From contig JAPLQI010000108.1 of NCBI GenBank assembly GCA_026399755.1, positions 1-56,134 of the forward strand: a stretch of 56,134 nucleotides of DNA, written 5' to 3'. This DNA is from Pseudomonadota bacterium. GTDB lineage: Bacteria; Pseudomonadota; Gammaproteobacteria; Burkholderiales; Chitinibacteraceae. The notes beneath the pieces were generated by a model, which did no database searches, had not been told where the DNA came from, and saw only the letters and a program-made list of their open reading frames with translations. The position numbers and the translations under genes were made by a program. Numbering within the stretch: position 1 is the stretch's first letter; each line of letters starts with the position of its first letter. Of this stretch, positions 1-56,134 are shown in pieces.

Positions 1-286
1 CGCCAGCAAATTTATATCGCAACTCATCGCACGGGGCTTAAGTCTCCCCTTGAAGCCGCGACACGAGGAATAATCAGACCGGGGTTTCGGTAAAGGGGTA
101 GCGAGGCAGCGAGCGAGCAGCCTTTGCCGCCGGGCTGATTATCCGCAGAGAGGGGCCTTCGTGCTGGTCGGGGCGGCCTTCTTTGCTTACTTTCTTGGCC
201 GTTCAAGAAAGTGAGTCCCCGCGGGGATCCCGCACCTAAATCAACGTGCCGAAGGCACTAAAAAGATGATCACTTCGTAACATCAG
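1..286 (-). repeat. Dispersed structured repeat core, copy A
   Basis: Reverse-strand copy of a core that recurs at 8793, 13329, 26480, 39541 and 41365. Shared landmarks, read on the minus strand, are a GTGCC-TTC-GGCAC hairpin preceded by a T-run, a CTTTCTTG/CAAGAAAG stem, a CACGAAGGCCCC block and a TTCAAGGGGA block. The copy runs off the left edge of the window. The flank reading GATGTTAC before the T-run also occurs in copies B and E. It contains no credible protein. Confidence 0.8.
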
Positions 287-344
287 TTGCGCACGATAAA
301 AAACCGATGTGGAATAATCCGACACCGGCTTTTCGATTTAACTC

Positions 345-392
345 ATACGGCGTAATGCGTCTGGAAAAGCCACCAGACTTATTACGCCCTAC
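345..392. repeat. REP-like fragment (TACGGCGTAATGCGTCTGG family)
   Basis: A short segment with the arm TACGGCGTAATGCGTCTGG, a short loop and a tail ending CGCCCTAC. The same sequence forms the right half of the larger element at 25412-25525. This looks like a partial REPIN whose left end is degraded or absent. The rest of 287-435 shows no gene. Confidence 0.55.
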
Positions 393-435
393 AAATTCAT
401 CACGACTTACGGCCTTACATACCTGTTAGAGCGGG

Positions 436-1122
436 TTAGCAGCACTGCCACAAAAACTTTCCAACTGACGCGTCTTCATTAATGAACGCATATGCGATTC
501 CAGAGTCGCCAAAGTTTATGCTGAAGGGTACACCGCATGAGTCAAGTTGCAGAAGCAGCCTCCATGACTGGATTTCGTCTGGAAATTCATCGTTCTGAAG
601 AAAGTTAGGTGTGCCACCCACTTTATTTCCGCCTAATTTATCGTTGTACTCTTGTAATTGCTCTTCGCTCATCTCAGAGCTTTGTTCTTGTGGAATGAAG
701 TCTGGATCTTCACCGGCAATACATTGAACCCCGAGGATAACGTTTTGCGGTTGTAATCTGTCGTGACCAGCAACAGAAATATAGTTCTGGAGCGTCGGTC
801 CGTTAGAAATGTCTTGAACTGGTACTGATACTTTTCCGTTGGGTTGAATGATTACCGCATTTTCTCCTCCGTCTGGCTCCCAAGTACCATCGACATACTC
901 TTCATTTTCTGTCATGAATACATAGGCCATTTTTCCGCCACATCCCAAAAATATATTTTCGTCGAGAGCGATCTGGCAAATGAATCGCATTGGCGTTCCC
1001 AGCTCTTTGCTTAGAGGCCACTGAGGACCATCAATCCAAACTGGTTGCCCACCAAATTTCGTAACTGCCGCATTGATATCCAATTCGCTGGCGTGAAACG
1101 CGATACCTGCACTCTTTATCAT
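436..1122 (-). CDS. DUF1963 (YwqG-like) family protein
   Basis: A 228-aa cytoplasmic protein with no signal peptide. The N-terminal segment with FGGQPVWI (about residues 23-30), a tryptophan-rich WPLSKELG stretch and FICQIAL is typical of the DUF1963/YwqG family, as is a C-terminal LLLQLDS segment followed by a GDSG turn. YwqG proteins have a solved fold but no firmly assigned biochemical role; they often sit in toxin-immunity or stress contexts. The start is well supported: GAGGAG lies a few bases upstream of ATG at 1122. No toxin gene is visible beside it, so an immunity role cannot be argued here. Confidence 0.7.
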   Translation of the reverse strand: MIKSAGIAFHASELDINAAVTKFGGQPVWIDGPQWPLSKELGTPMRFICQIALDENIFLGCGGKMAYVFMTENEEYVDGTWEPDGGENAVIIQPNGKVSVPVQDISNGPTLQNYISVAGHDRLQPQNVILGVQCIAGEDPDFIPQEQSSEMSEEQLQEYNDKLGGNKVGGTPNFLQNDEFPDEIQSWRLLLQLDSCGVPFSINFGDSGIAYAFINEDASVGKFLWQCC

Positions 1123-1138
1123 TGGTACTCCTCAGCAA

Positions 1139-1220
1139 GTAGGTTAGGCATGATTTATCTGCCCAACAAATTACGGCACATAACTAAATGTTGGGCTGAT
1201 AAAATACTATCCCAACCTAC
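1139..1220. repeat. REPIN-like inverted repeat (GTAGGTT...AACCTAC)
   Basis: An 82-bp unit opening GTAGGTTAGGC and closing CCCAACCTAC, with internal GCCCAACAAAT and ATGTTGGGC arms. The GTAGG/CCTAC termini match the other REP-type units in this window. It lies in the gap between two minus-strand genes. Confidence 0.6.
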
Positions 1221-1233
1221 CGTTCGGTAGCAC

Positions 1234-1470
1234 CTAATCTTCAATAACCTTGTCACCACATTTTTCACAAATACGATGGCGAGAGAATTCGTCCATTGAT
1301 GCGATAAATGCACCCAGAAACCAACTCTTTATTGCGCCATGTAAAAACTCTTTAAACTTACTGTTTTTCTCACCTTTGAATGGATTAGTTTTTCTAACCA
1401 AAACAACGACATGGTTCGTATCAACACCACAAACAGAACAATGACGGATTTCGGAGATATGTTGCATCAT
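1234..1470 (-). CDS. Small zinc-ribbon-like protein of unknown function
   Basis: A 78-aa protein with two CxxC knuckles: CSVCG near residues 11-15 and CEKCG near residues 69-73. The pair suggests a zinc ribbon split by a central basic and aromatic segment. Two adjacent ATG codons begin the frame with only a weak GAG-type ribosome-binding site, so the start is uncertain by one codon. The family is not recognised. It could be a nucleic-acid-binding or structural zinc protein. Its neighbour is a DUF1963 gene on the same strand, separated by a REPIN. Confidence 0.5.
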   Translation of the reverse strand: MMQHISEIRHCSVCGVDTNHVVVLVRKTNPFKGEKNSKFKEFLHGAIKSWFLGAFIASMDEFSRHRICEKCGDKVIED

Positions 1471-1691
1471 TTTTTCTCAATTGAATGTTAACAAAATATA
1501 AACGCCCTGAAATGGCAAAAAAATCACCACCTTTGGCGTATAAAAATGCACTCTTTGAAACGCCTTAGCGGGCTTAGCCTGAATTATTCCATGACGTAAT
1601 ACTACTCCAAATTGAACGAAGACTTACACCATATCTCTACTACCAATAAGAAAAATCAGAATAAAGTTAAATCCAATTGCTTCAGCGCAAG

Positions 1692-1724
1692 AAAAAGCCC
1701 AGCAAATAAATTGCTGGGCTTTTT
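1692..1724 (-). terminator. Intrinsic terminator after the ABC importer operon
   Basis: AAAAAGCCCAGCAA, a short AT loop, then TTGCTGGGCTTTTT. It forms a strong stem with T-tracts in both directions. It lies 20 bp past the stop of the minus-strand ATPase gene at 1744, so it most likely ends that operon. Confidence 0.85.
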
Positions 1725-1743
1725 GGCGTATACAACAAAAGGA

Positions 1744-2844
1744 TTAAACGCGTTTTAGTGCAATACCCATTGCATCGAACAACAAGCAATTCTTTTCTGG
1801 GAATACCACATGAATTGAATCGCCAAATTTAATCACATCGGATTCAGCAGGCAGTTTCATACACAGAATTTCATTGATGCCTTTCACTTGGATATACGCC
1901 AATACGATATCGCCCAAATGCTCAACCAGATCAACACGGGCAGGTACCGAATTCACTGCATCGGCGCTCGCCAATTGCATATGCTCTGGGCGAATACCAA
2001 TGGTGACTTTGTCGCCTACTTTGCAAGTTGAGGCATCCACAGCAGCACGAATCTGAATGCCATCTGGCAAGCGAACGTGGGCGGAGCCCTTTTCAATTGC
2101 CACCAAGTCCGCTTCTAGCAGGTTCATCTTAGGCGAGCCTAAGAAGCCAGCCACAAACAAGTTCGATGGGTTTTCATACATTTCTAGCGGCGAGCCCACT
2201 TGCTGAATGATACCGGCGTTAAACACCACGATACGGTCGGCCAGTGTCATCGCTTCTACCTGATCATGCGTTACATAGATCATGGTGGTTTTAAGCTCTT
2301 GGTGCAGCTTAGACAGCTCAACACGCATTTGCAGGCGCAGGGAAGCATCTAAGTTAGACAAAGGCTCGTCAAACAAGAAGACTTTTGGATTACGCACAAT
2401 CGAGCGGCCAATGGCCACGCGCTGACGCTGGCCGCCAGACAAAGCTTTTGGCTTGCGATCTAATAAGTGCGTCATTTGCAATACTTCGGCAGCGCCTTTT
2501 ACGCGCTGATCGATTTCTGCCTTAGGCGTGCCGGCCAGTTTCAGTGCAAACGCCATATTGTCGTACACGCTCATATGCGGGTAGAGGGCGTAAGACTGGA
2601 ACACCATGGCGATGCCGCGCTTGGATGCATGCAAATCATTGGCAACCACATCGCCAATTTTTAGCTCACCCTCGGTGATGTCTTCTAGGCCAGCAATCAT
2701 GCGCAGCAAGGTGGATTTACCGCAGCCCGATGGGCCAACGAAAACCACAAACTCGCCATCTTTGATTTCTAGGTCTACACCCTTAATGACACAAACATCT
2801 TTGGTGTAGTTTTTCTTAATTTTACTTAGCGTAACCGAAGCCAT
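1744..2844 (-). CDS. Sugar ABC transporter ATP-binding protein (MalK/UgpC/MsmX type)
   Basis: This 366-aa ATPase powers the importer encoded upstream. Walker [10 protein letters not shown] is at residues 37-45, the Q-loop lies in [10 protein letters not shown], the LSGGQ signature is at 135-139 and Walker B VFLFDEP is at 155-161, followed by the D-loop SNLDA. The C-terminal third (from about residue 240) is the OB-like TOBE regulatory domain of MalK-type subunits, and total length is normal for the group. AAGGA precedes the ATG. MalK-type ATPases are often shared among several CUT1 sugar importers. Its position at the end of this operon argues for the amino-sugar system as main partner. The substrate is inferred. 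Confidence 0.9.
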
Positions 2845-2914
2845 ATCTCGATTCCTTGCGAACTCTAATGTCTAAATAGGGGACCTGCTCACCAGTGCCT
2901 GTCAGGGCAAGCTT

Positions 2915-3754
2915 TTACTTCACAGCGCCATCCAAGCCGCCAATAAAGTAACGCTGGGTAAAGGCAAAGAAAATCAGTACAGGGATAACGGTCATCACAA
3001 TCGCCGCCATCACCATGCTGTATGAGGTGGCAAATGGCCCAGTCAGGTCATTAAACACACCTACAGCCAGCGGCAATTTGTCACGAGAAGAAATTACAAT
3101 CGACGGCCAAACGTAATCATTCCAAGCATTGACCAAGGAGAAAATCCCTAGGGCAGCAATCGATGGGCCAGACACCGGCACCATCACACGCCATAAGATT
3201 TGCATCTCGGTAGCGCCATCTACCCGTGCAGCATCAACCAAATCCTGAGGCACGGCTTCAAAAGCTTGCTTCATCAAGAAGATACCAAAAGCGGCCGCAA
3301 AGTTAGGCACAATCGCACCGAACTGAGTATCCAGTAAATGCAAATGCTTCAAGGTAATAAAGTTAGGAATAATCGCCACTTCGGTCGGCAACATCATCGT
3401 GGCCAAAATCGCTACAAAGATGAAGTTACGACCAGGAAAGCGTAAACGCGCCAGTGGATAACCTGCCAAAATTGAAACCACCACCACCCCAACAATGCTC
3501 CAAAAGGTCATCAAGGTAGAGTTTTTCATATAGGTCATAAACGGCATTTCTTGGAACACGCGTTCAAACCACATTAGGCTGATATCAGTCGGCAAAAATG
3601 AGCGTGGGAACAACCAAGTATTCGATGGATCCCCCGACAAACCAACCGACAGCGCCCATAAAAAAGGAAAAGTGGTAAAGGCAGCAAAAGCAAGCAAACC
3701 TGCGTACTGGCCACAAAGCCCTAAAACATTACTTAATTTTCTATTCATTGCCAT
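2915..3754 (-). CDS. Sugar ABC transporter permease (MalG/UgpE-type)
   Basis: A 279-aa inner-membrane protein of the binding-protein-dependent (CUT1) permease family with about six hydrophobic segments. The cytoplasmic EAA loop that contacts the ATPase is visible as VDAARVDGATEMQILWRVMV (about residues 174-193). The C-terminus ending YFIGGLDGAVK is typical of MalG-like subunits. It lies 18 bp downstream of the other permease and 70 bp before the ATPase, consistent with one transcript. A second ATG two codons in is an alternative start. The substrate is inferred from the neighbouring kinase and regulator. Confidence 0.9.
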   Translation of the reverse strand: MAMNRKLSNVLGLCGQYAGLLAFAAFTTFPFLWALSVGLSGDPSNTWLFPRSFLPTDISLMWFERVFQEMPFMTYMKNSTLMTFWSIVGVVVVSILAGYPLARLRFPGRNFIFVAILATMMLPTEVAIIPNFITLKHLHLLDTQFGAIVPNFAAAFGIFLMKQAFEAVPQDLVDAARVDGATEMQILWRVMVPVSGPSIAALGIFSLVNAWNDYVWPSIVISSRDKLPLAVGVFNDLTGPFATSYSMVMAAIVMTVIPVLIFFAFTQRYFIGGLDGAVK

Positions 3755-3772
3755 GATGTCTGAATCCTCGTC

Positions 3773-4648
3773 TTATTTCTTTTCGCCAAGGAAGCGAAAT
3801 TGAATGGCCGCAAGAATCATGCAGAAGAAGGTCACGACAAGCCCCGCCGCAGCTGCACGGCCGAAGTTGTAATTGCGGAATGCTTGGTCGTACACATAGA
3901 ACAAGGCGGTATAGGTATCAGCCTGGCCCTTGGTCAGCACGATCACTTCCTGGAACACCTTCATCGCAGCAATGGTCGACATCAGCGTACACAGCAAGAT
4001 GGTGGGCTTAACCATCGGCACCGTGATCTTCCAGAAGCGCTGGAATACATTGGCACCATCCAAAATAGCGGCTTCTTCAACTTCTTTTGGAATCCCTTGC
4101 AGGCCAGCGAGGTAGAGCACCATAAACCAGCCAATCCCTTTCCAAAAGGTGAAGATCATGACGCCATAAAGGGCCACATCAGGGTTCCCCAGCCAATCCA
4201 CTTCACCTTCATGTCCTTGTGGGATCAGGTGCATAAGTTGCAGTGCCCAAGTCAGGATACCATCGTATTTGTATACGTTAACCCAAACCACACCGGCAAT
4301 TGAAACTGCGGTAATCACAGGAATATAAAATGCCGCACGAAATAATGTCATGCCTGGCAATTTATTATTGACCAACTTAGCTACCAATAAGGCAGCAATT
4401 TGAATAACTGGCACAATTAAAAGGTAAATTAATGAATTTTTAAGCGCTTGGTGAAATAACTCTTCATGAGCAATATATTTAAAATGCTCAAAGTTATTCC
4501 AAGTCGCCACGCCATCTGAAATGCTGTAATTATTAAACGCTAAGTAAGCGTTAAACCCTACTGGCCAAAAGGTAAATATACCCATCAGAATAAGGGCCGG
4601 CGCCAAGAATAAATAGGCAATGCCTGTATAGCTGCTGGAGTTTTTCAC
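3773..4648 (-). CDS. Sugar ABC transporter permease (MalF/UgpA-type)
   Basis: A 291-aa CUT1-family inner-membrane permease with six predicted spans, starting with a hydrophobic segment near residues 9-30. The EAA motif reads EVEEAAILDGANVFQRFWKI (about residues 191-210). The chosen start is GTG with a weak GAG-containing leader; no better ATG lies nearby. It pairs with the MalG-type permease 18 bp downstream. A terminator-like hairpin at 4681-4714 separates it from the binding-protein genes upstream, so the permease and ATPase genes may be expressed at a lower level than the binding proteins. Confidence 0.88.
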   Translation of the reverse strand: MKNSSSYTGIAYLFLAPALILMGIFTFWPVGFNAYLAFNNYSISDGVATWNNFEHFKYIAHEELFHQALKNSLIYLLIVPVIQIAALLVAKLVNNKLPGMTLFRAAFYIPVITAVSIAGVVWVNVYKYDGILTWALQLMHLIPQGHEGEVDWLGNPDVALYGVMIFTFWKGIGWFMVLYLAGLQGIPKEVEEAAILDGANVFQRFWKITVPMVKPTILLCTLMSTIAAMKVFQEVIVLTKGQADTYTALFYVYDQAFRNYNFGRAAAAGLVVTFFCMILAAIQFRFLGEKK

Positions 4649-4680
4649 GGCGCTACTCGACTGTAATTATAATATTCGGG

Positions 4681-4714
4681 AAAAAACGGAATTACCCTCG
4701 AGGATAATTCCGTT
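4681..4714 (-). terminator. Internal terminator/attenuator between binding-protein and permease genes
   Basis: On the minus strand AACGGAATTA, a CCTCGAGG-containing turn, then TAATTCCGTT followed by a six-T run. The stem is about 10 bp. It lies after the binding-protein gene (stop at 4851) and just before the permease start at 4648. Partial termination here would give excess binding protein over membrane components, as is common in such operons. Confidence 0.7.
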
Positions 4715-4742
4715 CCTTTAAGTTCACTCAAATCTAAAGTCA

Positions 4743-4807
4743 TCATTCCCGAAGATGATTATCGAAAACCCAGCACGATCACTGAATTCCCACATCATCG
4801 GGAATGA
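4743..4807. repeat. Inverted repeat TCATTCCCGA...TCGGGAATGA
   Basis: A 65-bp unit bounded by TCATTCCCGA and its complement. Related ends occur at 19774-19805 and inside the metE-metR intergenic element (about 51785-51860). It looks like a small dispersed palindromic repeat sitting in the leader of the permease genes. Confidence 0.6.
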
Positions 4808-4850
4808 CAAAGCAATATATCAGAGTTTGCTTAATACACAGAACGGCTAA

Positions 4851-6092
4851 TTATTTTTTTAGCTTTTCGTTCCATGCAGCAGCAGCTGTATCTAGCGCTT
4901 CTTTCACAGACTTACGGCCTTCAACTGCATTTTGGATTTCATCTTGCAGCTTCTTAGTCATTACGGTTTCATCCGGCAAAATGCCTGGAGCCAGTGTCAA
5001 TGTACGTGCATTGTCCATTGATTTAGCAGCAACGGCACGAGCGCGATCCACTACATCTGCACTCTTTGCACCAGACTGGAAGTATGGATCCAGATTGGCT
5101 TTCTTAGTAGAAGGCATGGTTGATTCAGTTGCTTTAGAGAAAGCAAGCTGTTGCTCATCGTTAGTCAAGAACAGACCCAATTTAGCCGCAGCTGCAGGAT
5201 CTTTTGTGCCCTTAGGAATAACGAAATCCATCATCCATGAACCCAAGTTCAGCTTACCAGCGTCAAGTGGGAATGGCGCTACTTCAGTCTTGTCGTAGAT
5301 GGCTTTAGCGTCAGATTCAGTACGCTTCAGGCTTTGAGCCGCTGTGGTCATCATGGCAATCTTGCCGCTGTTATAGGCAGCGATTTCTTGCTCAAATGCC
5401 ATTTTGAATACATCTTTAGGCATTACGCCTGCTTTGTACAAATCAGCAAACTTTTGTACGAAAGCGACATGCTTAGGCGAGTTAAATACAGCCTTGCCGT
5501 CAGTAATCACAGGCAGGCCAGCGTAGTAGAAGAAGCCAATCATATCGCTCATTTTAGGAGCGAAAGCAGCTTGGCCGGTTTTTGCTTTGATTTGCTTACC
5601 CATAGCAATAAATTCGTCAAAAGTTTTTGGCGCGTTCTTGATACCGGCTTTAGCAAAGATGTCTTTGTTATAAGCAATAATTTGGGTGGAGTTGTACCAA
5701 GGGAAAGCGTACATCTGTCCCTTAACTTGTACATCTTTCAAAGCGTTAGTTGAGTAAGAGGCTTTAGCAGAACCCACATACTGATCAAGAGGCAAAATAT
5801 TACCTTGCAAGGCAAACTCATGTACCCAAGGCACATTAAAGTTAACCAGTGCAGGTGGATTGCCAGCAGCAATCGAAGCAATCAGCTTAGGCTGAATTTG
5901 ATCCCAGTTCATATCAACCCATTTAGCCTTCAGGCCTGGATTCGCTTCATTGAACTTAGCTGTTGATTGTTCAAAATAGCTACTAAACTTTTGCAAATTC
6001 ATCGTCCAGAATTCTAATTCTGTGTCTGCTGCTTGTGCATTAACAGCAGCAAATAATGCTGCGCCAACGATTAACATTTTTTTGAGCTTCAT
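4851..6092 (-). CDS. Extracellular sugar-binding protein, family 1 (importer SBP, copy 1)
   Basis: A 413-aa periplasmic binding protein that delivers sugar to the permeases. The signal peptide is MKLKKMLIVGAALFAAVNA with cleavage near AQA-AD. Family-1 features include a WVDMNWDQIQPKL segment, FPWYNSTQIIAYNKD, and a C-terminal helix ending AWNEKLKK. The frame extends 17 codons further upstream, but the start at 6092 is preceded by AGGAAAG and gives a clean signal peptide. It is clearly paralogous to the next gene upstream: AKAGIK, QIKAKTG, AVFNSP and PKDVFKM are shared in order. Two binding proteins for one permease pair would widen substrate range, which is an inference. Confidence 0.9.
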   Translation of the reverse strand: MKLKKMLIVGAALFAAVNAQAADTELEFWTMNLQKFSSYFEQSTAKFNEANPGLKAKWVDMNWDQIQPKLIASIAAGNPPALVNFNVPWVHEFALQGNILPLDQYVGSAKASYSTNALKDVQVKGQMYAFPWYNSTQIIAYNKDIFAKAGIKNAPKTFDEFIAMGKQIKAKTGQAAFAPKMSDMIGFFYYAGLPVITDGKAVFNSPKHVAFVQKFADLYKAGVMPKDVFKMAFEQEIAAYNSGKIAMMTTAAQSLKRTESDAKAIYDKTEVAPFPLDAGKLNLGSWMMDFVIPKGTKDPAAAAKLGLFLTNDEQQLAFSKATESTMPSTKKANLDPYFQSGAKSADVVDRARAVAAKSMDNARTLTLAPGILPDETVMTKKLQDEIQNAVEGRKSVKEALDTAAAAWNEKLKK

Positions 6093-6200
6093 CTTGTCTT
6101 TCCTCTTGGGTTTTTCGACAAATATAGATGGAATTGATTCCACACTTTTATATTACCGCTTTAGATTAATTGTTAATCCAATTCATCTTGCGGTTTTTTT

Positions 6201-6240
6201 ATTCTTCCAAGTAATCCTAACAGAAACGACTTGGAAGAAT
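6201..6240. other. Perfect 12-bp stem-loop between the two binding-protein genes
   Basis: ATTCTTCCAAGT at 6201-6212 and its exact complement at 6229-6240, with a 16-nt loop. On the transcribed minus strand it is followed by an A-run rather than a T-run. It is therefore not a canonical terminator for the operon and may act as an mRNA 3'-end stabiliser or processing site. Confidence 0.55.
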
Positions 6241-6269
6241 TTGATTCAAAACAGAATAAAATTAAATCA

Positions 6270-7532
6270 TTATTTCTTTGCAGCAGTAAACTTCTCATTC
6301 CAGAATTTAGCTGCATCATCCAATGCCACTTTCACTGGTTTACGGCCAGTAATTGCTTCTTGAATAGCTTCATTTAATTTTTTATTCATTGCTACATCAT
6401 CAGGCAAGCCCGTTACAGTCAGGGTGCGTGAAGCCTTGATATGGGTTGCAGCAACCGCCGTTCCTTTCTCTACTGGGTCGCTCGATTTAGCACCAGCTTG
6501 GAAGAAAGCATTATCCAGCGATTTATTGGTCGAAGGGAAAGTAGAAGATGCTTTAGCAAAAGCCAATTGCGATTCATCGCTAGTCAAGAACTTACCTACC
6601 TTAACCGCTGCATCAACGTTTTTAGCCCCTGTTGGTACCGACCACATAAACAGGAAACCACCTAAAGGTGTTTTGCCGCCAGCAATTGGGAAGCCCGCTA
6701 CGCCAGTGCCTTCATAAACCTTAGGTGCGTCTGTTTTAGTCCGTTTGATTGCATGCGCGCCATCGGTAAACATGGCTAGTTTTTGCGCGCCATAAGCTGC
6801 AATGCGTTCTTCAAATTGCATTTTGAAAACATCTTTCGGGAAAGCACCCGCAGCATAAGCCGCTTTAAATTGCTCAATATATTTCACATGCGCTGGGCTA
6901 TTAAAGACCGCCTTATTATCTTTAACAACGTCTAAGCCTTCATACAAAAACCAGCCGGAAGTATCTTCATCCAGCTTAGGTGCAAAACCACTCACGCCTG
7001 TTTTTGCTTTAATTTGCGTCGCTACTTGCAATAATTCGCTAAATGTTTTTGGCTCTTCTTTAATGCCCGCTTTAGCAAATAGATCTTTGTTATAAAACAG
7101 CACGCCAGTCACTTGATACCAAGGCATACCGTAAATTTGCTTGTCGGCCACGTAAGTTGCGTCTTGTATTGCGCCGGTGGTGTAAACGTTTTTAAAGCTA
7201 GCTACTTGCTTGGTAATCGGCTGAATCATTTTTGATTGAGCAAATTGATCCATCCAAGGCTTAGGCAGGTTCACCAAGCCAGGCACGTTGCCACTGGCTA
7301 CCGCTGTAATCACTTTTTGCTGGAAAGCATCCCAACCCACATCAACCCACACCGCTTCTACTTCGTTTTGCGAAGCATTGAACTTACTGGTGAGCTCTTT
7401 CATGGTTGAGTCATACTTTGGCGAAAGGCTATTAGACCAATACTCAACTTTTACTTTTTCTGCAGCAAGAGCGCTCATGGTGCTTGCCGAAAAAACAGCA
7501 GCTGATACGGCCAAAATGAATTTCAATTTCAT
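6270..7532 (-). CDS. Extracellular sugar-binding protein, family 1 (importer SBP, copy 2)
   Basis: A 420-aa periplasmic solute-binding protein, the first gene of the importer operon. The signal peptide MKLKFILAVSAAVFSASTMSALA ends before AEKVKVEYW. The start at 7532 is chosen over a longer frame because GGAG lies 8 nt upstream and the extension is not signal-like. It aligns along its whole length with the downstream paralogue: the WVDVGWDAFQQKV, MPWYQVTGVLFYNKD and PKDVFKMQFEERIAAY blocks all have counterparts. The most likely ligand is GlcNAc or a chitooligosaccharide, given the kinase and GntR regulator nearby. Confidence 0.9.
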   Translation of the reverse strand: MKLKFILAVSAAVFSASTMSALAAEKVKVEYWSNSLSPKYDSTMKELTSKFNASQNEVEAVWVDVGWDAFQQKVITAVASGNVPGLVNLPKPWMDQFAQSKMIQPITKQVASFKNVYTTGAIQDATYVADKQIYGMPWYQVTGVLFYNKDLFAKAGIKEEPKTFSELLQVATQIKAKTGVSGFAPKLDEDTSGWFLYEGLDVVKDNKAVFNSPAHVKYIEQFKAAYAAGAFPKDVFKMQFEERIAAYGAQKLAMFTDGAHAIKRTKTDAPKVYEGTGVAGFPIAGGKTPLGGFLFMWSVPTGAKNVDAAVKVGKFLTSDESQLAFAKASSTFPSTNKSLDNAFFQAGAKSSDPVEKGTAVAATHIKASRTLTVTGLPDDVAMNKKLNEAIQEAITGRKPVKVALDDAAKFWNEKFTAAKK

Positions 7533-8027
7533 TACTGCATCTCCAAAGTAAATCGTTTGTGCAAAGTCGATAGGGCGTGCGCGGCAACCATAATAAAAAT
7601 TTACGCTATACGTCAATCAATTTATGCAGCTAAAAAATCGCCTGTTTAAGTGCTAACAAGGGCCTACAACGCCCCTATTCCCTTGGCATAACAATGGGCA
7701 CATGGTCCTGTCTTACTCGCAAAGTGGTATCAACTATTAAAAAGGCAAATGGCCAAGAAATGGCTTTAAACAAGACTTTTTAAGATTTTCTTACCAAAAA
7801 ATCGCTAAAAACTGGACTTAGTGTTTTTACTTACGCGGACTCAGATTACAACAAATTAACTCAATGGTGAATAGCCCCAGTAAAGGGGAGATCGCAGGAG
7901 GAGCAGACAGGCGGAGAGAGAGGGAAATGGCCCACAAAAACAAAATGTAGGCAACAACGAAGAATCAACAATTAATACTACAAAAAATAAGCTGTAAAAT
8001 ATAATTTTAATATTATTTAACAAACAC
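7533..8027. other. Intergenic promoter region of the importer operon
   Basis: A 495-bp gap with no convincing gene. The only ORF is a 5' extension of the binding-protein frame. It contains a candidate regulator site at 7723 and a purine-rich stretch around 7880-7930. AT-rich sequence at 7780-8020 could hold the promoter, but no clear -35/-10 pair could be fixed by eye. Confidence 0.4.
7723..7738. promoter_or_regulatory. Candidate GntR/NagR-type operator half-site
   Basis: AGTGGTATCAACTATT. The left half AGTGGTAT resembles the half-site of DasR/YvoA-type amino-sugar regulators, while the right half is degenerate. The same octamer occurs on the other strand upstream of the kinase gene (10111-10118). 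Assignment to the GntR protein at 8028 is inference. Confidence 0.3.
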
Positions 8028-8768
8028 TTACTTATTTAGCTCCACAACAAAATCGTAGTAATCATTACGAAAATAAGAATGTGTTAGCTCAATCGCCACC
8101 CCATTTTCTAAGAAGCCAACACGCGTTAAATGCAGCATGGCATCACCTGGGGCCACGTCAACTAAATCAGAAATAGCTTGAGTTGCATTGATTGCAGCAA
8201 TGTTTTGTATCGCTCGTACAACAGACAAGCGGTTCGTGCGCATATATTCATACAAGGAATCGCCCACCAAGTTGGGGTCAGGCACCAAGCTAAATGGCAG
8301 CGTGGTTTCTTCCAAAGCCATCACCACATCATTAGCCATACGCACCCGTTGTAAGCGGCTCACTCGGCTACTGGATGAGAGATTGAGCTTAAGTTGCTCT
8401 TCGCTATTGGCCACCACCACTTCGCGCTTTAGCCAGCGTGAGCCGGGCGTAAAGCCGCGCTGCTTGAGCATTTCCGATAAATTGGTCAGCTTATTTAAAG
8501 GCTGCTCAAGCTTGGGGGTGATATAAGTCCCCGCCCCGTGCCGCCTAACAATCAAGCCATCCGCCAGCAATATATCCAGTGCCTTTCTAGCCGTAACGCG
8601 GGAAACACCGAGTATTTCGCATAAATTGCGCTCGGAAGGCAAAGATTCATCCGCCAACCAAAAGCCCGCATGAATCGCAGCGGCCAGCTTATGCCCCAGC
8701 TGTAAGTAAAGTGGCGTAGCGCTATCTGCATCAGGCCGAAGAACCAGTAATTTTTGTTGCGACAGCAT
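8028..8768 (-). CDS. GntR-family transcriptional regulator with UTRA domain (NagR/NagQ-like)
   Basis: A 246-aa regulator. The N-terminal winged helix-turn-helix covers about residues 17-85, with PLYLQLGHKLAAAIHAG, LPSERNLCEILGVSRVTARKAL and a wing ending GAGTYI. The UTRA effector domain follows from about residue 100. This HutC/FarR-type layout is that of regulators that sense phosphorylated amino sugars such as GlcNAc-6-P. It lies between the importer operon and the kinase, all on the minus strand, so it probably represses both. ATG at 8768 is preceded by AAAGAGG. The repeat at 8793 sits immediately upstream and would lie in its promoter or leader. Confidence 0.85.
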   Translation of the reverse strand: MLSQQKLLVLRPDADSATPLYLQLGHKLAAAIHAGFWLADESLPSERNLCEILGVSRVTARKALDILLADGLIVRRHGAGTYITPKLEQPLNKLTNLSEMLKQRGFTPGSRWLKREVVVANSEEQLKLNLSSSSRVSRLQRVRMANDVVMALEETTLPFSLVPDPNLVGDSLYEYMRTNRLSVVRAIQNIAAINATQAISDLVDVAPGDAMLHLTRVGFLENGVAIELTHSYFRNDYYDFVVELNK

Positions 8769-8792
8769 GCTTGCCTCTTTGTTTAGTTAGAT

Positions 8793-9173
8793 CACTAATG
8801 TTACACAGTGCTTATCTTTTTAGTGCCTTCGGCACATTGATTTAGCTGCGGGCGTCCCGCGAATGATATGGTTTTTGTGTGGCCAAGAAACGAAGCCAAG
8901 CCAAGCCACAACACTAATAACACGAAGGCTGCGGTCCAATCCAGTCGGCGGCGGGCGGGATTAGCTGGATGCTCCTTCCCAAGCGATCCCCCGCCCCACT
9001 TATTCGGAGCTTGCGTGTATCAAGGGGGGATTTAAGCCCCATGCCACTCTGAGATACAAACCCTAGTTAGTTAGGTTTTAAAATACTTAAAACCTAACAA
9101 CTTAATTCAAGCCTTGTTTTCCTCCGTGAAACGCCGTGTGTCCAGTGACCTTAGTGGTTCAAGATTTGGGTTT
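8793..9173 (+). repeat. Dispersed structured repeat core, copy B (with long right flank)
   Basis: It begins CTAATGTTACACAGTG, has a T-run and the GTGCC-TTC-GGCAC hairpin, then the CACGAAGG, CGGCGGGCGGGAT and CAAGGGGG blocks. The right flank (about 9060-9173) ends TGGTTCAAGATTTGGGTTT. The same flank closes copy E at 39541-39930, and the end sequence is that of the 51699-51994 element. It fills nearly all of the 428-bp gap between the regulator and kinase genes. Confidence 0.75.
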
Positions 9174-9196
9174 CACAACTCAATCCCTGAGCTAGC

Positions 9197-10075
9197 TTAA
9201 ACCACCGCTTGGTAAATCAAAATCAAGGCACCTGCGCAGGAGTCTTTTTGCGCTCGGATCGTGCTGGCTAGGAAATCAGCCGGAATATAGGGCCGTAAGG
9301 CTTCGGACAAGCCACCACCACAGATTGCTAAAGGCAGATCAGGGTTATTCGCCCGTAAGGCCTTACCAATCACCGCTATCTCTTGACCTGCATCTTGCAA
9401 GAAAGTGCGCGCGTATTGATCGGTCGCCGCAAATTCCATCACCACAGGCGACAATGAAGCGCATTCGCCCTGCTTCATTTGCCCCATCCAGTTGAAAATC
9501 TCAGCCTTTGTCTGGCCGGTAATCGATAGTAATTTACGGCCAAAATCAGTCAGCGGGCGACGTCCATCGATCACACGTTGTACGTGATTAATCGCTTTCA
9601 GCCCCAAAAATGCGCCACTTCCTTCGTCAGAAGTTGGAAAGCCCCAGCCACCCACTTCTAAACGCTGACCATCTGGCAACCATGCTTCACCAATCGAGCC
9701 CGTTCCAATTGCAATAATGCCACCATGCTGGCCATTGGTCGCACCGAGCAGGGTGGAAAAACCATCGGTTTCAACGACGATTTTTGCAAAGCCTGGGTTC
9801 TTTTGCTTAAATTCTTTGGCCCACACTGGGTTATGCACACCCGACATACCAAGACCCACGGCGCATTGTGCAAAATCCGGCTGATCAATACCCAGTGCTG
9901 CAAAACCGGCCTTAATCGCTAGGCTAATATTCAGCCATGCTTTATCGATACCTTGCCCCAAAGCAGACGCCCCGCCATCGCTGCGTACCATCTCAACGCC
10001 ATCTAAGCCTGCGATACAAATACGGGTACCTGTACCACCACCATCCACACCGATTAAATATTGAATTTTGCTCAT
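9197..10075 (-). CDS. N-acetylglucosamine kinase, BadF/BadG/BcrA/BcrD ATPase family
   Basis: A 292-aa ASKHA-fold sugar kinase. It begins YLIGVDGGGTGTR (phosphate-1 loop), continues with VVETDGFSTLLGA and the phosphate-2 region IIAIGTGSIG, then GWGFPTSDEGSGAFLG and an adenosine-motif-like ICGGGLSEAL near the C-terminus. The family includes GlcNAc and glucosamine kinases. It would phosphorylate the sugar released after import through the neighbouring transporter. The start at 10075 (MSKIQYLIG) is preceded by GAGA; upstream ATG codons add only a non-conserved tail. The exact sugar is inferred from the chitin-type neighbourhood. Confidence 0.82.
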   Translation of the reverse strand: MSKIQYLIGVDGGGTGTRICIAGLDGVEMVRSDGGASALGQGIDKAWLNISLAIKAGFAALGIDQPDFAQCAVGLGMSGVHNPVWAKEFKQKNPGFAKIVVETDGFSTLLGATNGQHGGIIAIGTGSIGEAWLPDGQRLEVGGWGFPTSDEGSGAFLGLKAINHVQRVIDGRRPLTDFGRKLLSITGQTKAEIFNWMGQMKQGECASLSPVVMEFAATDQYARTFLQDAGQEIAVIGKALRANNPDLPLAICGGGLSEALRPYIPADFLASTIRAQKDSCAGALILIYQAVV

Positions 10076-10110
10076 TTGGGGTCTCTTCATCTTGTTATGG
10101 TTTGATTTTA

Positions 10111-10140
10111 ATACCACTTAAAACAATATCTAATACCAAT
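10111..10140. promoter_or_regulatory. Two NagR-like half-sites upstream of the kinase
   Basis: ATACCACT at 10111-10118 and ATACCAAT at 10133-10140, read as AGTGGTAT and ATTGGTAT on the transcribed strand, spaced 22 bp apart. They lie 35-65 bp before the kinase start. AGTGGTAT is also present upstream of the importer operon. Operator function is inferred. Confidence 0.3.
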
Positions 10141-10429
10141 TCAACACCGTAAAAACCGTGAAATTCGGCTGATGATGTGCAGAAAAGCACATAGCAATTA
10201 CTTATGTGCCGTACCAATCTAGCGAGACGACCAAACCATGTCAATGGGATCGGCACACGAATGGGCCATTGCTCGATTAAGCGTAAACATTTGTCCACAG
10301 CACGCAGCGCAATAAGCGATAAGCCAATCCCTCTTTCAAGATATAGCTGATTATAAAGAGGCTCCTGCTTAAAAATGGCTCTGTCTGCGTTAAATGTCGA
10401 AACATAGTTAAGTGGATATTTACGCTTTT
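10141..10429. other. Intergenic region without a supported gene
   Basis: It contains a short hairpin-like GTGCAGAAAAGCAC near 10176. A 67-codon minus-strand frame crosses it but shows no recognisable domain and overlaps the kinase promoter. No gene is called. Confidence 0.4.
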
Positions 10430-10508
10430 ATAGGGTGTGCAAGTCGTTTTTCTTGCGCACCGTTTTTGCCATGACGGTGCGTAACGCCTCTGGCGTTTTG
10501 CACCCTAT
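10430..10508. repeat. REPIN-like unit (ATAGGGTGTGCAAG family)
   Basis: A 79-bp unit opening ATAGGGTGTGCAAGTCG, with internal TTGCGCACCG and CGGTGCGTAACG arms, and closing TTTTGCACCCTAT. The same family appears at 25579-25648 (reverse orientation) and 32798-32868. Confidence 0.7.
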
Positions 10509-10645
10509 ACAACTTCGCCGAAGGGGGGCTAGGGACAAAATTCTTAGGTAAACGGCATTACAGCCCAAACCCTTGGTGCTAATTTTCAACGGTTACAAGC
10601 AGATATCGCCATATAAATCATCTGCCAAACGCTTGAATCGTTGCT

Positions 10646-10672
10646 AAAAAAATACCCGCTCAGGCGGGTATT
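10646..10672 (-). terminator. Intrinsic terminator of cysH
   Basis: On the minus strand AATACCCGCCTGAGCGGGTATT followed by a T-run, starting only 4 bp after the cysH stop. Confidence 0.85.
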
Positions 10673-10676
10673 GGTC

Positions 10677-11360
10677 TTATTTTTTCACATGCAAACCACA
10701 TTCTTTATGGTCTGGATCTTCCCACCACCAGCGACCTGCTCGCACATCTTCACCCATAGAAATCGCGCGCGTACAGGGCTCGCAACCTATCGATGGGTAA
10801 TGCTGATCATGCAAGGCGTTATAAGGCACATCGTTGCCGCGCAGATAGGCCCAGACTTCTTTTTCTGTCCATTCAATCAGCGGGTTAAACTTTTCTAAGC
10901 CATTGCCGCTATCAAATTCCTGATTGCCTAAATCAGTGCGTGTTGGCGATTGCTCGCGGCGGAGTCCCGTTACCCAAGCTTTTTTATCCGCTAAGGCACG
11001 CCGTAAAGGCTCTATTTTACGAATCTGGCAACAGGATTTGCGCAGCTCAATTGATTCATAAAAAGCATTAATGCCATGCTGATTTACAAAGCTTTCTGTG
11101 GCAGCGGTTTGCGGAAAAAACACCTTGATCGGGTGGCTTGGGTATTGCTCAGCCGATTTTTGCATCAGAGCATAGGTTTGCGCAGGCAAACGGCCAGTAT
11201 CCAAGCTAAATATTTCAATGCCCACCTGATGTTTAGCGATTAAATCTGTAATCACCATATCTTCTGCGCCCAATGAATTGGCAAATACGGCAGGGCTAAA
11301 CTCAGTGGCAATCTTGTGCAATAGCGCGATGGTGTCGGCCAGTTTCTCTTCAAAAGTCAT
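10677..11360 (-). CDS. Assimilatory adenylylsulfate (APS) reductase CysH
   Basis: A 227-aa cytoplasmic enzyme that reduces activated sulfate to sulfite for cysteine synthesis. The PP-loop nucleotide-binding region covers the N-terminal half (ANSLGAEDMV, IEIFSLDTGRLP). The paired cysteines C110-C111 and C193xxC196 are the ligands of the 4Fe-4S cluster that marks APS-type rather than PAPS-type reductases. The catalytic C221 is in the C-terminal ECGLH motif. AAGGAG precedes the ATG. It lies 16 bp downstream of the TauE-type permease on the same strand and has its own terminator. CysB, encoded divergently, is the expected regulator. Confidence 0.93.
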   Translation of the reverse strand: MTFEEKLADTIALLHKIATEFSPAVFANSLGAEDMVITDLIAKHQVGIEIFSLDTGRLPAQTYALMQKSAEQYPSHPIKVFFPQTAATESFVNQHGINAFYESIELRKSCCQIRKIEPLRRALADKKAWVTGLRREQSPTRTDLGNQEFDSGNGLEKFNPLIEWTEKEVWAYLRGNDVPYNALHDQHYPSIGCEPCTRAISMGEDVRAGRWWWEDPDHKECGLHVKK

Positions 11361-11376
11361 CCGTCTTACTCCTTAT

Positions 11377-12156
11377 TTAAAATGCAAGCAGCTTGCTGCC
11401 GATCATCATTAGCATGACCGCCAAACAGGGACGAAGGACGGCCTCAGATACGCGACCAGTCAGGTGGCTACCAAAATAGATGCCTGGCAAAGAGCCCATC
11501 AATAAATACATCAGCAGATGCCAATCGATATTACCCAGCCCCGCATGCCCCAAACCTGCAACCAGCGTTAAAGGCACGGCATGCGCAATCTCTGTACCGA
11601 CTAAGCGCGATGTAGGGAGCAAAGGGTAGAGCAAAAATAATGCCACGGTGCCCAGCGCGCCTGCGCCTATCGATGTGAGCGTTACAATCACGCCCAAAAA
11701 TACGCCCACCAGCACCGTAACAATATTGAGCTTGCGCGCAGGCAAATGAAACCATGATGAGGCGTGGCGATTGCCCCATTTGAGTAGCTGAGGCTTAAAA
11801 ATAATGGCAACCGCAGTGAGTACGAGCGCCACACCCAGCGCCTGTTTAATCAGCGCATTGACTACACTTAAATCAGAATGCAGCTTATGCAACACCAATA
11901 AAGTGAGTAACGCAGCGGGCACACTGCCTGCTGCCAACCAGCCGGTAATCTTCCAATCGATATTGTTCTTTTTATGATGAACAAAAATACCGCTGCCCTT
12001 GGTAATGGCGGCATACAACAAATCGGTCCCTACAGCCGTAGCGGGGCAGATCCCAAACCAGAGCAAAATCGGCGTCATGAGGGAGCCGCCTCCCACACCG
12101 GTCATGCCAACAATAAACCCCACCAGCAGGCCCGCGACGATATATCCGATTTCCAT
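11377..12156 (-). CDS. TauE/SafE (TSUP) family membrane permease
   Basis: A 259-aa integral membrane protein with about eight hydrophobic spans. The N-terminal GLLVGFIVGMTGVGGGSLMTP and the repeated LGVIVTLTSIGAGALGTV near the middle are the duplicated signature halves of the sulfite/sulfonate exporter family. Being co-directional with cysH (16-bp gap) and divergent from cysB, it probably moves a sulfur oxyanion such as sulfite, sulfate or an organosulfonate. Direction of transport cannot be told from sequence. Confidence 0.85.
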   Translation of the reverse strand: MEIGYIVAGLLVGFIVGMTGVGGGSLMTPILLWFGICPATAVGTDLLYAAITKGSGIFVHHKKNNIDWKITGWLAAGSVPAALLTLLVLHKLHSDLSVVNALIKQALGVALVLTAVAIIFKPQLLKWGNRHASSWFHLPARKLNIVTVLVGVFLGVIVTLTSIGAGALGTVALFLLYPLLPTSRLVGTEIAHAVPLTLVAGLGHAGLGNIDWHLLMYLLMGSLPGIYFGSHLTGRVSEAVLRPCLAVMLMMIGSKLLAF

Positions 12157-12182
12157 AAAGCAGCCTGATACCTTGAATTAGT

Positions 12183-12210
12183 TTGCCAGCATAACAACTC
12201 GTTTTATAAT
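12183..12210 (+). promoter_or_regulatory. Probable sigma-70 promoter of cysB
   Basis: TTGCCA at 12183-12188, a 16-bp spacer and TATAAT at 12205-12210, with about 68 bp of leader before the cysB ATG. It lies in the divergent cysB/permease intergenic region, where CysB binding would be expected. Confidence 0.5.
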
Positions 12211-12278
12211 TCCATAGACGAATATGTTAAGATTTTATACGAATCGGTTATTAGATAATTTCTGCGAAAGGATTTGCC

Positions 12279-13214
12279 ATGAAGTTGCAACAGCTGCGCT
12301 ATTTAGTGGAAGTGGCGAAACAAGGCCTCAATGTCTCTGAAGCTGCCGAAAAACTCCATACCTCTCAACCTGGCATTTCCAAGCAAATTCGCCTTCTAGA
12401 AGATGAACTAGGCGTACAAATTTTTATCCGTAACGGTAAGCGCGTGGTGGATGTCACCGCACCTGGTAAGGAAATTTTACGGATTTCTGAGCGTATGCTG
12501 ATGCAGGCGCAAAATTTAAAACGCATCGGTGAAGACTTTGTGAATGTGGAAGGCGGCAGCCTCACCATCGCCACCACGCACACCCAAGCACGCTATGCCC
12601 TACCCGCCACCATCCATAATTTTATGCTGCGCTACCCAAAGGTACGCCTGTCGCTCAAACAAGGTAGCCCAACGCAGATCAGTGAAATGGTGGTTGAAGG
12701 CGCGGCCGATATCGCGATCGCCACCGAAGGGATCGATCATTACTCCGAACTGGCAATGCTTGATTGCTATAACTGGAACCGCAGCATTGTGGTGCCGGTA
12801 GGCCATCCACTCACCCAGCTAGATCGCCCCATCACCTTGGAGGACGTTGCCGCTTGGCCGCTGATTACTTACGACTTTGCCTTTGCTGGCCGTAATAAAA
12901 TCAACCAAGCCTTTGAGGCACAAGGGCTAACGCCAAATGTAGTGCTCACCGCCATCGATTCAGACGTCATCAAAACCTATGTTGGCCTTGAGCTAGGCAT
13001 CGGGATTCTAGCCACCATGGCCTTTGAAGCAGAGCGCGATCAACAACTAGTCGCCATCGATGCCTCGCACTTATTCGCCAACTCCACCACCCGCATCGGC
13101 ATCCGCAAAGACGCCTATTTACGTGGCTATGCTTACGACTTCATCGAACTATTCGCCCCACATCTCAGCCGAAAAGTAGTCCAAGCTGCCTTGATGTGCG
13201 ATAGCGAAGAGTAA
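12279..13214 (+). CDS. CysB-type LysR transcriptional regulator
   Basis: A 311-aa LysR-family activator of sulfur assimilation. The N-terminal helix-turn-helix (MKLQQLRYLVEV, LNVSEAAEKLHTSQPGISKQ) matches the CysB/Cbl subgroup, where the usual LysR spacing is altered by LNVSEAAE. The effector domain spans about residues 90-300; TTHTQARYALP near residue 95 is the conserved sulfate/acetylserine pocket region. AAAGGA precedes the ATG. It is divergent from the TauE-type permease and cysH, the typical arrangement for regulating them. Confidence 0.92.
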   Translation: MKLQQLRYLVEVAKQGLNVSEAAEKLHTSQPGISKQIRLLEDELGVQIFIRNGKRVVDVTAPGKEILRISERMLMQAQNLKRIGEDFVNVEGGSLTIATTHTQARYALPATIHNFMLRYPKVRLSLKQGSPTQISEMVVEGAADIAIATEGIDHYSELAMLDCYNWNRSIVVPVGHPLTQLDRPITLEDVAAWPLITYDFAFAGRNKINQAFEAQGLTPNVVLTAIDSDVIKTYVGLELGIGILATMAFEAERDQQLVAIDASHLFANSTTRIGIRKDAYLRGYAYDFIELFAPHLSRKVVQAALMCDSEE

Positions 13215-13266
13215 AGATGTCGGAAGGGTTGCAGCCAATACGATCAACTTAATTAAAAAAATTTTC

Positions 13267-13718
13267 GTAGGGCGGGTGCAACCCGCCGAGCTTTGCGATG
13301 CAAATACGGAAAACGGCGGGTTGCACCCATATGCGCTAAGCAAAGTCAAAAAGATCTTTTTAGTGCCTTCGGCACGTTGATTTTAGAGCGGTTGGCCACC
13401 GCGGGGACCTTCCTTTATTGAACGGCCAAGAAACGAAGCCAAGCCGCAATCTCAAAGCACGAAGGCCCCTGCTGCGGTCCAATCGAGTCGGCGGCAGGCG
13501 GGATTGGCTCGCTGCCTCGCTCCCAAGCGATCCCCCGCCCCGCTTGTTCCTCGCTCCGGCGTGTTTCAAGGGGATTTTTAAGCCCCATGCAAAGAGCGTG
13601 GTTATTATATTTTTTCGCTGTTTGCTTATGAAAAAACAATTTGGTTAGTGCGTATAAGGTGCAACCCGCCGAGCTTTGCAATGCAAATACGAAAAACGGC
13701 GGGTTGCACCCGCCCTAC
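13267..13718 (+). mobile_element. REP-bounded composite element C
   Basis: It starts GTAGGGCGGGTGCAACCC and ends GGGTTGCACCCGCCCTAC, its exact complement. Inside are two near-identical REP arms of about 50 bp (13280-13328 and 13658-13708) flanking a roughly 330-bp module. That module has inverted ends of its own, ATATGCGCTAAGCAAAG on the left and ATACGCACTAACCAAAT read inward from the right. The module carries the structured core found in copies A and B. No protein is encoded. This looks like a non-autonomous element mobilised by enzymes encoded elsewhere. Confidence 0.7.
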
Positions 13719-13835
13719 GATGATTCAATGCTTGTCATTACATGGCATGCTATGGCTTATTGCTAGGTTGACAGGATTCGGTTGCTCCTGCCCTACAAAT
13801 AGCACTCATATTTAAACAAACCACACAATCCCCTC

Positions 13836-14651
13836 ATGCAACCATTCACTCCCTCTGAAAAATACGCCCTGTTATGCACACTCTCTGACCAAGAATCAGG
13901 CTCGGTGCGGCAATGGTTTTTTTTGGAGTTGGCTGTGCTAGAGGCCAAAGGGCCGCGCTCGAAACGTGCCCGCTATTGGATATTTTTGCTGGCATGGCTT
14001 GGGCCTGCCCTACTTGCCCCAAGTCTTATTCAGCGCGGCTTGCACGGTGCAGCACTTTATCTACCCGCCAGCCGCCATCGTTTTCAGCTTATCAGTCAAA
14101 GCCTGAATGATGCCCTGCTGCTAGGTGTAAGCCTGCTTGCGCTGCTTGCTGGTTTTAACCGCCTCACCGCCTCGATGCAATTTGGCCTTTGGCTCCTTGC
14201 GATCACGGGCGCAGCTTGGCAAATTTGGCGCACCCGCATTCGCCCCCCAGTTGAAATAGAAAACACCCTACCCGGAGCCGAAGCCAGCCTTGGTCTTTAC
14301 GGTATTTTGATCGCCAAAGAAATAGAGCCAGCCCTCGCACAAGGCCTAATTACGGGCTTACGCCAAGATATCCATGCTCATTTAGCCGCATTACAAAGCC
14401 AGCTACCCGAGCTTGCACCTCCCTCCTCCACTCAACATGCCAAGGCCTTTAAAGCCAGCAGCTGGCTGATCCCCCTCATCCCAAGCGCTTGGCTACTCGG
14501 CATCTTGCCCAATGCTTGGGGCTGGCTGATTTACAGCCTACTCATGATTGCTCTCTCATACCTAATTAACCGCCAATGGCAAACGCCTGCACTGGTCGCA
14601 CTGAGCGGTCTTTGCGTGTATGCACTGGCCAAGCTGGCGCATTGGTCGTAA
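13836..14651 (+). CDS. Membrane protein of unknown function
   Basis: A 271-aa protein not matched to any family I know. It has a soluble N-terminus (about 45 residues), a basic KGPRSKRARYW stretch, then hydrophobic segments near residues 47-63, 93-112 and 115-132. A soluble middle of about 70 residues follows, then a C-terminal cluster of three spans (about 208-265). No ribosome-binding site is obvious before ATG, so the start is uncertain. It precedes the GbsR-type operon by 89 bp on the same strand and could be its first gene, but the gap and separate leader suggest independent transcription. Confidence 0.6.
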   Translation: MQPFTPSEKYALLCTLSDQESGSVRQWFFLELAVLEAKGPRSKRARYWIFLLAWLGPALLAPSLIQRGLHGAALYLPASRHRFQLISQSLNDALLLGVSLLALLAGFNRLTASMQFGLWLLAITGAAWQIWRTRIRPPVEIENTLPGAEASLGLYGILIAKEIEPALAQGLITGLRQDIHAHLAALQSQLPELAPPSSTQHAKAFKASSWLIPLIPSAWLLGILPNAWGWLIYSLLMIALSYLINRQWQTPALVALSGLCVYALAKLAHWS

Positions 14652-14740
14652 CCATTTAATCCACACACTTCTATATATCACTTGCATTACATCTCCATTC
14701 GGCGTCTAATTTCTCTAAAGACAGAAACAAAGGAAATAAC

Positions 14741-15286
14741 ATGAAGCTCAGCCCAACCATGGAGAAATACATCGTTCACTGGGGCGAGATGGGGACGAAA
14801 TGGGGCGTAAACCGCAGCGTAGCGCAAATTCATGCGCTGCTGTTTCTGGTAAACAAACCCCTGAATGCAGAAGAGATTGTTGAAACACTAGGGGTTGCTA
14901 GATCCAATGCCAGCAATAGCCTGAAAGAATTGCAAAGCTGGGGGCTGATTAAAGTGCAGCAAGAAATGGGTGATCGGCGAGATCATTTTGTTGCCTTGCA
15001 AGACGTATGGGAAATCTTCCGTGTCATCACCGAAGAGCGCAAAAAACGTGAGCTAAACCCTACCCTCACCGTACTGCGCCAATGCGCCATTGAAGCCGAA
15101 ACCGACACCGAAATCGAAGCCGCCACCCGAGTCAAAATGGATCAGGTGCTGGAATTTCTAGAAGTACTGCTACATGGCTATGACGACTTTAAAAACCTGC
15201 CCCCCAGCGTATTGCTCAAGCTATTAAAAATGGGCGGCAAAATAGGTCAACTAGCGGCGATGTTTGGTAAAGATGAAGAGAAGTGA
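14741..15286 (+). CDS. GbsR/MarR-family transcriptional regulator
   Basis: A 181-aa regulator. The winged helix lies in about residues 22-90: VNRSVAQIHALLFLVNKPLNAEEIVETLGVARSNASNSLKELQSWGLI is arranged as in GbsR-type MarR proteins, followed by a wing with GDRRDHF and a helical C-terminus. AAAGGAAATAAC lies just before the ATG. It leads a same-strand cluster with a DCC protein, an SDR/DoxX-like fusion and a DUF2269 protein, and probably controls it. The leader (about 14706-14740) resembles the one before the SDR gene at 15804. Confidence 0.82.
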   Translation: MKLSPTMEKYIVHWGEMGTKWGVNRSVAQIHALLFLVNKPLNAEEIVETLGVARSNASNSLKELQSWGLIKVQQEMGDRRDHFVALQDVWEIFRVITEERKKRELNPTLTVLRQCAIEAETDTEIEAATRVKMDQVLEFLEVLLHGYDDFKNLPPSVLLKLLKMGGKIGQLAAMFGKDEEK

Positions 15287-15367
15287 TGGGCTTGCAAATA
15301 TATCAAACTCATAAGCCCTTTATTTCAAGGTTTTACTACAAAACATCAGCAAGTAAGGAGCAGCACC

Positions 15368-15757
15368 ATGCCACGCTACGATATATTTTATGATCACGCC
15401 TGCCCAATATGCCGTTTTGAAATGCTTAGGCTTAAACAACGTGATATCCATCAGTGCTTTACCCTGATTGATATCAGCTCAGCCGATTTTGATGCCCGTA
15501 GCGCGGCGGCTAGCTTATTAGAGATGCAAACTTTATTGCATATCCGCCGGGATGATGGGCAGATTTTAGTCGGCATCGATGCCATTGCCGCGCTCTATCA
15601 AGCCATAGGCCGTGATTGGTGGACTGGGCCTTTAAAATGGCAGGCTACACGCGGTATATCAGCTTGGATTTATTCAGGTATCGCCCGCCATCGTTACCGT
15701 ATCAGCGTTTGGCTGGGTTTTACTGCGAAGTGCGATAGCAAATCTTGCCGGATTTAA
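15368..15757 (+). CDS. DCC-family thiol-disulfide oxidoreductase (DUF393)
   Basis: A 129-aa protein with the family hallmark YDHACPICRFEM near the N-terminus: D9, C12 and C15 form the DxxCPxC motif, which gives the family its name. The rest is a thioredoxin-like fold with RRDDGQILVGIDAI, and a C-terminal hydrophobic stretch. The substrate is unknown for the family. GTAAGGAG precedes the ATG. It sits between the GbsR-type regulator and the SDR/DoxX-like protein, a grouping that recurs in proteobacteria. Confidence 0.88.
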   Translation: MPRYDIFYDHACPICRFEMLRLKQRDIHQCFTLIDISSADFDARSAAASLLEMQTLLHIRRDDGQILVGIDAIAALYQAIGRDWWTGPLKWQATRGISAWIYSGIARHRYRISVWLGFTAKCDSKSCRI

Positions 15758-15803
15758 ACATTTACCTATTTATTTCTCTCTATACAGAAACAAAGGAAAT
15801 ACA

Positions 15804-17075
15804 TTGAACATCTTATTACTCGGCAATGGCCTCATTGGCTGCCACTTGAGAGATGCCCTGCTGATACGGGGGCATCAGGTGCGTTTACTCAGCCGCCGTG
15901 CTCTGGCCCATCCTGAATGTGAAGTGATACAGGGCGATTTTGCGGCGCTGCAAAACGCAGCAGACTGGCTACCACTCTTAGATGGAATCGATACCGTGAT
16001 TAACACGGTAGGGATTTTTGCTGAGTCAGCTGGGCAATCTTTTACGGCTTTGCATCATGCAGCACCACAGGCGCTGTTTGCTGCCTGTGAGGCCAGCAAA
16101 ATCAAAAAAGTGATTCATCTGTCTGCACTCGGTGCCGATACCGATGCGCCAACCGCCTACTGGCGCAGCAAGGGGCTGGGGGATGTGGCATTGATGCAAT
16201 CAAAACTGAACTGGACCATCGTTCGCCCCTCGCTGATTTATGCGCCAGATGGAGTTAGCAGCCGCGCTTTTTGCACCTTAGCCACCCTGCCTTTGCTACC
16301 CGATTTGCAAGCCGTGGGCAAAGTGCAACCGGTGCATCTGCATGATGTTTTGGCGCTCCTGATCAAACTAGTCGAGCAGCCCGTGGCGCAACAGCAAATC
16401 ATCAACGCTGTTGGCCCGCTGGCGATACCGCTTACAACATGGTGGCAGCAGCTCAGGCAGGGCATGGGTTTGGCCAGCGCGATCACTCTGCCGATTGCGG
16501 CATGCTTACAAAACCTCGCGGCTAAATCCGCCCTGCTACCGCTGTTTCAGCCCGATAGCCTAACCATGCTGCGGGCCGGTAATTGCAGTGATGCAGCCCC
16601 TTTTGCTGCAATCTTAAGCCGAGCCCCGCAAGCCGCCGCGCCGGTAAACGGCTCAGCAAGAGATGCCTTACTCGGCTGGCTGCTACCGCTACTTAAATTA
16701 TCCATGGCGCTGGTTTGGCTGGGCACGGCGGCGGTGTGCTTATGGGCATGGCCACGGGCAGATAGCTACCAGCTACTTGCTGGAGTCGGCATCCCCAGCG
16801 CATGGCAACCGCTGCTTTTTTACGGATCGGTAGCGATGGATAGCTTATTCGGGATGCTGTGCTTACTAGATTTGCTAGGTGTGCAAACACGAAGCTGGCG
16901 TCTGCAATGGCTGCTGGTGTTTGCTTACAGCATCATCATTGCGATCAAGCTGCCGCAGTTTTTATGGCATCCCTTTGGCCCGCTGCTTAAAAATTTACCG
17001 ATCATGGCGCTGCTGCTGATGCTGGATTTGCTTTCACCGAGTAAGCAATGTGCCGTAGAAAAACCCAAATCTTGA
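15804..17075 (+). CDS. SDR-family NAD(P)-binding protein fused to a DoxX-like membrane domain
   Basis: A 423-aa two-part protein. The N-terminal atypical SDR (about residues 1-290) has a nucleotide loop LLGNGLIGCHLRDAL and an HLSALGADTDAPTAYWRSKG segment with the Tyr-x-x-x-Lys pair partly altered. The C-terminal part (about 290-415) has four hydrophobic spans as in DoxX-like domains. The start codon is TTG at 15804, supported by AAAGGAAATACA. Oddly, the last codons (KPKS-stop) are written by the dispersed repeat AACCCAAATCTTGAACC, so the original 3' end may have been replaced. The function may be quinone- or flavin-linked, but this is not shown. Confidence 0.82.
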   Translation: MNILLLGNGLIGCHLRDALLIRGHQVRLLSRRALAHPECEVIQGDFAALQNAADWLPLLDGIDTVINTVGIFAESAGQSFTALHHAAPQALFAACEASKIKKVIHLSALGADTDAPTAYWRSKGLGDVALMQSKLNWTIVRPSLIYAPDGVSSRAFCTLATLPLLPDLQAVGKVQPVHLHDVLALLIKLVEQPVAQQQIINAVGPLAIPLTTWWQQLRQGMGLASAITLPIAACLQNLAAKSALLPLFQPDSLTMLRAGNCSDAAPFAAILSRAPQAAAPVNGSARDALLGWLLPLLKLSMALVWLGTAAVCLWAWPRADSYQLLAGVGIPSAWQPLLFYGSVAMDSLFGMLCLLDLLGVQTRSWRLQWLLVFAYSIIIAIKLPQFLWHPFGPLLKNLPIMALLLMLDLLSPSKQCAVEKPKS

Positions 17076-17110
17076 ACCACAGAGGGCAGAGAACACTGAG
17101 TTTCACGAAG
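17061..17110 (+). repeat. Single end of the AACCCAAATCTTGAACCAC repeat family
   Basis: AAACCCAAATCTTGAACCAC followed by AGAGGGCAGAGAACACTGAG. It matches the terminal sequences of the element at 51699-51994 and the right ends of the repeats at 8793 and 39541. It overlaps and supplies the stop codon of the SDR gene. Confidence 0.65.
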
Positions 17111-17203
17111 ACAACCAAGGGATTAAATCGAAATGAGCAAGCAGTCAGTCTTCTCTGCAAATAAAAACACGTTTTATAAGAAACTTTAATAAGGCAAAGC
17201 AAA

Positions 17204-17671
17204 ATGGACTACTACCTAACGTTCAAACTGCTACATATTTTGTCCGCCACGCTGATGTTTGGCACCGGCCTTGGCACTGCGTTTTATATGTTTGTGACCA
17301 ATCGCAGTGGCAATGTGCAAGCCATTGCCGTGGTATCGGGCTGGGTAGTACGGGCGGACTGGTTATTTACCACGCCTGCCGTCATTTTCCAGCCCATCTC
17401 TGGATTACTGATGGCGCACTGGCTGGGCTACCCACTGACTGCAAACTGGCTATGGATTTCGATGGCGCTTTACGCACTCACCGGCGCTTGCTGGCTGCCA
17501 GTGGTATGGATTCAACTCAAAATGCGCGATATGGCGCAAATTGCTGCCAAAGAAAATAGCGAATTACCTGCCAAATACTGGCGCTATGAGCGGGTCTGGA
17601 CCGCGCTTGGCTTTCCCGCTTTTATCAGCCTGATCGTGGTGTATTGGCTAATGGTGAATAAACCATTTTGA
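17204..17671 (+). CDS. DUF2269 family membrane protein
   Basis: A 155-aa inner-membrane protein with four hydrophobic spans. The N-terminus YLTFKLLHILSATLMFGTGLG, with the conserved KxxHxxS and FGTGxGTA pattern, and the middle WVVRADWLFTTPAVIFQPISG are characteristic of DUF2269. It follows the SDR/DoxX-like gene on the same strand, after a repeat-containing 128-bp gap. Members often neighbour DoxX, SDR and DCC genes, pointing to a shared membrane redox role that has not been defined. Confidence 0.85.
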   Translation: MDYYLTFKLLHILSATLMFGTGLGTAFYMFVTNRSGNVQAIAVVSGWVVRADWLFTTPAVIFQPISGLLMAHWLGYPLTANWLWISMALYALTGACWLPVVWIQLKMRDMAQIAAKENSELPAKYWRYERVWTALGFPAFISLIVVYWLMVNKPF

Positions 17672-17693
17672 TCGCAGCTTGAGGGAGTAAATC

Positions 17694-17846
17694 ATGCAAA
17701 TCATTCTGTATTTATTGGTACTACAAGGGCTGATGGGCGCTTTTGACACGATTACTGTCGAATTTCGTGCAAAGCTGCATACCAATTCGGTATTTTCACG
17801 TCCAATTACCTTTTTGATGACAAAAAAAACCCGCAAAGCGGGCTAA
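17694..17846 (+). pseudogene. Truncated 5' remnant of a small membrane-protein gene
   Basis: An open frame of 50 codons with a good ribosome-binding site (GAGGGAG, 6 nt before ATG), 22 bp after the DUF2269 gene. The start MQIILYLLVLQGLMGAFDTI looks like the N-terminus of membrane proteins often found after DUF2269 genes. The expected histidine-rich continuation is garbled (TVEFRAKLHTN). After about 40 residues the frame runs into the terminator of the convergent gene. It appears to be a decayed or 3'-deleted gene rather than a functional 50-aa protein. The family match is from memory and unverified. Confidence 0.45.
17822..17842 (-). terminator. Intrinsic terminator of the lipoprotein gene at 17862
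   Basis: On the minus strand CCCGC-TTT-GCGGG followed by eight T residues, about 20 bp past the stop codon at 17862. Confidence 0.85.
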
Positions 17847-17861
17847 TCGGATAGAGACCAA

Positions 17862-18404
17862 TTAATTATTAGCGACCGCCGGTATTGAAGCAGTTAAGCC
17901 ACGTTTCATCCGTAAAAAATGAACTCCATCAGATAGTTTATCCCAAACTAATGGTTCTCCGGCCTTCCATTCTGCCATTTCTCTCATCGGGTATTGATAG
18001 AGCAGACCCATTGGACACATACCAGAGCAATCATTGGCAAGAACCGCAAATGAAACCATTCCCTCTGGGATACCATTGTCCTTAACTGTAGCTAGTGAAT
18101 CACCAAGCAATGAGGCCAACACCCCGACAGTCACCGTTGCTAATGCACCAGCACCCGCACCAGAGGCAGCAGATGAAAACGTGAGCAGTTCTTGATCGCC
18201 AGCAGACCCACCCTTGCCTTTAGTTTTAGTGAAAAAGTCTTGATCCCCCTTCGGAGTGATTGTGGCTTTTTTATTGCTCGCCCGAAATACTCCACCAGCC
18301 CACTTAACTTCTGTTTCACCTGAAGAAACTTTTAGCGGCTGGGCGCAACCCATTGTTATCAATGATATGGCTACAGTTAAAGCAATCGATGTTTTTTTAA
18401 TCAT
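17862..18404 (-). CDS. Putative lipoprotein, tandem copy 1
   Basis: A 180-aa exported protein. The N-terminus MIKKTSIALTVAISLITMGC ends in a lipobox (ITMGC), so C20 should be lipidated. A glycine/alanine-rich central stretch (AASGAGAGALATVTVGVLASLLGDSL, about residues 79-104) could insert in a membrane or pack as in glycine-zipper proteins. The C-terminal half contains DNGIPEGMVSF, NDCSGMC and LRMKRGL. It is clearly paralogous to the gene at 18697, with the same order of motifs. The function is unknown. It ends at a strong terminator. Confidence 0.65.
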   Translation of the reverse strand: MIKKTSIALTVAISLITMGCAQPLKVSSGETEVKWAGGVFRASNKKATITPKGDQDFFTKTKGKGGSAGDQELLTFSSAASGAGAGALATVTVGVLASLLGDSLATVKDNGIPEGMVSFAVLANDCSGMCPMGLLYQYPMREMAEWKAGEPLVWDKLSDGVHFLRMKRGLTASIPAVANN

Positions 18405-18436
18405 ACATTTAACCCCGCTGTATTAATTAGTTTTGC

Positions 18437-18560
18437 CAACTATACCCGATTACAATCGGAAGACAATTTTTTGTGTATATATTTATATATATGTCCAAAC
18501 ATATAGGTTGCTTCAATTTCATTAGCATATACTAATGAACCATTCACACAATAAAAATTA
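18437..18560. repeat. Duplicated upstream region, copy 1 (with ATTAG-N6-CTAAT dyad)
   Basis: It starts CAACTATACCCGATTACAATC, continues AGACAATTTTTTGTGT, and contains ATTAGCATATACTAAT at 18521-18536. The same block, roughly 80% identical by eye, lies upstream of the second lipoprotein at 19220-19343. The duplication therefore covers gene plus regulatory region. The 16-bp dyad may be an operator. Confidence 0.7.
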
Positions 18561-18614
18561 ATTATCACATTTCGTGTAAATCAGCATACCGACTCGGGCT
18601 TTTCACATTAAATT

Positions 18615-18650
18615 ACATTTAAAATAACATTTAAAATGACATTTAAAATG
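18615..18650. repeat. 12-bp tandem repeat, three units
   Basis: ACATTTAAAATA, ACATTTAAAATG and ACATTTAAAATG in direct head-to-tail order, followed by an A-run. It lies just past the stop of the lipoprotein gene at 18697. It is too short and regular to be a CRISPR; simple replication slippage is likely. Confidence 0.75.
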
Positions 18651-18696
18651 ACAAAAAAAACGCGTAAACTTTATGGGCTTTTCGGGTATAAAATAA

Positions 18697-19179
18697 TTAT
18701 TTACTTGTAACAGCTGAAGCAGCAATACTGCGTTTCATTCTTAAAATTGATATACCTTCGCTAGTTTTGTCCCACATCAAAGGCTCACCAAGTTTCCAAT
18801 ATTGCATTTCTGTCAATGCCGGCTGCATAAATTGTCCATTTGAACACCCGAGTCCACCCCAGCAATCATTTGTAGTAACCACAATTCTAACTTTCCCCTC
18901 TGGAACGCCATTATCGTGAGGAAGTTGACTACCCAATATTCCGGCCAATACACCAGTTGCAATGACCTCAACAAACGATCCACCGGCAGCTGCGCTTCCA
19001 CCAGCAAAGGTTAATGCCTCTTGAGATCTGCTAGAGCTATCAGCTTTTTTTGTTTTACTATTGACCGCCATACCGCCGGAATAGTTAATGCCCGTAGTTT
19101 TCTCAGGAATTACGCTTGAGGCACATCCAGTTACAAGAAAAGCCAGTGATAATGCTAAGATTAAAGATGTGTTCTCCAT
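18697..19179 (-). CDS. Putative lipoprotein, tandem copy 2
   Basis: A 160-aa exported lipoprotein. From ATG at 19179 the signal reads MENTSLILALSLAFLVTGC with lipobox LVTGC; a TTG five codons upstream is the less likely start. Like its neighbour it has a glycine-rich segment (GGSAAAGGSFVEVIATGVLAGILGS), HDNGVPEGKV, NDCWGGLGC, EPLMWDKTSEGI and LRMKRSIAAS. The shared DNG-PEG, NDC and WDK-S-G motifs define a small family. The paralogues differ most just after the lipobox. The function is unknown; the tandem arrangement with matching upstream DNA indicates recent duplication. Confidence 0.65.
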   Translation of the reverse strand: MENTSLILALSLAFLVTGCASSVIPEKTTGINYSGGMAVNSKTKKADSSSRSQEALTFAGGSAAAGGSFVEVIATGVLAGILGSQLPHDNGVPEGKVRIVVTTNDCWGGLGCSNGQFMQPALTEMQYWKLGEPLMWDKTSEGISILRMKRSIAASAVTSK

Positions 19180-19219
19180 TGTTGATTCACTCAATTTAAA
19201 TGATACGGTTTAGATATCA

Positions 19220-19343
19220 CAACTATACCCGACTCCAATCCAAAGACAATTTTTTATGTCTATGTTTGTATATATTTCCACATATATAGGTTATTTTAAT
19301 TTTATTAGTACATACTAATAAATCATTCACTTAATCAATATTA
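19220..19343. repeat. Duplicated upstream region, copy 2 (with ATTAGTA-CA-TACTAAT dyad)
   Basis: It starts CAACTATACCCGACTCCAATC and contains ATTAGTACATACTAAT at 19304-19319, a nearly perfect 16-bp palindrome. It is the counterpart of 18437-18560. It lies directly upstream of the second lipoprotein on the minus strand. Confidence 0.7.
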
Positions 19344-19366
19344 ATGAGCAATCATGGTTCAGCCCC

Positions 19367-19693
19367 GTGGGCAGCCCCAGAAACCGCTGCGGCAGCTTCT
19401 GGCAAACTGGCTCTGCTGAGCAAGGCCAAAGTGCAGCGCTGCTGATTTACCCGGGTAAAGGCAGCGGCATACTGGGCAGCGATATTTTGCTGGTGGATAC
19501 GCTGGACCCAGGCCAGCACGCCCATTACCGCCAAGCCAGCGCCATCATCGCCCGCTCTGGCGGCATCTTATCGCACGGCTCCACCCTGCTGCGCGAGCTA
19601 AAAATCCCCTCCGCCATCCTGCCGGACATTCCTTTGGAGTGGCTGGGGAAAAGGGTGTGTTTGAATAATGGGCAGTTGAGTTTGATTGAGTGA
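19367..19693 (+). pseudogene. 3' remnant of a PEP-utilising (mobile-domain) enzyme gene
   Basis: The last 108 codons of a frame carrying SGGILSHGSTLLRELKIPSAI. This is the phosphohistidine swivelling-domain signature (GGxxSHxxxxARE-like, with the catalytic His) of PEP synthase and pyruvate phosphate dikinase relatives. No ATP-grasp domain precedes it: the region upstream is the duplicated lipoprotein regulatory DNA, and the first 40 residues do not look native. It ends with a normal stop. It is best read as a truncated gene fragment, left behind when the 5' part was lost. Confidence 0.55.
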
Positions 19694-19773
19694 TGCTTAT
19701 GAATACAAGCATCAGAGCGATGCAATGATGATTTAGCTTACTAAAATAAACTCCTATTTTATTTATTCAATTC

Positions 19774-19805
19774 CGTCATTCCCGCTAAAAAATTCGGGAA
19801 TGACG
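19774..19805. repeat. Short palindrome CGTCATTCCCG...CGGGAATGACG
   Basis: Perfect 11-bp arms around a 10-nt A-rich loop, the minimal form of the TCATTCCCG repeat family seen at 4743 and 51785. On the minus strand it lies downstream of the beta-lactamase gene (stop at 19854) and could also help end transcription. Confidence 0.65.
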
Positions 19806-19853
19806 ATTTAATCAGAGCATACTAAAAAAAATTGCTCTTTTGTTAATGCAAGA

Positions 19854-20705
19854 TTATTTATCTGAAAAATACCCATTCAATAATTGCAGTGATATTTCCT
19901 TAGCAATGGGGCCGCCCATTTGCTTGTTACTGGCCTCAGGCTGAGTTTTATCCGTGATATTACTCACAAACAGATATTCTTTACCTGCGTTTTCCACCAT
20001 ACCGATATACCAGCCATCGCGCATTTTTCCGTTATTCTGGCCATTGTCATTTCTGTTTTTCCAGCCGCTGCCTGTTTTTCCGTAGTAATCTGCACCCTGA
20101 TCCAATTTACCTGCATAAATAATTTTCTTTGTTTCAAGCATAGCCTTATTGCTGACAGGTAAAGACCTGTTTGCAAATCTTTGTAACAGGCTCATTTGCT
20201 CTTTTGCAGATATTTTTAAACTACTGCTTAGCCATGCATTGCTTAAGCCATTATTTTTACCAGGGTCCCCCGTAAAATCCTGATTACCGTAATTAAACTG
20301 AGCGAGGTATTTTTTTATTTTAGCAAGCCCAAGCTCGGGTGCAATTTTCTGGGAAACCCAGACTACCGAGTATTTTTCCCAGCTTGCAGGAGTTTGATCT
20401 TGGCTCCAGCCAGGTAAATCATAAGGCTTGCCATCCCATTTATAAACACTATCCTTATTCATTATTCCGGCATCAAAAGCCATTAAAGCCAAAGGGAACT
20501 TAAATGTAGAATTAGCGGGAATACGCTCGGCACAGCGCTGAGCAGGGTTATATTCAGCTACCATTTTTTTACTGCTATTATCATAAAGCATAAAACAGCC
20601 ATCATATCCTTTAAATAATTTTTGATAATCTGCATCAAAGGCATGTGCAGCCCCCATTATGGATGACATTACCCCAATGACTAATAATTTATTTTTTAAA
20701 GACAT
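19854..20705 (-). CDS. Class D (OXA-type) beta-lactamase
   Basis: A 283-aa periplasmic serine beta-lactamase. The signal peptide is MSLKNKLLVIGVMSSIMGAAHA. All class D landmarks are present: active-site STFK at residues 66-69, SVV at 113-115, YGN at 139-141, a tryptophan in AWLSSSLKIS near 158 and KTG at 210-212, then DGWYIG. Length is normal. It would hydrolyse penicillins and possibly other beta-lactams, but the spectrum cannot be read from sequence. There is no integron, insertion sequence or transposase beside it, so it looks like an intrinsic chromosomal gene. Confidence 0.92.
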   Translation of the reverse strand: MSLKNKLLVIGVMSSIMGAAHAFDADYQKLFKGYDGCFMLYDNSSKKMVAEYNPAQRCAERIPANSTFKFPLALMAFDAGIMNKDSVYKWDGKPYDLPGWSQDQTPASWEKYSVVWVSQKIAPELGLAKIKKYLAQFNYGNQDFTGDPGKNNGLSNAWLSSSLKISAKEQMSLLQRFANRSLPVSNKAMLETKKIIYAGKLDQGADYYGKTGSGWKNRNDNGQNNGKMRDGWYIGMVENAGKEYLFVSNITDKTQPEASNKQMGGPIAKEISLQLLNGYFSDK

Positions 20706-20909
20706 ATTCTATTTCCCGAAGCTGATTAATTAATGATGTGATGCATAATAAAGAATGCTGCATCATCGGGTAAATATGCTATTTTGTAACATCTGTAACA
20801 TTTATAGAAAAAACTTAATCATCAACAAAGAATACTGATTGCTCCATTTTCAGTGCTACTCTATTAGCGCTTTAAAACCCTTATTCATTTTTCATTTCAC
20901 CTCCACACT

Positions 20910-22469
20910 ATGCATAGCTCAGAGCCAAGTCCACAGCCATCTGTTGTGATTGAATTGTCCCCGCCCTATACCGTACAGGGCGGGCCTGTGCGCTATCAGT
21001 CACTCTGGTTATTGCTGCGTATCATTTACGCCCAGCAAATTGAAAAACGCCCGCTCTCTGCCGCCACGATTCGGGCTTTTTTTCCGCAGGCTCAATCCAT
21101 CCGCATGATTATTTCGCGCGCATTTGCTGAATTTTCCTGCCTTGGTATTGCCGTGGGCTGGGGCCATGATCAGCAAATTGATCTGGCACTACTCAAGCTT
21201 TCACAGCGCAGCCGTGGGCCTTTTTGGCTGAAGGCAGATGCCCTAGAGTATTTTGTATTTACTCGGCAAGGTGAGCGTCTTTCAGCGGATGAGCTCGGGC
21301 CTTTTTTAGGTTTGCACGCAACTGCCCTACCCCAAATGGGCATGGCAGGCGAGCGTAGCGGTGTGGATTATGTAATGCAGGATATGCGCTTCTGGCAGCA
21401 TCTCACCCAAGGCATGCGTGAAGGCCACGATGGCTTTGTGCGCCCGGCAGCATTACGCCAAAGTGATCCTTTTTTGCTGGCCCAGCAATGTGCGCAGGAT
21501 GATTTTCAGCAGGCACTGGCTTTGATGAAAGCCAGCCTGGCATGGCGTCGCAGTGATTTACTTGCGGAAAGCAAGCAGGCTTTAAGCCGCTTTGAACATA
21601 TTATTGCCTTGGGGCAATTGGCCAGCGCCCGGCCCACTTTTGCCGCTATGGCGCAAATTGTGCACGCATGGGACCGCTACACGCTGGGCGATACCGAAGC
21701 CGCAAGGGTGCTGCTAATGCAGCTGGAGTCATCTGCCACACTTGGCCCTGTGGTGCGCTACAACCCGAGGGTGCGGTTTGAATTTCTAAATTTAAGCGCT
21801 CTACTCTATAAGTTTGACGCCATGGCCGAAGGCGGTGCGCTGCGGCAAGAATCAGCTGATGCCGCCTTGCAAGCACTCAGCTATGCACTGGAGGCCGCTT
21901 GCGAGGCCGATTCTATTGATGCCGTGCAGCATGTGGCCGCAAATATCGGCTGGTGCTTATGGCTATTTCGTCAGCTTGATTTGCTGGATCAACCCCTGCC
22001 AGCGGTACAAGCTCAGGCCATGCGCTGGCTGGGTTTATCCGAGTGGATATGTGATCGTTTTGGCGTGGGCAGCGCCTCGGCTTGGAATACAATATTTATC
22101 TTGCGCATTGCACGCGGCAATTGCCATGAGGCAAGCTCGTTGGCCGCATTTCGCGCACAACAGCCCATGACTTTAAGCGAAGCGGCCTTAGCCCTGCAGC
22201 CTTTATCCGCCCCCTTTGCACTTGGCTTTAACCATTGGTTTGCTTGGGCACAATTTACGCTGGAAGAATACGATAGTGGCCAGCTTCGCTTTCCCCCTTT
22301 GCAACTGGCTAATCTTTTATTAGAGGCAGCATGGTTTTGTGTCTTTGAGCAGGGCGCCAGCCTAACTGCCTATCAAATTGTGGAGCGCTTACGTGCCCAG
22401 CTGCTGGAATTACGCCCCAGCGAGCGGGTGTTTTTTCGCGATGCATTAAGTGCGATTCCACTACCCTAA
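20910..22469 (+). CDS. Hypothetical 519-aa helical protein
   Basis: I do not recognise this protein. It has no signal peptide or membrane span and is rich in alanine, leucine and glutamine throughout. Residues about 25-90 (RYQSLWLLLRIIYAQQIEKR to RMIISRAFAEFSCLGIAVGW) could form a winged-helix-like module. From about 190 onward the sequence looks like stacked helix pairs, such as FAAMAQIVHAWDRYTLGDTEAARVLL, reminiscent of TPR-type scaffolds. A regulator with helical repeats is one possibility. No good ribosome-binding site precedes the ATG. It stands alone between convergent and divergent neighbours. Confidence 0.6.
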   Translation: MHSSEPSPQPSVVIELSPPYTVQGGPVRYQSLWLLLRIIYAQQIEKRPLSAATIRAFFPQAQSIRMIISRAFAEFSCLGIAVGWGHDQQIDLALLKLSQRSRGPFWLKADALEYFVFTRQGERLSADELGPFLGLHATALPQMGMAGERSGVDYVMQDMRFWQHLTQGMREGHDGFVRPAALRQSDPFLLAQQCAQDDFQQALALMKASLAWRRSDLLAESKQALSRFEHIIALGQLASARPTFAAMAQIVHAWDRYTLGDTEAARVLLMQLESSATLGPVVRYNPRVRFEFLNLSALLYKFDAMAEGGALRQESADAALQALSYALEAACEADSIDAVQHVAANIGWCLWLFRQLDLLDQPLPAVQAQAMRWLGLSEWICDRFGVGSASAWNTIFILRIARGNCHEASSLAAFRAQQPMTLSEAALALQPLSAPFALGFNHWFAWAQFTLEEYDSGQLRFPPLQLANLLLEAAWFCVFEQGASLTAYQIVERLRAQLLELRPSERVFFRDALSAIPLP

Positions 22470-22494
22470 TAAGGAATCTAAATACGCTTAAAGA

Positions 22495-23127
22495 TTACTG
22501 ACATTGCTCAGATAAATCGGCAATTGCATTCATCACACTGCTAGCTGTTAATTTAAAATAAGGCCAAATCGGTAAATCTAAATAAGCTAATTGCTGCGCA
22601 GTCCAACTATTGCAAGTATTAAATACGTGATAAGCGCCCAAGGCAGCGTAAAACTCGCTGTCCCCATATAAGCCTTTGCCCAAAGCAGTAACAGATCCGC
22701 TACTTAGATCAAAACTCTTGGCCAGATTTTGGCTTAAACTTTGTAATTGCACGCTAGAAAGACAGATTTCTTTTATTTGGCTATTTTTAAAATATTGCCG
22801 AGGATCATAAGGCACTGCCACCAGATGAATAATAGACCCAGACATTCCAAGCATTGCACGTACTGCAATCCCTGCAGTGACATTTCTTTCCTGATAAAAG
22901 CCTTTATCGCCCCAACCCATTTCTAAATAGGGCACATCGCCAAAACGTTGTTTCAACTCTGGAAACTGCTTTAACACCACAGCAGGTAAGACCAGACCTG
23001 TATGCCAGCCATTATTAATAATATATATAGATGCACTATTGACGGGAACAGGCTCAACAGCATAAGTTGAATTGCTTAAAAAACAAATCAAAAAAGCGCA
23101 CATTGTAATTAATTTGGATAAAACCAA
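22495..23127 (-). CDS. DUF2459 (TIGR02117) family exported protein
   Basis: A 210-aa protein with an N-terminal hydrophobic export signal ending near NSTYA, followed by the family core: IYIINNGWHTGLVLP, YLEMGWGDKGFYQ, HLVAVPYDP and LGAYHVFNTCNSWTAQQL. DUF2459 proteins are predicted periplasmic or membrane-attached and are sometimes found near urease genes, though none is here. The NTCNSW segment, with a conserved cysteine, is reminiscent of a hydrolase active site but this is unproven. The chosen start is TTG; ATG at 23103 is an alternative that shortens the signal. Confidence 0.8.
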   Translation of the reverse strand: MVLSKLITMCAFLICFLSNSTYAVEPVPVNSASIYIINNGWHTGLVLPAVVLKQFPELKQRFGDVPYLEMGWGDKGFYQERNVTAGIAVRAMLGMSGSIIHLVAVPYDPRQYFKNSQIKEICLSSVQLQSLSQNLAKSFDLSSGSVTALGKGLYGDSEFYAALGAYHVFNTCNSWTAQQLAYLDLPIWPYFKLTASSVMNAIADLSEQCQ

Positions 23128-23238
23128 TTTTCTGATGCCCCAACTATTTATAAATTAAATCGGATTGTAAATTAACACATTGCCAGCCGGGATTATATTT
23201 CTACAATAAGGCTCCGGTTAACCAAGCTGAATAGCCCC

Positions 23239-25407
23239 ATGCGTACACCCATCCTTGCCCTGCTTGCATTTAGCCCACTCGCTCAAGCGCTGACTTTAAG
23301 CAGTAGCGACTGGCAAATCGATCTAGACCCAGCCACCCTTGCCGCCACAGCCAAGCTTGGCAACGGGGCCTTACTGCCTCTTTCATTGCCAGACAAAGCC
23401 GCCGCTGTCAGCAAGCTAAAACAAGACGCCTCTCAGGCCAGCTGGCAATGGGGTGAAGGGACAAAAGTGGATGCAGCCTTAAAAGGATCGGTGCTAACGC
23501 TCAAATTTAGCCGCAGTAGCAGCGGCCAGATCAGCTGGCCACTTATCCCATCGGGCGCTAAAGGCCTGCTGCTGCCACTGTTTGAAGGCAGCTATATTCC
23601 CAGCCAAGATACGGCATGGCGTAAGGCTTTAAGCAATGAATACAAGGGCATCAACACCACCGACGGCCTTAGTCTGCCAGCGCTGGGGCTGGATTATGGC
23701 AAACAAGTGGTCTCGGTTTTATTTGCCAACCCGTTTAATAACGAGCTGAATTTTTTGCCAGATACCAAGGGCATTGCGATTAAGGCCAGCCATGATTTTA
23801 CTAAGCTAGATTTTCAACGCCCCTATGAAGTACAAATCGCCCTCAATGGCAGCGATTGGCTTTCCCCCGCCAAACGCTACCGGCAGTGGGCCAAAGACAA
23901 TGGCAAATTTGTGCCACTTAAAGAAAAACTAGCCGCAGCAGCAGATGGCGAAAAACTCATCGGCGCAAGCCATGTTTATGTCTGGGGCCAAAGCCCGCTT
24001 AGTACTGGTGACGTTAATGACTGGGCGAGTTTAAACGCGGCTATTCTTGCGGCAACAGAAATTAAACTCGATGCCTTGGGGCAAAAAATGCTCCTAGCTA
24101 AAGATATTAAAACCAACCGTTATGAGCAGGGTGTTTTACTTGCCAGCCTCAATAATGCACTCAAGCAGCATATTAAAGGCACGGATGCCGCCGCGTTTAA
24201 GGCTCGTAAAACATGGCTTATTCAACACCTTGGCAAGGCACTAACAGATCCACAATCATGGGGCGAAGGCGCATCCAGCAAAATGGTGGCCGCCTTAGAA
24301 AAAGCAGGCTTGCCTAGGCTTTGGATAGGCTTGCCACAATGGGAGGCTGGCTTTGCCAACCCAGAAGCCATTGCCGCCGCCCGTAAGGCGGGTTATCTGA
24401 TTGGCCCTTATGATTCTTACGATACCGCCCTGCCCGATGGCAATAGCAACCCCGGCTGGAGCTCGGCCCAGCTTGGGCAGGATGCCTTTTTGCGCTGCGG
24501 CATTATGCTTAAAAATGGCAAACGCAAAACCGGCTTTCAGGGCGAAGGCGTGTATGTCAATCAGGACTGTGTTCGCCCCTTACTCGAAAAACGCGTGCCC
24601 GCCCTGCAAGCCGCCAGCCCTTATAACAGCTGGTTTTTAGACGTCGCCGCCACTGGCATGATTTTTGACGATTACGACCCCGCCAAGCCCACATCAGAAG
24701 CACAAGACGCGCAAAACCGTGAAGACGGCATGGCATGGATAGGCAAAAAGCTGGGCGTGATTGTTGGCTCAGAAGACGGCCACGCGGTAGCCAATAGCCA
24801 GGTTGCCTTTGCCCACGGCACGCAATCGCGAGGCTTTGGCTGGGGTGATGCAGATATGCGCAAAAACACCACATCGCCTTATTACCTAGGCCGTTGGTGG
24901 CCTAATAATCAGCCCGAAACCTTCTTTAAAACCGTATCGATCAAGTCCGAATACCAAGCGCTGTTTTTTAACCCAGCCACTCGCGTGCCGTTGTTTCAGG
25001 CCGCATTTCACGACAGCATCGTCACCACGCATCACTGGACGCTTGATCCGCTTAAATTTAAGCAAACCCGCAGCATCAACGAGTTGTTAGAGCAACTTTA
25101 CAATGTGCCGCCCCTGCTGAACCTTAGCTTGGAAACCAATGCCAAACGTTTGCCTTACCTGAAGCAACTCGACGCCTTTTTCCGCCCCCTACATCAACGT
25201 CTGGCCTATCAGACTTTGACAAATTTCAGCTGGAAAAACTTGGACGGCAGCGTGCAGGAAACCCAATTTAGCGATGGCACCCGCTTAATTGCCAACTTTG
25301 GCAACAGAGAGTTTAAAGAAGGAACACACAGCATTACGGCGCTCAGCGCATTAGCCATCTTGCCCGATGGTAAAACGCTGACATTTCAATCACCGAAATG
25401 GCCGTAA
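23239..25407 (+). CDS. Secreted glycoside-hydrolase-like protein (possible GH101-like fold)
   Basis: A 722-aa exported protein with signal MRTPILALLAFSPLAQA. A beta-rich N-terminal region (about residues 20-220) is followed by a likely TIM-barrel (about 370-600): LPRLWIGLPQWEAG, GYLIGPYDSYDTALPDG, NSWFLDVAATG with a candidate catalytic Asp, and VIVGSEDGH. A C-terminal beta domain ends the protein. This order (beta sandwich, barrel with FLD, beta tail) recalls endo-alpha-N-acetylgalactosaminidase and related glycosidases. The assignment is tentative, and substrate and family number cannot be fixed by eye. It stands alone on the plus strand, 111 bp from the divergent DUF2459 gene. Confidence 0.6.
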   Translation: MRTPILALLAFSPLAQALTLSSSDWQIDLDPATLAATAKLGNGALLPLSLPDKAAAVSKLKQDASQASWQWGEGTKVDAALKGSVLTLKFSRSSSGQISWPLIPSGAKGLLLPLFEGSYIPSQDTAWRKALSNEYKGINTTDGLSLPALGLDYGKQVVSVLFANPFNNELNFLPDTKGIAIKASHDFTKLDFQRPYEVQIALNGSDWLSPAKRYRQWAKDNGKFVPLKEKLAAAADGEKLIGASHVYVWGQSPLSTGDVNDWASLNAAILAATEIKLDALGQKMLLAKDIKTNRYEQGVLLASLNNALKQHIKGTDAAAFKARKTWLIQHLGKALTDPQSWGEGASSKMVAALEKAGLPRLWIGLPQWEAGFANPEAIAAARKAGYLIGPYDSYDTALPDGNSNPGWSSAQLGQDAFLRCGIMLKNGKRKTGFQGEGVYVNQDCVRPLLEKRVPALQAASPYNSWFLDVAATGMIFDDYDPAKPTSEAQDAQNREDGMAWIGKKLGVIVGSEDGHAVANSQVAFAHGTQSRGFGWGDADMRKNTTSPYYLGRWWPNNQPETFFKTVSIKSEYQALFFNPATRVPLFQAAFHDSIVTTHHWTLDPLKFKQTRSINELLEQLYNVPPLLNLSLETNAKRLPYLKQLDAFFRPLHQRLAYQTLTNFSWKNLDGSVQETQFSDGTRLIANFGNREFKEGTHSITALSALAILPDGKTLTFQSPKWP

Positions 25408-25411
25408 ATCC

Positions 25412-25525
25412 GTAGGGCGCTAATAAAGCCAAGCGTTTTTTGCTTGGCTGCATTACGCCGCATGGTGGTTTACGCACATACGGCGCAATGCGTCTGGATA
25501 AAGCCTCAGACTTGTTGCGCCCTAC
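25412..25525. repeat. Large REPIN-like element (GTAGGGCGC...GCGCCCTAC)
   Basis: A 114-bp unit opening GTAGGGCGC and closing GCGCCCTAC... read as GTTGCGCCCTAC. Internal arms include CCAAGCG-TTTTTT-GCTTGG and TACGGCGCAATGCGTCTGG. The right half recurs at 345-392. It starts 5 bp after the hydrolase stop codon. Confidence 0.65.
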
Positions 25526-25578
25526 GGTTTACTGCATGATATTAAGTTAAGTTTTTGTCATGGAACGAATCGGTTTTT

Positions 25579-25648
25579 ATAGGGGGTACAACGACACAGT
25601 CGGAGCGCAGAAGAACGGTACGCAAGAAAAACGACTTGCACACCCTAT
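25579..25648. repeat. REPIN-like unit (ATAGGG...CCCTAT family, reverse copy)
   Basis: A 70-bp unit opening ATAGGGGGTACAACGAC and closing AAAACGACTTGCACACCCTAT-like ends. It is the reverse-orientation counterpart of 32798-32868 and 10430-10508. With the previous unit it fills most of the 462-bp gap 25408-25869, in which no gene is seen. Confidence 0.65.
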
Positions 25649-25869
25649 GAAAATCAATTTTTTTACTATGTTTTTGCCTTTAGTGATGTACATAAGCAGC
25701 TTTATCACAGAAGCCAAAATGGGAACATCACTCCGGTAGATTCTGCTTTCCCACCATCCTAAAATAATGGCGTAATCTGTCCCAATCTTGGCCGATCAGC
25801 CCATTACCACAAGGCATTGGCTGCTTTAATCTCTGTCTTGTCCAAACACATAAAGCAGAGAAAAAGACC

Positions 25870-26421
25870 ATGTCAAACACAGCCCTTATCGTAATCGATG
25901 TACAAAAATCCTTTCTATCTCGCCCATTTTGGGTAGAAGACGATGTGCCTGAGTTTCAGCAAAATATCAGCCAACTGATCGAAGCATGCGTGGCAAAAAA
26001 TGTCCCTATCGTGCGTATTTTTCATGTTTCCAGCGGCACGTTTGCGCTGGAATCCGGCTTGGTCACGCCACTCGATTGGATGCCGCCGCAGCATGATGTG
26101 GTGTTTCATAAGCATGTACATAACGCCTTTAGCGATACCGGCTTAGATTACTGGCTGCGTAAACAAAGTATCAGTAAACTGCTGATTACCGGCATACGTA
26201 CCGAGCAATGCTGCGAAACCACGGCAAGGGTAGGCAGTGATATGGGCTATGAAATCGACTTCATCACTGACGCCACCCTCACCTTTGCCATGACCCACCC
26301 CGCCACTGGCCGCACCCTGAGTGCGAACGACATCAAAGAAAGAACAGAAGTAGTGCTTGCGGGGCGCTTTGCTAATCTTGTGAGTACAGCGGATTCTGTA
26401 GCGGCTTTGTCTGTAATGTAA
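25870..26421 (+). CDS. Isochorismatase-like cysteine hydrolase
   Basis: A 183-aa cytoplasmic protein of the isochorismatase/nicotinamidase superfamily. The catalytic triad can be placed at D10 (LIVIDVQ), K81 (FHKHVHNAF) and C114 (GIRTEQCCETTAR), with the cis-peptide region just before the cysteine. A doubled cysteine (C114-C115) is slightly unusual. The substrate is unknown; the family includes isochorismate, nicotinamide and N-carbamoyl hydrolases. No pathway genes lie beside it. The composite repeat D begins 4 bp after its stop codon. Confidence 0.85.
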   Translation: MSNTALIVIDVQKSFLSRPFWVEDDVPEFQQNISQLIEACVAKNVPIVRIFHVSSGTFALESGLVTPLDWMPPQHDVVFHKHVHNAFSDTGLDYWLRKQSISKLLITGIRTEQCCETTARVGSDMGYEIDFITDATLTFAMTHPATGRTLSANDIKERTEVVLAGRFANLVSTADSVAALSVM

Positions 26422-26424
26422 TGT

Positions 26425-26784
26425 GTAGGGCGCGGGTGCTTACCCGCGAGCTAGGCTGAAAAGTACGCGGGTTCCATCCCATGTGCGCTAAGCAAAGTCA
26501 AAAAGATCAGTGCCTTCGGCACGTTGATTTAGGTGCGGGCGTCCCGCTGGACCTTCCTTTCTTGTGTGGCCAAGAAACGAAGCCAAAGAAGGCCACCCCA
26601 CGAAACACGAAGGCCCCTGCGCTGCGGACAATCGAGTCGGCGGCGGGCGGCCCCGCTTGTTCCTCGCTCCGGCGTGTTTCAAGGGGATTTTCAAGCCCTA
26701 TGCAGAGAGCGTGATTGTTGTGTTTTTTCGTTGTTTGCTACTAAAAAATATTGCTTAGCGCACATGGTATTTCACCCACCCTAA
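26425..26784 (+). mobile_element. REP-bounded composite element D
   Basis: It starts GTAGGGCGCGGGTGCTTACC, followed by a REP-like arm. The inner module begins CATGTGCGCTAAGCAAAG, and its right end (about 26747-26766), read on the other strand, is CATGTGCGCTAAGCAAT: a near-perfect terminal inverted repeat of about 17 bp. The core has the GTGCCTTCGGCAC hairpin and CACGAAGGCCCC block, but lacks about 35 bp present in copy C. The right REP arm is incomplete (TTTCACCCACCCTAAG). Confidence 0.7.
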
Positions 26785-26878
26785 GCCCGCTGTTTAAGAA
26801 ATTACCCCAAATCTGTACCTACTTAAATCAACAAGCCCTTGCAATAATTCGCCCCCAACTCAGCCACAAGGCCCCCTT

Positions 26879-27775
26879 ATGAAACCTAAAGACCTGCTGC
26901 TTGCCCTGTTGATTGTGCTGGTTTGGGGGGTAAATTTTGTGGTGATCAAAATTGGCCTAAGCGGTATTCCACCGCTCTTGCTGGGGGCAATGCGCTTTAT
27001 GCTTGCTGCGCTACCGGTGCTATTTATCGCCCGCCCCAAAGTGCCGCTGCGGCTTTATCTGGCTTATGGATTGACGATTTCAGTTGGGCAATTTGCCTTT
27101 TTATTTTGTGCGATTCATCTGGGTATGCCCGCTGGCCTCGCCTCGGTGGTATTGCAAGCACAGGCTTTCTTTACGCTGATTTTATCGGCGCTCCTCCTTA
27201 ATGAGCACTGGCATAAGGCGCAATTGGCGGGGCTGATTTTAGCCAGCTTGGGCTTGGCCTTTATAGGCTCGGCCCATGGGCAATCCATGCCGCTGCTCGG
27301 CTTTTTACTCACGCTTAGCGCCGCCTGCATGTGGGCGCTGGGCAATATCGTGACCCGTAAAGTTGCCGCAACAGGGCCGGTGAATATGTTTGGCTTTGTG
27401 GTGTGGGCAAGCCTTGTGCCACCGCTACCCTTTTTAGCGCTGTCTTTTGCCATCGAAGGCCTAGCCGCCATCCAAACCGCAATATCCCACTTAGGCTGGG
27501 GCTCGCTCGCCGCCGTGGCGTATCTCAGCTGGATCGCCACGCTCTTGGGCTACGGCTTATGGAGCCGCCTGCTTAGCCTCTACCCCGCCAATAAAGTCGC
27601 ACCCTTTAGCCTACTGGTCCCCCTAATTGGCCTCATCACCGCCTACCTTGTCTTTGGTGAAACACTTAATGCACTGCAATGGGCAGGCTCTTTACTACTG
27701 ATGTCGGGGCTGATGATTAATCTATTTGGAGGAAGGATTAAGGGGATGATTTTGCTGAAATTAAAACGAGCTTGA
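26879..27775 (+). CDS. EamA-family (DMT superfamily) transporter
   Basis: A 298-aa inner-membrane protein with ten hydrophobic spans formed by two EamA repeats (about residues 8-135 and 145-285). The first begins LLLALLIVLVWGVNFVVIKI with the usual WG-NF motif and the second repeats the pattern at ACMWALGNIVTRKV. It resembles metabolite or amino-acid exporters of the YdcZ/RhaT-like group, but the substrate is unknown. AAGG precedes the ATG. A GlxA-type regulator follows on the same strand, after a 70-bp REPIN, and may control it. Confidence 0.85.
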   Translation: MKPKDLLLALLIVLVWGVNFVVIKIGLSGIPPLLLGAMRFMLAALPVLFIARPKVPLRLYLAYGLTISVGQFAFLFCAIHLGMPAGLASVVLQAQAFFTLILSALLLNEHWHKAQLAGLILASLGLAFIGSAHGQSMPLLGFLLTLSAACMWALGNIVTRKVAATGPVNMFGFVVWASLVPPLPFLALSFAIEGLAAIQTAISHLGWGSLAAVAYLSWIATLLGYGLWSRLLSLYPANKVAPFSLLVPLIGLITAYLVFGETLNALQWAGSLLLMSGLMINLFGGRIKGMILLKLKRA

Positions 27776-27793
27776 GCAAGTGTTTTATCATTT

Positions 27794-27863
27794 GTAGGGT
27801 GGGTGCTTACCCGCCGATTTAATCGCATTTCAAACCAAAACTGGCGGGTTCCACCCGCCCTAC
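27794..27863. repeat. 70-bp REPIN (GTAGGGTGGGTG...CACCCGCCCTAC)
   Basis: Exactly 70 bp, bounded by GTAGGGTGGGTG and CCACCCGCCCTAC, with internal ACCCGCC and GGCGGGT arms. It has the same length and ends as 42990-43059 and 49098-49167. It lies just before the true start of the GlxA-type gene, and the frame running through it is not part of the protein. Confidence 0.8.
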
Positions 27864-27889
27864 ATAAATATTCCACGATAAATCCCACC

Positions 27890-28840
27890 ATGAACCGCTA
27901 CCCCATCTACTTTATCCTGACCCCGCAATTTTTATTGCTTGATTACGCAGGCCCTGCCGAGGCGTTTAGGATTGCGGCGGGCCTTGGCGCGCCTTTTGAT
28001 TTGCATGCGGTATCCCCAACGCCCACGCTCACCAGCTCGCTCGGGCTAGAAATCGCCAACTTAGCACCCTTACCAAAAAGCATACCGGCAAATGCCTTGG
28101 TGGTTTTATGCGGCGTGGTCAAATCAGCCGAACACTACCTACTGCCCGAAGCGCAAACCGTGGTGGATTGGCTCAAATCCATCGCTAGCCCCGAGCTGCG
28201 CGTCGCCTGCGTTTGCTCCGCAGCCCAGCTGGCCGCTCGCGCTGGTTTACTCGACGGCAGACGCTGCACCACGCACCACACCTTAATCGAACGCTTGCGA
28301 GAGCAAGCACCTTTGGCCCGTGTAGAAGACGACCGAATTTTTATTGAAGATGGCCCAGTTTTTAGCAGCGCAGGCATTACCGCGGGGATAGATTTAGCGC
28401 TGTTTTTGATCGAAAAATTAGCAGGTGCACCGATTGCACAAGAAGTAGCGCGGCATATGGTGATTTATCTGCGCCGCAATGGCCAAGATGCCCAGCTCTC
28501 ACCGTGGCTGGCGCACCGCAGCCATCTGCACCCCAATATTCACCGCGTGCAAGACGCTATTAGCCGCGCCCCAGAAAAACACTGGAGCGTCGCCGATCTG
28601 GCCGCCATAGCCCTCATGAGCGAGCGCAACCTTAGCCGCCTATTTCGCCAGCATGCAGGCGTGGGCATAGTGGAATACCAGCAAAGCCTACGCATCGCCC
28701 AAGCCAAAAACCTACTCGAAAACCCAAGGCATAGCTTAGAAAAGGTGGCCGAATTAGCAGGATTTAACTCAGTAAGAGATTTCCGCCGCGTATGGGCGAA
28801 GTTTGAAGCGGGTTTGCCTAGGCATGAGTCAGCTCATTAA
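27890..28840 (+). CDS. GlxA-type AraC regulator (DJ-1/PfpI domain plus HTH)
   Basis: A 316-aa regulator. The N-terminal DJ-1/PfpI-like domain (about 1-190) starts YPIYFILTPQFLLLDYAGPAEAF and includes RVACVCSAAQLAARAGLLDG, with a cysteine at the nucleophile elbow and then TTHH. The C-terminal AraC helix-turn-helix (about 220-312) has SVADLAAIALMSERNLSRLFRQHAGVG and EKVAELAGFNSVRDFRRVW. The start at 27890 excludes codons read from the REPIN. GlxA-type regulators often control neighbouring transporters or catabolic genes; the EamA gene upstream is the obvious candidate. Confidence 0.88.
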   Translation: MNRYPIYFILTPQFLLLDYAGPAEAFRIAAGLGAPFDLHAVSPTPTLTSSLGLEIANLAPLPKSIPANALVVLCGVVKSAEHYLLPEAQTVVDWLKSIASPELRVACVCSAAQLAARAGLLDGRRCTTHHTLIERLREQAPLARVEDDRIFIEDGPVFSSAGITAGIDLALFLIEKLAGAPIAQEVARHMVIYLRRNGQDAQLSPWLAHRSHLHPNIHRVQDAISRAPEKHWSVADLAAIALMSERNLSRLFRQHAGVGIVEYQQSLRIAQAKNLLENPRHSLEKVAELAGFNSVRDFRRVWAKFEAGLPRHESAH

Positions 28841-28968
28841 TCGGCATTAGGTTATAAGCCCACTCACTTCAAACCCATCGATATCACAATGATTAAAAAT
28901 ATAATAAATGCGCTGCTCGACACCCCAAGCAATACCACGGTACGCCAAAGAGCAGAGCCATTACTTAA

Positions 28969-29939
28969 TTAATAGGTACCGCGCAATTGAAAAAACATAT
29001 GTACGGGTGGCATTAATAAAAATAGAGCGATGGCTAAGCCAGTGCAATCAAAATGAGCCAATACCGCAAGCAAAGAAAATAGTATTGACATAAACGACAT
29101 TGAATAAAGTGAAAAAATAGCATGATCGTACATGGCAATCCTTCTACGCCATGCAAACATTAACCATAAAAATGGCAATGAAATGGGCAGCAAAATAAAT
29201 GCGAATTTATAGATGGTATTTTTTATTTTGTAGAGCGCTGAATCAGGATTATTAAGCGCGTCACGGATGGCTAAATCTAATGATGCATAACCGGTGTCAA
29301 TTTTTTTATCATTATTTTTCCATCTTTGCTGCTTGTAGAGGTAGGCTCATCAGCCACATGTGTTCCCTGCGATTCAGCATCAAATTTATTCAGCTCTTTT
29401 TCTGCAATTTTAAACTGAATAATGGCTGCATTTAAATCGATTTTATCTACATTTGCATCGTGTTTTTTTAGAACAGTCTCTGCAGTAGCCACTTCCGTCT
29501 TCGTCTGCTCCAGCTCCTTGAGCAGGGTCACTCGCTCTTTAGCCCGTGAGGCGGGGTCTTTATAGAGATCCGCATCCACACCGGTTAATGAAAACACAAC
29601 AAACATAAAGAAAATCATAAATAGAAACAGTGCTAAGGGCGACACATAGCGTATACGCTGGCCTTCGATATAGAGCCGAGTCAGTTTGACAGGCTTAAAT
29701 AATAAAACAGGAATAGTGCGCCATCCCTTGGCATCAAAATACCAAATACGATGCAGGGCTTCTTCGATTAAATGGAGGAGTGAATGATGAATATGCGCAG
29801 ATTGACCACAACTATGGCAAAACGCACCATTGATGGATGTATGGCAATTTCCACAGGCCTGGCCACCAACGGCAATGTGCTTATGCTCATCGTCTATTTT
29901 ATTCGCGGGTAGCCCTGCTGCATTTAGATTGATCGCCAC
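28969..29939 (-). pseudogene. DUF3667-family membrane protein gene, frameshifted
   Basis: The first part (29939 to about 29277; GTG start with GGGAG upstream) encodes a zinc-ribbon-like CGNC...FCHSCGQSAHIHH segment and a membrane span, as in DUF3667 proteins. It stops at 29277. The continuing frame (ASLDLAIRDALNNPDSALYK, LLPISLPFLWLMFAWRRR, then further spans) is open to 28969 in another register. One base change in the A-tracts around 29305-29325 would join them: adding an A in the GGAAAAAT run gives DGKNNDKKIDTGYASLDL. It may be a pseudogene, a sequencing error or a phase-variable gene; the data do not decide. Confidence 0.75.
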
Positions 29940-30106
29940 TATTTGCTCCCTATGTTAAGTCAAGCAAATAAGCCATAGCTTTATTAGTTACAGGCCAATC
30001 ATAGTGGGCAAATAGGTAAACATAAGCGATGGTAAAAATAGCCCTTACAGAGGCTAGCAGCCTTGCCTTTCATGGCATCAGTCGGCGGCAAGGGCTATCG
30101 CCTGCC

Positions 30107-30301
30107 TTATTCGCTGCTTTTTCTTAAAGGGCAGGAGCTAAAGCCGATTAGTTTGTAAGCAGGACAAAAGCGAAACAGCCCTGTAGCCAAAGGAAGTATG
30201 CCGATAAAGCCCCAAGGACCGATCTGCCCCAATAGCGCTAAAACGATCAAAATCAAGCCCACTGTAATCCGTAAAATACGATCAACGCCGCCTACGTTCA
30301 T
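30107..30301 (-). CDS. DUF2892-family membrane protein
   Basis: A 64-aa protein with two hydrophobic spans. MNVGGVDRILRITVGLILI and GPWGFIGILPLATGLFRFCP are the signature halves of DUF2892 (YgaP-type C-terminal domain), ending CPAYKLIGFSSC. The start at 30301 has GGAG upstream; the longer frame is rejected. Family members often accompany rhodanese or sulfide-oxidising genes, and a sulfide:quinone-reductase-like gene lies about 0.9 kb away. A 24-bp palindrome at 30374 lies in its promoter region. Confidence 0.85.
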   Translation of the reverse strand: MNVGGVDRILRITVGLILIVLALLGQIGPWGFIGILPLATGLFRFCPAYKLIGFSSCPLRKSSE

Positions 30302-30373
30302 GATCTTGCTCCTACTTTTGACTGAGAAATCGGATGAGTAAGTAGTTGCTAGCTGCATTTACTTTACACATTT

Positions 30374-30397
30374 ACAATATATTTAATAATATATTGT
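30374..30397. promoter_or_regulatory. 24-bp AT-rich palindrome upstream of the DUF2892 gene
   Basis: ACAATATAT, a 6-bp spacer and ATATATTGT: perfect 9-bp arms. It lies 73 bp before the start of the DUF2892 gene on the minus strand. Its size and AT-rich symmetry fit an ArsR-type repressor site. BigR/SqrR sulfide sensors use comparable sites near DUF2892-type genes, but no such regulator is encoded in this window. Confidence 0.45.
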
Positions 30398-30439
30398 TAG
30401 TCAACAAGATAGTAAGCTGATCCGACGAATTGCATGCTG

Positions 30440-31012
30440 CTACCGCAACGCAAGCCACCTGCGATACACCAATAAGGCCACATGCGCATCATCTGCCGCG
30501 TATTTGATTTGCCGCTCGTTTAAAGGCGAAGCCGCCCAGTTGGAGGTTGACACTTTTTTAGACTTTTGTAAGCGCATCCCAAAATACTGCGCCACCGCCG
30601 ACTTGGCACCTAAGTCACCATGCCCTTTTTCCCGTAGCGCTCTGGATAAATCAAGCACATGCTGAGGCGTAACACCTAGCTTGGCGTGTAGGCGTTTATG
30701 ATCATCGCTTAAACCAAAGCCTACTTTTAATATGTGCGGCGACTCAAGCACTGCCTTTATCGCCTCCGTGCTATGGCCCGCTGCCACAATAGGGAATAAA
30801 TACACCTCATGATCGGTGGCAAGCTGAATTAAATGCGGCCCATTCGATTGCTGGCCTTTAAAGAAAATAGGCTTGGATTCGGTATCAAAACCCAGCACAT
30901 CAGCCACTTGCAGCGCGGCTAAAGCGCGTTCTGCATCGAGCGAGGATTGCACTAAATGCACATGCTCTAAGGAAATACCGGGATAAGGCGGAAGAATAAT
31001 GTCTGGATTCAT
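30440..31012 (-). CDS. RNase D-like 3'-5' exonuclease domain protein
   Basis: A 190-aa single-domain DEDD exonuclease. ExoI lies in VLGFDTESKP (D and E), ExoII near FGLSDDHKRL and ExoIII in IKYAADDAHVALLVYRRW (Y and D, the DEDDy pattern). It lacks the HRDC domains of full RNase D, so it belongs to the short stand-alone group. It would trim RNA or DNA 3' ends; the substrate is unknown. ATG is at 31012 with weak upstream signals. It stands alone on the minus strand. Confidence 0.82.
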   Translation of the reverse strand: MNPDIILPPYPGISLEHVHLVQSSLDAERALAALQVADVLGFDTESKPIFFKGQQSNGPHLIQLATDHEVYLFPIVAAGHSTEAIKAVLESPHILKVGFGLSDDHKRLHAKLGVTPQHVLDLSRALREKGHGDLGAKSAVAQYFGMRLQKSKKVSTSNWAASPLNERQIKYAADDAHVALLVYRRWLALR

Positions 31013-31186
31013 GGGCAGTTTTAAGAATGAGTTTATAAAAACTGCATAACTTTCTAAGCAGGCATATCAAAAAAAAATAGCAATCAACTATAACTGAATG
31101 CCGTCGGCCTTAACTGATTTCTACACAATGACTGGCCAAGCAGCTGCCTGCAATCAAATAGAACTTATAAGTCACAAGGAAAAAAC

Positions 31187-32398
31187 ATGTTTGACATTGT
31201 CATTATTGGAGGAGGAGCAGCAGGATTGGGCGTAGCGCAGTCTATTTATAAGAGACAAAAAAATTTAAAAATTGCAATTGTAGAGCCCGCCTCACAGCAC
31301 TTTTATCAACCAGCTTGGACACTGGTAGGCGCTGGCGAAACAGACATCAAGCAGAGCGTTAAGCCCATGCATAAAGTCATGCCACGCTTTGTAGAGTGGA
31401 TTAAATCAGCGGCAAAGGTGTTTCACCCCGATAGTAATTATATTACTTTAGAAAACGCAGATATATTGCACTACCGCACTTTAATTGTTTGCCCCGGCAT
31501 CTGTTTAAATTGGTCGGCTATTGAAGGCTTAGAAGAAACACTGGGCAAGAATGGAGTCACATCCAATTACCGCAGTGATTTAGCCGCCTATACATGGCAA
31601 ATGGTACAACAATTAAAAAACGGCATCGCCCTCTTTACCCAGCCCGCCATGCCCATTAAATGTGCAGGTGCACCGCAAAAAGCCGTATATTTATCGTGCT
31701 TTCATTGGGAGAAACACCATGTATTAAAAAATATTAAAGTGCAGTTTCATAATGCTGGCACCACGCTATTTGGCATTGAATATTTTGTGCCTATTCTTAA
31801 GCAATATATGGATCGCTATCGGGTTGATTTAAAGTTTTCCAGCAACTTAACTAAAGTAGATGGTGAAAACCAAATAGCAACATTTAGCCATCTAGATCAG
31901 GATGGCAAAATTGTTTACACAGAAATCGCCTTTGATATGCTGCATATTGTGCCGCCGCAATCTGCTCATCCCTTTATTGCCCATAGCCCACTGGCCAATG
32001 CTGCAGGCTGGGTGGATGTAGACCCTCATACTTTGCAACATACCCACTATCCCAATGTTTTTTCACTAGGTGATGCTGCCTCTAGCCCCAATGCTAAAAC
32101 GGCCGCAGCCGTACGTAAACAAGCGCCTGTTGTTGCCATCAATATTATCCGTTACTTAGCAGGATTGAATATGGTGGCTCGGTACAATGGCTATGGCGGC
32201 TGCCCACTTACTGTAGAAAATGGCAAAATTGTGCTGGCTGAATTTGCCTATAAAGGCGAGCTTGATCCCACATTTAAATTTCTTTCCCCGCATATTCCAA
32301 GAAAGTTTTATTGGTTTATTAAGCGTTATATCCTCGCCATTGTATATTGGCATGGCTTATTACGTGGCAGAGAATGGTTAATTAAAACAAAGCAATAA
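31187..32398 (+). CDS. Sulfide:quinone oxidoreductase-like FAD protein
   Basis: A 403-aa flavoprotein. The FAD-binding Rossmann motif IIGGGAAGLGVAQ is near residues 7-19, and a second nucleotide-binding region includes FSLGDAASSPNAKTAAAVRKQ (about 292-312). Cysteines C159 (PIKCAGAPQKA) and C339 (YGGCPLTV) are placed as the redox pair of sulfide:quinone reductases, with C102/C106 earlier in the chain. The C-terminal region is amphipathic and basic, as expected for membrane association. It would pass electrons from sulfide to quinone and detoxify sulfide. AAGGA lies before the ATG. An ABM-domain gene follows 46 bp downstream. Confidence 0.85.
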   Translation: MFDIVIIGGGAAGLGVAQSIYKRQKNLKIAIVEPASQHFYQPAWTLVGAGETDIKQSVKPMHKVMPRFVEWIKSAAKVFHPDSNYITLENADILHYRTLIVCPGICLNWSAIEGLEETLGKNGVTSNYRSDLAAYTWQMVQQLKNGIALFTQPAMPIKCAGAPQKAVYLSCFHWEKHHVLKNIKVQFHNAGTTLFGIEYFVPILKQYMDRYRVDLKFSSNLTKVDGENQIATFSHLDQDGKIVYTEIAFDMLHIVPPQSAHPFIAHSPLANAAGWVDVDPHTLQHTHYPNVFSLGDAASSPNAKTAAAVRKQAPVVAINIIRYLAGLNMVARYNGYGGCPLTVENGKIVLAEFAYKGELDPTFKFLSPHIPRKFYWFIKRYILAIVYWHGLLRGREWLIKTKQ

Positions 32399-32444
32399 AA
32401 ACCAATTTTTTATACCGCCATTAAATCATCAAAAAGGATCATCC

Positions 32445-32735
32445 ATGAATAGCCCACTCTTTGCTTTAGCCACCATTATTGCCAAACCCAATCATGCGCA
32501 GCAAGTATCTGCGGCCATCCAATTAGCTCTAGCCTCATCTCGCCAAGAGGCTGGCTGCCACCGCTATGATTTATTACTAGACAATAGCAATGATCATCGC
32601 TTTGTAATTCAAGAGCAATGGCAAAATAAAGCTGCATTAAATACCCATATGCTCACCAATCACTTTAAAACTTTAGTAGAAAGCATTGCGCCACTGGCTG
32701 ATATTGATGTGGCTGAATTCAGCTTATTGGCATAA
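32445..32735 (+). CDS. ABM-domain (antibiotic biosynthesis monooxygenase-like) protein
   Basis: A 96-aa ferredoxin-like-fold protein. The ABM pattern is clear: an N-terminal strand FALATIIAKPNHAQQV, the ASSRQEAGCHRYDLLLDN loop, FVIQEQWQNKAALNTHMLTNHFKTL and a final strand. It is related to YgiN-type quinol monooxygenases. It is probably co-transcribed with the SQR-like gene upstream (46-bp gap, AAAAAGGA leader), which would fit a quinone-related role, but activity is not certain. Confidence 0.85.
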   Translation: MNSPLFALATIIAKPNHAQQVSAAIQLALASSRQEAGCHRYDLLLDNSNDHRFVIQEQWQNKAALNTHMLTNHFKTLVESIAPLADIDVAEFSLLA

Positions 32736-32797
32736 TATATTAGGACGGGTGAAACTCAATTCTAGCAACTTAAGATTAAAACATTGTTGGGTTTTGT

Positions 32798-32868
32798 GTA
32801 GGGTGTGCAAGTCGTTTTTCTTGCGCACCGTTCTTGGTGCGCAACGACTGCGTCGTTGTACACCCTAT
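32798..32868. repeat. REPIN-like unit (GTAGGGTGTGCAAG family)
   Basis: It opens GTAGGGTGTGCAAGTCG, has TTGCGCACCG and GGTGCGCAACG arms and closes TTGTACACCCTAT, about 70 bp in all. The same family is seen at 10430 and 25579. It occupies part of the 318-bp gap between the ABM gene and ohrR; the rest shows no gene. Confidence 0.7.
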
Positions 32869-33053
32869 AAACACCGATTCACCCAATGCAATAAGCTTAA
32901 GTTGATAGGATTGGAGTGAAACTCGCAAATCATGCCAATAAATAGCTGGTTTTCCCCTTAGAGCAGGATGTGTCTTCTGCAATTTGCTTGTATATCCCTT
33001 CAACATGCTTGCTAAACTAGTAGCTACCCCATTCATCCTCTAACAGAAAATAT

Positions 33054-33515
33054 ATGCAATCAGATTTAGACCTGCTTAGCCTTGATAAGCAATTTTGCTT
33101 TTCTTTGTACTCAGCTTCCCTCGCAATGACAAAGGCTTACAAGCCGCTGCTCGCAAAAATTGGCCTCACTTACCCTCAGTATCTAGTGATGCTAGTGCTC
33201 TGGCAGCAAGATAATATTTTGGTGAAAGACATCGGTGAAGCGCTGTTTTTGGATTCTGGCACCTTAACTCCGCTCTTAAAACGTATGGAAAGCGCCGCTT
33301 TTATTAAGCGCCAGCGCGATATTGAAGACGAGCGCCAAGTGCGCATCACGCTCACTCCTAATGGTAAAGCACTAAAAGAAGTAGCAAAAACCATCCCCGT
33401 GCAGCTTTTATGCGCCAGTGGGCAAAGCACAGATACGCTGATGCTGCTACGCAGCCAACTGGCACAGATTCGCGATGATTTAAACGCCCCAACACAAAAT
33501 TCTAGCGGGCTGTAA
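33054..33515 (+). CDS. OhrR-type MarR-family peroxide sensor
   Basis: A 153-aa winged-helix regulator. The peroxide-sensing cysteine C15 lies in LDKQFCFSLYSAS, the diagnostic N-terminal motif of OhrR, and a second cysteine at C120 makes it a likely two-Cys type. The DNA-binding part (about 55-100) includes VKDIGEALFLDSGTLTPLLKRME and the wing DIEDERQVRITLT. It would repress ohr until oxidised by organic hydroperoxides. It lies 122 bp upstream of ohr on the same strand, with a perfect OhrR-like box in between. Confidence 0.92.
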   Translation: MQSDLDLLSLDKQFCFSLYSASLAMTKAYKPLLAKIGLTYPQYLVMLVLWQQDNILVKDIGEALFLDSGTLTPLLKRMESAAFIKRQRDIEDERQVRITLTPNGKALKEVAKTIPVQLLCASGQSTDTLMLLRSQLAQIRDDLNAPTQNSSGL

Positions 33516-33569
33516 CTCTAGCCCTGCCACCATCTAAGCCTAGCAGCGCTGATTTTTTAAAAAATTAAG

Positions 33570-33598
33570 TTGTGTACAATTTAATTGTGAACTATAGT
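33570..33598 (+). promoter_or_regulatory. ohr promoter with OhrR operator in the spacer
   Basis: TTGTGT at 33570-33575, 17-bp spacer, TATAGT at 33593-33598. The spacer starts with the palindrome ACAATTTAATTGT (33576-33588), which matches the known TACAATT-AATTGTA type of OhrR site. Repressor bound here would block the polymerase directly. ohr starts about 40 bp downstream. Confidence 0.75.
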
Positions 33599-33637
33599 TA
33601 ATCCATCGCAGTAAAACATCACACCAAGGAGCATCAC

Positions 33638-34057
33638 ATGCAAATTCTTTACACAGCCAATGCAACAGCAACTGGCGGCCGTGATGGCCGCGCTACTTCT
33701 GATGATGAAAAATTGAATGTGCAATTAAGCACGCCCAAAGAGCTAGGCGGCGCAGGTGGCGAGGGGACAAATCCTGAGCAAATGTTTGCAGCTGGTTATT
33801 CAGCCTGCTTTATTGGCGCCATGAAATTTGTAGCGGCAGCAGAAAAAATTGCGCTGCCAGCAACGACTTCGGTCAATGGCTTAGTGGGAATCGGCCCAAA
33901 TGGCAAAGGTGGTTTTGGCTTACAAGTTACGCTGAATGTATCTATTCCAGGTATGGATCGCAGCGCTGCTGAAGCACTTGTGCATAAAGCACACGAAGTT
34001 TGCCCTTACTCCAACGCCACCCGCGGCAATATTGAAGTAACGCTGGCTGTTCTATAA
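33638..34057 (+). CDS. Organic hydroperoxide resistance protein Ohr
   Basis: A 139-aa thiol peroxidase of the Ohr/OsmC family that reduces organic hydroperoxides. The two catalytic cysteines are C57 ([11 protein letters not shown]) and C122 ([13 protein letters not shown]), with the conserved arginine in [11 protein letters not shown] near residue 15. Length is normal. AAGGAG precedes the ATG. Its regulator OhrR is encoded immediately upstream and its operator is visible, making this a complete peroxide-response module. Confidence 0.95.
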
Positions 34058-34138
34058 ACAAGCAGAGCTGATTAGGGCCAATTATTCAAATCGTATAAAA
34101 ATACTACGCCCACTCAATTAGCATTTTATGTTTCAAAA

Positions 34139-34160
34139 CAAAGCCGCAATTGCGGCTTTG
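34139..34160. terminator. Hairpin after ohr
   Basis: CAAAGCCGCAATTGCGGCTTTG, a perfect 11-bp inverted repeat about 80 bp after the ohr stop. The T-run is short, so it is a weak or bidirectional terminator. Confidence 0.55.
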
Positions 34161-34262
34161 TGCCGTTTAGGCCGCATACATAATATGGATTACTTGTCAT
34201 AGCGCTACCCGATCGGGATACTTTAATTAAATGTAGAATTTATTAATTTGTATTTTGGATCA

Positions 34263-35057
34263 ATGATGAGCAAATATTCAGCAATCCAAATCAGCAAAAT
34301 ATCGCAGCTCACAGCAGCCTTTTGCGCTTCAAGATTTGGAACGCGTATCCTATTTTTGGCTGCGCTGCTCTCAATATCCCCCATCGCAGATGCGGGCAAT
34401 ATTGTGCAAATATGTGTGGGTGATTTCCCTCCCTATAACAGCCGTAGTCTTCCCAAATATGGCACTGTTATCGAGATTAGCACCGAAGCCTTTCGGCGCT
34501 CTGGCTATCAAACGAGATTTAATTTTATGCCTTGGGCCCGCATCCTCAAAGAAGGCGAATATGGGCAATGTGGGATTTTAGGCATCTGGCGTAATCCCCA
34601 ACGTGATTTAATTTTTGATTATTCATCGCCGATTATTCAGCAAGAACTAGGCTTTTTTGCACGACGTGGCAACCTAAATGATCTGAGCAATATGAGGAAG
34701 CTAGAATCGCTCTCTATCGGCATGGAGCGCGGCAGCTATTTGCCCCCTATGTTAGAAAGCAAACTTTTACATTTTGATCTGGCATCCAGCTTGCACACCA
34801 CTCTGCTTAAGCTTGCCAAAGAGCGGGTAGACATCGCCTATGGGAATAAAGCGGCAGGCCTTTATATGATCAACGCTGATAAAAACCTGCAAAACATAGA
34901 ATGGCAAAGCCCTGGCCTAGAAATCAAAGAGACCTATCTAGCTTTCGCGAAAACCCATAAAGATAAAGAGCTGCTACTCCAATCGTTTAACCGTGGCTTA
35001 GACAGCATGAAAGCCGATGGCAGTTATAAAAAAATACTTAAGGATGCAGGTCTGTAA
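34263..35057 (+). CDS. Periplasmic binding protein, family 3 (amino-acid/polar compound type)
   Basis: A 264-aa exported protein of the SBP_bac_3 superfamily. A signal-like segment ending SISPIADA precedes the mature start GNIVQICVGDFPPYNS. The two-lobe pattern follows: GTVIEISTEAFRRSGY, FNFMPWARILKEGEYGQC, then YAFAKT-like YLAFAKTHKDKELL and the end SYKKILKDAGL. No permease is adjacent, so it may serve a transporter encoded elsewhere or a signalling role. ATG at 34263 or 34266 is preferred over the upstream TTG because GGA lies just before. A related protein is encoded at 45031. Confidence 0.8.
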   Translation: MMSKYSAIQISKISQLTAAFCASRFGTRILFLAALLSISPIADAGNIVQICVGDFPPYNSRSLPKYGTVIEISTEAFRRSGYQTRFNFMPWARILKEGEYGQCGILGIWRNPQRDLIFDYSSPIIQQELGFFARRGNLNDLSNMRKLESLSIGMERGSYLPPMLESKLLHFDLASSLHTTLLKLAKERVDIAYGNKAAGLYMINADKNLQNIEWQSPGLEIKETYLAFAKTHKDKELLLQSFNRGLDSMKADGSYKKILKDAGL

Positions 35058-35379
35058 TTTAATAAGAGTTGAGCTTGAAATAATAGAGCGATAAAACATA
35101 CCGCCATCCCCGAATGAATTGATCGAGTATCCAGCTAGGCAACAGAATCCCAGGCAGAAACACGAGGGGAAGACGATTTGATAGCCTAAGCCATTGCGGG
35201 AAATTATTTCAAGCCATCTTCAAAGCGCCCAGAGATAACAAGAATATTTGCCCCAGATCAAGCAAATAGCCCCGCTTTTTTGCCAAATCCGCTACAAGCA
35301 AAGAATCCTCCCCTCCTCCTTATGCCCTCTCTCTGCTAAAATCCGTCATTAAACTTCGGCTTTAACAGGATATTCGAGC
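35058..35379. other. Intergenic region before yebC
   Basis: A 322-bp stretch with no supported gene. It contains fragments such as ATCCAGC and GAATCCC near 35130-35150, like the TCATTCCCG repeat family but badly degraded. The region just before 35380 provides the yebC leader with AGGA. Confidence 0.35.
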
Positions 35380-36111
35380 ATGGCAGGTCACTCAAAGTGG
35401 GCAAATATTCAGCATCGTAAAGGTCGCCAGGACGCCAAACGCGGCCAGCTCTTTACCCGTCTGATTAAAGAAATTACCGTTGCAGCAAAAATGGGCGGCG
35501 GCGAAATTGAAACCAATCCGCGTTTACGTCTGGCCATAGATAAAGCCTACGACGCAAATATGCCTAAAGATAATGTGCAACGCGCGGTTGAGCGTGGCTC
35601 GGGCAACTTGGAAGGTGTGGATTACGTTGAATGCCGTTACGAAGGCTACGGCATCGGCGGCGCAGCGGTGATGATTGACTGCCTCACCGACAACCGTGTG
35701 CGCACCGTGGCCGAAGTGCGTCATGCCTTTGCCAAGTGCGGCGGCAATATGGGTGCAGATGGCTGCGTATCGTTCCAGTTTAAACACTGCGGCACGCTGA
35801 TTTTTGCTCCAGGCACACCTGAAGACGCACTGATGGAAGTCGCGCTGGAAGCCGGTGCAGAAGACATTATCACCAATGATGATGGCTCTATCGAAGTGAT
35901 TACCCCGCCTTACGAATTTATTACCGTGAAAGAAGCACTGGAAAAAGCAGGCTTTAAAGCGGAAATGGGCGAAGTGACCATGAAGCCACAGGCCGAAACC
36001 GAGATCCTCGGTGACGATGTAGCAAAAATGCAAAAACTGCTCGATATGCTAGAAAACCTCGACGACGCACAGGCTGTGTACACCACAGCGGTGATGGACG
36101 AAGAAGAGTAA
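35380..36111 (+). CDS. YebC/PmpR-family (TACO1-like) regulator
   Basis: A 243-aa protein with the invariant family start [20 protein letters not shown], three domains of mixed alpha/beta fold and the acidic C-terminus [12 protein letters not shown]. YebC proteins have been described as transcriptional regulators, and homologues promote translation of polyproline-type sequences on the ribosome. In many genomes yebC lies beside ruvC, but not here. AGGATATTCGAGC precedes the ATG. Two terminator-like hairpins follow. Confidence 0.95.
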
Positions 36112-36117
36112 TGCAAT

Positions 36118-36142
36118 AAAAGGGCGCATTGACGCCCTTTTC
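36118..36142 (+). terminator. Intrinsic terminator of yebC
   Basis: AAAAGGGCGCATTGACGCCC followed by TTTTC. It starts 7 bp after the stop codon. Confidence 0.8.
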
Positions 36143-36165
36143 GCTTTCCGCATATCCAAAAAAAA

Positions 36166-36193
36166 GCCTGCAGAAATGCGGGCATTTTTTTTG
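36166..36193 (+). terminator. Second terminator-like hairpin after yebC
   Basis: A-run, GCCTGCAGAAATGCGGGC, then a run of eight T residues. The stem uses a G-T pair. It lies just before the cyclase gene at 36234 and would insulate it from yebC. Confidence 0.6.
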
Positions 36194-36233
36194 AGCGCTA
36201 TAAAGATCAGGAAGCATCTTTACGGGCGCAGTC

Positions 36234-38045
36234 ATGCTGCAACGCTTTTCCTACCTTTCTATCTTTATTCTGCTGAGCAGCTTGCTGGCATTAGATTACG
36301 GCTGGCTGAATTTTAGCGCCGTGATTGATGATAGAAGCGGCGACTGGGTGCTAGAGAAAAACGCCAACCGCCGTGCCGCATCTGCCGATATTGTGATTAT
36401 TGATATCGACCAGAAAAGCTTAGAAACCATGAATGAAGTAGCGGGCAGTTGGCCTTGGCCCCGCGCTATCCACGCCGAGCTACTAAGCGCGATTGCCGCG
36501 CATCAACCCAAAGCCATTGTGTTTGATGTGCTATTTAACGAGCCCGATACCTTTCGCGCCGATAGCGATCAGCTCTTCAGAGACACCGTTTTACAGCTAC
36601 ACAATATTTACCTGCCCAGCACACTGCTGGTGGATGGCATAGGCGCAAGGCTCGCCGACTTACCCGCTATTTATGGCCTACAAAAAACACAAAACGCCAA
36701 GCCAGATGCGCGTGCACCGCTGCTCTTGCCCCTTGTGCTCCCCCCCGAAACTTGGCGCGGCGGCCTGATTAATTTTAAGAAAGACCCCGATGGAATTGGC
36801 CGTCATTATTGGATTTTTGCCGAGACCCAAGGCTGGCGCATCCCCTCCATGCCTGCCCGCCTTGCAGCAGATTTCAACTGGCCACAGCCCCAGGGCAGCG
36901 ATATTCGGATTAATTGGTCGCAAGCGCATAAACACATCAGCTATAGCGATCTCTATTTTGATTTCAACCGCGAAAAGCCACAGCGCCCCGCCCATGAATT
37001 AAATAACAAAATCGTCATCATCGGCACCGCCGCACCAGGCTTGCAAGATTTACGCCCCACGCCGCTTTCTGCCAACTTCCCCGGCGTCGAGATTTTAGCA
37101 ACGGCCATTGATAACTTACAAAATGGCGACTGGTTGCAGACGCCTGCTCGCAGCTATTTTGCCCCGCTGGGCTTGGCCTTAATGGCCCTGCTGTTTTTCG
37201 GCTTTCATCGAAAAATCAATACCCTTTATTTAGGCGGCGCTTTGCTGCTGATTACCTTAGCTGGGTTAGGTGTTTTTTGGCTGGGCTTAAACCGCAATCA
37301 ATACTGGCCGATTGCCGCCGCCACGGCCTGGGCTTGGGTCTATTACTGGCTAGCGGCGCTGTTTGCCTATCTGGCTGAAAAAGCCCAACGCGAGCAGGCG
37401 ATCAATTTATTTGGCCGATTCTTGGATCAGCGTGTGGTCAAGCAGCTTGTTTCTCAGGGGGAAATCCATAGCAGCCAGCAGGCAGAATCGCGCGAGCTCA
37501 CCATCTTATTTTCTGATATTCGCGGCTTTACTACGCTGTCCGAAACGCGCACGCCAGAATATATCGTCGACCTGCTCAACCGCTACTTTTCGCAACAAGT
37601 TGAGATTATTTTTCGCCACGGCGGCACGCTGGATAAATTTATTGGCGACGCCATTATGGCGTTTTGGGGCGCGCCCATGAACGATAGTGAGCACGCCAAA
37701 CACGCCGTTGCCGCCGCCATCGAAATGTCGGCCGCACTGGTCAAATTCAAAACCGAGCTAACCGATTTAGGCGCTGATTTTGATATCGGCATTGGCCTGC
37801 ACACCGGCCCCGCCGTGGTCGGCTTTATTGGCTCGGATGCGCGCTTGGATTACACGATTATTGGCGATTCGGTCAACCTTGCGTCACGCATCGAAGGCCT
37901 GACTAAGGGCATCTCCCGCGTCTTGGTATCTGACGCCACGCGGCTGGCCTGCAATGAACATTTTCAATTTGTACCGCACGGCAGCTTTCATGTGAAAGGC
38001 CGCGAGCAAGAAGTCGAGCTGTTTGAACCCCGTTTAAATTTGTAA
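36234..38045 (+). CDS. CHASE2-domain class III adenylate cyclase
   Basis: A 603-aa inner-membrane protein. It has an N-terminal membrane anchor (about 5-22), a periplasmic CHASE2 sensor (about 40-295, with ADIVIIDIDQKSL and AIVFDVLFNEPD), three spans (about 308-380) and a cytoplasmic cyclase domain (about 418-590). Metal-binding D428 (FSDIRGF) and D472 (GDAIMAFWG) are present. K468 and D539 (LDYTIIGD) match ATP-specific enzymes, and N548 and R552 complete the active site, so it should make cAMP in response to an extracytoplasmic signal. It is followed after 10 bp by an SH3-domain gene and then an M48 protease, most likely one operon. Confidence 0.9.
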   Translation: MLQRFSYLSIFILLSSLLALDYGWLNFSAVIDDRSGDWVLEKNANRRAASADIVIIDIDQKSLETMNEVAGSWPWPRAIHAELLSAIAAHQPKAIVFDVLFNEPDTFRADSDQLFRDTVLQLHNIYLPSTLLVDGIGARLADLPAIYGLQKTQNAKPDARAPLLLPLVLPPETWRGGLINFKKDPDGIGRHYWIFAETQGWRIPSMPARLAADFNWPQPQGSDIRINWSQAHKHISYSDLYFDFNREKPQRPAHELNNKIVIIGTAAPGLQDLRPTPLSANFPGVEILATAIDNLQNGDWLQTPARSYFAPLGLALMALLFFGFHRKINTLYLGGALLLITLAGLGVFWLGLNRNQYWPIAAATAWAWVYYWLAALFAYLAEKAQREQAINLFGRFLDQRVVKQLVSQGEIHSSQQAESRELTILFSDIRGFTTLSETRTPEYIVDLLNRYFSQQVEIIFRHGGTLDKFIGDAIMAFWGAPMNDSEHAKHAVAAAIEMSAALVKFKTELTDLGADFDIGIGLHTGPAVVGFIGSDARLDYTIIGDSVNLASRIEGLTKGISRVLVSDATRLACNEHFQFVPHGSFHVKGREQEVELFEPRLNL

Positions 38046-38055
38046 GGAAAACATC

Positions 38056-38574
38056 ATGAAAAAACGACTATGGCTGCTACTTGCCCTAAGCAGCGGCGCT
38101 TGGGCTGAGCCCGCTAGCGTGATTCGCGATTCTGATTTACGCGACAAGCCTTTTCTGGACGCCACGGTGATTGGCCAGCTCAAAAAAGACAATGTGGTGG
38201 ATATCCAAATGCGCCAAGGCGCATGGATGCAGGTCAAGAGCGATAGCAAGCTGGTTGGTTGGATTAAATTACTCAATGTCAGAACAGGCAAAGCAGGCGA
38301 GAGTAGCACCAGCTTAGCCTCATTAAACCCATTTAAAACGGGCTCTTCTGGCAGCACCGTCACCACCGGCGTAAAAGGGCTATCTGCCGAGCAGCTGCAA
38401 AATGCCCAGCCCAATCCTGAAGAACTTAGCAAGCTAAAAAACTACACGGCAAGTGACTCTGATGCGCAAAAAAGCGCCACTAAAGAAAAGCTGATCGCAC
38501 AAGAAGTGGCGTATATCGCCATGGAAAAAGCCCCTAGCAGCGATGACAGCAACACAAAAAACAGGAGAAACTAA
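38056..38574 (+). CDS. Exported SH3-domain protein
   Basis: A 172-aa protein with signal MKKRLWLLLALSSGAWA followed by a bacterial SH3 domain (about 20-80): SVIRDSDLRDKPFLDATVIGQLKKDNVVDIQMRQGAWMQV and GWIKLLNV. The C-terminal half is low-complexity and polar (SSTSLASL, NPEELSKLKNYTASDSDAQK) without a recognised domain. Bacterial SH3 domains commonly bind cell-wall peptides. It lies between the cyclase (10 bp upstream) and the M48 protease (2 bp downstream) with AAGGA before the ATG. It may link envelope state to the cyclase, which is inferred. Confidence 0.82.
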   Translation: MKKRLWLLLALSSGAWAEPASVIRDSDLRDKPFLDATVIGQLKKDNVVDIQMRQGAWMQVKSDSKLVGWIKLLNVRTGKAGESSTSLASLNPFKTGSSGSTVTTGVKGLSAEQLQNAQPNPEELSKLKNYTASDSDAQKSATKEKLIAQEVAYIAMEKAPSSDDSNTKNRRN

Positions 38575-38576
38575 TC

Positions 38577-39437
38577 ATGCGTATCCGTCTAATGATGTTG
38601 GCCTGCTTATTCCCTGCTGCGGCCTTTGCCTTTGATTTTGGCAAACTGGATATCAGTAATTTAATCGACGGCGTAAAAAACACCGCCGACGCCTTGCATA
38701 AAGCCACCCCTGCTGAAGAGCAAGAAATTGGCTCTTCAGCCGCTTCGCTCTTACTCGGCGCAGCCCCGCTCGTTGCCTCGCCAGCCTTGCAGCAATATGT
38801 AAACCAAGTTGGGATGTGGATAGTTAAGCAATCAGAGCAGCCCAATATGGTGTTCCACTTTGGCGTAATCGATAGCCCAAATATCAACGCCTTTACCACT
38901 CCCGGCGGCTATATCCTGCTGACCAAAGGCCTATTTGATACCTTTCGAAATGAGGCAGAACTAGCTGGCGTATTAGCCCACGAAATCACCCACACACTGA
39001 AACGCCACCATATGCAGGCGATTGAATCTGGCAAATGGCAAAAAGTAGGCGGAAACGTCGCCAAAGCGGGGGCCGACAATGTTAAAAACAGCACCGCTTC
39101 ACAGCTGGTATCGCTCAGTAGCCGAGGCGCTTTAGAGCTATTCGTTCGCGGCTTAGACAAAGGGGATGAATTTGAAGCCGACATCGGCGGCATGGTTTTG
39201 GCCGCCAGAGCAGGCTACAACCCCTACGGCTTAGTCTCGGTATTGCAAACACTAGGCAGCATCAACCCTGCGGAGGGCACAGTGGCGCTGATGTTCAGCA
39301 CCCACCCCAGCCCAAGCGACAGGCTCAACACCATTGAAAACGTCATTGGAGATAAATTAGAAAACTACGCAGGCGGAGCAGAAAGCACCAAGCGCTTTCA
39401 AACGATTAAAGCATCGTTGGGTACGGCAAAAAAATAA
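38577..39437 (+). CDS. M48-family periplasmic metalloprotease
   Basis: A 286-aa exported zinc protease. The signal is MRIRLMMLACLFPAAAFA. The catalytic HEITH motif is at residues 135-139 (LAHEITHTLKRHH) with the third ligand in the GDEFEADIGGM segment (near 200-205). The arrangement matches BepA/LoiP-type M48 enzymes that degrade or help assemble outer-membrane proteins. No transmembrane segments follow the signal. It begins 2 bp after the SH3-domain gene, with AGGAG inside that gene, so the two are translationally close. It is the last gene of the cyclase operon. Confidence 0.9.
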   Translation: MRIRLMMLACLFPAAAFAFDFGKLDISNLIDGVKNTADALHKATPAEEQEIGSSAASLLLGAAPLVASPALQQYVNQVGMWIVKQSEQPNMVFHFGVIDSPNINAFTTPGGYILLTKGLFDTFRNEAELAGVLAHEITHTLKRHHMQAIESGKWQKVGGNVAKAGADNVKNSTASQLVSLSSRGALELFVRGLDKGDEFEADIGGMVLAARAGYNPYGLVSVLQTLGSINPAEGTVALMFSTHPSPSDRLNTIENVIGDKLENYAGGAESTKRFQTIKASLGTAKK

Positions 39438-39447
39438 AGGTCACCGC

Positions 39448-39484
39448 GTAGGTCGGGTTAGCAGCCTTATCGCGTAACCCGACA
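39448..39484. repeat. REP fragment (GTAGGTCGGGTTAGC type)
   Basis: GTAGGTCGGGTTAGCAGCC with the complementary GCGTAACCCGAC 10-15 bp on. The same REP occurs twice at 55817-55895, and a shorter relative at about 48264-48292. Confidence 0.6.
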
Positions 39485-39540
39485 ATGGCCTCACCACCTA
39501 AGCCAACATGGCCAATCAATCCCCCCTTCCCAACACAATA

Positions 39541-39930
39541 ACTGATGTTACACAGTGAACATCTTTTTAGTGCCTTCGGCACGTTGATTTTGGCGCGGTA
39601 TCCCCGCGGGGGACTCCCTTTCTTGAACGGCCAAGAAAGGAAGCAAAACCGCAACCTCAAAGCACGAAGGCCCCTGCGCTGCGGACAATCGAGTCGGCGG
39701 CGGGCGGGATCAGCTCGTTCCTCGCTCCCTGGCCGAAACCCCGCCCCGCTTGTTCCTCGCTCCGGCGTGTTTCAAGGGGAGATTTAAGCCCTATTCCATG
39801 AGCTGCGATACGAATACTAATTACGGGGTTGTAAAATACTCAAAAACTATAAGATAACTGAACTCAAGTCTTGTTTTTCTCGATAAAACTCTGTGCTCTC
39901 TGTGGCCTCCGTATTTCATGATTTGAGGTT
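39541..39930 (+). repeat. Dispersed structured repeat core, copy E (with long right flank)
   Basis: It opens ACTGATGTTACACAGTG and has the T-run, GTGCCTTCGGCAC hairpin, CTTTCTTG/CAAGAAAG stem, CACGAAGGCCCC, CGGCGGGCGGGAT and TTTCAAGGGGAG blocks. The right flank (39790-39930) matches that of copy B at 8793-9173, ending in a decayed form of TTCAAGATTTGGGTT. It lies upstream of pepP. Confidence 0.75.
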
Positions 39931-40035
39931 GCCTGCGTACCATCACACAATAAGTAAAATCCACAAGTAAGTAAAAACACGTGCTGCGCTGCGCCTCGCC
40001 GTATAATCTTGCCTACCTTCTTTGGGAAAGCCACC

Positions 40036-41331
40036 ATGCAGCCTTACGTCACCCGCCGTGCAACCTTGTCCACACGCTTAGCTGCTGGTGTGGTTATTGT
40101 GCCAAATACGACAGAAATCATTCGTAATGCCGATACAACTTATCCATTTCGCTATGATTCCAGTTTTTATTACCTCACTGGTTTTAACGAGCCTGATGCT
40201 GTTTTTGTGCAAGTGATTAGCGAGACAAACACACAAAATATCCTGTTCTGCCGCCCTAAAGATTTAGAGCGCGAAATCTGGGATGGCCACCGCTACGGCC
40301 CTGATGAGGCCCGCGTGCAGTTTGGCTTTGATGCCGCTTATTCCATTGAAGACCTCGACACTAAAATTGTCGAAATCTTACAAAACCAGCCTCGCCTGCA
40401 TACCGTCTATGGCCACAATACAGCGTGGGATAGCCGGGTTTCCGCTTGGGTCAACGGCGTGCGCGCCAAAGTGCGCAGCGGAGTAACCGCCCCAAATGAA
40501 ATCGCCGATGTGCGCGGCACCATCGCCGAAATGCGTTTATTTAAAGATGAGTTTGAAATCGCCCTCTTGCGTAAAGCAGGGCTGATTAACTCGGCCGCCC
40601 ACGTTCGCGCCATGCGCTTTGCCCGGCCTGGGCAAATGGAATACGAAGTAGAAGCTGAAATCCTGCACGATTATTATCGTCAGGGTAGCCGCTTCCCTGC
40701 TTACTCCAGCATTGTGGCTTCGGGTGCTAATGCCACCTGCCTGCATTACGGCGATAATAATCAGCGCATGAACGACGGCGATTTACTGCTGATCGACGCC
40801 GGTTGCGAGATTGGTGGTTATGCGTCGGACATCACCCGCACTTTCCCTGTAAATGGCAAATTCAGCGGCCCACAAAAAGACGTTTACGAAATCACCCTCG
40901 CCGCGCAATATGCCGCACTCGATGTTTGCCGCGCAGGTAAAAGCTGGAATGCGCCACATGAAGCGGCTGTACGTGTATTGGCACAGGGCATGATCGATTT
41001 GGGCTTATTAAACGGCTCGCTCGACGGCGTACTTGAATCACTCAGCTATAAGCAGTTTTATATGCACAACACCGGCCACTGGATGGGCCTGGATGTGCAC
41101 GATGCAGGCGCTTATAAAATCAAAGGCGAATGGCGCAATCTGGAAGCCGGCATGGTGATGACAGTAGAGCCAGGCTTCTACATCCGCCCCGCCGCCAATG
41201 TGCCCAAGCACTTTGAAAACATTGGCGTGCGCATCGAAGACGATGTGCTGATCACCAAGAATGGCATGGAAAACCTAGACGCCAGCTGCCCGAAAACCGT
41301 GGCTGAAATTGAAGCGATTATGGCAAGGTAA
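40036..41331 (+). CDS. Xaa-Pro aminopeptidase PepP
   Basis: A 431-aa cytoplasmic metallopeptidase that removes N-terminal residues preceding proline. The C-terminal pita-bread domain shows the five metal ligands: two Asp in LLIDAGCEIGGYASDITRTF, His in HNTGHWMGLDVHD, and two Glu in MVMTVEPGFY and GVRIEDDVLIT. The N-terminal aminopeptidase-P domain covers about residues 1-170. The start at 40036 is preceded by GGGAAAG; a TTG nine codons upstream is less likely. Gene order pepP-ubiH matches that of enterobacteria, although here a composite repeat separates them. Confidence 0.93.
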   Translation: MQPYVTRRATLSTRLAAGVVIVPNTTEIIRNADTTYPFRYDSSFYYLTGFNEPDAVFVQVISETNTQNILFCRPKDLEREIWDGHRYGPDEARVQFGFDAAYSIEDLDTKIVEILQNQPRLHTVYGHNTAWDSRVSAWVNGVRAKVRSGVTAPNEIADVRGTIAEMRLFKDEFEIALLRKAGLINSAAHVRAMRFARPGQMEYEVEAEILHDYYRQGSRFPAYSSIVASGANATCLHYGDNNQRMNDGDLLLIDAGCEIGGYASDITRTFPVNGKFSGPQKDVYEITLAAQYAALDVCRAGKSWNAPHEAAVRVLAQGMIDLGLLNGSLDGVLESLSYKQFYMHNTGHWMGLDVHDAGAYKIKGEWRNLEAGMVMTVEPGFYIRPAANVPKHFENIGVRIEDDVLITKNGMENLDASCPKTVAEIEAIMAR

Positions 41332-41345
41332 GGGATGTGTTTTTT

Positions 41346-41714
41346 GTATGGCGGGTGAAACCTGCCATACGCCAAGCAAGATCAAAAATATCTTTTTAGT
41401 GCCTTCGGCACGTTTATTTTGGAGCGGTAGCCACCGCGGGGGCCTTCCTTTCTTGCTTCGCCAAGAAACGAAGCCAAAGAAGGCGACCCCACGAAACACG
41501 AAGGCCCCTGCGCTGCGGACAATCGAGGCGGCGGCAGGCGGGATTGGCTCGCTAACTCGCTCCCTGGCCGAAACCCCGCCCCGCTTGTTCCTCGCTCCGG
41601 CGTGTTTCAAGGGGAATTTAAAAAGCCCCATGCAGAGAGCGCAGTCATTACATTTTTTGACTATTTGCTAATAAAAACATTTTTGTTAGCGTGTATGGGG
41701 TTTCACCCACCCTG
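41346..41714 (+). mobile_element. REP-bounded composite element F
   Basis: It starts GTATGGCGGGTGAAACCTGCC and ends GGGGTTTCACCCACCCTGC, which form imperfect inverted ends. The inner module runs from CATACGCCAAGCAAG to TTGTTAGCGTGTATG, again inverted. The core is the fullest in the window, with CACGAAGGCCCC, CTCGCTCCCTGGCCGAAACC and TTTCAAGGGGAA blocks. It separates pepP from ubiH. Confidence 0.65.
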
Positions 41715-41763
41715 CTTATGACCTTAAACTCATCCCTTGCCTCAAATTATTACTCAGGTCGAT

Positions 41764-42933
41764 ATGCTCTTAGAAAAACTCCCCCTCCATGTAGATGTGC
41801 TGATTGTTGGCGGTGGCCCGATTGGGGCTTTGGTCGTGCAAAGGCTGGCAGCGGCGGGTGTTGATGCCCTGCTGGTTGATGCCAAACCTAAAATTGAAGC
41901 CGACCCGCGTGCGCTGGCTTTATCCTGGGCTAGCTTTGAAGCGCTGGATAAGGTGGGCTTATGGGGGGAAGAGTTGGCAGCCACGGCCATCACCCAAGTG
42001 CATATCTCGCAGCAGGGCACGATAGGCCGCACCGAACTATTAGCGAGCGAGCTAGATCTACCTGCTTTGGGCTTTGTGGTAGATTTTGACAAACTCGCCC
42101 GTCGTGCTTTTAGCACGCTCAGCGAAAGCTCGGCCAAAGTAGCGCTAGGCTATCGCGTTAGTAAAATCACTCGGCTGGCCCGCTTTGCCCAGATCAAAAT
42201 CAACGGCCCCCATGGAGAGGAACAACTCACAGCACGTCTTGTGGTACTTGCCGATGGCGGCCAGCTGATTAGCCAGCTCGACGATATTATCCAGACCATC
42301 AAGCCTTACCAGCAGCACGCCATCATCGCCAAGCTCACACCCACCGAGCCGCATGGCGGTATGGCATACGAGCGCTTTGCTGACGATGCCACCTTGGCAC
42401 TCCTACCCAATGGCAAGGATTTCACCCTAGTCTGGCCACAGTCCCCAGAACTTGCCAGCGAACGCCTAGCCATGAGCGATGAAGATTTTATTCGCGAAGT
42501 AAGCCAGCGTTTTTCAGGCCGCATCGCAGGCTTTAGCAGCGTGGCTTCCCGCGCCAGCTGGCCGCTGGCCTTGAAAACACTCAATTCCGTAGTCGGCCGC
42601 CGTGTGGTTTTGATCGGCAATGCCGCGCAAACACTGCACCCTGTAGCAGGCCAAGGCCTAAATTTGGGCTTACGCGATGCCACCACGCTCGCCGAGCTGA
42701 TTATCTCTACCCGCCAAGATGAAATCGGCGAGCCAGAACAACTCGCCCGCTATGCCCGCCTGCGCAAAAAAGACGCTGGCCTCGTTACCCACTTTACCGA
42801 CGGCCTCATCACCTACTTCGACCACCCCGGCCCCTTACTCAAACACGGCCGCAGCCTAGGCCTGATCGCCATGGACCAAATGGGCTGGCTGCGAAAAGGC
42901 TTTGCAGAGCGGATGGTGTTTGGAGCGAGGTAA
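41764..42933 (+). CDS. UbiH/UbiF-family FAD-dependent monooxygenase
   Basis: A 389-aa flavin monooxygenase of ubiquinone synthesis. The dinucleotide motif VLIVGGGPIGALVVQRLAAA is near residues 13-32. The second FAD signature reads VVLIGNAAQTLHPVAGQGLN (about residues 280-300), which is the GD-type motif with Asp replaced by Asn, as in some UbiH relatives. The start at 41764 (MLLEKLP) is preferred over an upstream TTG that adds nine non-conserved codons. Position after pepP supports ubiH. The exact hydroxylation step is not provable here. Confidence 0.85.
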   Translation: MLLEKLPLHVDVLIVGGGPIGALVVQRLAAAGVDALLVDAKPKIEADPRALALSWASFEALDKVGLWGEELAATAITQVHISQQGTIGRTELLASELDLPALGFVVDFDKLARRAFSTLSESSAKVALGYRVSKITRLARFAQIKINGPHGEEQLTARLVVLADGGQLISQLDDIIQTIKPYQQHAIIAKLTPTEPHGGMAYERFADDATLALLPNGKDFTLVWPQSPELASERLAMSDEDFIREVSQRFSGRIAGFSSVASRASWPLALKTLNSVVGRRVVLIGNAAQTLHPVAGQGLNLGLRDATTLAELIISTRQDEIGEPEQLARYARLRKKDAGLVTHFTDGLITYFDHPGPLLKHGRSLGLIAMDQMGWLRKGFAERMVFGAR

Positions 42934-42989
42934 TGCGCTTGTGAGCATGATGTAGGACTTTGCTCACATTCACTTCCCTGATTTAAACG

Positions 42990-43059
42990 GTAGGGCGGGT
43001 AAAACCCTCCGATTTCGTAGCACTTCATTGTTCATGATGGCGGGTTTCACCCGCCCTAC
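42990..43059. repeat. 70-bp REPIN (GTAGGGCGGGTAAAACCC...CACCCGCCCTAC)
   Basis: Exactly 70 bp with inverted termini and a GGCGGGTTTCACCCGCC arm on the right. It is the same element type as 27794-27863 and 49098-49167. It lies between ubiH and the ABC exporter. Confidence 0.8.
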
Positions 43060-43177
43060 AAGTGCACACTATTTTCCGACTGCATTCCCGTAAACTCATC
43101 ATCCCCCCCCAAAAACTTTCTCCCCCTCTCTGTAATATTCATTTAGCATTGTCCTTTTATTTCTCCAAGCTGATGCC

Positions 43178-44947
43178 ATGCCTTCACTCCGCCGCTTGTT
43201 TCAATACGCTGGCCAATATCGTCGGGACGCTTTCTGGGCCAGTTTGTGCTCGGTAATCAATGTGTTTTTCGACATCCTGCCTGAGATATTGATTGGGATT
43301 GCGGTCGATGTGGTGGTGAATCGTGAGACTTCTTTTATCGCCACACTGGGGGTGACTGATAGCTTTCACCAGCTGCTTTATCTGGGTGTTATCACGGTTT
43401 TTATTTGGGGTGGCGAGTCTTTATTCCAATATTTTTATCAAATTCGCTGGCGTAATCTTGCGCAAAACTTGCAGCATGATCTGCGTTTAGACGCTTATCG
43501 CCATGTGCAAAAACTGCCACTTTCTTACTTCGAAAACAAGAGCACCGGCAAGTTAATGGCTATCTTAAATGACGATATTAATCAGCTAGAGCGCTTTTTA
43601 AATGGCGGGGCCAATAGCATTATTCAGGTGCTCTGCTCCACACTGATGTGCAGTGCGGTGTTTTTCTATATTGCACCTCAGCTAGCCCTGATTGCGCTTG
43701 CGCCTGTGCCGCTGATCTTATTTGGCGCATTCTGGTTTCAGCGTCGCATTGCCCCGCACTATGCCGCCGTGCGTGAAGCGGCCGGAGTGATCAGCGGGCG
43801 TTTAAATAATAATCTGCTGGGCATTGCCACCATCAAGGCTTTTACTGCCGAAAAATTTGAAGCCGCGCATATTTTTGACGCCAGCAATCATTACCGCCAA
43901 ACCAATGCCGCAGCGATTCAACTCTCATCAGCCATCATTCCAATCATCCGCATGGCAATTTTATCCGGCTTTCTGGTGACGCTGGTTTACGGCGGCTATT
44001 TGGCGCTGCATGGCCAGATTGGCGTGGGCAGTTATTCGGTATTGGTGTTCCTAACCCAGCGCCTGCTTTGGCCACTGACAGGGCTTGCCGATATTGCCGA
44101 TCTTTATCAGCGCTCGATGACGGCAATTGAGCGGGTACTTAATCTGCTCGATACCCCCGTGCATATCCATTACGAAGGCAAGCCTCTGGGCCAGATTAAA
44201 GGCGCGCTTAGCTTTGAGCACATCCACTTTGCCTATGGCGAGCAGGCGGTGCTTAAAGATATTTCCCTGCATATCGCCGCAGGGCAAACCGTGGCTTTTG
44301 TCGGCGCAACTGGATCTGGCAAAAGCACGCTACTTAAACTGCTGCTACGTTTTTACGATGCCAATAGTGGCAGCATTAAAATCGACGGTATGAAAAGTAC
44401 GGACATTGCCCTGCTCGATCTGCGCCGCGCCATTGGCTATGTGGGGCAGGATGTGTTTTTAAGCGATGCCAGCATTGCACAAAATATCGCTTACGGCCAA
44501 AGCGATGTGGATATAAGCGCTGTGATCGCCGCATCTCGCGCCGCCGAAGCGCATGAATTTATCGAGCGCCTGCCCCAAGGCTACGACACCCAAATAGGCG
44601 AGCGTGGGCAAAAATTATCGGGCGGGCAGCGCCAACGCTTGGCGCTGGCAAGGGCTATTTTCAAAGATCCAAAAATCTTGGTATTGGACGAGGCCACCAG
44701 TGCGGTGGATAACGAAACCGAAGCGGCTATTCAAAGATCGCTCGATAAAATCGCCAAGGGCCGCACCACTTTGGTGGTAGCGCACCGCCTGTCTACCGTG
44801 CGTAATGCCCACTGTATTTACGTGATGGAACAGGGCGAGATTATCGAGGCAGGCACGCATGAAATCTTACTGGCTGCAAACGGCAGCTATGCCGCGCTAT
44901 GGCGTTTGCAAACAGGAATGAGAGATGCAGAAGTGGCGCTGATATAG
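43178..44947 (+). CDS. ABC exporter-type ATP-binding/permease protein
   Basis: A 589-aa half-transporter with an N-terminal membrane domain (about 20-310, six spans) and a C-terminal nucleotide-binding domain. Walker A GATGSGKST starts at 376, the signature LSGGQ is at 480-484, Walker B ILVLDEATSAVD starts at 500 and the H-loop is in VVAHRLSTV. The coupling region ENKSTGKLMAILNDDINQLERF is typical of multidrug and Atm1-like exporters. It should act as a homodimer exporting lipids, peptides or drugs; the substrate is not deducible. It stands alone, with a REPIN upstream. Confidence 0.9.
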   Translation: MPSLRRLFQYAGQYRRDAFWASLCSVINVFFDILPEILIGIAVDVVVNRETSFIATLGVTDSFHQLLYLGVITVFIWGGESLFQYFYQIRWRNLAQNLQHDLRLDAYRHVQKLPLSYFENKSTGKLMAILNDDINQLERFLNGGANSIIQVLCSTLMCSAVFFYIAPQLALIALAPVPLILFGAFWFQRRIAPHYAAVREAAGVISGRLNNNLLGIATIKAFTAEKFEAAHIFDASNHYRQTNAAAIQLSSAIIPIIRMAILSGFLVTLVYGGYLALHGQIGVGSYSVLVFLTQRLLWPLTGLADIADLYQRSMTAIERVLNLLDTPVHIHYEGKPLGQIKGALSFEHIHFAYGEQAVLKDISLHIAAGQTVAFVGATGSGKSTLLKLLLRFYDANSGSIKIDGMKSTDIALLDLRRAIGYVGQDVFLSDASIAQNIAYGQSDVDISAVIAASRAAEAHEFIERLPQGYDTQIGERGQKLSGGQRQRLALARAIFKDPKILVLDEATSAVDNETEAAIQRSLDKIAKGRTTLVVAHRLSTVRNAHCIYVMEQGEIIEAGTHEILLAANGSYAALWRLQTGMRDAEVALI

Positions 44948-45030
44948 CCCGCGCTTAGAGTAAGAAAAAATCTCAGCACTCGTGCTATAAACTAAAGGGA
45001 ATTGAATGCAATTTATGTAAAGGAAAAGAT

Positions 45031-45798
45031 ATGCGTTTACTTACTTTTTGCATTGTAATCACTGTATTTTCAGCCCCCCTTCTTGCTGAAACGGTACTTA
45101 TTAATGCCGAAGATGATTGGGCGCCTTTTTCATCATTGCGCGCAGATAAGCGTGGGGTAGAAGGGCTATCCCCCACACTAGTCTCTGCCGCATTTAATAG
45201 CCAAGGCATTAATGTTCAATTTAATGCAGTGCCTTTTGCACGCTGCCTTCTGGAAGTCGAGCGAGGTAAAGTAGTTGCCTGTTTTGATACTTCAATTACC
45301 GAAGACAATAAAAATAAATTTATATGGCATAAAACGCCTCTATTTGAAGAGGGGCTCTCTATTTTTGCCTTAAGCGAATCAAAAGATAAAAACTTAACTG
45401 TTAAAAATTTAGAAGGAAAAACCGTCAGCCTTACCCATGGCTACTCCTACCCTAATATTTTAATGGACAATAAAAAGATCATTAAAGATGAATCCCCTTT
45501 CGACGATACCCAGCTAAAAAAAATCCTGCTCAAAAGAGTGCAATATGGCGTAATCAATACTACACCTGGTACGCTAATGATTAATGCCAATCGCAATTAC
45601 AAAGGAAAAATAAAAATAGTGGGCTTGGTTGAAACCAGTGTTTTCTATTTAAATTTTTCAAAAACGCATAAAGATGGGCAACGTATGGCGGATATTTTTG
45701 AAAAAGGGATGCAAGAAATTAAATCAAACGGCATTTACAACAAGATAGAACAAGATTTTAAAATCAAACATGGCCTAATCAACACCCAGCCAAAATAA
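45031..45798 (+). CDS. Periplasmic binding protein, family 3
   Basis: A 255-aa exported protein with signal MRLLTFCIVITVFSAPLLA and mature start ETVLINAEDDWAPFSSL. It shows two-lobe SBP_bac_3 features: GLSPTLVSAAFNSQGINVQF, PFARCLLEVERGKVVACFDT and KTHKDGQRMADIFEKGMQEI. It is distantly related to the protein at 34263, sharing a KTHKD-type segment and a similar length. There is no adjacent permease. AAAGGA precedes the ATG. Orphan family-3 proteins can act as stand-alone sensors; none is indicated. Confidence 0.8.
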   Translation: MRLLTFCIVITVFSAPLLAETVLINAEDDWAPFSSLRADKRGVEGLSPTLVSAAFNSQGINVQFNAVPFARCLLEVERGKVVACFDTSITEDNKNKFIWHKTPLFEEGLSIFALSESKDKNLTVKNLEGKTVSLTHGYSYPNILMDNKKIIKDESPFDDTQLKKILLKRVQYGVINTTPGTLMINANRNYKGKIKIVGLVETSVFYLNFSKTHKDGQRMADIFEKGMQEIKSNGIYNKIEQDFKIKHGLINTQPK

Positions 45799-46077
45799 TA
45801 TCATGCGTAATATTTTAAACAAATTTATTCAATAAACCTTACTTCGTACAGAAAACTGATCAATAACCGGATTACCAAGTTTAAATAACAACTGTGCAAG
45901 CGGCTCTTTGCTCACCAATCTGGTGCAGCGCGAACAGGATAAAAAGTGATTGCAATCCAATCCATATGGCGGGTATATTATTACACTCATTGTATTATTA
46001 TCAGCTTCTAAAAAATATAAATTCTGATAAAAAACAAACTATCTCTTATATAAAATATACATAGCGGGGCAATAGCT

Positions 46078-46503
46078 GTGAAAGCAAAATTAAGCGATAT
46101 CATTGAAGCAATTGATTTTATGAGTGGTGACCCTAGTCAAAGCTGCGAAGGGTTTATTCATATTGAAAGTAGCAAAATTTATTTGCGGTCCGAATACTTA
46201 GACACGATCGATCTAGATGAATTACCAAGCAATCTAGATGATGCTGATCTCTATCTGCCTTTACCCACAAAACATGATTTAGGCTTAGGCAGCCAATTAC
46301 CGGTTTATTTTGCCGAAGAATATGCACCCGATTTTTATAATGAAGTACAAGCGATGTTTAGGCATCAAGGTGCTTTTGGCCGCTTTAAAGATTGGGCAGA
46401 TCGACATCAATTGCTAGCTGTTTGGTATCGATTTGAAAAAGAATGTGCCGAAAAAGAAATTAAAGCATGGTGCCGTGCACACAATATTCATTTTATCGAT
46501 TAA
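46078..46503 (+). CDS. UPF0158-family protein
   Basis: A 141-aa acidic cytoplasmic protein with features of UPF0158: KLSDIIEAIDFMSGD at the start, DDADLYLPLPTKHDLG in the middle and GRFKDWADRHQLLAVWYRFE near the end. The function is unknown for the family. The start codon is GTG with a G-rich leader (AGCGGGGCAATAGCT). Its last 11 bases overlap the end of the convergent LysR gene at 46493. Confidence 0.8.
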   Translation: MKAKLSDIIEAIDFMSGDPSQSCEGFIHIESSKIYLRSEYLDTIDLDELPSNLDDADLYLPLPTKHDLGLGSQLPVYFAEEYAPDFYNEVQAMFRHQGAFGRFKDWADRHQLLAVWYRFEKECAEKEIKAWCRAHNIHFID

Positions 46504-47404
46504 GCTTTTCTGCCCCGTTAAGCAATGGCTCTTGCGCCGCAAAAGCCAGTAAATGCTCTAATAAAGCACGTACTCTGGCAGGCAGATAACGTTGTTGTGG
46601 CCACACCGCATAAATAGCGCGGGAATCGGCCTGCCATTGTGGCAACACTTCCTGCAAAGCGCCGCTCGCTAGCTCCTCGCAGCACACCGTGATTGGGCAG
46701 GATAAAATCCCCACACCTTCTTTAGCCATATGCACCGCCAAAGCCATCTCGTTCACCCTGAATCGCGCCTGGCCCTGCACGCTGCATTCTTCGCCGCTTG
46801 CCTTATGCACAAACACCCAGCGCGTCATCGGCTCGACTAGAATCAACTGATGCTGGTGTAAATCATTGGGCATAAGCGGTGCGCCATGTTGCTGCAAATA
46901 AGAGGCAGAGGCCACCGTCACCCAATGCACCTCGCCCAAACGCCGCTGATTAAAGCTTGAATCCTGCTGCTCACCCGCCCTGAGCGCCAAATCAGCACCA
47001 CTGGCAATCAAGTCTTCCTGCAAATTACTCAGCTTTAACTCCAGCCTTATCTCTGGATACTTTTGCATAAAGCTCGCCCAGCAGGAGCGGAAAATACCAT
47101 TGGCCAGATTAATCGGCGCCAATACGCGCACTAAGCCGCTGACACTATGCTGCGTGGTATCCAATGCCTGCGTGGCCTGCTGCAAAGCTTGCAGCAGCGG
47201 GCGGCATTGCTCGTAATACTGCTGACCTTCACTGCTTACCTGCATACGCCGCGCACTGCGGTTCAGTAAGCGGCAGCCCAGCTTTTGCTCCAGCTTTTGC
47301 AAACGCCGGGTCAGCGTGGCCGGCGGCAAATCCATTTTCTTAGCCGCAGCACTTAAGCTGCCTGCTTCCACAATACAAACAAACAGCGCCAGATCATCGA
47401 GCAT
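46493..47404 (-). CDS. LysR-family transcriptional regulator
   Basis: A 303-aa regulator. The N-terminal winged helix reads LALFVCIVEAGSLSAAAKKMDLPPATLTRRLQKLEQKLGC with the usual NRSARRMQVSSEG follow-on; the effector domain spans about residues 90-295. It is divergent from the DUF2798/AhpD-like pair at 47506, which it probably controls. The ATG has no obvious ribosome-binding site, and the 101-bp divergent gap is AT-rich. The effector is unknown. Confidence 0.88.
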   Translation of the reverse strand: MLDDLALFVCIVEAGSLSAAAKKMDLPPATLTRRLQKLEQKLGCRLLNRSARRMQVSSEGQQYYEQCRPLLQALQQATQALDTTQHSVSGLVRVLAPINLANGIFRSCWASFMQKYPEIRLELKLSNLQEDLIASGADLALRAGEQQDSSFNQRRLGEVHWVTVASASYLQQHGAPLMPNDLHQHQLILVEPMTRWVFVHKASGEECSVQGQARFRVNEMALAVHMAKEGVGILSCPITVCCEELASGALQEVLPQWQADSRAIYAVWPQQRYLPARVRALLEHLLAFAAQEPLLNGAEKLNR

Positions 47405-47505
47405 GATTTCATTTTTGGAATTTAACTTTGATTTTATGATTGTATTTTCATTTAATCGCTTTTGCTATGCTCATCTTCATTCAACACACACAAGAGCTAA
47501 GCAAT

Positions 47506-47763
47506 ATGTCTGATACACAAAAATTTCGCTGGGTTTTCTCTTTTCTGATGTCGCTGCTGATGTCCGGCGTGATGAGCGGCTGGGTCACTTGGATTGTGGC
47601 CGGCCTAAATGGCCACTTTTTTGCCAGCTGGGGCCGCGCCTTTATCACCGCCTGGCCCGCCGCCTTTAGCATTGTCATGCTCTGTGCCCCCACAGTGCAG
47701 CGGCTTAGCCAGCGCATCGTTATGAGCCGCCATTTAGCAGCAGCCAATCAGCCAGGAGCTTAA
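47506..47763 (+). CDS. DUF2798-family membrane protein
   Basis: An 85-aa protein with two hydrophobic spans: FVSFLMSLLMSGVMSGWVTW-type (about 10-32) and SWGRAFITAWPAAFSIVMLCAP (about 42-63), a pattern typical of DUF2798. The start at 47506 follows AAGAG; an upstream frame is rejected because it reads through the promoter. The next gene begins 2 bp later with its ribosome-binding site inside this one, so the pair is co-translated. The function is unknown. Confidence 0.82.
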   Translation: MSDTQKFRWVFSFLMSLLMSGVMSGWVTWIVAGLNGHFFASWGRAFITAWPAAFSIVMLCAPTVQRLSQRIVMSRHLAAANQPGA

Positions 47764-47764
47764 A

Positions 47765-48196
47765 ATGAGCCAGCTACGCCTGCCCTACTTTGATTTATCC
47801 GCCGAAGCACTTACGGGATTACGCAGCGTTAAAAGCTATTTAGAAAGCAGCGCCTTAAATAAAACGCTGCTGGAATGGGTATATTTGCGTGTTTCGCAAG
47901 TCAATGGCTGCTCGTTTTGCCTGAAACTGCATAGCAAAGCCTTAAGGGCCGCAGGGGAAAATGACGAGCGTTTAGATAGCCTGGCAGGCTGGCACTGCAG
48001 CCCGCTCTTTAGCGAGCAAGAACGCGTGGCATTTCAATGGGCCGAATCACTCAGCCAAATCGCCACCACCCACGCCCCCGATGCTGATTTCGAGCTTTTA
48101 AAGAAATATTTTAACGAGCAAGAAATATCAGACCTGACATTTGCCATTGCCAATATGAATGCCCTAAATAGGGTTGCGATTGCAATGCGGCAATGA
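47765..48196 (+). CDS. Carboxymuconolactone decarboxylase-family (AhpD-like) protein
   Basis: A 143-aa protein with the AhpD-type redox core: LLEWVYLRVSQVNGCSFCLKLHSKAL contains the CxxC pair with the downstream histidine. ERVAFQWAESLSQI and LTFAIANMNALNRVAIA complete the helical fold. It is likely a peroxidase-linked or alkylhydroperoxidase-like thiol protein. It is coupled to the DUF2798 gene and divergent from a LysR regulator, an arrangement common among stress-responsive CMD genes. Confidence 0.88.
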   Translation: MSQLRLPYFDLSAEALTGLRSVKSYLESSALNKTLLEWVYLRVSQVNGCSFCLKLHSKALRAAGENDERLDSLAGWHCSPLFSEQERVAFQWAESLSQIATTHAPDADFELLKKYFNEQEISDLTFAIANMNALNRVAIAMRQ

Positions 48197-48263
48197 GGCG
48201 GGGGTTTATCAATAAACCTAAAATCTGCAGACATGAGGGAGATTAAAAGCAGGACAGAATAAT

Positions 48264-48292
48264 GCAGGGCAGGTTAGCCGAAGGCCTAACCC
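48264..48292. repeat. Short REP hairpin (GGTTAGCCGAAGGCCTAACC)
   Basis: GCAGGTTAGCC-GAA-GGCCTAACCC. A compact stem of the GGGTTAGC type seen at 39448 and 55817. It lies between convergent genes. Confidence 0.5.
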
Positions 48293-48418
48293 ACCAATCT
48301 ATCTCCAACATCACAAGGAGTAATCAGCACGGGGTGATAAAACTAAGCCGCCCAGCATGACTCGCCTGTTTCTCAAGCTTGCCAAGCAAACGACGAGGCC
48401 ATATTTCTCACCCGCCCC

Positions 48419-48931
48419 CTAAACCACCACCACCTCAGCCCTAGGCATCGGCCTTTCCAGCTCCTGCTCTACCAGCTTTGCCATATCGGAAAGCATTTCT
48501 ATTTCAAAATCTAGCAACTTACGGGGATGGGGGTCGATCAGGCAGAGCGTGCCAAGGTTCATGCCATTACTGGCTTTTAAGGACGCTCCGGCATAGAAGC
48601 GAATTTTTGGCTCGCCGGTTACGAGTGGATTATCAAAGAAGCGCTCGTCCAGCAAAGCGTCTTCAATCACAAACACCTCATCTTGCAAAATAGCGTGGCC
48701 ACAAAAAGAGATATCACGCGGTGTTTCCTTGGCGTCCAGCCCACAGGCCGACTTGAACCATTGCCGGTTTGTATCAATAAGGCTGACTAGCGCAATTTGC
48801 ACACGAAAAAAAGCCGCTGCGGCGCGAGTGAGATTATCAAAGCGCGCTTCAGGCGGCGTATCCAGAATCAACAGCTCACGTAGCGTTTCCACACGTAAAG
48901 CTTCATCGGGAGGGAGTGCAGGCTGCTGCAT
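48419..48931 (-). CDS. Stand-alone GAF-domain protein
   Basis: A 170-aa cytoplasmic protein with one GAF domain (about 20-160): RFDNLTRAAAAFFRVQIALVSLID, RQWFKSACGLDAKETPRDISFCGHAI and FYAGASLKASNGMNLGTLCLID. This subgroup usually sits at the N-terminus of diguanylate cyclases or histidine kinases. Here no output domain follows, and the protein ends in a short valine-rich tail. It could be a sensor acting in trans or the remains of a larger protein. ACAGGATA precedes the ATG. Confidence 0.85.
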   Translation of the reverse strand: MQQPALPPDEALRVETLRELLILDTPPEARFDNLTRAAAAFFRVQIALVSLIDTNRQWFKSACGLDAKETPRDISFCGHAILQDEVFVIEDALLDERFFDNPLVTGEPKIRFYAGASLKASNGMNLGTLCLIDPHPRKLLDFEIEMLSDMAKLVEQELERPMPRAEVVVV

Positions 48932-49097
48932 AATTATCCTGTCTAGCTTATAACAGCAAACATTGTACTATTGAAAGCTAGTAGCGGGTCAGGCTTAAGG
49001 CTGCATTAGATCGGGAAAGTGGGGTTATTCATAAGGGGGCATATGGCCATGCCCCCCCTATACGCATCACGTTAAACCAATACGATACGGTGCTTTT

Positions 49098-49167
49098 GTA
49101 GGGCGGGTGAAACCCGCCAGACTTTGGCATGGAATGCTACAAAATCGGCGGGTTTCACCCGCCCTAC
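49098..49167. repeat. 70-bp REPIN (GTAGGGCGGGTGAAACCC...CACCCGCCCTAC)
   Basis: Exactly 70 bp with long near-perfect inverted ends, and a central non-palindromic 25 bp. It is the best-preserved of the three 70-bp units. It lies downstream of metE in the 300-bp gap that contains no gene. Confidence 0.85.
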
Positions 49168-49231
49168 GATCATTCAATCTTAAGCTATTTAAGAATGTGC
49201 CTCTCCCCCTTTTGCGGGAAGAGGAATGATC

Positions 49232-51574
49232 TTAGTGACAAGCACACGCGCCATGCACATGCGGCTTAGCCGGGATGCTGGCAAAGCTTGGCAGCTTGCC
49301 ATGTTCGGCTAAATGCTGACGCGCCTGGCGGGTGGCTTCTAGCATATTGGCCAAGGCTGCTTCGGTTTCTGGCCAGTTACGGGTTTTCAGGCCGCAATCC
49401 GGGTTCACCCACAGTAGCTCTACCGGCACCACTTCAGCAGCTTTAGCAATCAGGCGCAGCATGTCTTCCACCGGTGGAATACGCGGGCTGTGAATATCGT
49501 ACACACCCGGGCCCACTTCATTTGGATACTTGAAGGTGCCAAAGCCGGTGAGCAATTCCATATCCGAGCGGCTGGTTTCAATGGTGATGACGTCTGCATC
49601 CATTGCGGCAATGGCGGGCAGGATATCGTTGAATTCCGAATAGCACATATGGGTGTGGATTTGCGTTTGATTGGCTACCCCTGATGCAGAGATACGAAAT
49701 GCCTCGGCGGCCCAATCTAGATAAGCCGCCCAATCGCTCTTTTTAAGCGGCAAGCCTTCACGAAAAGCAGGCTCATCAATTTGGATAATGCCAATGCCTG
49801 CGGTTTCCAGATCGACCACTTCATCCCGAATCGCCAGCGCAATTTGCTGTGTAGTGACCGAGCGCGGTTGATCATCACGCACAAACGACCATTGTAAAAT
49901 CGTGACTGGGCCAGTCAACATGCCTTTCATTGGCTTTTGCGTCAGGCTTTGCGCGTATTGGGTCCACTCCACCGTCATCGGCGTTGGGCGGCTTACATCG
50001 CCGAATAATACTGGCGGTTTTACGCAGCGGCTGCCGTAGCTTTGCACCCAGCCAAACTGAGTAAAGGCAAAGCCTGATAGCTGCTCACCAAAGTATTCCA
50101 CCATATCATTGCGCTCGGCTTCGCCGTGTACCAGCACATCAATGCCCAAGGCTTCTTGCTTTTCTACCGCAAGGCGAATCTCGGCTTGCATCTGTTCTAC
50201 ATAATCGTTTTGCGTCAGCGTGCCTTTTTTAAACGCTGCACGCGCGGCACGGATTTCCTTGGTTTGCGGGAAAGAGCCGATGGTGGTGGTGGGCAGTGGC
50301 GGCAAGTTAAAGCGCAGTTTTTGCTCTGCCTGACGAGTCGAAAACACCGCGTGGCGGCGCGCATCGCCCTCGCTCAAGGCTTGAATACGCGCGCTTACCG
50401 CTGGATTATGAATCCGTGGCGATGCCGCGCGTGAGGCGACTTTTGCGGCATTCGCGCTGAGCTCCGCGCTGACATCGGCCCCATTCAGGGCGCGTTTTAA
50501 CACGCTGATTTCTTGTAGTTTTTGCTTGGCAAAGGCTAACCAGCCTTTTAACTCATCATCGAGCTTGGTTTCTTGTGCCAAATCCACCGGCACATGTAAG
50601 AGAGAGCATGAAGCGCTCAGCCAGATATTGCGGCCTTGCAGTGCTTCTACCCGTGCCAAAATCGCAGCTAAATCACTCACCCAGATATTGCGGCCATCCA
50701 CCACGCCCAGCGATAAAACCTTGCTGACTGGCCAGTTGCTAGCAAAAACTTCTAATTGCTGCGGCGCGCGAACCAAATCAAAATGCACACCGGCTACTGG
50801 CAAATCGCGCAGCAGGGCCGCATGGGCTGCAACTGATTCAAAATATGTGGCGAGTAAAATTTTAGGGCCGGTATAAGCAAAACTGCGGTACACCGGCTCG
50901 AATGCGGCCAGCCATTCTGCTTCTAAATCTAAGCCCAGAATCGGCTCGTCCAGCTGCAGCCATTCCACACCTAGCTTGGCTAAACGCTCCAGAATGCGCG
51001 CATAAGCGTCCACCACTTTGGGCAAGAGGCTCAGCTTATCAAAGCCCGCTGTTTTGGCTTTAGCCAAATAAAGGAAGGTGATCGGGCCGGGCAATACCGC
51101 CTTCACCGCGTGCCCAAGTGAGCGTGCTTCTTCAATTTCATAAAAGAACCAATCTACACCACCGGCAAAATCGGTGTTCTCATCCAGCTCGGGCACCAGA
51201 TAGTGATAGTTAGTATCAAACCATTTGGTCATTTCTTGTGCAGGCTGCGCGGCATTGCCACGGGCCAGTTCAAAGTATTGTTTCAGGCTTAGATTTTTAG
51301 CATCAAAACCAAAACGCGCTGGCAAAGCACCCAATAGCGCCGAAGCATTCAGCATCTGGTCGTACCAAGCAAAATCACCAACCGCTACAAAATCAAGGCC
51401 AGCGTCTTTTTGCCATTGCCAGTGCTGGCGGCGCAAAGCATTACCCGTTTGCGCCAAAGCGCTTTCATCAATCTCGTCCTTCCAGAATTGCTCAACAGCA
51501 AACTTAAGCTCGCGCTGTGCACCAATGCGCGGAAAACCAAGAATATGGGCCTTTGCAGTATTAGTAATAGTCAT
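49232..51574 (-). CDS. Cobalamin-independent methionine synthase MetE
   Basis: A 780-aa enzyme that methylates homocysteine from 5-methyltetrahydrofolate polyglutamate. The N-terminal half-barrel begins [20 protein letters not shown]; the catalytic half carries the zinc site residues in [10 protein letters not shown] and [11 protein letters not shown]. The C-terminal tail HVHGACACH, rich in Cys and His, is unusual and might add metal affinity. Length is as expected. AGAGGTTGCG precedes the ATG. No cobalamin riboswitch or other structured leader was recognised. It is divergent from metR, the standard arrangement for MetR activation. Confidence 0.96.
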
Positions 51575-51627
51575 CGCAACCTCTGTTTGTCATGAATATG
51601 ATTTGTATCATGCCTGTGGAATTGATA

Positions 51628-51640
51628 TGATTCAAATTCA
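51628..51640. promoter_or_regulatory. Possible MetR box upstream of metE
   Basis: TGAT-TCAAA-TTCA, one mismatch from the MetR consensus TGAA-N5-TTCA. It lies about 55 bp upstream of the metE start. A second symmetrical stretch, CATGA...TCATG, lies around 51590-51612. Function is inferred. Confidence 0.4.
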
Positions 51641-51698
51641 TTATTTTCATAACAATGATGAATTATTCTCAACAACAACGATGTCGTATAGAACGATC

Positions 51699-51994
51699 AA
51701 ACCCAAATCTTGAACCACGGAGGAAAAGGAGGACACGGAGTGCCACAGAGAAAACCTGAGCTTTGTTAAGGAAACTTCAAGGCCGTCATTCCCGAGTGCC
51801 TTTATCAGAGATCCAGCCAAGACACTGGATTCCCGAACAAACGCACTCGGGAATGACGACGTCACGCAGTTTCCAAGGATGGGTAGAACCATTTTGCATA
51901 ACAGCAATAAATAATGGCTTAAGGAAACAAGATTCTGTCTTTCTCCGTGTAACTCCGTGTTCTCTGTGCACTCCGTGGTTCAAGATTTGGGTTT
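51699..51994. mobile_element. 296-bp element with 22-bp terminal inverted repeats
   Basis: The left end reads AAACCCAAATCTTGAACCAC and continues GGAG. The right end, read on the other strand, has the same bases: a perfect 22-bp inverted repeat, followed on both sides by related ACACGGAG stretches. Inside lies a second inverted repeat (about 51785-51860) with GTCATTCCCGAGTGC and GCACTCGGGAATGAC arms. There is no protein. Single ends of this element occur at 17061 and at the right ends of the repeats at 8793 and 39541. Confidence 0.7.
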
Positions 51995-52016
51995 TCAGTT
52001 ATCAAAAAAGGCCACC

Positions 52017-52952
52017 ATGCAATCCTTACTCGAACTTCGCCACCTTAAAACCCTGCTCGCGATTCGTGAATCAGGCAATCTGACCCGTGCGGCGGAGCAT
52101 TTGCATCTGACGCAATCTGCGCTGTCGCATCAGATTCGCCTCCTAGAAGATCACTACGCACTGCCGCTTTTGCTGCGTAAATCCAGTCCGGGCAAATCCA
52201 GCCCACTAAAACTCACCACAGCGGGTGAAAAACTCGCCCAACTTGCGGCGGAGTTTTTGCCGCGTATCGATCAGGCCGAACGGGATATCGCTAAATTAAG
52301 AGAAGGCGAAGCAGGCCAGCTGCGTATTGCGGTGGAATGTCACACCTGTTTTGATTGGCTGATGCCGGCGATGGATAACTTTCGCGGCCACTGGCCAGAA
52401 GTTGAGCTGGATATTGTGTCTGGCTTTCATGCCGACCCGGTACAGCTATTGTTTGAAAATCGCGCCGATCTGGCGATTGTGTCCGAAGCGGCCAATGAAA
52501 CTGGCATCAGCTATCAGCCGCTATTTAGCTACGAAATGATCGCCCTGATCGCCAAAGATCACCCCTTGGCGAGCAAGCCCTTTTTAAGCGCCGAAGATTT
52601 TGCTAATGAAACGCTGATCAGCTATCCCGTGCCGGATGACATGCTGGATTTAATCCGCAAAGTATTAAAACCTGCAGGCATCAACCCCAAGCGCCGCACC
52701 ACCGAGCTGACCGCCGCCATTTTGCAACTCGTCGCCAGCCGCCGAGGCATCGCAGCCCTGCCCAGCTGGAGCGTGCAACATTACCTGGAACGCGGCTATG
52801 TGGTGGCCAAACCCATCACAGAGCAAGGCCTGACCTCCGACCTCTACGCCGCCATCACTCAGGCCCAAACCGACACCGCCTTTGTAAAAGACTTCGTCAC
52901 CACAATGCGCGAAGTCAGCCGCATCAGCCTGCCGGGGGTGACGCTGCTGTAA
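52017..52952 (+). CDS. MetR-type LysR regulator
   Basis: A 311-aa LysR regulator of methionine synthesis. The N-terminus LLELRHLKTLLAIRESGNLTRAAEHLHLTQSALSHQIRLLEDH is characteristic of MetR; the effector domain includes LRIAVECHTCFDWLMPAMD (about 100-118), the homocysteine-responsive region. The start at 52017 removes 20 codons that read through the inverted-repeat element. Only 22 bp separate the element's end from the ATG, so its promoter must lie within or beyond the element. It is divergent from metE. Confidence 0.93.
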   Translation: MQSLLELRHLKTLLAIRESGNLTRAAEHLHLTQSALSHQIRLLEDHYALPLLLRKSSPGKSSPLKLTTAGEKLAQLAAEFLPRIDQAERDIAKLREGEAGQLRIAVECHTCFDWLMPAMDNFRGHWPEVELDIVSGFHADPVQLLFENRADLAIVSEAANETGISYQPLFSYEMIALIAKDHPLASKPFLSAEDFANETLISYPVPDDMLDLIRKVLKPAGINPKRRTTELTAAILQLVASRRGIAALPSWSVQHYLERGYVVAKPITEQGLTSDLYAAITQAQTDTAFVKDFVTTMREVSRISLPGVTLL

Positions 52953-52976
52953 GTTATTTAGGGGAGATACATAGAG

Positions 52977-53026
52977 CGCACTCGAAGCTAGCGTGCGACA
53001 GGTTTTTGTCGCTCAGCTAGAGTGCG
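52977..53026. other. Complex hairpin in the metR downstream region
   Basis: CGCACTCGAAGCTAGC on the left, CAGCTAGAGTGCG on the right, with an inner CGACA-GGTTTT-TGTCG hairpin: a nested palindrome of about 50 bp starting 24 bp after the metR stop. It may end metR transcription but has no T-run. The remaining part of the 367-bp gap (53027-53319) shows no gene. Confidence 0.5.
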
Positions 53027-53319
53027 GCGGCTTTTTGCTGCTTAGTTAGCGTGCAATGCTTGCATCACTCACCAATAATGTAGTGCGTCGTTTCGCTAAG
53101 CCCGTAACATATTGGCCGGCTCCCTAAAACCGCCCATTTCCATATCGTGTAACTGCCTATTCAGCATCATACAAAAATCATAGCTATACACCTTCTACAC
53201 ACTTCCACCAAGCTGTCGTCATACCGCAACAAACATTCTAAAACCCCCACAATCTTTTATTACCAATAAATATATAAGATAAGATACATCTATTAAAATA
53301 CGCATAAAGAATACCCATC

Positions 53320-54840
53320 GTGAAAATCGCCACCTCCCTTGCTCTGCTCTTGATCAGTGGCAGCTCTTTTGCCGCGTCCTCCTCTGCTCCTGCCGGTATC
53401 GCATGGGAGCAAGGTGATGTGGCTGCTGCTTTTGCCAAAGCCAAAGCCGAGAAAAAACCGCTATTTTTATACTGGGGGGCAACATGGTGCCCGCCTTGCA
53501 ATCAGATTAAAGCCACGGTGTTTAATCAGCAGCGCTTTATTGATCGCACCAAGCAATTTATTCCGGTGTATATCGATGGCGATAGCGCAGGCGCGCAAAA
53601 GCTGGCCAGCCAGTTCAAAGTGCGCGGCTACCCAAGCATGATTTTGTTTAAGCCTGATGGCTCAGAAATCACCCGCCTGCCGGGTGAAGTAGATGCGGAT
53701 CGCTACCTGAGCACGCTAGAATTAGGCCTCTCTAACGCCCGCCCGGTTAAAGAAACGCTGAGCACTGCGCTGGCTGGCGAAAAGCTCAGCAGTGATGACT
53801 GGCGCTTACTGGCCGATTACTCATGGGATTCTGATCAGGCGCAGCTGGTGCCCGAAGATCAGTTGGCTGCCACGCTTAAAACCCTGGCCAAATCTGTACC
53901 GGCCACTGAAAGCTATGCTTCAACTCATTTGCAGCTGAAAGCCATTGCACAAGCAGCGGGCGATGATAAAACAACAGGCTCAGCTGAAGAGTTGGCTCTG
54001 GTGCATAAAGTACTGGCCGATAAGCAGCAAACCCGCGATAACTTTGATGTGCTCGTGAATAGCGCCACCGAAATTGTCAGTTATTTAAGTAAGGCGCAAA
54101 CCATTGAGCGCAGCAAGTTAAGCGAGTCTTGGAAGAAAGCCTTGCAACAACTGGCGCTGGATAAAACCCTATCGGCTAATGATCGCTTAAGCGCACTCAC
54201 CAGCCAGGTGGCGCTGGCCAAGCTGGATGCGGCCAAAGACAGCAAGCTGGCTGCGCCTATGATTAAAGAAGTGCTTGAGCGCGTGGCAGAGGCAGATAAA
54301 ACCACCACCAATGGTTACGAGCGCCAATCAGTCATCAGCACTGCGGCTTACACACTTAGCGAAGCAGGCTTGCTGGATGAATCGGATGCCTTACTTAAAG
54401 CAGAACTAAAACGCTCGCACGCGCCTTACTACTTTATGCTCTCCTTAGGCTCTAACGCTAAAAAACGCGGCGATAAAACCGCGGCATTAGGCTGGTACGA
54501 AGAAGCGTATAAAAAATCCGAAGGCCCGGCCACCCGCGTGCAATGGGGCAGCAGCTATGTAAGCGCACTGGTTGATCTGGCACCGCAAAATGAAGAGCGC
54601 ATAGAGCAAACGGCGCAAGGTATTCTGAAAGAAGTGGCCGTCACGCCCAATGCCTTTTACGAACGCAGCCGCCGCTCTATTGAAAAAATCATCAATAAGC
54701 TCGCCAGTTGGAATAAAGATAAGCAGCACGATGCAGCCGTTGGCCGAGTGCTGACTCAGCTTGATGGTATCTGCAGCAAGCTGCCCGCAAGCGATCCACA
54801 GCGTGGTGTTTGCCAAGATTTGCTCAAGCCTAAGGCTTAA
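53320..54840 (+). CDS. Exported thioredoxin-like protein with helical C-terminal region
   Basis: A 506-aa periplasmic protein with signal MKIATSLALLLISGSSFAAS. A thioredoxin-like domain (about 28-140) contains WCPPC at 56-60 and the cis-proline region GYPSMILF. The remaining 360 residues are almost entirely helical, alanine- and leucine-rich, and resemble repeat scaffolds (for example ALGWYEEAYKKSEGPATRVQWGSSYVSALVDLA near 385-415). The domain pairing suggests a disulfide reductase or isomerase with a protein-binding arm. The start codon is GTG. A strong terminator follows. Confidence 0.82.
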   Translation: MKIATSLALLLISGSSFAASSSAPAGIAWEQGDVAAAFAKAKAEKKPLFLYWGATWCPPCNQIKATVFNQQRFIDRTKQFIPVYIDGDSAGAQKLASQFKVRGYPSMILFKPDGSEITRLPGEVDADRYLSTLELGLSNARPVKETLSTALAGEKLSSDDWRLLADYSWDSDQAQLVPEDQLAATLKTLAKSVPATESYASTHLQLKAIAQAAGDDKTTGSAEELALVHKVLADKQQTRDNFDVLVNSATEIVSYLSKAQTIERSKLSESWKKALQQLALDKTLSANDRLSALTSQVALAKLDAAKDSKLAAPMIKEVLERVAEADKTTTNGYERQSVISTAAYTLSEAGLLDESDALLKAELKRSHAPYYFMLSLGSNAKKRGDKTAALGWYEEAYKKSEGPATRVQWGSSYVSALVDLAPQNEERIEQTAQGILKEVAVTPNAFYERSRRSIEKIINKLASWNKDKQHDAAVGRVLTQLDGICSKLPASDPQRGVCQDLLKPKA

Positions 54841-54847
54841 AAAAAGG

Positions 54848-54873
54848 CGGGCACGATGAGTGCCCGTTTTTTT
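54848..54873 (+). terminator. Intrinsic terminator of the thioredoxin-like gene
   Basis: CGGGCAC-GATGA-GTGCCCG followed by seven T residues, 7 bp after the stop codon. Confidence 0.9.
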
Positions 54874-54943
54874 ATGCGCCCCCCCCAAACTTAGCAACCT
54901 ATATCAATCGCATCTGCTTAATCTACTAGGCATGGAGAAGGTT

Positions 54944-55795
54944 ATGAGAAAGCCAACGGTAGAGGATTATGGGCGGCGGCTGATGCGGGTGGTGAATACC
55001 ATCTGGCAAGATCCCACAGCGCCGTATTCGATTGAGCAACTAGCGGGCATTGCCCATTTTTCGCCGTTTCATTTTCACCGTATTTATCGTGAAATGATGG
55101 GCGAAACGGTCAACGCCACCCAGCTGCGTATGCGTTTGCTGTATGCATCGCGGCAATTAGCCCAAACGAATGAAATACCCTTAATCCGTATCGCTCAGCG
55201 TGCGGGATATCAGAGTAGTGCGGCCTTTGTGCGCTCTTTTGCTGCCGCGCACGGCTTGCCACCTGGGGCTTACAGAAGGCAAAGACTCAGCCACATCCAT
55301 TCTCAAATTAATCAGGAGCTTGGTATGTATAACGTAGAATTTCGTACACTAGATGCGCCGATTCACTTAGCAGCCAGCCGTCATCATGGCTCTTATCTGA
55401 AGATTGGCGAGGCATTTGCCCATTTGCAATTATCCAAAACAGCGCTTCCCGTCGATCCAATGGAAATACGCTGGTTTGCCCAATATCATGATGATCCGCA
55501 AAGTGTGGCCGAGGCAAATTTACGCTCGGATGCCTGCGTAGAAATCAAAGCGGATGGCGATTTGCCAAGTAATCTCGCCCGAGCGCAAATACCAGCGGGG
55601 CGATATGGGGTGATTGAACATCGTGGCCCATATAGCGAGCTACAACAAGCTTATCACTGGCTATTTGGCGTATGGCTGCCACAAAGTGGCGAACAACCCG
55701 CCAATATACCAGTGATAGAGCAATACCTTAACCTGCCGCACAACACCCCCCCCAAAGATTTACGTACCGAAATTTGGGTTGCACTGGCAGGATAA
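54944..55795 (+). CDS. AraC-family regulator with GyrI-like effector domain
   Basis: A 283-aa regulator. The N-terminal AraC-type double helix-turn-helix (about 5-110) includes YSIEQLAGIAHFSPFHFHRIYREMMGE and IRIAQRAGYQSSAAFVRSFAAAHG; the GyrI-like small-molecule binding domain follows (about 125-283), with IHLAASRHHGSYLKIGEAF and IPAGRYGVIEHRGPYSELQQAY. This is the SoxS/Rob-like order seen in regulators of drug efflux or detoxification. The start at 54944 is set by GGAG 6 nt upstream; the longer frame reads through the preceding terminator and is rejected. Confidence 0.88.
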   Translation: MRKPTVEDYGRRLMRVVNTIWQDPTAPYSIEQLAGIAHFSPFHFHRIYREMMGETVNATQLRMRLLYASRQLAQTNEIPLIRIAQRAGYQSSAAFVRSFAAAHGLPPGAYRRQRLSHIHSQINQELGMYNVEFRTLDAPIHLAASRHHGSYLKIGEAFAHLQLSKTALPVDPMEIRWFAQYHDDPQSVAEANLRSDACVEIKADGDLPSNLARAQIPAGRYGVIEHRGPYSELQQAYHWLFGVWLPQSGEQPANIPVIEQYLNLPHNTPPKDLRTEIWVALAG

Positions 55796-55816
55796 AACGC
55801 AATAAGCATCCGTTTT

Positions 55817-55895
55817 GTAGCTTGGGTTAGCAGCTTTGCGTACGAGGTTTACCTCGCGTAGGTTGGGTTAGCGGCTTTATCGCGTAACCCAACAC
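55817..55895. repeat. Tandem REP pair (GTAGCTTGGGTTAGC and GTAGGTTGGGTTAGC)
   Basis: Two head-to-tail REPs at 55817 and 55857, each starting GTAG and containing TTGGGTTAGCRGCTTT. The second is completed by CGCGTAACCCAAC. A related unit is at 39448. Confidence 0.65.
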
Positions 55896-55949
55896 GCAAA
55901 CCACGGGTGGTTGGTCAATACGCTAGGGTGCGTTTCTTCCGCGCAAAGC

Positions 55950-55982
55950 AAAACCCCCGCCTCTTTCGAGTACGGGGGTTTT
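55950..55982 (-). terminator. rrn operon terminator
   Basis: AAAACCCCCG, a 13-nt loop and CGGGGGTTTT: a strong stem with T-tract on the minus strand, about 20 bp past the 5S gene. It is symmetrical enough to work in both directions. Confidence 0.85.
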
Positions 55983-55999
55983 GTTTACAGCTTAAGGGT

Positions 56000-56114
56000 G
56001 TCTGGCAATGACCTACTTTCACACAGGTAATCTGCACTATCATCGGCGCTAAGGTGTTTCACTGTCCTGTTCGGGATGGGAAGGAGTGGGACCACCTCGC
56101 TATGGTCGCCAGAC
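56000..56114 (-). rRNA. 5S ribosomal RNA
   Basis: On the minus strand GTCTGGCGACCATAGCGAGG starts the molecule and ATTGCCAGAC closes it. Internal GGTCCCAC, CCCATCCCGAAC, AGTGAAAC and TAGCGCCGATG blocks are the conserved 5S helices and loops. The 115-nt length is normal. It is the distal end of an rrn operon whose 23S and 16S genes lie beyond the right edge; 20 bp of spacer is present. Confidence 0.95.
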
Positions 56115-56134
56115 TTTAACGGGTTAACTCGTTG

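Follow-up and report, generated by a model that had tools for sequence, protein, structure and literature searches.

A proposed MITE-like, REP-targeted carrier of a structured element

Several insertion sequences are known to insert in REPs, among them ISRm22, ISPsy8, ISPa11, ISPpu9/10, and ISRm19 (Tobes and Pareja 2006, PMC1525189). In the sections of that article devoted to them, these elements share a fixed insertion point within the REP, are flanked by direct repeats in most cases (6 bp for ISRm22, none for ISPa11), contain transposase genes, and are present in 4 to 9 copies where a number is stated (PMC1525189). Bacterial MITEs such as NEMIS, ERIC, and RUP, as outlined in parts of two further articles, are small, gene-less, and mostly intergenic elements of high copy number, with terminal inverted repeats (TIRs) and a duplicated target, features that the elements described here share (PMC3733652, PMC10969869). 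A third system is that of REPINs and RAYTs, to which the present locus is alike in that its flanking ~60-bp units are GTAG REP pairs and in that the genome contains a RAYT-like gene (PMC3733652, in the part concerned).

Elements in the window and copies elsewhere

The window is the whole stretch of DNA analyzed, 56,134 nucleotides long. A sequence-only reading had placed three elements, C, D, and F, at 13267-13718, 26425-26784, and 41346-41714, and all three are present there. Their outer ends are REP sequence, as it had proposed, and of the GTAG type, although degenerate at both flanks of F and at the right flank of D; the internal inverted repeat that it described, ATATGCGCTAAGCAAA / TTTGCTTAGCGCGTAT, was found with mismatches; and the REP arms of C, which it considered nearly identical, have 96% identity over 54 nt (13275-13328 and 13658-13711). 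A single ~330-bp module with the ends CCATATGCGCTAAGC...GCTTAGCGCATATGG is repeated in C, D, and F, each time inside GTAG-type REPs. No transposase gene is present in the modules; a 120-aa open reading frame (ORF) spanning F (41309-41671) starts within the upstream ORF 40009-41331. The shared core of ~215 nt is also found in elements with other ends, and three more such core copies, overlooked in the earlier reading, lie in the window at 8-284 on the minus strand, 8797-9063, and 39542-39945. We call C, D, and F a MITE-like, REP-targeted carrier of a structured element. The features are as follows.

8-284, minus strand: core of a third type-2 element, left end AACTGATGTTACG, truncated by the window edge
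8797-9063, plus strand: core of a second type-2 element (element span noted to 9173)
13267-13327, plus strand: left flank of C, a GTAG-REPIN without its last bases, final 9-mer GGTTGCACC at 13319-13327
13328-13657, plus strand: type-1 module of C with terminal inverted repeats
13414-13446, plus strand: predicted fold in the core of C, S1 TTTATTG/CAAGAAA (one mismatch), loop AACGGC, downstream S2 partner GCCG at 13443-13446
13658-13718, plus strand: right flank of C, a second REPIN without its first bases
26425-26478, plus strand: left flank of D, a REPIN orthologous to the bare REPIN of genome G008, final 9-mer GGTTCCATC
26479-26767, plus strand: type-1 module of D
26558-26596, plus strand: predicted core pseudoknot of D, S1 26558-26564/26571-26577, loop TGTGGC, mirror strand CAAAGAA at 26584-26590, S2 partner GGCCAC at 26591-26596
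26768-26784, plus strand: right REP remnant of D, second diverged copy of the 9-mer
39542-39945, plus strand: type-2 element sharing the core, left end CTGATGTTACACAG, degenerate right end, CACAATAA on either side (39534-39541 and 39946-39953), empty site in G008
41346-41366, plus strand: left REP remnant of F, GGTGAAACC at 41354-41362
41367-41698, plus strand: type-1 module of F
41449-41486, plus strand: predicted core pseudoknot of F, S1 41449-41455/41462-41468, loop CTTCGC, mirror strand CAAAGAA at 41475-41481, S2 partner GGCGA at 41482-41486
41699-41714, plus strand: right REP remnant of F, GGTTTCACC at 41699-41707

Other repeats in the window are a further palindromic repeat, TATAGGGTGTGCAAGTCGTTTTTCTTGCGCACC, at 10426-10468, 25611-25652, and 32794-32836, and a 141-nt direct repeat at 18427-18567 and 19210-19350, with 79% identity and the copies 783 bp apart.

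The mobile-element reading was to fail if copies occurred in this window only; core copies are in fact dispersed through the genome of origin (G000) and its relatives. A 27-nt core motif, allowing up to 3 mismatches, occurs at 130 places in G000, and its reversed-pattern control at none. A core profile gave 40 matches, a few of them fragmentary, in 856,134 sampled bases of the same genome, which would extrapolate to ~230 genome-wide. Genomes G000 to G008 are labelled as one genus, probably Iodobacter, and core matches are present in all eight relatives (with 14 candidates scored, each genome has 17 to 27 matches to the query region, a tally that takes in the flank genes). A search of PLSDB with element C matched one plasmid, NZ_CP025783.1 of Iodobacter fluviatilis (76,766 bases); a phage search with element F gave no match.

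Beyond the genus, model R1 matched 64 of the 250 genomes sampled from the order, which cover 39 of 121 genera, and model R2 matched 83 of 369 genomes of the class at an E value of 1e-5 or better (66 of 272 genera), the own genome being included in both. Of those 83 genomes, 80 are labelled as the same class and not the same order. Both models contain the consensus loop strand, and their matches are therefore drawn towards it; the core of F is itself matched by R2 (G000:C13:41442-41490). Named hosts among the matches listed (exact pattern, 80 of at least 120 stretches) include Deefgea, Formivibrio, Andreprevotia, Crenobacter, and Pseudorhodoferax, together with Herbaspirillum, Paucibacter, Roseateles, Undibacterium, Azonexus, and Thiobacillus. 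At the Rfam gathering score the window gave 5S rRNA alone, the gene for which lies at the window edge (56000-56113, minus strand), and a permissive Rfam search of seven loci and element C gave no core match at gathering score. The best weak match covering a core was RF01681 (Pseudomonas sRNA P4) at locus L157, with 19.3 bits against a gathering score of 37; this is too weak for identity with P4, and the match is absent from the six other loci and the window element. In the open-access texts searched, no description was recognized as this element, and the core is apparently a structured element new to description.

End types were assigned in 100 distinct copies with enough flank, taken from 142 matches before filters (overlapping loci included). 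A loose classifier, allowing up to 6 mismatches, scored 59 copies as L1R1, 14 as L1R2, 7 as L2R2, 2 as L2R1, and 18 as unclear; 40 of the 59 type-1 pairs have 4 mismatches or fewer. The terminal inverted repeats expected of a MITE are thus of type 1 (CCATATGCGCTAAGCAAA...TTTGCTTAGCGCGTATGG) at both ends of those 59 copies; type-2 ends (CTGATGTTACGCAG...TGCGTAACATCAG, with a ~130-bp tail) were likewise seen, as were hybrids with mixed type-1 and type-2 ends. The tail of the type-2 family reads TTTTTCTCCGTGAAACTCCGTGTTCTCTGTGGTTCAAGATTTGGGTTT. The unit GGTTCAAGATTTGGGTTT is in addition a separate repeat family, found singly or as an inverted pair with no core (window 51699-51994; 46 motif matches in the 856-kb sample). 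A third end type, TGTTCAGATTTGGTGTTGATG, was seen at both ends in 5 of the 10 copies in G066, a genome of the same family and another genus, and in 1 of the 5 Deefgea copies examined; copies with these ends share the core plan.

REP junctions, empty sites, and turnover

The usual REP 9-mer at both flanks of type-1 copies is GGTTTCACC or its reverse complement. Junctions were counted in the 40 type-1 copies in which both TIRs have at most 4 mismatches. Of these, 23 are bordered by two GGTTTCACC-like 9-mers, 3 by two GGTGAAACC-like ones, and 10, C among them, by a mixed pair; the remaining 4 have lost the 9-mer on at least one side. F lies outside this count, one of its TIRs having 5 mismatches, and is mixed by eye. 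Against insertion into the REP, left and right 9-mers are hardly associated once the excess of one form is allowed for: ~22 double-GGTTTCACC copies would be expected among the 36 classed if the sides were independent, and 23 were observed. Co-spread of a composite would give the same 23:3 ratio of double-GGTTTCACC to double-GGTGAAACC copies.

Comparing loci with and without the module, as the earlier reading had advised for finding insertion boundaries, yielded one clean empty REPIN for type 1, at D; it is the only such locus, its 9-mers have diverged, and precise loss could also have produced it. In G008 the orthologous REPIN, GTAAGGCGGGTGCTTACCCGCGAGCAATGCTGAAAAGTACGCGGGTTTCATCGCCCTAC, has no module and holds the 9-mer once, and in G000 the 9-mer is present, diverged, on both sides. 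In a REPIN, two inverted REPs bound a mobile unit and travel with it; at D the REPIN is there without the module. Measured against empty sites, at one locus per type and with registers set by eye, the target duplication is 9 bp with mismatches for type 1 (D) and 8 bp, exact, for type 2. The type-2 site is that of 39542-39945, where CACAATAA is found once at the orthologous empty site of G008 and on both sides in G000; the empty site has no repeat at the junction. No REP is present at the junctions of this element or in the type-3 flanks listed.

Further loci vary. At L081:7119 in G008 and L086:8984 in G002 there is a bare REPIN whose loop class differs from that in G000. G008 has neither module nor REP at L086:18368, which is compatible with co-gain or co-loss, and at L148:12737 G004 is without the module (and REP) that G007 has, the entire spacer being different. 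The orthologue of F in G008 is a degenerate REP-like palindrome and that of C a short one; no GTAG REP was seen in the spacers of G004, G005, and G007 at the C orthologue. The F orthologue in G003 (L123, G003:C1 about 112450-112620) has kept module ends and REP remnants and has lost the core. REPIN loops adjoining modules apparently fall into several classes, in both orientations (by eye). Free REPs are common: the sample has 94 half-sites with 3 mismatches or fewer, and 81 of them lie more than 200 bp from a core.

The REP is most likely the insertion target, with a 9-bp duplication, rather than part of a REPIN that gained a cargo, because a bare orthologous REPIN is found at D, the core occurs with other ends at REP-free junctions, and the REPIN loops look varied. 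The earlier suggestion that the core had entered a REPIN and duplicated it comes nearer to this than does its cargo reading; the usual duplication is, however, ~9 bp and not ~54 bp as in C, where near-whole REPINs on both sides are not explained by a 9-bp duplication. What holds of the earlier reading is a dispersed, mobile-looking module whose core is structured and conserved and whose ends are precise; a "cargo-bearing REPIN" moved whole by a RAYT is not supported.

Ten type-1 loci with the module in both genomes were compared by eye between G000 and G002 and between G004 and G007 (close, 89 to 97% identity in long blocks). The module has the same orientation at six (F, L081:1530, L086:18368, L148:500, L148:18843, and L149:13765) and is inverted at four (D, L081:7119, L149:318, and L149:1782); C lies at contig ends in G002 and was omitted. 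The cores at D are 73% identical, and the inverted cases therefore look like independent arrivals or replacements. Between L148:500 (500-900) and its G007 orthologue, two short internal blocks are swapped and the flanks are nearly identical. The hybrids look similar to the unequal repeats of ISRm22, which have been attributed to recombination between copies (Tobes and Pareja, PMC1525189, in the passage on that element).

A RAYT gene, whose presence the sequence-only reading wished to see checked, has a candidate at L064 1065-2067 (G000 C27): the gene is RAYT-like and has 7 GTAG-REP matches around it, but its Y1_Tnp match, at 21.3 bits, is just under the curated threshold of 23. The L064 locus is probably the REPtron for the REPs serving as targets. 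The transposase search of the own genome gave four Y1_Tnp matches and one broken DDE_Tnp_1 match, and an autonomous partner with type-1 ends was recognized neither in the 856-kb sample nor, via Y1_Tnp and DDE_Tnp_1, genome-wide. End-like matches away from cores in that sample (up to 4 mismatches) number 53 left and 33 right, and the 25 of each listed look like chance by eye. In other genera, no recurrent gene was seen beside the cores among the 12 largest clusters of 793 neighboring ORFs, which by eye resemble housekeeping genes or antisense reading frames; the largest spans 26 loci.

Fold of the core

Structure in the core, which had been noticed as a richness in hairpins, is borne out by folding of the elements (z of -4.4 for F as RNA and -11.2 for C as single-stranded DNA; 100 shuffles each), a large share of the fold of C being its REP arms pairing with each other. 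Applied to 69 copies, global RNAalifold yielded next to nothing (-5.5 and -11.2 kcal/mol), the probable reason being the block-mosaic nature of the alignment, and named helices were then tested. Alignment A1 (56 cores: 52 of the 69 non-redundant copies and four window copies) is a mosaic of alternative blocks, and mutual information therefore mostly showed block linkage.

The first helix, S1, is a hairpin of the form TTTCTTG-loop-CAAGAAA, present in 94 of 100 copies when one substitution per arm is allowed. Its loop varies (AACGGC in 46, CTTCGC in 22, TGTGGC in 12, and others). The three main loops and two downstream contexts make six combinations, and in the commonest form of each the loop is complementary to a downstream strand, the S2 partner. 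A complementary run of at least 5 between loop and partner was found in 66 of 94 copies, versus 28.8 shuffled, and the summed loop complement was 447 versus 375 (1000 shuffles, maximum 397). Alignment A2 holds 41 of 52 cut pieces and 26 pairs; its copies were not selected by S1 or S2 pairing, and its cut anchors contain helix 1. In A2, 92.7% of cells are paired, and double-change cells number 45 versus 18.6 in shuffles. The covariation score is 0.121 versus 0.061, none of 500 shuffles being as high, and slid structures score 0.017 to 0.049. Pairs with a double change number 7 versus 5.1 shuffled, a value reached in 41 of the 500 shuffles, and additional pair types in A2 show no rise over shuffles (15 versus 17.2).

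Model R1 pairs S1 and leaves the downstream partner unpaired. Among 45 R1 matches in other genera, S1 was found in 42, and 40 of these 42 also have an S2 partner that is 4 nt long or longer (shuffled mean, 26.2; maximum, 33; 2000 shuffles). The covariation test that the sequence-only reading called for thus found compensatory changes in the S1/S2 pseudoknot, whose arrangement is H-type. These results place an H-type pseudoknot in the core, with compensatory changes that recur in many related bacteria, which suggests that the fold is important in its own right.

The 7 nt that immediately precede the S2 partner are the reverse, not the complement, of the S1 purine strand, for example AAGAAAA with AAAAGAA, AAAAGAA with AAGAAAA, GAAAGAA with AAGAAAG, and AAGAAGA with AGAAGAA; the mirror is exact in D and F (CAAAGAA with AAGAAAC), and the core of C is a short form without this putative third strand. 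Some loci had been fetched with a pattern fixing part of the loop, and exact-pattern copies were dropped from the main mirror counts: of 220 copies scanned, 112 matched the fetch pattern exactly, and of the 108 left, 73 have strands that differ from their own mirror and so are informative. Among these 73, 47 are exact mirrors, 20 have one mismatch, and 6 have three or more. Mirror mismatches over the 108 copies total 51 versus 202 shuffled (minimum 170; 2000 shuffles). By subset, they are 5 versus 49.5 for R1 loci (33, exact-pattern copies included), 32 versus 107.1 for named loci (58), and 14 versus 20.7 (minimum 16) for Iodobacter (25 rows, most Iodobacter copies failing the scan, which here and in the class-wide count below accepted only copies with all 7 bp of S1 paired and an S2 partner of 4 nt). 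The 98.6% of paired cells in the scanned set is not evidence, because the scan required S1/S2 pairing and the figure is circular. The mirror strand was required in neither mirror count; alignment A5 did require a purine-rich strand (53 of 58 rows). At 15 loci from the class-wide search, of which 14 belong to other orders (own genome left out), the mirror is exact in 18 of 18 copies, including six informative copies that are all 2 mismatches from a direct copy.

An alternative hairpin between the purine loop strand and the pyrimidine strand of the stem is rejected: the loop would have to repeat the purine strand in direct orientation, and none of the 73 informative copies comes within one mismatch of doing so. 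We infer that the mirror strand is loop 3 of the H-type pseudoknot, running back along S1. In a purine-motif triplex, the third strand is expected to have the same base as the purine of each pair, and the purine strand may accordingly lie in the S1 groove as the third strand of a triple helix.

GU cells in helices 1 to 3 number 13 and AC cells 16, which gives no wobble asymmetry and no RNA strand preference, and tandem gene pairs show no gene-strand excess (9 of the 22 copies in the sample and 4 of another 16 lie on the gene strand, 13 of 38 together, with genes taken as ORF guesses). The downstream gene is on the core's strand in only 10 of 33 and 7 of 25 cases (P values of 0.035 and 0.043, uncorrected, genes again being ORF guesses). 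Neither comparison supports a cis-acting UTR role. Core places are mostly intergenic, 9 of 76 core matches overlapping a long ORF.

Proposed explanation, rivals, and known systems

We consider it likely that these are MITE-like TIR elements with a transposase supplied in trans, a REP-targeted 9-bp duplication, later exchange, and a selected structured core. C, D, and F would be non-autonomous, TIR-bounded transposable elements (type 1) whose CCATATGCGCTAAGC ends are recognized by the trans-supplied transposase. Insertion would take place in the palindromic arm of GTAG-type REPs with duplication of the GGTTTCACC 9-mer, as the junctions and the one clean orthologous empty site indicate. Ends and short internal blocks would later be swapped with other copies, by a route that we deduce from the hybrids and swaps seen. 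The conserved part would comprise the pseudoknot core and the purine strand, which mirrors the stem in sequence and may form the triple helix. Roughly one in five of the class genomes sampled has a member of this core family, which within this bacterial family is found with at least three end sets. Selection would act on the single-stranded fold of the core, as RNA or single-stranded DNA, most likely for the element's own mobilization or persistence. Going further, we tentatively suggest as a possibility that the core is the selected heart of a class-wide mobile family, a purine-clamped pseudoknot coevolving in mirror symmetry and read as single-stranded DNA or RNA by the mobilizing enzyme, with lineage-specific ends, one set of which homes to REPs.

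Other explanations share part of this evidence. The module may be the cargo of a composite REPIN, the whole GTAG...module...CTAC unit being excised as single-stranded DNA and spread by a RAYT; the RAYT-like gene amid GTAG REPs in the genome, the REP 9-mers on both sides of 36 of 40 scored type-1 copies, the joint absence of module and REPs at L086:18368 in G008, and the 23:3 excess of one 9-mer arrangement, which fits a founder composite, count in its favor. As the main reading it is rejected in view of the bare orthologous REPIN at D and the core under other ends at REP-free junctions, and the several REPIN loop classes seen by eye beside modules and the inversion of modules between congeners at 4 of 10 compared type-1 loci also make it unlikely. 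Precise ends with short direct repeats in two end types, and a type-2 empty site without a repeat at its junction, speak against an account with little or no present transposition, in which homologous recombination and conversion between cores and between REPs let modules replace bare REPINs. That account would suit the hybrid ends, the inverted modules, the internal block swaps in orthologous copies, and the spacers replaced wholesale between close genomes, and is likewise improbable.

The core might instead be a regulatory or structural RNA acting at host genes, its mobility a relic. Pseudoknot covariation across many genera and the mostly intergenic places (9 of 76 matches in a long ORF) would be in keeping with this, but the strand of neighboring genes is not preferred (13 of 38 tandem sites on the same strand), copy number is very high and variable, and wobble asymmetry is missing, and we regard such a role as very unlikely.

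If MITE-like elements with a trans-supplied transposase and a selected core are the correct explanation, an intergenic repeat that is widespread in many proteobacteria has a fold that is specific and can be tested, and a triple-strand arrangement backed by natural covariation would be unusual for a bacterial repeat. In MITEs, the TIRs are usually the shared part. The elements described here differ in that the interior is common to many genera and the ends differ by element type, and one core under different transposon ends would reverse the usual MITE logic of conserved ends and a free interior. They differ from REPINs in that the REP pairs look like the target and not the mobile unit, which would provide a tangible example of small elements that use REPs as homing sites, one that can be tested in a genus both harmless and culturable. 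Compared with the insertion sequences that insert in REPs, the type-1 elements are gene-less, have repeats of ~9 bp, are present in far more copies, and contain a conserved structured core.
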